Source of the DNA: a virus
DNA: 30,074 nt
Virus record (IMG/VR): IMGVR_UViG_3300005068_000007
Span: 1-30,074 of that record
Strand: one strand, 5' to 3'
Position numbers and translations under genes: made by a program. A model generated the notes under the pieces. That model did not search any database. It was not told the origin of the DNA and saw nothing but the letters and a program-made list of their open reading frames with translations. Within the stretch, counting starts at the first letter, position 1. Every line of letters starts with the position of its first letter. Shown one piece after another: positions 1-30,074 of this stretch.

Positions 1-1
1 T

Positions 2-1141
2 TTATATTTTCTCCTTATATTCGTTAAATTCAGTTTTCGCATCTGTTATATTTATAGGCGAGCGTTTGTCCGAGTTTAGGACAAGAGTCGGCTTGCCTGG
101 TGGCTTATAAATGAGATCACCAAGAATTTTATCAAACTTGGTTTTACCCATTAGTTTTTGCATCTGTGTCATTGGAATAAGTGACTTTTTATAAATATCC
201 TTATATCCATTTGCAATTGCCTTTTCTACTACGGCATTTTCATCCTTGTACTTACGAACGGAACGACCCTCTACAACTTTAAAACCATGCCACTCTTTTC
301 CGTGGTTAACTGCTGCATCTAAAGCATAGGCTGTGATTTTATTTGCCCACTTGGTAAGGTCGGGAAGAATAGCAAGAATTTCTTCTATTTCTGCATCCGT
401 AAGTAATGGTGGTAATTTAAACTCTGATTGTGCTAGTTTTAGCTTTTCTTCGGCTCTGGCCCTGCAACGAACTGCAGCCCTGCAGAAAGTACACCATTCA
501 CCGGGTGCATATTCACCATTTCCGTTATAAGCCAGAATTGCTTTTGGCTTGAGTTCATCTTCTGCCCATACTTTCAACTCTTCTACAGGTATTGTCCAAG
601 TGCTGACATTTTCACGTCTTGGCTGGAAGATGGTCATGGAAACTTCCTTGATATCATAAAGACTATCGTAAATTTCTAGAGCCCCTAAGGCATACAATTT
701 CATCTGTGGATTTTCTACTGCATCCACAAGCACACCTAACCCATATTTGAAATCAATGATATGCAATCTGTCATCAGCAATAATAATGCAATCTCCTGTG
801 CCAAATCCATCCGGTACATAGCATGAGAAGTCAAGATGTTGTTCAATAAGAACAATCGGATCCTTACAAGTCTGCTTTGCTAGTTCATACTGTTCCATAA
901 CAAAATTAACATAAGCATCTGTGTGTTCTTCCATCTCATCAGAATCGTACTCAGAGATTGGACGCTTGCTCCTAATACCTAGTGCTTTTTTAAGTTTGTA
1001 CTCGCACCATTCATGAGCTGCTGTTCCTTCTTTTGCCGCCTTGGAAGTGGTGTTATCAAATTCCAGTTCAAGTCTTGCAGATGGTGGACAATTCAACCAC
1101 CTGTGTGAACCTGATGCGGAAAGTACTGCATGCTTATCCAT
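2..1141 (-). CDS. DUF2800 family, RecB/Cas4-like PD-(D/E)XK nuclease
   Basis: Predicted phage early nuclease of 379 aa, acting on DNA during replication or recombination. The RecB-type core is visible: GTGD with D117, DFK with D130 and K132, and QMKLY (146-150). A cysteine group C217-x2-C220-x5-C226 resembles the iron-sulfur clusters of Cas4/AddB relatives, although the usual fourth cysteine is not obvious. I chose the ATG at 1141 because GCGGAGG precedes it by 9 bases; a longer frame to 1198 has no such site and would overlap its neighbour further. The start overlaps the upstream gene by 8 bases (ATGGATAA), so translation is probably coupled. The stop lies at the window edge, so the gene is complete. 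In related phages DUF2800 sits in the early block before a DUF2815 protein and DNA polymerase; here it follows the lysis genes. Family call is firm; nuclease activity is inferred. Confidence 0.85.
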   Translation of the reverse strand: MDKHAVLSASGSHRWLNCPPSARLELEFDNTTSKAAKEGTAAHEWCEYKLKKALGIRSKRPISEYDSDEMEEHTDAYVNFVMEQYELAKQTCKDPIVLIEQHLDFSCYVPDGFGTGDCIIIADDRLHIIDFKYGLGVLVDAVENPQMKLYALGALEIYDSLYDIKEVSMTIFQPRRENVSTWTIPVEELKVWAEDELKPKAILAYNGNGEYAPGEWCTFCRAAVRCRARAEEKLKLAQSEFKLPPLLTDAEIEEILAILPDLTKWANKITAYALDAAVNHGKEWHGFKVVEGRSVRKYKDENAVVEKAIANGYKDIYKKSLIPMTQMQKLMGKTKFDKILGDLIYKPPGKPTLVLNSDKRSPINITDAKTEFNEYKEKI

Positions 1142-1451
1142 TGCCAAGTACCTCCGCATCTTCAAGTACCTTTTTGTAATTTTTCGGATCAACTTCACTT
1201 AGACGATTTGCGCCATATTTTTGAATAATAGCCCTTACTTCAGCTGTAAATCCAAGCTGGCTCTTTTCGGCAAGCACGCCACGAACTTTTTCTAATGCTA
1301 TTTGAGGTTCTTTTTCTGTCTTTCTTTTTGTAGTTGCTTTTTGTGTCTGTTCGGTTTCTTTAGAACTTGCTTCATCGCAGAATGCCTGTATGCTGTCGGC
1401 AAGGGAGCGCATATCCTGGACCACATCAAGCAATAACTTGATTTTGCTCAT
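1134..1451 (-). CDS. Conserved small phage protein upstream of DUF2800
   Basis: A 105-aa protein of unknown function. It has a helical N-terminus (LLLDVVQDMRSLADSI), a charged K/E/T-rich linker (about 30-50) and a compact C-terminal helical domain (about 52-100) that looks like the short DNA-associated modules at the ends of phage recombination proteins. Homologues before DUF2800 are sometimes labelled rrp5-like in databases; I give that name no functional weight. The ATG at 1451 is preceded by AGGAGG with 8-base spacing and is preferred over an upstream codon at 1478. It overlaps the upstream small gene by 26 bases and the DUF2800 gene by 8, forming a tight three-gene early unit. Confidence 0.75.
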   Translation of the reverse strand: MSKIKLLLDVVQDMRSLADSIQAFCDEASSKETEQTQKATTKRKTEKEPQIALEKVRGVLAEKSQLGFTAEVRAIIQKYGANRLSEVDPKNYKKVLEDAEVLGNG

Positions 1452-1644
1452 CTTCTTTTCCTCCTTTCGTAGTCTCACAGATAGCGAGTTCCTCTACACT
1501 GTCACCTGGAATCACAATGGTTACCCTCTGTTTATCTCCAAGGAGGAAACGCATAAGTTTTTCCCGAATAGCGACATTACGACAAGTAACGATTCCGCCT
1601 GTCTGTGGCTTTTTTGAAACACTGATTCTTAAATTGTGCTTCAT
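1426..1644 (-). CDS. Small conserved phage protein, first gene of second early unit
   Basis: A 72-aa protein beginning MKHNLRISVSKKP. I recognise it as the type of short protein that opens DUF2800 early units, but know no function. It is basic at the N-terminus, has a central predicted helix rich in basic residues (REKLMRFLLGDKQR) and a short beta-like stretch (VTIVIPGD). The ATG at 1644 is chosen: the GTG three codons upstream is itself part of the AGAGGTG ribosome site. Its start lies about 85 bases behind the lysis-operon terminator, and a 13-bp sequence shared with the region before the antirepressor lies about 40 bases upstream. No convincing sigma-A promoter was found between terminator and gene. 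Confidence 0.65.
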   Translation of the reverse strand: MKHNLRISVSKKPQTGGIVTCRNVAIREKLMRFLLGDKQRVTIVIPGDSVEELAICETTKGGKEDEQNQVIA

Positions 1645-1662
1645 AACTTTCACCTCTTTCCG

Positions 1663-1670
1663 AGAGCTCT
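1663..1670. repeat. 8-bp perfect palindrome in early leader
   Basis: AGAGCTCT lies about 20 bases upstream of the start of the 72-aa gene. It may be a small operator or just chance; it is short and I see no second copy. Confidence 0.2.
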
Positions 1671-1684
1671 TAATTTACTGCCCT

Positions 1685-1697
1685 CTACCTAGTAGCC
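1685..1697 (-). promoter_or_regulatory. Early-gene upstream element, copy 1 (13 bp)
   Basis: The minus strand reads GGCTACTAGGTAG. The same 13 bases occur at 30059-30071 in front of the antirepressor gene. The core is an inverted repeat, CTAC-N3-GTAG. Both copies are on the same strand and lie upstream of the first early gene of their stretch, which suggests an operator or RNA element common to early transcripts. Function is inferred only from position and identity. Confidence 0.45.
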
Positions 1698-1727
1698 ACC
1701 AGAGGATATGAAATCTGACGTTTCTAT

Positions 1728-1778
1728 AAAAAAGATTAAAAAAATAATGCCCTCAGAAGTTCAGACTTCCAAGGGCAT
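1728..1778 (-). terminator. Intrinsic terminator at end of lysis operon
   Basis: On the minus strand a hairpin with a 7-bp outer stem (ATGCCCT/AGGGCAT, 1747-1753 with 1772-1778) and a 5-bp inner stem (GAAGT/ACTTC) with a 4-base loop is followed by two runs of T (seven and six). It starts 6 bases after the amidase stop codon. This is the strongest terminator in the window and should end the late transcript. Confidence 0.85.
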
Positions 1779-1783
1779 CGTTT

Positions 1784-2629
1784 CTAATTTGGTATTTTGA
1801 GTTTTTGACCGCTATAAATAGTATTAGATGTAAGACCATTCAATGTTTTAATTTCCTTATATCTAGCACCACTACCTAGCAGTTTCTGTGCAATTCCCCA
1901 AAGAGAATCCCCTTTAACAATCGTATATTCCTTATAGGCCTTTCCCTTTGGATATATCTTTTGACCATCATCAGCAAATACATAATATCCAGGGTTTTTA
2001 TCTACCTGCGCTTTCGCATTGCTAAGTATGCGGTATGCTCCAAGCTGTGACTTCTTATCTGCCCATGTTTTACGAACACGATACCAAGTTTTGCTAGAAG
2101 CAGGAGCGGAAGGTTCTACCTGACTAGTTAATCTTGCATTCACTTTCTGCGAAATATATTGAAATTTACTTTCTAGGTATGGCCCAGGACAAGCGGTAGC
2201 AGCAAACCATTTATGCATGGTAAGATTGCCTGATTTGTTCCCGGTGTAATTAAGCTTTGAGATACCATTACGTTTGCAAATATCAACACAAAGTTCGATT
2301 AGTTTATTAAGAGCCGTATCACTAACATGCCAATTACCACCGATCTGGTCATTGGCTACTTCAATAGTGATTGCACGATTATCATTAGCAGAGTTAGAAC
2401 TGCACCAACTACGATTAGCCTCATCAACATATAATCCAACACGGCCATCCGTACCGATACCATAGTTAGAACTGGCTTTTCTACTTTTTGGTGCAAATAC
2501 TGATCCACATTGTTCTACGGTAAGATTGCCTGCCATGTGATGAATCGTGATGGTATCAATCTTGTGATTTCTTGGCTTATTGCAGTTAGGACTAAGCCTT
2601 GTGTAATTAATTAAACTACTATTACTCAT
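1784..2629 (-). CDS. Endolysin: N-acetylmuramoyl-L-alanine amidase with LysM
   Basis: A 281-aa lysin that cuts the bond between muramic acid and the stem peptide to release phage. Residues about 20-160 form an Amidase_2 (PGRP-like) zinc domain: HH at 30-31, E90, H139 and C147 are the likely metal or catalytic positions. Residues 181-230 form a small SPOR-like segment (TWYRVRKTWADKKSQLGAYR), and 234-280 a LysM wall-binding domain (EYTIVKGDSLWGIAQ). There is no signal peptide, so export depends on the holin encoded just upstream. The ATG at 2629 follows AGGAGG by 9 bases; an earlier frame start at 2659 would run into the holin gene. The gap to the holin stop is one base. Strong call. Confidence 0.95.
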   Translation of the reverse strand: MSNSSLINYTRLSPNCNKPRNHKIDTITIHHMAGNLTVEQCGSVFAPKSRKASSNYGIGTDGRVGLYVDEANRSWCSSNSANDNRAITIEVANDQIGGNWHVSDTALNKLIELCVDICKRNGISKLNYTGNKSGNLTMHKWFAATACPGPYLESKFQYISQKVNARLTSQVEPSAPASSKTWYRVRKTWADKKSQLGAYRILSNAKAQVDKNPGYYVFADDGQKIYPKGKAYKEYTIVKGDSLWGIAQKLLGSGARYKEIKTLNGLTSNTIYSGQKLKIPN

Positions 2630-2630
2630 A

Positions 2631-3044
2631 TTATTTTTCCTCCTTTTCGGCATGATCATTTAGCTGTTCTAAAATATCTTTTAATTTGGCAGGGATAGGT
2701 AAACCAAGGTGTCCTGCATTTTCTAAAAGGGATATTCCTTCATTGGAAATGTAAAAGAAAATCACAGCTGTCCTCAAAGCACTTCCACTTTTAAGCACGT
2801 ACACATCTATAACATTTGCGACACCTACTAGCATAAAAATAAGTACCTTTTTAAAGATACCTTTAAAACCTACTTCACTAGATAACTTCTTGTCGATGAT
2901 AGCGCACATCACACCTGTGATATAATCAATTACCACAAAAGCAATTAGTGCATAAAGGAAACCATCACAGCCCCCTAAAAGCCAACCAAGCCAGCCACCA
3001 ATTGCAGCAAGAACCAATTGAATTGCATTCCAAAATTCCTTCAT
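2631..3044 (-). CDS. Holin, phage_holin_4 (Cph1) type
   Basis: A 137-aa membrane protein that forms the timed lesion letting the amidase reach the wall. Three to four hydrophobic segments are visible, at about 6-24, 28-50, 66-84 and 90-107, followed by a charged cytoplasmic tail ending HAEKEEK. Length and the pattern GGCDGFLYALIAFVVIDYITG are typical of the toxin-secretion/lysis holin family of Firmicutes phages. The frame is open to 3215, but the ATG at 3044 has AGAGAGG upstream and gives the family length; the extra part overlaps the GH18 gene and encodes unrelated sequence. A GU-rich terminator lies just upstream, so the level of holin message may be reduced relative to tail genes. Confidence 0.9.
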   Translation of the reverse strand: MKEFWNAIQLVLAAIGGWLGWLLGGCDGFLYALIAFVVIDYITGVMCAIIDKKLSSEVGFKGIFKKVLIFMLVGVANVIDVYVLKSGSALRTAVIFFYISNEGISLLENAGHLGLPIPAKLKDILEQLNDHAEKEEK

Positions 3045-3074
3045 AATAAATTCCTCTCTTTCTAATTTTGTGTA

Positions 3075-3107
3075 TAAAAAGAGCATCCACCACAATTGGC
3101 AAATGCT
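3075..3107 (-). terminator. GU-rich hairpin with T-run between GH18 gene and holin
   Basis: On the minus strand AGCATTTGCC and GGTGGATGCT can form a continuous 10-bp RNA stem (seven Watson-Crick and three G-U pairs) with loop AATTGT, followed by CTTTTT. It is probably a partial terminator separating tail from lysis genes; no clear promoter follows it, so read-through must supply the holin message. Confidence 0.55.
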
Positions 3108-3117
3108 TAATATACCG

Positions 3118-5583
3118 TTAAATTTGTTTTGGCAGCCACTCCCATAACCGCATATCTTCTTGTCCAAGTGACCACATACACATGCCTTTAAGTTTCCACC
3201 GATAGGCTGCTTCATTTGCCCAGTAGATCAAACTGTCGACATCCTGATAATATAAAATAGAAAAACCATCTGCATCACCTAAAAATAATCTTGAAATCCA
3301 AATATTAATGTCCTTTGGCACAATCCTAGCTGTGTAATCATGACCACAAGTAATAGACGTCATTGTATCTGAATGAAAAAAATCATAATCGAGAGAAATA
3401 TCTTCACTTCTGGTTGCCGATTCCTCAATATCTGATGTAAGGGTAAACACTTGAAATTCATCATCCCACGTACAGTGACTGCGAGATATTCTGCCATAGC
3501 TTTTAAAGCTACCATCTGGCATATACACATCAAACTGTTCATATGGTTCATAAGTCCAAGCATCACCTAATCTTAAAAGCTGGCAATTAACGTTATTATC
3601 TGAACGAATACCGGCATAGCCGCTATCACTACTAACTGTTGCTGTAAAACGCAAAGTATGAGAGGCCGACGAATATACCCTTACCGTATTTCCACGTTTT
3701 CTAATTTCAATGGTATAAGCCTTTGGACTGGTACGAATATCTGCATCAGCAGTCCTTGAAAAGCTGGTAGAATAAGCGCCTTTTAATGTAGACCCCTCAT
3801 AAAGCTCTACTGCCTGGCTGTCATAATTAATACAGCAAAAAATACTACCGATAAAAACTCCTGCCTTGCCTGTGAAATTTTTAGGCAAAATTATCTGCGC
3901 CCTTAAATGAATATCAGAAAAGCTATTATAATTCCAGGCAAGCTGTCCGTAACCCTCAAGTTGAGAATAGGGCCTTATTTCTAAGCTTTTTGAATCCTGC
4001 CATACGCTCCATTTGCCAGCTAGGGTTGTCCAATAACTCTCTGGTAGCGGGTTATCATCTCTAAAATCCTCATACCACACAAGCGCTGAATCTGGCTTTC
4101 TTCGTAGCATTTCAAGCGTTAGTTTAAATCCCGTATTAGGACCTACCATATTGCCATTTACATCTTTGAACTGCCTTGGCGCAAGGGTATAGGATGCCTC
4201 TCCAGCAGTAGGTTCTTCTAAAAATCCTGAGCATACACGAAAACCGTAAAACTGGGTGCCTTTCACATCCACAGAAATTGTAAGGGTATGTGTTCCTTCT
4301 GGAAGAATTTCATTGGATGCAAGCGATGTCCAAAAAGTCGTCCGCCAATAGGGCCACCATAGACGGTTCTCTGTAAAATGAACAGTGTTTCCGTCAAGGG
4401 AAACATAGATGCCATTTATATTCCAAAATGGGTAACAAAGCAAAACAGCAACATCATATGTCCCTGCTGTACCAATTGTAAAATGATAAACAGCCTCGCC
4501 ATTATCACCAAGAGTAGTCACCGTATCTGATACTGATACAACACCCGAATAGCTGTCTGGCATGGCATTATGATCTACATAAATTGTGCCAAACTCCGTC
4601 TTTTGTTCTTTACCATATGCGGTTAAATAATGTCTAGCGTTATAAGTTCCTTCCATCTGTGGATAGGCGTAACTTTTGGCATCTTTGCCTTCCATATAGT
4701 CATATACATGAGGCAATGCCCAAGGCACTTTATTAACATCATCCCAATAGGCTGTAATTGGAATCATGGGCTGAGGTGGGCCATCATCTGTAAAATTATA
4801 CTGACCTGTCATCCAGTATTTCGCTGCATAATAGGTGTTGGATATTCCACGGTATGTTTTCCCTAGATTCTCAGGTGTATCATAAATTTGCCAGTTCCAG
4901 CCATAAGCGGGCATTCCTAAAAATACTTTATCCGGATTCATGACTGTAACAACATAATCATAAATACCTTCAAGCCAACTTCTAGGTGACACAGGACCAG
5001 GTGCAGACCCCGCCCAGGACATTCCATAACTCATAATGGATGCCGTATCACAGTAATTGTTTAGGTCACCATAGATGCACCAGTTCTCACCACCAACTGA
5101 ACCATTAACACTTGTCATGCCTGGAAGACAGATATTCATGAGCTTTGTTGAATCAAAATCTTTTACCGTGTTGTAAATGTTACGAAACATCGCTGTGGAT
5201 GCCGTGTGCGTAGAATAATCATCTCCTCTTTCAAGGTCAATATCAATACCACTACACCACGGATACTTCTCCATGATGCGAACAATTTCTGTAAGGAACA
5301 TATCTTGTGCACCACCTGTGTTATCACGAAGTGCCTTGAAAATACTGTTTGTACCATCGTTTGATACAGTAAGTAGCCATTTAATATGGGGATACCGATT
5401 AATGTAAGTAAGCATACTGCTAATATTAACACCGGTTTCGTAGATTTCTCCTGTTGCTCTTACTTTAAAAGAAAATAGACCAATTTGGCTAATTCGATCG
5501 CCGTATGAAGCGAGCGCCTGATACATTCTTGCATTTCCCATAAAGGTCCACACCATGATTTCTTTTCCTTTTAATTTATCCAT
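3118..5583 (-). CDS. Tail-associated GH18 glycoside hydrolase with internal beta-rich insert
   Basis: An 821-aa protein likely placed at the tail tip or used as a second lysis enzyme to cut glycan (chitinase/N-acetylglucosaminidase fold). Residues 1-300 carry the GH18 barrel: GIDIDLE at 112-118 gives D114, D116 and catalytic acid E118; MSYG at 184-187 and FLGMPAYGWNW at 221-231 are later barrel strands. The last barrel strand is found only at the C-terminus (about 768-821: FSILYYQDVDSLIYWANEA, then GMCMWSLGQED). Between lie a CBM6/35-like jelly roll (about 345-452) and a LamG-like domain (about 500-680). The start ATG shares one base with the preceding stop (TAATG), with GGAGG 12 bases upstream, so translation is coupled. 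It sits between tail-tip genes and the holin. Substrate (peptidoglycan or surface glycan) is not decided by the sequence. Confidence 0.85.
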   Translation of the reverse strand: MDKLKGKEIMVWTFMGNARMYQALASYGDRISQIGLFSFKVRATGEIYETGVNISSMLTYINRYPHIKWLLTVSNDGTNSIFKALRDNTGGAQDMFLTEIVRIMEKYPWCSGIDIDLERGDDYSTHTASTAMFRNIYNTVKDFDSTKLMNICLPGMTSVNGSVGGENWCIYGDLNNYCDTASIMSYGMSWAGSAPGPVSPRSWLEGIYDYVVTVMNPDKVFLGMPAYGWNWQIYDTPENLGKTYRGISNTYYAAKYWMTGQYNFTDDGPPQPMIPITAYWDDVNKVPWALPHVYDYMEGKDAKSYAYPQMEGTYNARHYLTAYGKEQKTEFGTIYVDHNAMPDSYSGVVSVSDTVTTLGDNGEAVYHFTIGTAGTYDVAVLLCYPFWNINGIYVSLDGNTVHFTENRLWWPYWRTTFWTSLASNEILPEGTHTLTISVDVKGTQFYGFRVCSGFLEEPTAGEASYTLAPRQFKDVNGNMVGPNTGFKLTLEMLRRKPDSALVWYEDFRDDNPLPESYWTTLAGKWSVWQDSKSLEIRPYSQLEGYGQLAWNYNSFSDIHLRAQIILPKNFTGKAGVFIGSIFCCINYDSQAVELYEGSTLKGAYSTSFSRTADADIRTSPKAYTIEIRKRGNTVRVYSSASHTLRFTATVSSDSGYAGIRSDNNVNCQLLRLGDAWTYEPYEQFDVYMPDGSFKSYGRISRSHCTWDDEFQVFTLTSDIEESATRSEDISLDYDFFHSDTMTSITCGHDYTARIVPKDINIWISRLFLGDADGFSILYYQDVDSLIYWANEAAYRWKLKGMCMWSLGQEDMRLWEWLPKQI

Positions 5584-6167
5584 TAGAATGGCTCACCTCC
5601 GTCCTGCATTTCTTGCATGGTGATTAATACATTTGCTGTTTTTCCTTCTTCAAGTATTATTTTGTGCTTAGAATCCCATGCGGCACTATATTGATAAAAG
5701 CCTTTTTTCACTTCTTTAGCACCATTATTTGTACATTCTCTAGTCGATGCAAGAAGGGCCAAATCATCATCTTTGTCCACAGTATTTGGAAAGGATACCT
5801 GCTGTCCGCCAACTCCTTGGCACAACTTAACTGAACCTGGTTTCATATCAGACTTTGGATAAATATGAATATCTAGGCCTGCCGATGTTGTTCCAAGATT
5901 AAATAAAATAACAGTTTCCGCAGAGCGAACCACACCATTAAACCAAACAGGACCTTTAATTTCGCCGTTTTCTTGCAACTTCAAAAGTCTGCTTTCTGTA
6001 TGTGGTTCATATCCTGTAAGTGCTACGCCTTCCTGCAACTGAAGATCTGTAAACCAAATTGAGCCAGTGCAATCGTAAATAGTAGGTGTTACAGTTACAC
6101 TCATGACCCGTTTGTCTTGTTTCTTATTGATTCCTTCAGCAAGACGTATAAATCTAGGGTTAGCCAT
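5583..6167 (-). CDS. Small tail-tip protein, beta-rich
   Basis: A 194-aa protein of unknown exact role. Residues 22-56 (VMSVTVTPTIYDCTGSIWFT and following) match in pattern the whole middle of the adjacent 65-aa protein: CTG, TD, LQ, G and TG recur in order, so the two share a half carbohydrate-binding-like module. Residues 75-194 are a separate beta-rich domain. Its start overlaps the 65-aa gene by 8 bases (ATGGCTAA) and has no strong ribosome site of its own, which suggests coupled translation. The GH18 gene follows with a one-base overlap. Position next to Tal and GH18 indicates a receptor-binding or baseplate accessory protein. Confidence 0.7.
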   Translation of the reverse strand: MANPRFIRLAEGINKKQDKRVMSVTVTPTIYDCTGSIWFTDLQLQEGVALTGYEPHTESRLLKLQENGEIKGPVWFNGVVRSAETVILFNLGTTSAGLDIHIYPKSDMKPGSVKLCQGVGGQQVSFPNTVDKDDDLALLASTRECTNNGAKEVKKGFYQYSAAWDSKHKIILEEGKTANVLITMQEMQDGGEPF

Positions 6168-6357
6168 CTAGCGTCCACTTTATTTCACAGGGATGACCTA
6201 CCCATCCCGTTGCCACAGAACCTGCCTGCAGGAATATATCCGTAATATAAAAAGTGCCAGTACAATTTGTAATACAGGCACAAACAGTTATAGCACTAAT
6301 TTTTGTAGCATAACTTGCAGGTGTTATCTTTGCCGATGTTTTTGAAAAATAAGCCAT
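6160..6357 (-). CDS. Short tail-tip protein, C-terminal half of a CBM-like domain
   Basis: A 65-aa protein (MAYFSKTSAKITPASYATKI...) with GGGAGG six bases before the ATG. It is in the same reading frame as the Tal gene upstream, separated only by that gene's TAA and four codons (GGG AGG CTG CGT). Its strands (about 22-53) look like the second half of the CBM_4_9-like domain whose first half ends Tal, so the domain appears divided between two genes. Either the two chains assemble together, or stop read-through joins them, or an ancestral gene has been broken by a nonsense change. The 65-aa length is short for a free tail protein. Confidence 0.6.
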   Translation of the reverse strand: MAYFSKTSAKITPASYATKISAITVCACITNCTGTFYITDIFLQAGSVATGWVGHPCEIKWTLDG

Positions 6358-6369
6358 ACGCAGCCTCCC

Positions 6370-8895
6370 TTAGTACAAATCTATAAATCTTGTTTCTGTT
6401 GTACCATCTTCATATTCAATAACCACCTCAATACCAACCTGAGAACTATCCGATAATTTTTCTAAATTCTCAGATGCAATCTGTGCAGATAAGGTATAGC
6501 TTGAACGATTAGCTGGATACACAGTTTGTGACAGACTCTTTGTCATACCAGATATTCCTTCTGCTTTAAATGAAGCGGTTCCTGATGCACCATTCTCAGA
6601 ATCTGCCTCAAAGCCAGAATTAACCCAGTAGGCAAGTTCATCGTCTGCACGAGAATTTCGAAGAAGGTTAAAAGGCACCATTTCACGAACATCGTTATTT
6701 GTAACCATACTTGTGCCTTCCAAAGAGTCTGCCACGTTATCCCACTGACTAGCAGAACTACCCAGGTTTTTAAGTGTAGTTGATAATTCAAGCACGGTGT
6801 TCCAAGGCTCCTGAAGATTATATTCTCTTCGAACCACACGGGTAGTAATTGATAAGCCTAGTTCTTTATCTTCCACCCGTATATAATCACCAAGAGACCA
6901 TGATTCATGTTCATATCCTGTTAATACCGACAAATCCATAGCATTTAAAACATAGGAAACCGACGGTTTACAGTACTGAGCCAGCCGCATCTGGGCATAT
7001 TCTTTCATCTGATACGGATTGGTAAAAGAGGAGCAATCCAATGTAGAAATACGAATATCAGAGGAATACGTATAATCTTCTACATAAGACTTGCCATTAT
7101 TAATATCAGCAAAGGTAAGATCATCTGCTCCAATGGCATAAAGCCTTGTAACAAGACTTCTGGTATCAATAATTCGCTCTATACTTTTCATGTTTTTCTT
7201 ATAGGCAAATAAAGCACCGCTATTGGTCCCGTTGACCGTAAGCAAATGAACCAGTCTGTTGGGGCAGTCAAATACCAAATCTCCGCCATGCAAGTCTGCA
7301 ACATTTCGAAGAATGGAAAGAGCATTTTTTTCTTTACTTGTCCAGGTCCTTTTCGTCCTGACATTAACTGTACCAACACTCCATTCTGTTCCTGCAAGAG
7401 CATATGCCATAGCAATTTCTGGCATCTCTGCATCAAAGGTTCTCTCCTCTTTACGAACAGAAAAGGTCAAATCATAGAACTCTGCCTCAGCATAAACCTC
7501 AGTAACCGTATTTCCTTGTGTATCCTTTGTATCTGTTATGGTTCTAATTTTATAGACATCGTTAACGATCTGAATTTTCTTCTCACTATCAATATAAGCC
7601 CTCTTGCTATCTTTATAAGGAATAGAAAAAGACAAGGTATCTTCACCATTGATTTCACTTGTCGCCACAATATTGTAGGCATTTTCAAGAACGGCTTCCC
7701 AGGCTCCATTACTGTTTAGAACCACTGGTCTTGCATATCCAATTTTTTCATAAGGTGATTTGGGTATATCATAGAGCCTTATATCCGTAACCTTCGGCGT
7801 TTTACTTGTATCTGTTGTGGTAAGTGTCACCCTGAAACGGATATAAGTACGGTTTGGAGATACAAGCTTTCCATCTGATGCTATAGCTACCCAATCGCTC
7901 CAGTCACTAAGGTCATCGCTTGTAGCTGTTTCAATAAGACTTACTGCCGTTGTGCCTGATATATATTCACTTGTAACAGATACCATACCCCTGCCGGCAA
8001 GATTGCACTTTGCTGGTGCTGTATATAAAACACCTTCTGTTGGGTATATGCTATCTGTTCCACGAAGAGTAACCACACCAGATTCCGTTATGGCATCTAC
8101 ATAATCCGCAGTATCACCCCCGTTGGCACAAAGAGATCCCTTGAAATAATCCACCAAATCTTCTGCACTAAGTTCTGAATCTATATCTAAAAACCAGTCA
8201 TCAAAGCTACCTGCATACCAATAAGCATCTGCGTGCATACCCATAATAATGTCTGCCGTGCAAGATGCATTAAGCGTTCCGGTAAATGTCACCGCAGACG
8301 ATACCCATGTATCTCCGCTATTCCTATCACCAAGTACACACCAAGCTTGTTTATTGTTTGGTTCTATCACTGCCGCAAGAAAATACACTCCACCGTTTAC
8401 AAGCGTAATGGTTGGTGTGAATGATTTATCCAATATAAGTGAGCCAGATGAATTATAAAGCATAATTCTCGGTCTACCTCGATAAAGGGAAAGATATAAA
8501 ATAGGCTGCCCCGGACCATATCGTGTATTAAATATCGGGCAGTATGTATTACCAACAGAATAAGTGGTTGGTTTTATCCAACCTCCAACGACTATTTTTT
8601 CTCCAAAATCAGAAAACAAGGTACCATCGTTCGTTACTTTAAGATACGTCTTTTCTGTTGATGGATTGCTGATATTAATCCTTACATATCCTCCCTTTTG
8701 ACCATTAAGCAAACTTGCAGTTGTCCCATCATAATTTACAATCTGCATCTTACGATTTAACCCAGAAGAGTCGGTGACGCAATAATCCTCATCAACAGCT
8801 GCATCATTAAATCGCCATAATCCCGATTTAGCATAAGATACTGGAAATTCACCGGTAAAATCAGTCTGCTTATTTAAAATTGTTTTTAAAGACAT
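6370..8895 (-). CDS. Tail-associated protein Tal / minor structural protein with LamG domain
   Basis: An 841-aa tail-tip protein. Residues 1-265 form a LamG-like concanavalin domain (GGWIKPTTYSVG, then FDDWFLDIDSELSAEDLVDY). A beta-rich linker domain follows to about 380. About 385-740 is the siphovirus Tal/prophage tail endopeptidase core (AVLENAYNIVATSEINGEDT; SLGDYIRVEDKELGLSITTR), which caps the tail below Dit and presents the fiber. The C-terminus (about 745-841) is the first half of a carbohydrate-binding domain (NLLRNSRADDELAYW...). GGAGG lies seven bases before the ATG. The order tape measure, Dit, Tal is the standard one. The chain ends abruptly in RFIDLY, and the apparent rest of the domain lies in the next gene in the same frame. 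Confidence 0.85.
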   Translation of the reverse strand: MSLKTILNKQTDFTGEFPVSYAKSGLWRFNDAAVDEDYCVTDSSGLNRKMQIVNYDGTTASLLNGQKGGYVRINISNPSTEKTYLKVTNDGTLFSDFGEKIVVGGWIKPTTYSVGNTYCPIFNTRYGPGQPILYLSLYRGRPRIMLYNSSGSLILDKSFTPTITLVNGGVYFLAAVIEPNNKQAWCVLGDRNSGDTWVSSAVTFTGTLNASCTADIIMGMHADAYWYAGSFDDWFLDIDSELSAEDLVDYFKGSLCANGGDTADYVDAITESGVVTLRGTDSIYPTEGVLYTAPAKCNLAGRGMVSVTSEYISGTTAVSLIETATSDDLSDWSDWVAIASDGKLVSPNRTYIRFRVTLTTTDTSKTPKVTDIRLYDIPKSPYEKIGYARPVVLNSNGAWEAVLENAYNIVATSEINGEDTLSFSIPYKDSKRAYIDSEKKIQIVNDVYKIRTITDTKDTQGNTVTEVYAEAEFYDLTFSVRKEERTFDAEMPEIAMAYALAGTEWSVGTVNVRTKRTWTSKEKNALSILRNVADLHGGDLVFDCPNRLVHLLTVNGTNSGALFAYKKNMKSIERIIDTRSLVTRLYAIGADDLTFADINNGKSYVEDYTYSSDIRISTLDCSSFTNPYQMKEYAQMRLAQYCKPSVSYVLNAMDLSVLTGYEHESWSLGDYIRVEDKELGLSITTRVVRREYNLQEPWNTVLELSTTLKNLGSSASQWDNVADSLEGTSMVTNNDVREMVPFNLLRNSRADDELAYWVNSGFEADSENGASGTASFKAEGISGMTKSLSQTVYPANRSSYTLSAQIASENLEKLSDSSQVGIEVVIEYEDGTTETRFIDLY

Positions 8896-8899
8896 CTCA

Positions 8900-9676
8900 T
8901 CACCTCCATCTGCTTTTTGCTTGAATACTTAATCTCGTAAATACTGCATTGCTCGTTTCAATATGAATGGTGTTTTCTCCAACTGTAAGACTTGGAAAAT
9001 TAAGTTCCTCTAAATAGGGAAGAGCATTTCTTAAAGTAATCTCATTTTCATCTACTACATATGCCGTCATTTTTTCAGTATCAATAACAAGTGTTTCATT
9101 TGCTGACAACACTGCATTTACAATCTTTATTTCAGAACCATTAGTTGTAATCGTAATAGCATTACTTATCCCGGAAGTAAGAACGCCCTCAATGCGATAA
9201 ATAGGAGAAGACTCCATATTACCCTTTGACCTCGTAATTGTATGTGTTCCTTCCTCTGTTATATTAAATTGTTCATCATAAATAGCATAGGCAAAAGGAT
9301 CTGGGCAGAAGAACTTTAAATTAAAACTACCCGCTGAGCAAATAAGTTTTTCACAATCAACCTTGTCATTTAGCCTTGCCATAATATATCTGTCTGGAAT
9401 ATCATCAAAGACAAGTTGCTTTAATCCCTGCATAGGGTCAAGCCATGTAGAAATTTCATCAATTGTTTCAACTAACGCAGAGAATGTATGCTTGGGAAAG
9501 ATATTACAAGCTACTGTAATTTCACGGGAATCAAAGTCTGCACCAAAATCTGTTACACCATATTTTCCTGGAACAGTTGTCGTGAAATTTCGCATACCCC
9601 CGCATACCTGCCATGAAGTAAGTCTGGCTTTTAGTCCCATGCTTTTTGAAGAAATATCATTGTAGGAAAACCCCAT
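8900..9676 (-). CDS. Distal tail protein Dit (siphovirus tail component)
   Basis: A 258-aa protein of the Sipho_tail/Dit family, which forms the hexameric hub joining tail tube and Tal. The N-terminal belt domain shows the usual pattern (VPGKYGVTDFGADFDSREIT; LDPMQGLKQLVFDDIPDRYI), followed by the FFCPDPFAY segment that introduces the C-terminal galectin-like beta domain (about 145-258). GGAGG precedes the ATG by 7 bases. It lies 12 bases behind the tape measure gene and 4 bases before Tal. Confidence 0.9.
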   Translation of the reverse strand: MGFSYNDISSKSMGLKARLTSWQVCGGMRNFTTTVPGKYGVTDFGADFDSREITVACNIFPKHTFSALVETIDEISTWLDPMQGLKQLVFDDIPDRYIMARLNDKVDCEKLICSAGSFNLKFFCPDPFAYAIYDEQFNITEEGTHTITRSKGNMESSPIYRIEGVLTSGISNAITITTNGSEIKIVNAVLSANETLVIDTEKMTAYVVDENEITLRNALPYLEELNFPSLTVGENTIHIETSNAVFTRLSIQAKSRWR

Positions 9677-9688
9677 GGACGCACCTCC

Positions 9689-12292
9689 TTATGCTGTAGT
9701 AAACCGGCCTTGGGCACGGGAGCCGGTCTGAATTAAGTTATATAATTCTTGAGAAACCTTACGAATATCATCTTCATTTTGTACGACCATTTGCTGAACA
9801 GTAACTAGTGATCCAGCAAATCCACTCGCTGAAGTTGATGCATTTGATACTGCATCGCCAACCGAAGTATCAACAGAAAATTTTGAAGGAAGTGCTGTAT
9901 TCATATCATCCGCAAGTCCTGTCATAACACCGTTGATGTCTTCACTCATTGTCTTGGCAGCTTTAACGGCTTCATCACCATTATCATCAATCGAATTTGA
10001 AAGGCCCTTCACAAGCATTTGTCCAACCCAACCCATCTTTTTTGAAGGAGAGTTGATATCAAAGAAATCACAAATACCATCCCATATACCGCTAACCCAT
10101 CCGCTAACTTTATTCCGTAACCAAGATGCAAGACCTGTAATACCACGCCACAAGCCTTTTACAATGTTTCCACCTATTTCAACAATCCTATACATCTGAC
10201 CACCAAATGCCGAAACAATTCCTGCAATAATTTGTGGAACCGCTTTTACAATTGCTGCAATAATAGTCGGTAGATTTTGAATCAGGGCCACGAAAAGCTG
10301 TACTCCTGCCATAATAATCTTATCCATATTTCCAACTAATGCATTGACAATGCTTGATATAATCTGTGGGATTGCACTTACAATTGTAGTGATAATCGTT
10401 GGTAGATTGTCTATCAAAGAAACAAGCAAATCAATGCCTGCTTGAATAAGCTGAGGAATTGCACCAAGTATTGCACTTAAAATTCCGTCAATTATCTGAG
10501 GGATTGCTTCTACAATTGCCGTTATAATTTCTGGCAAAGCCGTTATAAGTGACGTTAACAGCTGAATTCCAGCATCAATAATCTGTGGAATTGCACTGAT
10601 AACAAAGTCTACAATTGCCGTTATAATCACAGGAAGTGCCTCTATTAACTGTGGAAGGGCATCAAGAAGCCCCTGTGCCAAACCCAAAATCAAAAGAAGT
10701 GCCGCATCAAGTAGCATCGGCAAATTATCAATAAGTCCTTGAACAATTGTAACAATGGCATTTACCGCCGCTGGAATAAGTTCCGGTAAAGCCTCACCAA
10801 GACCCTCTACCAAAGTTGCTATCAACTGAACCGCTGCCTCTATAAGTAGTGGCAGGTTTTCAATAATTGTATCTACTATAGTAATTACCGCATCTACAGC
10901 AGCTGGAATAAGTTCTGGCAGTAAATTTAAGAGGGTATTTAATACCTGTGAAAATAAGTCTGTAACAGTTTGAATAAGCGTTGGGAGTAAATCAGCAACC
11001 GCGTTCATCATGGCATCAACAGCTGTAGGCAGTGCTTTTACAATATTCTCAATAACAGGCATAATATTTGTGACAACACTATTAAAGGCATCAACTACAT
11101 TATTACAAAGCTGTTCCATATCAGCATCTGCATTACCAAATCCTACAATTAAGTTACCAACCGCAGACTGTAAAGAATTAATAGAACCAGAAATCGTATG
11201 TTCCGCCTCTTCTGCAGTGGTACCTGCAATACCCATATTCTCTTGAATAACATGAATCGCCGAAACTACATCTGCATAGGAAGAAACGTCATAATGTATT
11301 CCAGAAATGGCTTCTGCATCAGAAAGCAATCTATCCATTTCTGATTTTGTACCACCATAGCCAAGTTTTAGGTTGTCGAGCATCGTATAGTTCTGCTTTG
11401 CAAAACCCTGATAAGCATTTTGAATTGTAGACATATCCGTACCCATTTTATTGGCATTATCAGACATATCTGTAATAGCCATATCTGCATAATCAACTGC
11501 TTTTTCCGTATCACCGCCAAGGGAAGAGATAAGACTTGCAGAAAATGAGGTGACTGTTTCCATATAGTCATTGGCTGATAGTCCCGCTGTTTTATAGGCA
11601 TTGGAGGCGTATTCTTGCAGTTTACCTGATGATCCCTTAAATAAGGTATCCACACCACCAACCAGCTGTTCATAATCAGAATAAGCAGAAACTACTTCTT
11701 TTCCAAGTTTCACAGCGGCTGCCCCAGCAGCAATTACCACAGCACCCATAGCTGCACCTACTGTTTTAAGAGCAGTACCTAATCCTTTGAATTTACTTTC
11801 AGATTTTTCAGCAGCATTACTGGCATCATTAATTTCGTCACCCATATCATCTGCACTGCCAGTGACATCATCCATTTCACGATCCATATCTCTTAACGAA
11901 TCCTCGGCATCGTCATAACTAGAATTTGCTTCATCAAGTGCAGAATTGTTCTGTTCTAGTGAATGCTCCATATCATTAAGGGTTGCTTTTGCATTATTTA
12001 ACTTGATTTGCCAATTCTGCGTTCTTCTATCATTTTCACCAAAGGACGTGGCTGCATTTTCAAGGGCAGAACTTAAGGCTTCAATTTTATTTTTTTGTGC
12101 TTCAATTTCTTTATTGAGCACTTGGTTTCTAGCTGAAAGAGCCTGTACCGAATGATCATTTTTATCAAACTCGGAGGAGACTAATTTCATTTCAGATCCA
12201 AGGACCTTAAAAGTTCGGTTAATTTCAGTAAGTGCCTTTTTAAACTCTTTTTCACCTTCAAGACCAATCTTTAAGCCAAAATTATCTGCCAT
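9689..12292 (-). CDS. Tail tape measure protein
   Basis: An 867-aa protein that sets tail length and is probably ejected with the DNA. Residues 10-165 are charged and coiled-coil forming; 172-195 is a hydrophobic A/G/V-rich segment (GAAMGAVVIAAGAAA); 200-400 is the conserved TMP core (NAYKTAGLSANDYMETVTSF); about 410-700 is a run of hydrophobic repeats; the C-terminus has the DINSPSKKMG motif common in Firmicutes TMPs. The ATG at 12292 follows GGGAGG by 8 bases; a GTG three codons earlier is less well placed. By the usual rule of about 0.15 nm per residue the tail would be about 130 nm long. It follows the tail chaperone frameshift pair, as expected. Confidence 0.95.
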   Translation of the reverse strand: MADNFGLKIGLEGEKEFKKALTEINRTFKVLGSEMKLVSSEFDKNDHSVQALSARNQVLNKEIEAQKNKIEALSSALENAATSFGENDRRTQNWQIKLNNAKATLNDMEHSLEQNNSALDEANSSYDDAEDSLRDMDREMDDVTGSADDMGDEINDASNAAEKSESKFKGLGTALKTVGAAMGAVVIAAGAAAVKLGKEVVSAYSDYEQLVGGVDTLFKGSSGKLQEYASNAYKTAGLSANDYMETVTSFSASLISSLGGDTEKAVDYADMAITDMSDNANKMGTDMSTIQNAYQGFAKQNYTMLDNLKLGYGGTKSEMDRLLSDAEAISGIHYDVSSYADVVSAIHVIQENMGIAGTTAEEAEHTISGSINSLQSAVGNLIVGFGNADADMEQLCNNVVDAFNSVVTNIMPVIENIVKALPTAVDAMMNAVADLLPTLIQTVTDLFSQVLNTLLNLLPELIPAAVDAVITIVDTIIENLPLLIEAAVQLIATLVEGLGEALPELIPAAVNAIVTIVQGLIDNLPMLLDAALLLILGLAQGLLDALPQLIEALPVIITAIVDFVISAIPQIIDAGIQLLTSLITALPEIITAIVEAIPQIIDGILSAILGAIPQLIQAGIDLLVSLIDNLPTIITTIVSAIPQIISSIVNALVGNMDKIIMAGVQLFVALIQNLPTIIAAIVKAVPQIIAGIVSAFGGQMYRIVEIGGNIVKGLWRGITGLASWLRNKVSGWVSGIWDGICDFFDINSPSKKMGWVGQMLVKGLSNSIDDNGDEAVKAAKTMSEDINGVMTGLADDMNTALPSKFSVDTSVGDAVSNASTSASGFAGSLVTVQQMVVQNEDDIRKVSQELYNLIQTGSRAQGRFTTA
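10193..11065 (-). repeat. 44-residue (132-bp) tandem repeats in tape measure gene
   Basis: Residues about 410-700 of the tape measure protein repeat with a period of 44, clearest in AGIQLL (574), AGIDLL (618) and AGVQLF (662), and LPELIPAA (459 and 503). Each unit seems built of shorter hydrophobic helical subunits. The DNA repeats are diverged, with recurring patches around AATCTGTGGAATTGC, so they are old protein repeats rather than a recent DNA expansion. Confidence 0.8.
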
Positions 12293-12309
12293 ATTTTCCA
12301 CCTCCCTTA

Positions 12310-12881
12310 TCAGATTCCTTCAGGTATAATGTCATCAATAAAATGCTCATGCTTTGGTTTTGCAAGTCCATTATATTGTTTATGGCATTCCCATAGGTCA
12401 AGCAGCAAACCAAACGGCATCAGCCAAACCTCATCCATTGCTAGATGCAGCTGACTAATGCCGTAATATAAAAGCCTCGTAAATAACTCTTCGTCACTTA
12501 CGGGGCTACCGTGTTTTTTGAATCTGGTTCACTTTCAATATTTCTTTTTGCACCTTTATAAAGCGCATTCATAATAGCTTCTTTATAATCCGCCAGTTCA
12601 GCTGGACTAGTAAGGATTTCAACCTCTTCTTCTGTGAGCAGTTCTTTTTGATCCTCTTTATGCTTAATGTTATAAATAAGCGTACTCTGATTAGCAAGCA
12701 AGGTAATGAGCCATACGATTTCTGAAAGAGCCATCTCCACATTTTCAGATTTCATTAACTTATCTCCAAGATTCTCAAGTCCTCCATAGCGACCTGCAAT
12801 TTCTTTTGTTGCCTTTGTTGTAAGAAGGAGTATATATTCATCTCCTCCAATTATTATATTTGATGTACGTTCTGTATCCAT
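12310..12881 (-). CDS. Tail assembly chaperone G-T fusion made by -1 frameshift
   Basis: The region behind the short chaperone gene is open in the -1 frame from the slippery site to a TGA at 12310-12312. Slipping at A AAA AAC (12519-12513) replaces the last four residues of the short form with 67 new ones beginning HGSPVSDEELFTRLLYYGIS and ending DDIIPEGI, giving about 190 aa. This extension has no start codon and ribosome site of its own at the right place, fills what would otherwise be a 200-base gap, and lies exactly where lambda-like phages carry the G/GT pair, just before the tape measure gene. GT proteins load tail tube subunits onto the tape measure. The slip itself is predicted, not shown. 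Confidence 0.85.
12498..12881 (-). CDS. Tail assembly chaperone, short form (G-like)
   Basis: A 127-aa acidic, helical protein produced when no frameshift occurs. It coats the tape measure protein during tail assembly. The N-terminus (IIIGGDEYILLLTTKATKEI) and the acidic C-terminus match the small chaperones found between tail tube and tape measure genes in Firmicutes siphoviruses. GGAGG lies 8 bases before the ATG, and the gap to the tube gene stop is 3 bases. The slippery heptamer occurs at codons 121-123, four codons before its stop. Confidence 0.85.
   Translation of the reverse strand: MDTERTSNIIIGGDEYILLLTTKATKEIAGRYGGLENLGDKLMKSENVEMALSEIVWLITLLANQSTLIYNIKHKEDQKELLTEEEVEILTSPAELADYKEAIMNALYKGAKRNIESEPDSKNTVAP
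12513..12519 (-). promoter_or_regulatory. Slippery site A AAA AAC for -1 frameshift
   Basis: Read on the minus strand in frame TCA AAA AAC, this is a perfect X XXY YYZ heptamer. After slipping, reading continues CAC GGT AGC for 67 codons to a TGA. No strong downstream pseudoknot was evident by eye, but GC-rich bases (ACGGTAGCCCCG) follow at once. Confidence 0.85.
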
Positions 12882-12884
12882 TAT

Positions 12885-13484
12885 TTAACCCTCCTGTTGT
12901 GCGGCAAACGACGGTTCATAGACCTGCGTATACCAGCCACTAATAACTTCTGCTGGAACATCAGCATCGCCTTCGGTAACCTCCGCTTTCCACGGATGCT
13001 TTCCGCTTGTGTCAGTTTTATTTCTTCTAAGAACCGTTCCCTCAATTGTAGGTGTTGAGAATGTAATACTGTCACCTTTTGTTGCAAGATTTGTTGCAGG
13101 AACGCCAAACTTAACCCTATAAAGCCAATAATACTTATATTTTCCGTTTGATTTCTTTGCACGAAAACCAATCGCAACAGGTGTCCCGCCATCTTCACTT
13201 GCAGATATTACAACATTGTTGCTGTCAACAGACACGCCTGTCAGTGCTGCTGCCGTTGCTGTTCCTATATCATCCACTCCCAGTGAAAGAGTTCCATTCT
13301 TAAACTCCTTCACAATTTCAGAGGCCCCATCATCCGCGTAAAGGGTAGCCTCGGCAAGTTCTACAGATAGTTCAGCAGAGATTGCTTTTGCAAGTTGCAC
13401 CGGTGTGTCATAGGTTTCTTCTTCTGTCGTTGCGTCCTCAGTAATCGGCGCATAATAAAGTTTATCAAGACCAATTGTAGCCAT
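12885..13484 (-). CDS. Major tail tube protein, phi13 type
   Basis: A 199-aa protein that polymerises to the tail tube. It begins MATIGLDKLYYAPITED, typical of the phi13-type major tail family, and has the alternating beta pattern with conserved FRAKKSNGKYKYYWLYRVKF (about 107-126). GGAGG lies 8 bases before the ATG, which follows directly on the TAA of the preceding gene. It stands between the tail terminator and the chaperone pair, the canonical order. Confidence 0.9.
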   Translation of the reverse strand: MATIGLDKLYYAPITEDATTEEETYDTPVQLAKAISAELSVELAEATLYADDGASEIVKEFKNGTLSLGVDDIGTATAAALTGVSVDSNNVVISASEDGGTPVAIGFRAKKSNGKYKYYWLYRVKFGVPATNLATKGDSITFSTPTIEGTVLRRNKTDTSGKHPWKAEVTEGDADVPAEVISGWYTQVYEPSFAAQQEG

Positions 13485-13829
13485 TTATTCTTCCTCCATT
13501 TCATAGTTTTTAGCCACATCCACGTTGTAGTGATGATAGCCTGTATCAGTTTCAAATCCAATATAACTTCGTGCTGTTATCGTAAAATCATTAAATAATA
13601 ATGCCCGCACAATAGCATTTTTCATCTGCATATAATTTTTTTTTGAATAAAGTGCAATCCGTGCTTCCTGAACATCAATTTCAGGTGCATTATCCGCGTG
13701 AAGTTCAAAGGTATCCGTCATTGGAACAACTACAATATACTCTGAAGGTGCCTCATCTGAAAACACTCCTGTTTCAATCGAAACGGATAAACAAGAAAGT
13801 ACCGTCCGTATATCTGATAGAATATTCAT
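13485..13829 (-). CDS. Tail terminator / tail completion protein
   Basis: A 114-aa protein positioned between the gp10-like protein and the tail tube, the usual place for the tail terminator that caps the tube at the neck. The sequence (MNILSDIRTVLSCLSV; EYIVVVPMTDTFELHADNAP) has the alternating helix-sheet pattern of these proteins, in which a short helix is followed by a beta sheet. It overlaps the previous gene by ATGA. The call rests on order as much as on sequence. Confidence 0.7.
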   Translation of the reverse strand: MNILSDIRTVLSCLSVSIETGVFSDEAPSEYIVVVPMTDTFELHADNAPEIDVQEARIALYSKKNYMQMKNAIVRALLFNDFTITARSYIGFETDTGYHHYNVDVAKNYEMEEE

Positions 13830-14260
13830 AGTTTCTTAACCTCCTCATCAAAGGTGTTTTCCATAGCAGAAATGCACGCCTTCTTAGATGCGCTTTTTGC
13901 AGGTTTTAAAAATGGCTTAGCAGGTTGGCCATGTTTCCCATATTCGATGATATTTGCAATTTTTGCATTGCTTTCTCCGTCAGATCTTGGCTCTTCAAAA
14001 CCAATTTTAATATTGTGATTGCCATTTCTGTCCATTTTGACTGCAGTTACACCAAGCGCCTTTGTAAGTTCTCCTGTAGCGCGAGATTTGTACTTTGTAT
14101 TCTTGCCAATTGCAGTGGATAGATTGCTTTTCGTTCTTTCAAATACGACCTTGCCACCAGCAGTCAATACTTTTTCTGCTACTTTATCAAAATCTGAACC
14201 AAGTCCAGATAGCTTCTCCAAATACGCATCCGGCATTTTAATATCAACTTTTGCCAACAC
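13826..14260 (-). CDS. HK97 gp10-like neck/tail protein
   Basis: A 144-aa basic protein of the HK97 gp10 family, which acts in joining head and tail. Typical features are the N-terminal helix (YLEKLSGLGSDFDKVAEKVL), the central KYKSRATGELTKALG segment and the C-terminal EYGKHGQPAKPFLKPA motif shared by the family. It starts with GTG at 14260, AGGTGG lying just upstream; the gene overlaps the preceding one by 17 bases and the next by 4. Confidence 0.8.
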   Translation of the reverse strand: MLAKVDIKMPDAYLEKLSGLGSDFDKVAEKVLTAGGKVVFERTKSNLSTAIGKNTKYKSRATGELTKALGVTAVKMDRNGNHNIKIGFEEPRSDGESNAKIANIIEYGKHGQPAKPFLKPAKSASKKACISAMENTFDEEVKKL

Positions 14261-14585
14261 TGCTCACCACCTTTTTAGCCAGTACCTCAATATACATTCC
14301 ACGTCCTTTTACATTTTCCACAGAAGTAATATTAAACCGCTCATCCCCATAAATCAGAAACTGCTTTGTTGTTACCGTAACTTCAGGAATAACACGAAAT
14401 CGAAAGAGATCTGTTGCCTCTGAAAATGCCGCAAGGTTTGCCCACCGCTCACTTCCATGCCTGCCTTCACGGTACACACGAATATGTGCAAGAGTCGCTT
14501 CTATAGTTGTAGCAAACCCCTCATCATCTTTTGTTGTCGTTATTTCTTTAAGATCAGCAAATCCATTCATTTTTCCAAAACTCAT
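14244..14585 (-). CDS. Head-tail joining protein, SPP1 gp16 type
   Basis: A 113-aa stopper-like protein that closes the head after packaging. The sequence MSFGKMNGFADLKEITTTKD and the later RFRVIPEVTVTTKQFLIYGD match the phage head-tail joining family. The ATG at 14585 has GGAAGGTG upstream and lies one base after the stop of the connector gene. The frame is open to 14717, but the extra 44 residues overlap the connector gene and look non-coding. Confidence 0.8.
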   Translation of the reverse strand: MSFGKMNGFADLKEITTTKDDEGFATTIEATLAHIRVYREGRHGSERWANLAAFSEATDLFRFRVIPEVTVTTKQFLIYGDERFNITSVENVKGRGMYIEVLAKKVVSSVGKS

Positions 14586-14586
14586 A

Positions 14587-14904
14587 TCACACCTTCCAAT
14601 CCCGGTCAAGCCGTAAAAGAAGATTAACGGTATTCCATACTTGCTGTCCTGCCGAAACATTATCCGCAAAAAAACCACCTGTTGAGCCGTCCCTTGATTC
14701 ATAAAAATGACTGGCAAGCATAATAATTGCTTGCTCTGTAGTAGCAGACATAGTATTAGTTGTATAATAACCTTCTAAAATATGCTGATAGCTTTCTGCA
14801 TAGGAAACGGCAGCAGTGATGTAACTATTAAGAAGATCATCATCTACGGTATGATCGATTATAAGATTTAACTTTACTTTTTCAAGTAATCCTGTAGTTG
14901 CCAT
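14587..14904 (-). CDS. Head-tail connector, gp6 type
   Basis: A 105-aa helical protein of the phage gp6-like connector family, binding below the portal. Recognisable are the N-terminal LLEKVKLNLIIDHTVDDDLL (members often begin with a similar helix and DDxLL) and the AIIMLASHFYESRDG segment. The ATG at 14904 follows GGAGG by 8 bases; the GTG one codon earlier is less likely. It lies between the head fiber gene and the joining protein. Confidence 0.85.
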   Translation of the reverse strand: MATTGLLEKVKLNLIIDHTVDDDLLNSYITAAVSYAESYQHILEGYYTTNTMSATTEQAIIMLASHFYESRDGSTGGFFADNVSAGQQVWNTVNLLLRLDRDWKV

Positions 14905-14921
14905 CACTTACGCCTCCTTTT

Positions 14922-15152
14922 TTATTCTGCCTCAATAAATCCTGCCGCTTTAAGTTTCGCAATAAGTGCATTAAAATCTGTAACAAGACCTGCCACATCT
15001 TCTGCGGTACTGTCTGCCTGCGTTTCAGCTTTGGGAAGACCAGAAATTGTAGCACCCTCATCAATTTGAAGAGTTCCACTAATTTCAAGTGTTCCACCAA
15101 TGACGGTTTTTTCACCGTCCTGCTTTATATAGTTTTTCGTGTTATAACTCAT
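14922..15152 (-). CDS. Head fiber-like protein
   Basis: A 76-aa protein of the kind annotated as head fiber protein in Firmicutes phages, related to the capsid fibers of phi29-like phages. A beta-repeat-like N-terminus (VIGGTLEISGTLQIDEGATI) is followed by a C-terminal helix (GLVTDFNALIAKLKAAGFI) that probably trimerises. GGAGG lies 6 bases before the ATG. It directly follows the capsid gene, supporting a capsid decoration role. Confidence 0.7.
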   Translation of the reverse strand: MSYNTKNYIKQDGEKTVIGGTLEISGTLQIDEGATISGLPKAETQADSTAEDVAGLVTDFNALIAKLKAAGFIEAE

Positions 15153-15163
15153 AGTTTGCCTCC

Positions 15164-16375
15164 TTATCCTTTTTGCACAAGAACTTTAATTGCCTCTGGA
15201 AGAATAAGTTTGCCATCTACACGCTGAGAGGCAAGAAAACCTACTTGTCCGTTTGCAGCATAAAGTTCATTGAGTCTTTTAAAGGAACGTCCCTGACGGT
15301 CTGCAATCCAGTAATATCCAAAATCACCAAAGGCAATAGATTTTACACCCGCCGCAATCGTTGGCATATAGGCAGAGGTATTAACTGGTCTTCCAAGCAA
15401 AGTATCTGGCGCTCCCGTAGTAAGGGAAGGCTGCCACAAATACTGTCCACTACCATCTTTTAGCTTTCTAACCGCTTTTACAGTTGCATCGTTAAGAACC
15501 CATACGGCATTCTTACGATATGGTGCATTTAAGCTATAAAATAAATCAATTATCTCATCTGCAGTAATCGTAGTCGCACCTGATGTAGTAACTCCTGTCT
15601 GTGCACCTCCTGCAGCAGCAAGAATGCCAAGAGGCTTACCAGAACCATCACCCGTAAAGAATGCCTCTTCTTCTTTTGTACCAATTCGACGAGCAAACTC
15701 CTTAGTAATATAGCTTTCAAGGTCAAAAACACTGTCATTTAGAAGTTCCTCTGAAACCTTAATCATAGTTCCTAACTTATAAGCCCCAATTGATACCTGT
15801 CCGAAAGAATCATCGCTTTCAATATAAGCACCTTCTTCATCAATCCAAGATGCACTGCCTTTAGTTGCAACAACTGGAATTTTTCGATCTCCACTAGAAG
15901 TTTGAATAATCTTTGCAAGCTTACGGAAGATGTTTTCATCCTCAAGCGCCTCAACAAGGGTATGTTCAAATTCATCTGGAACAAGGTAGCCACCCTCTGA
16001 ATCTGTGCCCACTTGCAATGCATTCACAACAGCTGGCATTGGAGCTTTGGCTCTCATTACATTCCAGAAGTTCTTTTTGTAATCTTTAGCACCTCGCCCT
16101 GTTTTATCATCTTCTTTATCCTCATCTTTGACTTTCATCGGTCTTTCCGTAAGGGGAGCGTTCACAGGCTTATTAAGTTCTGCTTCAATAGCATCTTTTC
16201 GTTCCATACGCTTGATTTCATTAGTAAATTGATCAAGGTCTGTTTCCATACTTGTGTACGTAGCATCATCTTCAGCACTAAGTACACCTTTTTCATTTCT
16301 GTGCGTATCAAGAAAGCCTTCCATTGCATTCCACATTTTTGCACGTTTTTCACGCATTTCTATAATTGTCATCAT
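15164..16375 (-). CDS. Major capsid protein, HK97 family, with N-terminal delta domain
   Basis: A 403-aa capsid protein. Residues 1 to about 110 are helical and charged (EMREKRAKMWNAMEGFLDTH) and should act as the internal scaffold removed by the protease encoded upstream. The mature shell probably begins near MPAVVNALQVGTDSEGGYLV (113-132). Later HK97-fold landmarks include EEEAFFTGDGSGKPLGIL and the C-terminal FGDFGYYWIADRQG. Two tandem ATG codons at 16375 and 16372 both fit the GGAGG site, so the first residue is uncertain by one. Confidence 0.95.
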   Translation of the reverse strand: MMTIIEMREKRAKMWNAMEGFLDTHRNEKGVLSAEDDATYTSMETDLDQFTNEIKRMERKDAIEAELNKPVNAPLTERPMKVKDEDKEDDKTGRGAKDYKKNFWNVMRAKAPMPAVVNALQVGTDSEGGYLVPDEFEHTLVEALEDENIFRKLAKIIQTSSGDRKIPVVATKGSASWIDEEGAYIESDDSFGQVSIGAYKLGTMIKVSEELLNDSVFDLESYITKEFARRIGTKEEEAFFTGDGSGKPLGILAAAGGAQTGVTTSGATTITADEIIDLFYSLNAPYRKNAVWVLNDATVKAVRKLKDGSGQYLWQPSLTTGAPDTLLGRPVNTSAYMPTIAAGVKSIAFGDFGYYWIADRQGRSFKRLNELYAANGQVGFLASQRVDGKLILPEAIKVLVQKG

Positions 16376-16387
16376 TAATATCCTCCA

Positions 16388-17125
16388 TTATATATATTTT
16401 TTGATTGTAAAAAGACGCTCTTTGAGTTCATCAACAGAGCGTCCTTGGGGTTTTACAGTTTTCACCGCAGAAACATTTGCCGTCTTTTCTACAATTTTGT
16501 TTAATAGATTGGTCGCGACGGCTTTTCTAGAAAAGGCATAAGCGGGAACAGCCATATCTAACAGCTTGTCGTCCGTCAGTACATCGTCTGCAAAGCCATA
16601 ATCAATGGCTTTATTTGCATTCATCCAAGTTTCTGCATCCATAAGATGTGAAAGTTTGGCTCTGGAATGTCCCGTCTTTATTTCATAGGCATTGATAATG
16701 CTTTCTTTTACTTCACCTAGCATTTCAATGGCCTTTTGCATATCCTCATGATCACCAGCTGCAATTGTTGCAGGGTTATGAATCATCATGAGGGACGTTG
16801 GCGCCATTAGCACTTTTGTACCCGCCATAGCAATAACGGATGCAGCAGATGCAGCAATACCATCAATTTTGACTGTCACATCCCCTTTATAATCCATCAG
16901 CATAGAATAAATTTGACTTGCTGCAATGCAGTCACCACCAGGTGAGTTTATCCAAATTGTAATAGGACCACTGCCACTGAATAGTTCATTCTTAAACTGG
17001 GTAGGTGTGATATCATCGTCAAACCAGCTTTCTTCCGCTATCGTGCCATAAAGTTCAAGCACTCGTTCTGCTTCTTCCTGTTCGCTTGTTTGATTCTTCC
17101 ACACCCAAAACTTCTTGTTCTTCAT
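16388..17125 (-). CDS. ClpP-like prohead protease
   Basis: A 245-aa serine protease of the ClpP/S14 family that cuts the capsid delta domain during head maturation. NSPGGD (60-65), GIAASAAS with nucleophile S93, MIHNP with H116 and LMDAETW with D163 give a full catalytic triad. The ATG at 17125 follows AGGAGG by 9 bases; a longer frame to 17206 lies inside the portal gene. The remaining overlap with the portal gene is long (71 bases) and covers the acidic, probably disordered, portal tail. Confidence 0.92.
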   Translation of the reverse strand: MKNKKFWVWKNQTSEQEEAERVLELYGTIAEESWFDDDITPTQFKNELFSGSGPITIWINSPGGDCIAASQIYSMLMDYKGDVTVKIDGIAASAASVIAMAGTKVLMAPTSLMMIHNPATIAAGDHEDMQKAIEMLGEVKESIINAYEIKTGHSRAKLSHLMDAETWMNANKAIDYGFADDVLTDDKLLDMAVPAYAFSRKAVATNLLNKIVEKTANVSAVKTVKPQGRSVDELKERLFTIKKYI

Positions 17126-18389
17126 CGGATTCTTCCTCCTTTCCATCATTGTTGTTTTCTGTATCTGCAAAAGCACCCGCTTTTTCAAGAGGAAGCATAT
17201 TGCCATTTACAAGGTAAAGGTCACCACCATCTTTAGCTGGAATACGGTCGAGATTTTCCAGTTCTCTGATATCATTTGCAGACATCCATCCGTTCTGCCT
17301 TGCGGTGGCATAACCGCTCATACGACTTTCATAATCGCCTCTAAGTAATCCTTCCACATTGAATTTGAAAAAATATTTCTTTTTCTCTTCGGGAGTAAAA
17401 AGGATACGTGACAGCGATTGCTCCCAGCGAACCACCCACGGGTCAAGGGTATACTTTACAAACTCAAGTGATTGTTGCTCTATATTAGAAAAACTCGATT
17501 TCTCCAAATCACCAACCATATGAGGTGGCACTCGGAAAATTCGAGCAATTTCATCAATCTGAAACTTTCTTGTTTCAAGGAATTGTGCCTGTTCTGGTGA
17601 AATAGAAATCGGTGTATACTTCATTCCTTCTTCCAAAACAGCTATTTTATTGGAATTGGCACTGCCACCAAATTGGGATTGCCATGCTTCACGAACTTTG
17701 CCTGGTTCTTTAATTGTTCCAGGATGTTCAAGAACACCAGAAGGTGCGGCACCATTAGCAAAGAACTTTGCTCCATATTCTTCTGTGGCAATTGCAAGGC
17801 CTATGGCATTTTTAGCCATCGCAATCGGTGAATATCCAACTAAGCCATCAAATCCAAGCCCCGGAATATGTAGTACATCTGAGGTACTAAGTTTAACTGT
17901 AACACCTTTCATTGTGGGTGCGTCATCAGAAGATTTTGTATAAAGATAATACAGCTGTCCATTTTCATCCCTTTCAACCGTCATCCTATTTGGCATCAAG
18001 GTATAGAGTGCCACAATTTCACCTTTACCATTTCTTATTATTTGCGCGTAAGCATTACCCCACAGCAAAAGGTGTGTCATTAGTGTTTCTCTAAACACAA
18101 ACGAACTCATCTCCGGATTTGGCTCCTCATAGAGCAGATGATATAAAGGATGATCAATTGCTTTTTCCTTACCTCCGTCCTCGGTATATCTATAAAGGTG
18201 CAAAGGAAGTCCTGCAACAGCCTCAGATAAAATACGGACGCAGGCATAAACAGCTGTCATCTGCATTGCCGAGCGTTCCGTTACTGCTTTTCCTGCTGTA
18301 GTTCCTCCCATAAAGAAGGAATAACTGCTACCGGAAGTTCTGTCTGTAGGCTTATCCCTTGACCGAAACAGCCCGCTAAATATACTCAT
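17055..18389 (-). CDS. Portal protein, HK97 family
   Basis: A 444-aa portal, the dodecameric channel for DNA packaging. Family landmarks are the N-terminal MQMTAVYACVRILSEAVAGL, HPLYHLLYEEPNPEMSSFVF, HIPGLGFDGLVGYSPI and the helix with RIFRVPPHMVGDLEKSSFSN, then LDPWVVRWEQSLSRIL. The C-terminus (about 405-444) is acidic and then basic, with low complexity. The ATG at 18389 lies 17 bases after the terminase stop, with AAAGGGG about 11 bases upstream; a TTG at 18410 is in frame but overlaps the terminase gene. Confidence 0.93.
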   Translation of the reverse strand: MSIFSGLFRSRDKPTDRTSGSSYSFFMGGTTAGKAVTERSAMQMTAVYACVRILSEAVAGLPLHLYRYTEDGGKEKAIDHPLYHLLYEEPNPEMSSFVFRETLMTHLLLWGNAYAQIIRNGKGEIVALYTLMPNRMTVERDENGQLYYLYTKSSDDAPTMKGVTVKLSTSDVLHIPGLGFDGLVGYSPIAMAKNAIGLAIATEEYGAKFFANGAAPSGVLEHPGTIKEPGKVREAWQSQFGGSANSNKIAVLEEGMKYTPISISPEQAQFLETRKFQIDEIARIFRVPPHMVGDLEKSSFSNIEQQSLEFVKYTLDPWVVRWEQSLSRILFTPEEKKKYFFKFNVEGLLRGDYESRMSGYATARQNGWMSANDIRELENLDRIPAKDGGDLYLVNGNMLPLEKAGAFADTENNNDGKEEESDEEQEVLGVEESNKRTGRSRTSA

Positions 18390-18406
18390 ATATAAATCAT
18401 CCCCTT

Positions 18407-20008
18407 TCAAATAAACAAAATGCCACGGCTATCATAAACCGAAGCACTTGTATCATTACCGCAACGAATGGCTCTGTCTAATGCCATAATTACAGCAACT
18501 GCACCATCAATTTTCTCTGTTGATTTTTCTTTGTCTGGTTTGATATTTCCTGCTGGATCCGTTCGAATATAGATGTTATCCATCATCCACCTTAAAACAG
18601 GATGGCCACCATGCGCCATTTTCTCTTCCAGCACTAGTTTCATTAATTCTTTTGTTGGAGGACTCATATCTTTAAATCCCTGTCCAAAGGGAACAACCGT
18701 AAATCCCATGCCCTCAAGGTTTTGTACCATCTGAACAGCGCCCCAACGGTCAAAGGCAATTTCTCTGATATTAAATTTCATGCCAAGTTCCTCTATGAAT
18801 TTTTCTATAAATCCATAATGGACAACATTTCCTTCTGTTGTTTTAAGAAAATCTTGTTTTTCCCATACATCATAAGGCACATGGTCACGCCTTACTCTTA
18901 AATCAAGGTTTTCCTCCGGTATCCAAAAATAGGGAAGTACCATATACTTGTCATCTTCATCTACTGGCGGAAACACAAGCACAAATGCTGTAATATCCGT
19001 TGAGGAAGAAAGGTCAAGGCCACCGTAGCAAACTCTTCCCTCTAATTCTTTTTCAGAAACAGCAAAGGAACACTTATCCCATTTATCCATTGGCATCCAC
19101 CGAATTGCCTGTTTGACCCATTGATTGAGTCTTAGCTGCCTGAATGAATTTTCCTCAGCAGGATTTTGTTTTGCTGATTCACAAGCCGCTTTAACCTTAT
19201 CAATACCAACTGTAATACCAAGAGAAGGATTTGCTTTCTTCCATACTTTTGGATCAGTCCAGTCTTCCGATTCCTTCGCTCCATAAATAACGGGATAGAA
19301 GGTAGGGTCTACTTTCCTCCCCGCCAGAAGATCTAAAGCCTTTTGATGGGTTTCATAACAAATAGACTTGGTGTCTGTTCCAGCTGTTGTAATAAGAAAA
19401 TACAGTGGCTGCATACGTGCATCTCCAGATCCTTTTGTCATAACATCAAACAATTTTCTGTTTGGCTGTGTATGCAATTCATCAAAAACAACCCCATGAA
19501 TATTAAAGCCGTGTTTTGAGTATGCCTCTGCGGAGAGGACCTGATAAAAGCTATTTGTTGGATGAAAAATAATCCTTTTTGTAGCTGTGAGAATCTTTAC
19601 CCTTTTATTAAGTGCTGGGCACATACGAACCATATCAGCAGCAACTTCAAAAACAATGGAAGCTTGCCCTCTGTCAGCTGCACAACCATAAACTTCTGCA
19701 CGTTCCTCGCCATCACCACAGCAAAGAAGTAATGCAACAGCTGCAGCAAGTTCAGATTTTCCCATTTTCTTTGGAATTTCGATATAAGCCGTATTAAACT
19801 GCCTGTATCCATTTGGCTTTAAAATACCAAAAATATCACGAATTATTTTCTCCTGCCAGTCGATCAATTCAAAGGGCTTTCCTGCCCATATACCTTTTGT
19901 ATGGCAAAGGCATTCTATAAATCTAACCGCATAGTCTGCTGCATCTTTGTCGTAAACTGAATTCTTGGCCTTAAAAGGAGTTTGTTTATATTTTTTTAGT
20001 TTTCTGAT
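18407..20008 (-). CDS. Terminase large subunit, apparent ATC start
   Basis: The packaging ATPase and nuclease, 533 aa if read from 20008. Visible motifs (533-residue numbering): adenine motif ELIDWQEK from about 47, deviant Walker A PKKMGKS (about 79-85), Walker B GVVFDELH (about 173-180), coupling motif LITTAGT, and nuclease acids in GLDLSSSTD, FDRWGA and KIDGAV. The first standard in-frame start is TTG at 19867, but it has no ribosome site and would lose 47 residues that look like genuine family sequence (RKLKKYKQTPFKAKNSVYDK and DYAVRFIECLCHTKGIWAGK). Exactly where an ATG should be, 9 bases after GGGAGG, the codon is ATC, directly preceded in frame by a stop three codons up. It may be a rare start, a mutation or a base-call error. 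Confidence 0.85.
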   Translation of the reverse strand: MRKLKKYKQTPFKAKNSVYDKDAADYAVRFIECLCHTKGIWAGKPFELIDWQEKIIRDIFGILKPNGYRQFNTAYIEIPKKMGKSELAAAVALLLCCGDGEERAEVYGCAADRGQASIVFEVAADMVRMCPALNKRVKILTATKRIIFHPTNSFYQVLSAEAYSKHGFNIHGVVFDELHTQPNRKLFDVMTKGSGDARMQPLYFLITTAGTDTKSICYETHQKALDLLAGRKVDPTFYPVIYGAKESEDWTDPKVWKKANPSLGITVGIDKVKAACESAKQNPAEENSFRQLRLNQWVKQAIRWMPMDKWDKCSFAVSEKELEGRVCYGGLDLSSSTDITAFVLVFPPVDEDDKYMVLPYFWIPEENLDLRVRRDHVPYDVWEKQDFLKTTEGNVVHYGFIEKFIEELGMKFNIREIAFDRWGAVQMVQNLEGMGFTVVPFGQGFKDMSPPTKELMKLVLEEKMAHGGHPVLRWMMDNIYIRTDPAGNIKPDKEKSTEKIDGAVAVIMALDRAIRCGNDTSASVYDSRGILFI

Positions 20009-20036
20009 ATGCCCTCACCTCCCTTTTTGTAAACAT

Positions 20037-20060
20037 AAAAAAATACAGCCGCTAAGCTGT
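20037..20060 (-). terminator. Hairpin and T-run just before large terminase gene
   Basis: On the minus strand ACAGC and GCTGT form a 5-bp stem with loop TTAGCG, followed by ATTTTTTT. It lies about 29 bases before the large terminase start. A short stem but a good T-run; it is the second of two in tandem. Confidence 0.5.
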
Positions 20061-20065
20061 TTTAC

Positions 20066-20087
20066 AAAAGAAAGAGCCAATCGGCTC
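20066..20087 (-). terminator. First of two tandem terminator-like hairpins
   Basis: On the minus strand GAGCC-GATT-GGCTC is followed by TTTCTTTT. It lies 29 bases behind the DUF7678-like gene. The stem is only 5 bp, so termination may be partial, which suits a point where late transcription must continue into terminase and head genes. Confidence 0.5.
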
Positions 20088-20116
20088 AATCTCATTAATA
20101 TTTGCTTTTCTAAAAA

Positions 20117-20344
20117 TCAGTAATTCTCACTATGAAGAAGTATCTCAAGTGCAATCTGTGTTTCTTCATCAATTGCCTTCATATCCCAACCTCTATCATA
20201 GTTGCATACAATTTCACCGTTTCGCTTTAACATAAGTTTACTAATCTTTCCGCCATCTATGCCATAGCTACTACCATTTTTATAGACCTTAAGCCAGTAA
20301 TGAAAGATACTATTATAAACCTTCAAACTTCCTTCTTTCCACAT
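20117..20344 (-). CDS. DUF7678-like small phage protein
   Basis: A 75-aa protein of unknown function. The pattern HYWLKVYKNGSSYGIDGGKI followed by NYDRGWD and ALEILLHSEN matches small conserved proteins found among the accessory genes between terminase subunits in Firmicutes phages. AGGAGG lies 8 bases before the ATG and 3 bases separate it from the previous gene. A likely single beta-sheet domain with no visible catalytic motif. Confidence 0.7.
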   Translation of the reverse strand: MWKEGSLKVYNSIFHYWLKVYKNGSSYGIDGGKISKLMLKRNGEIVCNYDRGWDMKAIDEETQIALEILLHSENY

Positions 20345-20347
20345 AAC

Positions 20348-20527
20348 TTAATCCTCCTGACCGTTGATTATGAATTTCACATACTTTGCTTTTTCTTCTT
20401 CAAGTAAATTCACCAATTCATAAAAATCCATCTCATAGGCAATTCTTTGTACCGCATGGATATCAAACATATTGGTAAGACCTGTTTCACGAACTGCAAG
20501 AATCTGTTCTTTAATTTTTTGATTCAT
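20348..20527 (-). CDS. DUF5049-like small phage protein
   Basis: A 59-aa helical protein, MNQKIKEQILAVRETGLTNM..., typical of DUF5049, whose members share the REQILAVR-TG-TNMFD pattern and a later ELVNLLEE helix. Function unknown. The ATG at 20527 has AGGAGG 7 bases upstream; a TTG two codons earlier is not needed. It overlaps the DUF4314 gene by 17 bases, so the three small genes are translated as a linked set. Confidence 0.75.
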   Translation of the reverse strand: MNQKIKEQILAVRETGLTNMFDIHAVQRIAYEMDFYELVNLLEEEKAKYVKFIINGQED

Positions 20528-20747
20528 TGTCAATCCTCCTGCACTTATCTACGCCATAGGCTACCGAAAGGCCACAACCATTGTCCCACTTCACCATGAT
20601 TGAACCAATATCATCTACACCAATAACGGTTCCTTTTGTTCCAGTTGGTGGTGCCTGTATGTCCTCCATCTGTATAAGTTCAACCCGTGTTCCCGTAGGA
20701 TACTCCTTGCGGATTTTCTGCACAATTTCTTTATTTGGAAATCTCAT
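20511..20747 (-). CDS. DUF4314 small phage protein
   Basis: A 78-aa protein of the DUF4314 family. The sequence IRKEYPTGTRVELIQMEDIQ, then PPTGTKGTVIGVDDIGSIMV and WDNGCGLSVAYGVD, predicts a small SH3-like beta barrel, perhaps binding nucleic acid or another protein. The ATG at 20747 follows AGGGGGTG; the GTG three codons earlier lies inside that ribosome site. It overlaps the genes on both sides by 17 bases. Confidence 0.8.
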   Translation of the reverse strand: MRFPNKEIVQKIRKEYPTGTRVELIQMEDIQAPPTGTKGTVIGVDDIGSIMVKWDNGCGLSVAYGVDKCRRIDNESKN

Positions 20748-21471
20748 TTTTGGCACCCCCTTTGAAAGCTGATGAACCTGTGAAATTTTTGAGTAGAATC
20801 TTTCGCTCTACTTTATATTCCTCCCCAATAAATCCCAAGCGTAGGAGCAGGCAACGGAAAGCGTATTTTTCATTTTCTACTTCTTTTTTCTTTGCCTGAA
20901 TGCGTTTTTGTTTTCTTGTCATCTCGCAAAGTGCATAAATCAAATGTGTATAGGCCTTAACCGCATCACTGTCATTAGGTTTAATGGAAAACCAAGGAAA
21001 GGAAATCTTTTCTTCGTCTGTTTCGATGGGTAAGCTATCAATACCCAGTGCTTTTTTAATAAGGCTACCTTTTGCCTCAAGCAAATGCTCTAGGTTTGAA
21101 AAGCTACTATCTGTTAAGGACGTCCGTGGTATTGTCACTGTAAGCCCGAAATCACCGCTCTGTGCGGCTTCTTCCTCTTGATTGGCATTCTCGGTTGACT
21201 TCGTTTTTTCTTCCGCCGTATCAGGCTTTGTTAAATGCTGTACCTTAGCTGTGAACCCTTTCTTTTTCAACTTTTCTAAAAGGTTCTTAATCTCCTCACT
21301 GCCCACTTTGTCATCAAAGAATAGCGTTCCAAAACGGTCGATGGTAAAATAATCTAACTCATACTCAAAGGATGGCACACCTTTGTATATGGCTTTAGCT
21401 CCTGTTATCTCGCTGATTGCGGCAACCATGCTCTTTCGTTCTTTACCTTGTACATTAAATTTTACTTCCAT
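20731..21471 (-). CDS. Conserved phage protein, often labelled virulence-related
   Basis: A 246-aa protein of unknown role. The N-terminal domain (1-80: FNVQGKERKSMVAAISEITG, then YKGVPSFEYELDYFTIDRFG) is followed by an acidic low-complexity linker (80-105) and a C-terminal domain (108-220: FGLTVTIPRTSLTDSSFSNL; SLIKKALGIDSLPIETDEEK). The family is widespread in Firmicutes phages and sometimes called a virulence protein, with no support that I know of. Lys-rich helix 185-200 may bind nucleic acid. AGGAGG lies 8 bases before the ATG. A 120-base gap without clear promoter or terminator separates it from the methyltransferase gene. Confidence 0.7.
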   Translation of the reverse strand: MEVKFNVQGKERKSMVAAISEITGAKAIYKGVPSFEYELDYFTIDRFGTLFFDDKVGSEEIKNLLEKLKKKGFTAKVQHLTKPDTAEEKTKSTENANQEEEAAQSGDFGLTVTIPRTSLTDSSFSNLEHLLEAKGSLIKKALGIDSLPIETDEEKISFPWFSIKPNDSDAVKAYTHLIYALCEMTRKQKRIQAKKKEVENEKYAFRCLLLRLGFIGEEYKVERKILLKNFTGSSAFKGGAKNEISK

Positions 21472-21591
21472 ATGAAGTACCTCCTTAATTTTGTACTTAC
21501 ATATATCACTCTAAACCACATAAATAGCAAGCCTTTCTACGATATAATGAAATTCTTTTGTATTTACAGAATGAATCACAAAATAGATGTA
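21472..21591. other. 120-base intergenic gap, no clear signal
   Basis: AT-rich sequence between the methyltransferase and the conserved 246-aa gene. I looked for a hairpin, promoter and small ORF and found nothing convincing: the nearest promoter-like pair (TTGCTA, 17 bases, GATATA) is poor. Confidence 0.4.
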
Positions 21592-22836
21592 CTACCCTTT
21601 CAATTCCTCCTCAATTCCTAATTCATCAAATCTATAAGTAAGACCCTCTCGAACTACTGATACCTGTTCTGAAGAACCCACCTGCTCAATATACCTTTTA
21701 ACAATGACATCGCAGAACTTTTCATCAAGTTCCACCATGTAACAGATGCGTTCCGACTGCTCACAGGCAATCAGCGTAGAACCACTTCCACCAAATGGAT
21801 CAAGAACAATAGTATTACTCATTGAGGAGTTCATAATCGGGTATGCAAGCAAAGCAACAGGTTTCATTGTTGGGTGGTCTCCGTTTTTCTTAGGCTTATC
21901 AAATTCCCAGATGGTTGTTTCTTTCCTTCCTGTGTACCACTGATGCTTTCCTTTTTTCTTCCATCCAAATAATATAGGCTCATGCTTCCACTGATAAGGA
22001 GAACGACCTAGCACAAGGGATTCTTTCTTCCAAATACAGCAACCTGATAAATAAAACCCTGCATCCGAAAATGCTCTACGAAAATTAAGACCTTCCGTGT
22101 CAGCATGAAAGACATAAATCGATGCATCTTCTGCCATCACTTCTTCGGTATTTATAAACGCATCTAAAAGGAAGGTGTAGAATGCATCATTCTCCATATG
22201 GTCATTTTTAATTTTTCCAGCTGACCCTTCATAATTTACATTATAAGGAGGATCGGTAATCACAAGATTTGCTTTTACTCCAGCCATAAGGTTATCAAAG
22301 GTATCCTTCTTCGTAGAATCACCGCAAACAAGTCTATGTCTGCCAAGCGTCCACACATCTCCAAGTTTAGAAAATACAGGCTTTTTAAGTTCCGCATCCA
22401 CATCAAAGTCATCATCGTGAATACCATCTTTTATTGTATCCTTAAAAAGATCATCTAGTTCTTCTGGTTCAAAGCCAGTAAGAGATACATCAAAATCAGC
22501 ACCTTGCAGATCTGAAATCAAAAGAGCCAATTTATCTTTATCCCAATCACCACTGATTTTATTTAAAGCAACATTGAGCGCCTTTTCCTTTTCTTCCGAC
22601 AGTTCCACTACCACGCACTCAACTTCAGTAATATTCATATCAATAAGCACCTTTAATCTTTGATGCCCACCAACAACACGGCCGGTCACCTTATTCCAGA
22701 TAACCGGATCTACATAGCCAAATTGCTCAATGGAGCGTTTTAGCTTTTCATATTCTGAATCCCCTGGCTTTAAATCCTTACGGGGATTGTAATCAGCAGG
22801 CAGTAAATCTATTGTATTCTTTTTCTCAATTAACAT
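21592..22836 (-). CDS. ParB-like nuclease domain fused to DNA N4/N6 methyltransferase
   Basis: A 414-aa fusion. Residues 1-95 are a ParB/sulfiredoxin-like domain with YNPRKDLKPGD and the VVGGHQR box at 54-60. Residues 160-400 are an amino-methyltransferase with TDPPY at 194-198 (catalytic) before DPFGGSGST at 346-354 (AdoMet binding), so it is a beta-class enzyme. It probably methylates adenine or cytosine in phage DNA, protecting it from host restriction or marking packaging sites; the target sequence cannot be read from the gene. No partner endonuclease is seen. It starts 2 bases after the small terminase stop, with AGGAAAGG just upstream, so it belongs to the packaging operon. Confidence 0.9.
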   Translation of the reverse strand: MLIEKKNTIDLLPADYNPRKDLKPGDSEYEKLKRSIEQFGYVDPVIWNKVTGRVVGGHQRLKVLIDMNITEVECVVVELSEEKEKALNVALNKISGDWDKDKLALLISDLQGADFDVSLTGFEPEELDDLFKDTIKDGIHDDDFDVDAELKKPVFSKLGDVWTLGRHRLVCGDSTKKDTFDNLMAGVKANLVITDPPYNVNYEGSAGKIKNDHMENDAFYTFLLDAFINTEEVMAEDASIYVFHADTEGLNFRRAFSDAGFYLSGCCIWKKESLVLGRSPYQWKHEPILFGWKKKGKHQWYTGRKETTIWEFDKPKKNGDHPTMKPVALLAYPIMNSSMSNTIVLDPFGGSGSTLIACEQSERICYMVELDEKFCDVIVKRYIEQVGSSEQVSVVREGLTYRFDELGIEEELKG

Positions 22837-22838
22837 CT

Positions 22839-23378
22839 TTATCTTCCTTTCCTAGTAGATAAGAGCCGCTCCATTAAGTTATCTTGTGGTGTCATACCAC
22901 CATATTCCACTGAGCAATTTTCCTTTACAATCTGGTAAATCTGATACCAAGTCTGGTTTACCTGTTTCATGTAAGTCTGACTCATTGAAACATAAGGAGA
23001 AGCTATAGCATTGCCGGTGGTCGGATGTTTTGCTAGAAACCCGTATTCTGAGATACACTCTTCGCATTGAATCCAACGTGAAACGCTCATGGCATACTGT
23101 TCAATCAGCTGGTTGTTTACTAACATTTCACAGCCTCGTTCTTTTAGCCACTGCCATGTTTCCTTGTAGATATCCTCAGCACACAAATCTTTGCCATTTT
23201 TCTGCTCAGCTTTTAAGTATTCTTTTATAGGTGGTACATCTGCACCTTCAATTTCTGTAGGTTCAGGTAAAACCATCGTTCCATTTACTTTACCATTAGC
23301 TATTTTATCTGTCAGAGCCTTAGATTTTCTTCCGGCACCAACACGCTGTCCTCCACGATTTGTGCCGTCTTTTGCCAA
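22839..23378 (-). CDS. Terminase small subunit, P27-like
   Basis: A 179-aa DNA-recognition subunit of the packaging motor. The N-terminus (NRGGQRVGAGRKSKALTDKI) is the basic GGxRxGAGRK opening common to P27-type small terminases, followed by a helical core (IYKETWQWLKERGCEMLVNN; YAMSVSRWIQCEECISEYG) and an oligomerisation helix. The start is TTG at 23378 with a modest AGGTG site; the first ATG lies well inside the conserved region. The HNH nuclease and candidate cos region lie directly upstream. The large subunit is unusually far away, about 2.8 kb downstream behind five other genes. Confidence 0.85.
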   Translation of the reverse strand: MAKDGTNRGGQRVGAGRKSKALTDKIANGKVNGTMVLPEPTEIEGADVPPIKEYLKAEQKNGKDLCAEDIYKETWQWLKERGCEMLVNNQLIEQYAMSVSRWIQCEECISEYGFLAKHPTTGNAIASPYVSMSQTYMKQVNQTWYQIYQIVKENCSVEYGGMTPQDNLMERLLSTRKGR

Positions 23379-23497
23379 TTGTTCACACCTACTTTCTTTT
23401 GCAGGGGTTTATACCCCCTTTGATTTCTGATTTTTGCACACAAGACCCCAGGCCGTTGCCCAGCATAAAAGGTGTAGAGATTAAGATCCCCCCTGGA
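23379..23497 (-). other. Candidate cos (packaging) region
   Basis: A 119-base non-coding stretch between HNH nuclease and small terminase. It contains two G/C-run inverted repeats unlike the rest of the window: GATCC-CCCCT-GGATC at 23485-23499 and GGGG-TTTATA-CCCC at 23404-23417, with GGCCGTTGCCC between. HNH-terminase phages cut cos near this position, so this is a reasonable cos candidate. The cut site itself cannot be placed from sequence alone. Confidence 0.45.
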
Positions 23498-23857
23498 TCA
23501 CTTACGAATCTGCCTATCACCTAATTCAAAATGAATTTTATTGTGACATGATTTACAAAGGGACATTAAATTACTTTTGTCATGCGTTCCGCCTTGTGAT
23601 ATGGGAAGGATATGATGAACCTCTTCCGTTGGCGTCAGCCGTCCTTCTTTCAAACACATCTCACACAAGGGATGTTCTAAAACATAACGATCACGAATTC
23701 TTTTCCACGCCCTGCCATACTTTTTGTTCACATCTTTAGAGCGTTCATACTTGTCATACTTTCTTCTTTCCTGCGCCTTATGCTCTTCACAGTACTGTCC
23801 CTCGGTTAAATTGGGGCATCCTGGATAACTACATGGACGCATTGGTTTCTTTGGCAC
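23498..23857 (-). CDS. HNH endonuclease of packaging module
   Basis: A 119-aa nuclease that works with terminase in cos cleavage in many HK97-like phages. The HNH core is complete: EVHHILPISQGGTHDKSN with H81, H82 and N96, then H105/H109, framed by zinc pairs C65-x2-C68 and C101-x2-C104. An extra N-terminal cysteine cluster (CSYPGCPN, YCEEH) is present. I chose GTG at 23857, 7 bases after GGAGG; the frame runs open to 24007, but the extra 50 residues lie in the promoter and repeat region and look non-coding. It is the first gene behind the proposed late promoter. Confidence 0.9.
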   Translation of the reverse strand: MPKKPMRPCSYPGCPNLTEGQYCEEHKAQERRKYDKYERSKDVNKKYGRAWKRIRDRYVLEHPLCEMCLKEGRLTPTEEVHHILPISQGGTHDKSNLMSLCKSCHNKIHFELGDRQIRK

Positions 23858-23880
23858 TTTGCCACCTCCATTTTTTGCAT

Positions 23881-23915
23881 AGAAAAAGCCCCACAGGATT
23901 GCTCCCGCAAGGCTT
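23881..23915 (-). terminator. Leader hairpin before HNH gene, possible attenuator
   Basis: On the minus strand AAGCC...GGCTT encloses a small TTGC-GGGA-GCAA hairpin and an 8-base bulge, ending in a T-run (GGGGCTTTTTCT). It lies between the proposed late promoter and the first late gene. It could be an attenuator, a transcript-stabilising hairpin or an antitermination target; stem quality is moderate. Confidence 0.35.
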
Positions 23916-23936
23916 GCCTCTCTTAGTCTTTTGCTA

Positions 23937-23942
23937 ATTATA
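23937..23942 (-). promoter_or_regulatory. Candidate late promoter -10 box (TATAAT)
   Basis: A perfect TATAAT on the minus strand, about 80 bases before the HNH gene. The -35 position (23960-23965) reads CCACAG, unlike TTGACA, so the promoter should need an activator. Three tandem repeats lie at about -41 to -70 from the expected start site. Confidence 0.6.
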
Positions 23943-23970
23943 CTATAACATAAAATGGACTGTGGTGTCT

Positions 23971-24007
23971 TGTTGCAAAGTGTTGCAAAGTGTTGCAAAA
24001 CGTGCAA
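23971..24007 (-). repeat. Three tandem 10-bp repeats, likely activator sites
   Basis: On the plus strand TGTTGCAAAG, TGTTGCAAAG and TGTTGCAAAA stand end to end (23971-24000), with a decayed fourth TGCAA at 24003-24007. The 10-bp pitch is one helical turn, so bound proteins would line up on one DNA face. They sit just behind the stop codon of the sigma-like regulator gene. Confidence 0.75.
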
Positions 24008-24008
24008 G

Positions 24009-24437
24009 TTATATCTTTATAGGGTTATCCGGCAAAGCCAAATGCTTAATTGCTGTATTATGCCATCGATATATGGTTGTCCTATCCGCATTTAATTCAT
24101 TCCCAATTTGTTCCCATGTAAGTTCAAGTACATAACGGTACCGAAGCACCATGCGTTCATCTGTATCAGCAACTCCGTTAATGACCTCACGTATCTGTTC
24201 CTTCAATGCAACAAGAGTATCTACTTCTACATTAATTTTATCCTCCAAATCCATAATTCGCTCTAGGCACTTTACAAAAGGCGCATCCGTATTTCTCGAA
24301 GTCATAACCCGTTCCTTATCATATCTTGGTGAAGAAACGCTGCCTGCCATTTCACGAAGCCTGTCCATTTCCTCTATGTTTGACTGTATCCTTTTATCAA
24401 GCCGATACGCCTGATGTAAATACTCTTTTACTTTCAT
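24009..24437 (-). CDS. Sigma-70 region 4-like late transcription regulator
   Basis: A 142-aa DNA-binding protein. Residues 1-85 are helical and charged with coiled-coil character; residues 92-134 form a region 4-like helix-turn-helix (DERMVLRYRYVLELTWEQIG, then LNADRTTIYRWHNTAIKHL). Such proteins (DUF1492, ArpU, RinA-like groups) end the early block of many Firmicutes phages and switch on late genes. Here the gene sits directly before tandem 10-bp repeats and a -35-less TATAAT box, which fits that role well. GGAGG precedes the ATG by 10 bases, and it overlaps the upstream gene by ATGA. DNA target is inferred from position. Confidence 0.8.
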   Translation of the reverse strand: MKVKEYLHQAYRLDKRIQSNIEEMDRLREMAGSVSSPRYDKERVMTSRNTDAPFVKCLERIMDLEDKINVEVDTLVALKEQIREVINGVADTDERMVLRYRYVLELTWEQIGNELNADRTTIYRWHNTAIKHLALPDNPIKI

Positions 24438-24658
24438 TTAGCATTTACCTCCATTCTTAGCTTTTTCATTAAGAAATCTCCATCAACAGAGGTAAGTTCT
24501 CTATACCAAGCAGAGTGGAAGAACCTCTCCACCTCAATTATGGTGTGCTTTGCATCCTTATTTTTAGGATTCCTTTTTAATTTTTTTATGGCCTCTCTAT
24601 AATCCTTAACCGACTGTAGAATAATTGCATTGGCTAATACCTCCATAGGCTCTGTCAT
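24434..24658 (-). CDS. Small conserved phage protein
   Basis: A 74-aa helical protein of unknown function. The N-terminal AIILQSVKDYREAIKKLKR and later EVERFFHSAWYRELTSVDG are typical of a small family placed between the SNF2 helicase and the late regulator in related phages. GGAGG lies 7 bases before the ATG. It overlaps both neighbours by ATGA, so it is part of a tightly coupled string. Confidence 0.7.
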   Translation of the reverse strand: MTEPMEVLANAIILQSVKDYREAIKKLKRNPKNKDAKHTIIEVERFFHSAWYRELTSVDGDFLMKKLRMEVNAK

Positions 24659-26012
24659 CGCACCACCTCCAGCTTTGCTTTTACCGCATTGATAAGTGCC
24701 GTCTGCGTTTTCTCTTTCTTAGAAAGGGCTTTCATAACATCTTCATCAATAGTGCCTTTCGTAATAATATGGTGAATAACAACTGTATCTTTTTGTCCTT
24801 GTCTATAAAGCCTAGCATTTGTCTGTTGATACAACTCCAATGACCAAGTAAGGCCAAACCATATAAGAGTAGATCCTCCACTTTGAAGGTTTAATCCATG
24901 TCCTGCCGATGCAGGATGAATCACAGCAACTGGAATATTTCCCTTATTCCAATCTTCAATATCTTTCGATGATTTTATCTGTCTTACTTGAAATCTTTTT
25001 TGTATACGCTCCAAATCGTGCCTATACCAGTAAGCTACAAGTACGGGTTTCCCATTAGCTCCTTCAATCAAATCCTCCAGGGCATCAAGTTTTCTGTCGT
25101 GAATATGATGAGACTTATTATCTTCATCATAAACAGCACCATTTGCCATCTGCAAAAGTTTTCCTGAAAGAACTGCAGCATTGACCGCATCAATTTCCTC
25201 TCCTTTAACGTTTGCCACCATGTCATCACGAAAGGTTGAGTAAATATCCCATTCTTTATCATCAAGGTATACCGGTACTTCATTTATCACGCATTTTGGC
25301 ATTTTCAAATAGTCGCAAGATTTCATGGAAATGGTAATATCAGAAATTTGTTTATATATCTTTTCTTCAGCACCTGGAAGTGGCTTATATGAAAAAATCA
25401 TCTGAGCATTTCGTTTGTCTGGACAAAAGAAAGTATTACGGTAGTGGGTGATGTACCTTCCAAGCCTTTGACCCAAATCAAGGATTCGAAACTCTGCCCA
25501 TAAATCCATCAATCCATTTGATGATGGTGTTCCAGTAAGTCCTACTATTCTTTTTACTTTAGCCCTTATCTTTAAAAGACTTTTGAATCGCTTTGCACCA
25601 TAGGATTTAAATGACGATAACTCATCAATAACAACCATATCAAAATCAAAGGGAATACCACTTTTGTTAACCAACCAATCTACATTTTCTCGATTGATAA
25701 TATAAACGGTAGCTCTTTTCATAAGTGCTGCTATTCGCTCTTTCTCGCTACCTACTGCAACCGAATAGGATAGCCCTTTTAAGTGGTCCCATTTTTTGAT
25801 TTCAGCAGGCCATGTAGATTTACATACACGCAAAGGTCCTATTACAAGCACTTTTCTTATTTCAAATTGGTCAAGACATAGGTCGAAGATTGCAGACAAT
25901 GTAATAATTGTCTTACTCAACCGAGGCCCATATCAAGAAATATTGCAGAAGCAGGCTTTTCTTCTATAAAATCAATCGCATACTGCTGATAATCATGTGG
26001 TATGAACTTCAT
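24655..26012 (-). pseudogene. SNF2 family helicase, broken at Walker A by a 5-base insertion
   Basis: Phage SNF2 ATPase used in replication or recombination, expected about 450 aa. Reading from the ATG at 26012 gives 31 residues (MKFIPHDYQQYAIDFIEEKP, then ASAIFLDMGLG) and then TGA at 25919-25917. The remaining protein continues in another frame from a TTG at 25920: SKTIITLSAIF and so on, 421 aa, with DELSSF (motif II), GLTGTPSSNG (motif III) and ARLYRQGQKD (motif VI) intact. Removing TTGAG (25916-25920) restores DMGLGKTIITLS. The split falls between G and K of Walker A, so the larger part alone should not bind ATP normally. The stop and the TTG overlap (TTGA), so re-initiation is possible but function is doubtful. 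Sequence error is the alternative. Confidence 0.85.
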
Positions 26013-26296
26013 TTGGCATCACCTCCAATCTCTCGTAACACTTCATCTATTTGATCCACCCCATCAATGCAGTAAACCAAAAATCCAAGTGATTCTAACT
26101 GCCTTTTTCGCTTTACTTGCAGTGGTCTCATCTTTTTACCTGTAGCTTTTAATTCAACAAAAGCAAACTTTCCATTAGGTAAAAGAACTAGTCGATCTGG
26201 CACCCCATTTAAACCTGGACTTACAAACTTTGGTGACATCCCATGTCTTTTCTTTACCGCTGCCACAAGTTTTTGCTCTATATATTTTTCTGTCAT
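26009..26296 (-). CDS. VRR-NUC domain nuclease
   Basis: A 95-aa stand-alone VRR-NUC nuclease of the PD-(D/E)XK group, related to the nuclease part of FAN1 and found with phage SNF2 helicases; it probably cuts branched DNA. Visible are E7 in the first helix, GVPDRLVLL with the metal-binding D, FVELKATG with E and K, and RPLQVKRKRQLESLGF. AGGAGG lies close to the ATG. It overlaps the SNF2 start by ATGA, linking the two products. Confidence 0.9.
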   Translation of the reverse strand: MTEKYIEQKLVAAVKKRHGMSPKFVSPGLNGVPDRLVLLPNGKFAFVELKATGKKMRPLQVKRKRQLESLGFLVYCIDGVDQIDEVLREIGGDAK

Positions 26297-26446
26297 ATAT
26301 TCCTCCTATTTGACACAAGAAACACAACTATCACAACGATTCCCTATATATACTTACGCGCGTGCACACTCACAGGATTTAACTATTCCTTTTATAAAAA
26401 AAGCATTTTGAATATAAGGAAAAAAGTTGTGTTGTGTGTGTCACTC
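26297..26446. other. 150-base structured gap between VapE and VRR-NUC genes
   Basis: The longest non-coding gap of the early block. Two 17-base arms, 26312-26328 and 26426-26442, are inverted copies of each other at 14 of 17 positions (differences only at the three central bases) and enclose 97 bases holding AT-rich tracts, TATATATA and a CGCGCGTGCAC patch. It may be a replication origin, a site bound by the VapE protein, or an RNA stem. No promoter or ORF is evident. Confidence 0.55.
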
Positions 26447-28789
26447 CTATATCATTTTTTGGTATAATCGCTGTCTTCCGTAAATGGGCAAACGCTTGAT
26501 ATTAGTGGTTCGCTCCCATCCTGAAATCTGAGCCATAAGTGCAGCAATTTGATAACTATCCGTAGCTTTTAAGTCAGACAGGCTATGATTTAAGCACTCA
26601 CACCATATCTCTGCATTGCTTACAGCGTTTCGTGCAATACTGCCTGTATGCTCTCCACCGCCAAACTCACTGCCATTTAAGTAATTGCGACGGGCAAATA
26701 AATCCATTTCATTCCAATCAGCAGGTAGGAGTGTATTAAGATACTCTTCCACCATACCGACACGCTCATCACTTTCCATTGCGCCTTTTTGTGCTTTTTC
26801 GGCTTCTTCTAAAACATCACCTTCAAGGTACAACTTTTCGCCAGACTTCCATATTTCTTTTGCCTCTGCCCAAAACTGTTGCCTATATTCTTCAGTAAAG
26901 TTCCATCTCTTTTTCTGCTTTCTTTGATGTAGCTTAATAATCCAAAAACGACGATTACCCGTAATATCACGGAGATATCCACGCTCACCATTAACTGTTG
27001 CAATAATGATACACTGTCTTGGATGACTTTCCACAACCCTACCGTAAGACGGACGATATTTATCATCAGATGTTGATAGAAAAGCTTTAACCTTTTCTAT
27101 ATCAGCTTTCCTCATACCAGCAAGTTCTCCAATTTCAACTACCCAAAATCCCTGTAATTTTTCTGCTCCCGATTTATCATCCATATCTGTAAGGGACAGT
27201 GTTTCAGAATAGTAATCCGCCGTTACAAGGTCTTTAACAATCGTACTTTTACCAATACCTTGATCACCATCAAGCACTGGAACGCAATCAAATTTAATTC
27301 CTGGAACATAGATACGAGCAACTGCAGCTGCAAATATTTTTCTTGTCACAGTTCTTATATAATCTGTATCATCAGCCTGCAGATATTTGATAAAAACATT
27401 CTCTACACGCTTAATACCATCCCAATTAGGCAAGGCATCGAGATAATCTCTTACAGGATGGAAGTGCCTGTCGTCAGTGACCTTGGTAAATGCCACATCG
27501 TGGTTTCGGCTTGAAAATGCAAGATATCTGATATCAATAATAGATTTTAGCTGTGCCGTATCGGCATCTCTCCAAAACACATTACCCTCCGGTCTTTCCC
27601 ATGGGATAGGCCCTGTGATTTGAATTCGATTGGCCAATTCGTTATATGCGAAGTTTGCAAAATCGGAATCATTGTTAAGAATCAAGTTAAGATTATATAC
27701 ACTGTTCTCCAATATCTGACTGCGAGGCTGATATTTAAGCTTTGTTTTCCAGTCATCACCACTTGCCAAAAAATCTTCTTTTGCTTCTGCAAGCCGCTCA
27801 TTGGTAATAAGCAACTTGACCTTATCATCATTCATTACGAACTCACACATAGCCTTGTACGATTTTTTATCATCATCGTTTCCAAACTTATGGATACGAA
27901 CAAGATCAAAAGCATTTAAAAGCTGACTACAGGCTGGGTCTGATGCATGATGGCTATAAGAAAACTTATCATCATAAATTTGCACGCCTGGCATAGAGTC
28001 TGAATCAATAAAATCATATCTATTTGGATTTTCTGTAGGCGTATAAACATCAGAAAGAAAAGTTCCCATAACGTCTGTTATGGAATAAGCACGACAGAAT
28101 GCTCCTACTACACCTTCTTTGGCAATAGGGTCATCTTGTTTCTTACCTTCATATGTTTTAGCCACGCTCTCACGAGATGATGTGGGCAAAAGTGAGCAGT
28201 CTTTCCAATTTGGATGAGCTGCAAGAAATATATCTGGGTCAAGCCACTTTCCATCGACACGCTTAAAAATATACTCGCCGTTTGACGGGCTAGTCGGCCA
28301 ATACATCAGCTGATTAGGCTGATAGGAGCATTCATCAAATTGGTCGATACCCCATTCATCTGCAAAATATCTCGCAATAGCTACATACTCATCCGATGTA
28401 ACGTCACGGGTCATAGGAATAATAATACGGACCCTTGGCGCTTCTGGTATATGTCCATGTGTTGTATATAGGACTGCTGCATATTTACATTCACTGCAAA
28501 ATTTATCAATAAAGCCTACCTCAGCATGATCAACATCAGTAGTAAGCATAGAACGGAAAACAACATTTTCTCGCTTTCTGCGATTGCTTTTAAGCTGACC
28601 GCCAACATAACCACCTTTATCCTTTGTATTGTCACGCTTAGCTTTAGAAAGTTTTGGGTATTCCTGCACCGTTTCTGTTGTTCGGATAGTGGTTTTAAGT
28701 TTTTCACATAAATCATCAAAAGTAATCGTCTTGTTTGACCAGATCTTTGCTTTGCAGCTGTTACCATAGGCAATAGCTAACTTACGCAT
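26447..28789 (-). CDS. VapE-type primase-helicase
   Basis: A 780-aa replication protein. Residues about 75-175 look like an archaeo-eukaryotic primase domain (MLTTDVDHAEVGF with D85 and D87; then APRVRIIIPMTRDV). Residues 440-640 are the virulence-associated E ATPase with Walker A DGDQGIGKST (507-516), Walker B FWVVEIGELAGM (548-559) and the IATVNGERGYLRDITGNRRF segment. Together these would prime and unwind phage DNA. The name VapE comes from a virulence-associated island and implies no virulence. ATG at 28789 follows GGAGG by 8 bases; it overlaps the DUF4406 gene by 8 bases (ATGCGTAA). Confidence 0.92.
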   Translation of the reverse strand: MRKLAIAYGNSCKAKIWSNKTITFDDLCEKLKTTIRTTETVQEYPKLSKAKRDNTKDKGGYVGGQLKSNRRKRENVVFRSMLTTDVDHAEVGFIDKFCSECKYAAVLYTTHGHIPEAPRVRIIIPMTRDVTSDEYVAIARYFADEWGIDQFDECSYQPNQLMYWPTSPSNGEYIFKRVDGKWLDPDIFLAAHPNWKDCSLLPTSSRESVAKTYEGKKQDDPIAKEGVVGAFCRAYSITDVMGTFLSDVYTPTENPNRYDFIDSDSMPGVQIYDDKFSYSHHASDPACSQLLNAFDLVRIHKFGNDDDKKSYKAMCEFVMNDDKVKLLITNERLAEAKEDFLASGDDWKTKLKYQPRSQILENSVYNLNLILNNDSDFANFAYNELANRIQITGPIPWERPEGNVFWRDADTAQLKSIIDIRYLAFSSRNHDVAFTKVTDDRHFHPVRDYLDALPNWDGIKRVENVFIKYLQADDTDYIRTVTRKIFAAAVARIYVPGIKFDCVPVLDGDQGIGKSTIVKDLVTADYYSETLSLTDMDDKSGAEKLQGFWVVEIGELAGMRKADIEKVKAFLSTSDDKYRPSYGRVVESHPRQCIIIATVNGERGYLRDITGNRRFWIIKLHQRKQKKRWNFTEEYRQQFWAEAKEIWKSGEKLYLEGDVLEEAEKAQKGAMESDERVGMVEEYLNTLLPADWNEMDLFARRNYLNGSEFGGGEHTGSIARNAVSNAEIWCECLNHSLSDLKATDSYQIAALMAQISGWERTTNIKRLPIYGRQRLYQKMI

Positions 28790-29237
28790 GATTCTCACCT
28801 CCAAACTTTGGTGTTGTTTCCTCGAACTTACTGTTAAAATATCTTACCTTTTGTCTACGTTTTTTTGCTTTTTCAATTTCAATGCCCATGCCGTTAGATA
28901 TAACGTCACCAAGTACCCATACCTCTTGGCATTTACCCATAAGAATGATATCCATGAAAATGGCAAGATCACGTTCTTTCTTATTGCCATCATCCATAAA
29001 CTGTGGAAACATGAGATGTGGTGCAAGGGGAATATTACCTTTGTCTAAGGCAAAACGGCAAAATTCCTGTGCTCGCTTGATATTGCCATTTGTATCACCA
29101 CTATAAGGGGAACAAATATATACCAATGGAAGGAAAGCAGGTTTTGACGCTGCTTTCTCCTCCTTGTCAATATTTGATAAAGCTTGAAAAGGAACTGTAT
29201 CCATATACCCTTCAGAATTTCTAATATCGACACCCAT
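28782..29237 (-). CDS. DUF4406, nucleoside 2-deoxyribosyltransferase-like
   Basis: A 151-aa protein of the NDT-like Rossmann group. After a variable N-terminus (1-35) come YICSPYSGDTNGNIKRAQEF, LAPHLMFPQFMDD, ER, and CQEVWVLGDVISNGMGIEIE, which match the nucleotide-handling pattern of DUF4406. It probably acts on nucleotides or nucleosides during phage growth, but the substrate is unknown. GGAGG lies 7 bases before the ATG, 2 bases after the antirepressor stop; it is followed by the VapE gene with an 8-base overlap. Confidence 0.85.
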   Translation of the reverse strand: MGVDIRNSEGYMDTVPFQALSNIDKEEKAASKPAFLPLVYICSPYSGDTNGNIKRAQEFCRFALDKGNIPLAPHLMFPQFMDDGNKKERDLAIFMDIILMGKCQEVWVLGDVISNGMGIEIEKAKKRRQKVRYFNSKFEETTPKFGGENHA

Positions 29238-29239
29238 AC

Positions 29240-30019
29240 TTACACCTCCATCTCAATCTGCGGATAAATATCATCTGCCTTTAGCTGTTCGTAAATGAAT
29301 AGTCTGCCTTTTTGAGTCCACTTAGTATGAACCTTAGTATGTTCATAACCCTTACTATCCTCGTAAACATGAGTATTTGTTCTCGTATAGCCTTTGCAAG
29401 CATATTTTTGATACAAGAGCCAAGTATTACTTTGTTTAAATTGAATACCATTTTTATGAAGATATTCATTCATCCTTCTAGCACTCCATCCATAATCTTT
29501 AGCAATAACAGAAATATTTACGGCATCTTTACATTTAAGAACCACATCATAATATGTAGCCTTAGGTTTCATCTCTGCAATTTGCTGTTGTCCAATAGCA
29601 AAAGCTGCCTCAAGAGCCTTATTCTTTTCCCGCTCTTCTTTTAAAGCAGTAAATGCAGCAATTGCGACATCCGGGTTAGCAATCAACTCTGCAGTTGCAT
29701 ATAAACCAAACTTACGAATTGATGGAAGAACTTCGCTTGTAACCCAATGCTTAAAGTTTTTAGCCTTTGGCATTTTGCTTGAGAGAATAAGACTGTAAAG
29801 CCCTGATTCATTAATGACAATCGTTTCCTTATTTTGATTACCATCAAACAACATCACTTTGGTTCTGTCTTCTTCATCAACATGACGGTTAATATCTCGA
29901 CTACCATTTTGGTACTTGAGAATCCCTGCTACATCCTTTCCTACAAAATATGGTGTAGCATCAATTAACATTGTTCTTACAGCGCCGAACTCTTCATTTT
30001 TATAAATTTGTAATTCCAT
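29240..30019 (-). CDS. Antirepressor: BRO-N plus KilAC domains
   Basis: A 259-aa phage antirepressor-type protein. Residues 1-105 are BRO-N (FGAVRTMLIDATPYFVGKDV; INESGLYSLILSSKMPKAKN; VLPSIRKFGLYA), then a helical linker (EEREKNKALEAAFAIGQQQI), and a KilAC domain at about 150-255 (AKDYGWSARRMNEYLHKNGI; RLFIYEQLK). Such proteins act against a lysogeny repressor or modulate host transcription. Finding one with no repressor or integrase in the window suggests temperate ancestry. AGGAGG lies 8 bases before the ATG. The leader upstream has a hairpin that could compete for this ribosome site. Confidence 0.92.
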   Translation of the reverse strand: MELQIYKNEEFGAVRTMLIDATPYFVGKDVAGILKYQNGSRDINRHVDEEDRTKVMLFDGNQNKETIVINESGLYSLILSSKMPKAKNFKHWVTSEVLPSIRKFGLYATAELIANPDVAIAAFTALKEEREKNKALEAAFAIGQQQIAEMKPKATYYDVVLKCKDAVNISVIAKDYGWSARRMNEYLHKNGIQFKQSNTWLLYQKYACKGYTRTNTHVYEDSKGYEHTKVHTKWTQKGRLFIYEQLKADDIYPQIEMEV

Positions 30020-30027
30020 CAGAATTA

Positions 30028-30059
30028 CCTCCTTAATTTTATTTGGAGGATTGACCTCC
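30028..30059 (-). promoter_or_regulatory. Antirepressor leader with competing hairpins
   Basis: On the minus strand GGAGG-TCAAT-CCTCC (30059-30045) forms a perfect 5-bp hairpin. The same CCTCC can instead pair with the antirepressor ribosome site AAGGAGG (30034-30028) 10-12 bases downstream. The two pairings exclude each other, giving a possible translation switch. Confidence 0.4.
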
Positions 30060-30071
30060 TACCTAGTAGCC
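30059..30071 (-). promoter_or_regulatory. Early-gene upstream element, copy 2 (13 bp)
   Basis: GGCTACTAGGTAG on the minus strand, identical to 1685-1697. It lies about 40 bases before the antirepressor start and directly abuts the leader hairpin. Confidence 0.45.
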
Positions 30072-30074
30072 TTG

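Follow-up and report, generated by a model that had tools for sequence, protein, structure and literature searches.

A probable self-contained late switch of the Ltr/Alt kind in a viral genome, with tandem repeats that covary with the recognition helix of the adjoining regulator

Introduction

What turns on the late genes of a phage when a regulator gene, an array of short tandem repeats and a promoter lacking a −35 box directly follow one another? This question is raised by a stretch of viral DNA of 30,074 nucleotides (IMG/VR record IMGVR_UViG_3300005068_000007, positions 1 to 30,074; hereafter the window). A first-pass annotation, made from the sequence alone, had proposed that the regulator, a protein resembling sigma region 4, binds the repeats and turns on all late genes. 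Ltr proteins generally bind four imperfect repeats (PMC13123087), and DUF1492 has been equated with the Ltrb family (PMC5601072). On account of its domain, the place of its gene and the layout of its sites, the system in the window is very probably a self-contained late switch of the Ltr/Alt kind.

Organization of the Locus

The regulator gene, the 10-bp tandem array, the TATAAT, a hairpin, and the genes for an HNH endonuclease and the terminase small subunit (TerS) are all carried by the minus strand (Table 1). Gene identities were assigned by scanning 20 window proteins. The regulator gene is preceded by genes for a VapE-type helicase/primase, a VRR-NUC protein, an SNF2-type helicase and a 74-aa protein, and is followed on the same strand by HNH, TerS, methyltransferase, amidoligase-like, TerL, portal, protease, capsid, tail and endolysin genes. 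Because of this flanking order, the gene for the 142-aa protein, placed between the helicase/primase and the HNH-terminase genes, looks like the last early gene, at the border of early and late regions, and we infer that its product regulates the adjoining promoter. The GTG start of the HNH gene was assigned because of a Shine-Dalgarno-like GGAGG at 23869-23865. Between the TerS and TerL genes lie an amidoligase-like gene and a gene for a ParB-domain DNA methyltransferase (window 20731-21471 and 21592-22836).

Table 1. Features of the putative late switch, in promoter orientation from the regulator gene to TerS
Feature	Position in window	Strand	Basis or remark
Late-regulator gene, 142 aa	24009..24437	−	TAA stop at 24011-24009
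Distal site S5, TGCACG, degenerate	24001..24006	−	9 bp from S4, just past stop codon
Site S4, TGCAACA	23991..23997	−	sequence
Site S3, TGCAACA	23981..23987	−	sequence, relatives
Site S2, TGCAACA	23971..23977	−	sequence, relatives
Proximal site S1, CACCACA, degenerate	23961..23967	−	starts 25 bp upstream of TATAAT, over −35 position
Extended −10-like element, TGTTATAGT	23942..23950	−	overlaps TATAAT by one base; conserved
TATAAT, −10 element of late promoter	23937..23942	−	sequence, conservation; expected start about 23930
13-bp hairpin with U-tract, intrinsic-terminator-like	23886..23915	−	about +15 to +45 from 23930
HNH endonuclease gene, first late gene	23498..23857	−	profile matches; GTG start inferred
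Terminase small subunit gene (TerS)	22839..23378	−	profile matches

The Regulator Protein

The 142-aa protein belongs to DUF1492 (Pfam PF07374; 40.7 bits against a gathering cut-off of 21.5) and also matches Sigma70_r4 (25.1 bits, cut-off 24.1). Among PHROG profiles it matches phrog_36, and the Alt-like phrog_2198 matches it weakly (E 2.6e-4). In an AF2 model with a mean pLDDT of 87.3, two long N-terminal helices (H3-33 and H53-87) are predicted to precede a C-terminal HTH like that of sigma region 4, the likely recognition helix being H119-132 (RTTIYRWHN...). Two other families of regulators were considered and rejected, as scores stayed below the curated cut-offs: ArpU (TIGR01637, 18.3 bits vs 43.1) and RinA (TIGR01636, 18.0 bits vs 31.9). 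A sigma factor was also rejected, since Sigma70_r4 was the sole sigma model above its cut-off in Pfam and the rest of the AF2 model consists of the two long helices; there is no region 2, which serves −10 recognition and core binding. The PHROG-type profile scan matched no antiterminator family.

A sequence search for solved structures of relatives gave no convincing match (best E 0.074, RpoD), and Foldseek with the AF2 model gave nothing at E < 0.001, its VIA list holding mainly long-helix proteins that match the N-terminal half. The C-terminal domain superimposes on 1rio_H with an rmsd of 1.8 over 57 columns and a TM of 0.71 of the target, but with an E of 0.41. The fold thus resembles that of sigma-70 region 4 on a −35 element, at weak E-values. 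By eye, R119, T120 and Y123 of the window protein align with R584, E585 and R588 of sigma-70, the residues that read the −35 element. As distinct from sigma-70 region 4, the window protein would act as repeated copies on direct repeats.

Repeat Array and Promoter

The sequence bears out the first-pass description of tandem 10-bp repeats directly past the regulator stop, followed by TATAAT and the HNH-terminase genes. The claim of three repeats and a decayed fourth was right as to the three, which agree at 29 of 30 bases over 23971-24000; beyond these, five sites can be read in all, with both S5 and S1 degenerate. In promoter orientation the unit is TGCAACA. No lag-10 self-match in the window is better than that of the array: 19 of 20 bases agree, whereas 50 dinucleotide shuffles never gave more than 15. 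Within the record the exact 19-mer TTTGCAACACTTTGCAACA is confined to the array, in two overlapping matches. Single words like TGTTGCAAAG are not enriched (48 found with at most two mismatches, 47.5 expected), so that the signal is the array and not the word. Among the 52 loci of this repeat class whose −10 is clear, the window has 66 nt from stop to TATAAT and the other 51 have 56-59 nt; the window array is one unit longer than is usual for its repeat class.

No good −35 hexamer was found upstream of TATAAT, as the first-pass annotation had stated. The sole match there, AAGACA-18-TATAGT, agrees at 9 of 12 bases, and a sigma70 promoter scan of 22000-26500 returned nothing beyond 9/12 matches (6 found vs 12.7 in shuffles). 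The late promoter should therefore be weak unaided.

Homologs were gathered from 60 viral loci, 24 viral stretches with the exact 19-mer, 8 phage records, 79 genome loci (the best of 131), 80 viral loci (the best of 305), 35 of them new, and 80 loci obtained with a more divergent query (the best of 516), several of these on contigs already included. The 278 regulator places found, several of which share a contig, gave 198 distinct pairs of regulator and downstream DNA in which the protein had 120 aa or more and no unread residue and was followed by 150 nt or more. From the covariation set, 34 of the 198 pairs were excluded for want of a clear TATAAT-type match, 21 of them being of the HRIH type (28 in all), and the remaining 164 were condensed into 65 representatives below 92% identity.

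Near the stop, 151 of the 198 pairs have a match of 6 or more of 7 bases at lag 10, vs 10 of 198 coding control stretches; with 47 of the 198 loci failing this criterion, the array is not universal. Among the representatives, lag 10 stands alone, as expected for the one-turn pitch noted earlier: 66% of the 65 have a 7-mer match of at least 6/7 at this lag in the array region, vs at most 17% at any other lag from 5 to 18. The relatives' array mostly has four sites, read as spaced 9-10-10, and the five sites in the window and four in most relatives agree with the roughly four imperfect direct repeats expected upstream of an Ltr-dependent late promoter. Site position is likewise locked to the promoter, in line with the first-pass proposal of a fixed position before a −35-less promoter. 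A recognizable unit stands in register 45 and/or 35 bp before TATAAT in 60 of the 65 representatives, and in most of them the proximal site lies 25 bp before TATAAT regardless of repeat sequence, with exceptions seen by eye in L052, L146, L155, L209, L215 and L217. In most of the TGCAACA class, the equivalent of S1 is TACCACA or similar. Two of 28 representatives with R120 and R123 have no unit in register, and in the paralogues L053, L059 and L254 the array is absent and another gene follows.

The promoter itself is also conserved. TGnTA, starting eight bases upstream of TATAAT, is nearly invariant in the 65 representatives (95, 95, 98 and 98% per base), as is CAGC after TATAAT (91-97% per base). 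In the window (23937-23950) and its relatives, TGnTAnnnT and TATAAT form two overlapping −10-like elements that share one T, both conserved. Because the extended element is conserved too, transcription could start near 23930 or near 23935, and either of the two could be the functional −10. The −10 hexamer of TP901-1 follows the TGG of its last repeat by 27 bp, a distance closer to the value for TATAAT (25 bp) than to that for the extended element (20 bp).

Covariation of Recognition Helix and Repeats

The first-pass annotation had pointed to co-variation of the HTH and the repeats in relatives as a check on binding, and it is present across the 65 non-redundant pairs. Repeat units and helices were seen in the following combinations: TGCAACA with RTTx(Y/W)R, TGTCC with (A/S/P/E)RTxRR, T(G/A)AGCA with KSTxRR, mixed TACCC/TGCCC with ESTxRR, and TGGCACA-like units with RTVHRIH. 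Others are TGGTACA with RTTIHR (one locus) and TGGCATG with VRTVIR (a Gardnerella phage). With site classes defined by us after inspection of the data, the three main ones pair without exception: TGTCC/TGCCC with R120 and R123 (26/26), TGCAA with Y or W at 123 (16/16), and T(G/A)AGC with K119 and S120 (11/11).

By mutual information with 14 site columns, the top four of the 142 protein columns are R119, T120, Y123 and N127, both raw and after APC, and all four lie on the predicted recognition helix. Summed over the sites, R119 reaches 6.57, whereas no protein column exceeds 2.67 over 39 control DNA columns; the latter give a different ranking of protein columns and lower sums. Helix similarity and site similarity have a partial correlation of 0.757, given N-terminal and other C-terminal identity, a value reached in none of 1000 free and none of 1000 within-cluster permutations.

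One could object that helix and repeats match merely because they lie within about 100 bp of each other and are inherited together. The two do lie close together, and site similarity also shows a correlation of 0.32 with N-terminal identity. We nevertheless hold this explanation to be highly improbable: promoter and leader flanks, which are equally close, have a partial correlation of only 0.050 with the helix; other C-terminal residues reach just 0.12 with the sites; and the four recognition-helix positions stand out while their neighbors do not. Comparisons of close relatives agree. Among pairs with N-terminal identities of at least 0.85, which are not independent and from which 24 loci without an assigned class were omitted, the site class is equal in 847 and unequal in 3 when residues 119, 120 and 123 are alike, and equal in 0 and unequal in 24 when they are unlike. 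At lower N-terminal identity many residue-different pairs share a class (417 of 5081 at 0.55-0.65, for example), because TGTCC is found with any of A, S, P and E at 119. A natural swap is seen most clearly between L093 and the loci L099, L181 and L183, whose N-termini are 99% identical and whose −10, leader and hairpin are near-identical: the former combines RTTVYRWHN with TGCAACA, the latter KSTIRRWHG with TGAGCA. A sign test on the N-terminal tree points in the right direction, all four supported pairs agreeing for TGCAA and all four for AGC (p 0.125 in both cases), but these pairs, with two more for TCC, are too few for significance.

A Second Protein Family Beside the Same Repeats

The exact 19-mer occurs in 24 viral contigs, 15 of which have a homolog of the window protein upstream. 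In seven others (L061, L064, L065, L071, L074, L080 and L082, the DNA of L074 and L080 being the same as that of L071 and L061, respectively), a different gene ends just before the array. In the two of these that were scanned, L082 and L064, this gene matches phrog_6836, which PHROG lists as of unknown function, and terminase genes lie behind it; Pfam DUF6362 stayed below its cut-off. Together with L299-L311, these loci make up a phrog_6836-type set of which 12 members were aligned. Repeats follow the stop in 11 of the 12, irregularly spaced in L300-L302. Eight members combine a C-terminal helix of RTTLW, RTSLW, RSTLW or RITLF with TGCAACA repeats and three combine RATL(L/F) with TGCGACA; L306, with RATLW, has no repeats behind its stop. 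An exact search for the TGCGACA pair TGCGACACTTTGCGACA returned seven contigs, three with the phrog_6836 family and four without such a gene.

The second family went undetected by tblastn with the window protein (P0001), so the recurrence of the pairing in it also speaks against joint inheritance. A profile comparison aligns the two families over the HTH only, with the RTT motifs close together (probability 29%, E 6e-4), and in AF2 models the last helix begins at the same arginine in both, R119 and R116. The phrog_6836 family was found by exact DNA search, so that DNA alone led a second time to the helix-repeat pairing. This family may comprise further late activators that use the same helix code, which would suggest a role for phrog_6836.

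Taken with the covariation and the natural swap, the second family makes it very likely that the regulator binds the adjoining repeats, and the claim that it reads them is thus strongly supported at the sequence level. It is also likely that the regulator activates the late genes, by a mechanism that may be pictured as follows. The last early gene would encode a small protein whose HTH resembles that of sigma region 4; several copies of this protein could sit head-to-tail on one face of the DNA, on the 10-bp direct repeats just past their own gene, with the last copy in the place of the missing −35 box. The bound copies would recruit RNA polymerase, whose host sigma A would contact TATAAT, the overlapping extended −10 or both, and this polymerase would transcribe the HNH, terminase, head, tail and lysis genes. 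The earlier claim that the regulator turns on all late genes fits the order of the downstream genes, all on one strand; activation itself would also require passage of a conserved hairpin.

Alternatively, the array might be a repressing operator, of the regulator or of a host protein, or a replication iteron. A protein on the proximal site, which overlies the −35 position, could keep RNA polymerase out, and two of the 24 contigs with the 19-mer (L066 and L083) have neither type of gene beside the array. There, at L066:678-696 and L083:975-993, a TGCAACA pair lies beside an apparent sigma-70-like promoter on the other strand, perhaps as a repressor operator or by chance. We consider this alternative very unlikely: a promoter with no good −35 box should need help, and position, gene order and the sigma-4-like fold agree with known late activators. 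Because the repeats covary with the phage helix, a host protein in particular is argued against as the binder.

The Hairpin Behind the Promoter

Less expected than the layout, and absent from the first-pass annotation, is the hairpin between the late promoter and the HNH gene. Folding of 23870-23930 gives −23 kcal/mol (z −3.2), and only about 24 nt separate the U-tract from the HNH start in the window. A strict terminator criterion, applied to the 110 nt after TATAAT, is passed by 52 of the 65 representatives, vs 1.8% of shuffles and none of 65 coding windows; most of the 13 that fail still show a hairpin by eye. The hairpin spans a median of 27-57 nt after the first T of TATAAT. In an alignment of 65 rows, pairing at its 13 positions is preserved in 92.2% of cells; 11 of these pairs have changes on both sides, and the covariation score is 0.421 vs at most 0.182 for slid partners.

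The probable role of the hairpin is to terminate the early operon and to keep stray transcription from running on, and the simplest reading is that of an early-operon terminator which late transcription passes through strength or leakage. Under the proposed mechanism, strong late transcription would have to pass the hairpin just after its start. Even so, a hairpin at this place is odd for a model of activation alone, and its conservation raises the question of antitermination in these phages. As at Q-type loci, a putative terminator, judged by sequence and covariation, stands between the late promoter and the late genes. The regulator might serve two locks, recruiting RNA polymerase and then staying with it or altering it to pass the hairpin, much as lambda Q does. 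Also suggestive are −10-like hexamers in the early transcribed region, found in 56 of the 65 representatives vs 17.7 expected from base shuffles. Such hexamers also occur at Q promoters. Here they stand at no single fixed position, in a leader that is A-rich; the protein matches no antiterminator family, and leaky termination or an mRNA-stabilizing 5′ hairpin would also suffice.

Eight Ltr-type records were compared for this feature, P3681, 7201, phi7917 and TP901-1 by folding and the rest by eye. A hairpin with a U-tract lies just past the late promoter of the Streptococcus phages P3681, 7201 and phi7917 (L291:35446-35540, L295:1288-1395 and L294:1336-1422), weaker in 7201 than in the other two. 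The region after the TP901-1 late promoter folds poorly and has no such hairpin, none was seen by eye after the promoter in Javan247, MismyG and K13, and that of Javan573 has no U-tract by eye. On balance we regard a regulator serving both locks as unlikely. The same holds, with similar doubt, for the broader idea of a Q-like antiterminator built on a sigma-4-like fold, which, lined up across the −35 position, would open the promoter, take RNA polymerase past a conserved terminator within the first 50 nt and have its helix-repeat specificity swapped between phages as one short cassette.

Relation to Known Late Activators

The first-pass annotation had suggested that a site layout of this kind beside this protein family may be undescribed. 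That suggestion finds no support, as four direct repeats upstream of a late promoter beside the regulator gene are known for TP901-1 Alt and the Ltr families (PMC13123087). The alt gene of the Lactococcus phage TP901-1 lies directly before the promoter, as in the window, and Alt binds four imperfect direct repeats from −76 to −32 (PMC13123087). In L202 these read as four 11-mers with TGATATACT as −10; thus TP901-1 differs from the window in a pitch of 11 rather than 10 and in its repeat sequence. It also has no terminator-like hairpin at the start, with a tRNA-like sequence further on by eye.

In Staphylococcus phi13, late transcription requires ltr, the TATA box and the repeats, ltr is the last early gene, and packaging, structural and lysis genes lie downstream of the P23 promoter, all as in the window (PMC13123087). 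In contrast to the window, phi13 has an Ltr of family IV and three 18-bp repeats plus a partial one, with the deletion between −107 and −42 (PMC13123087). The Ltrb (DUF1492) of Streptococcus thermophilus cos phages offers a third comparison. P3681, for example, shares with the window the order Ltr-HNH-TerS on its circular record and the hairpin with U-tract after the promoter; unlike the window, P3681 and 7201 show no clear 10-bp array of the TGCAACA type by eye.

The layout itself is thus not new, and the specificity code and the built-in hairpin look like new variations on it. A search of the open literature returned no paper whose title or opening of the abstract deals with a helix-repeat code or a late-promoter hairpin, which is weak evidence of novelty since subscription papers lay outside its coverage. 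The pairings amount to a readable protein-DNA code for a group of phage late activators, in which three or four residues of a single helix go with each of several repeat classes. Because the target adjoins its own gene, promoter choice by Ltr proteins is directly testable with natural matched and mismatched pairs, and the code could supply orthogonal promoter systems for Clostridia. Lastly, the name 'Heliusvirales' appears in the taxonomy line of related phage records.
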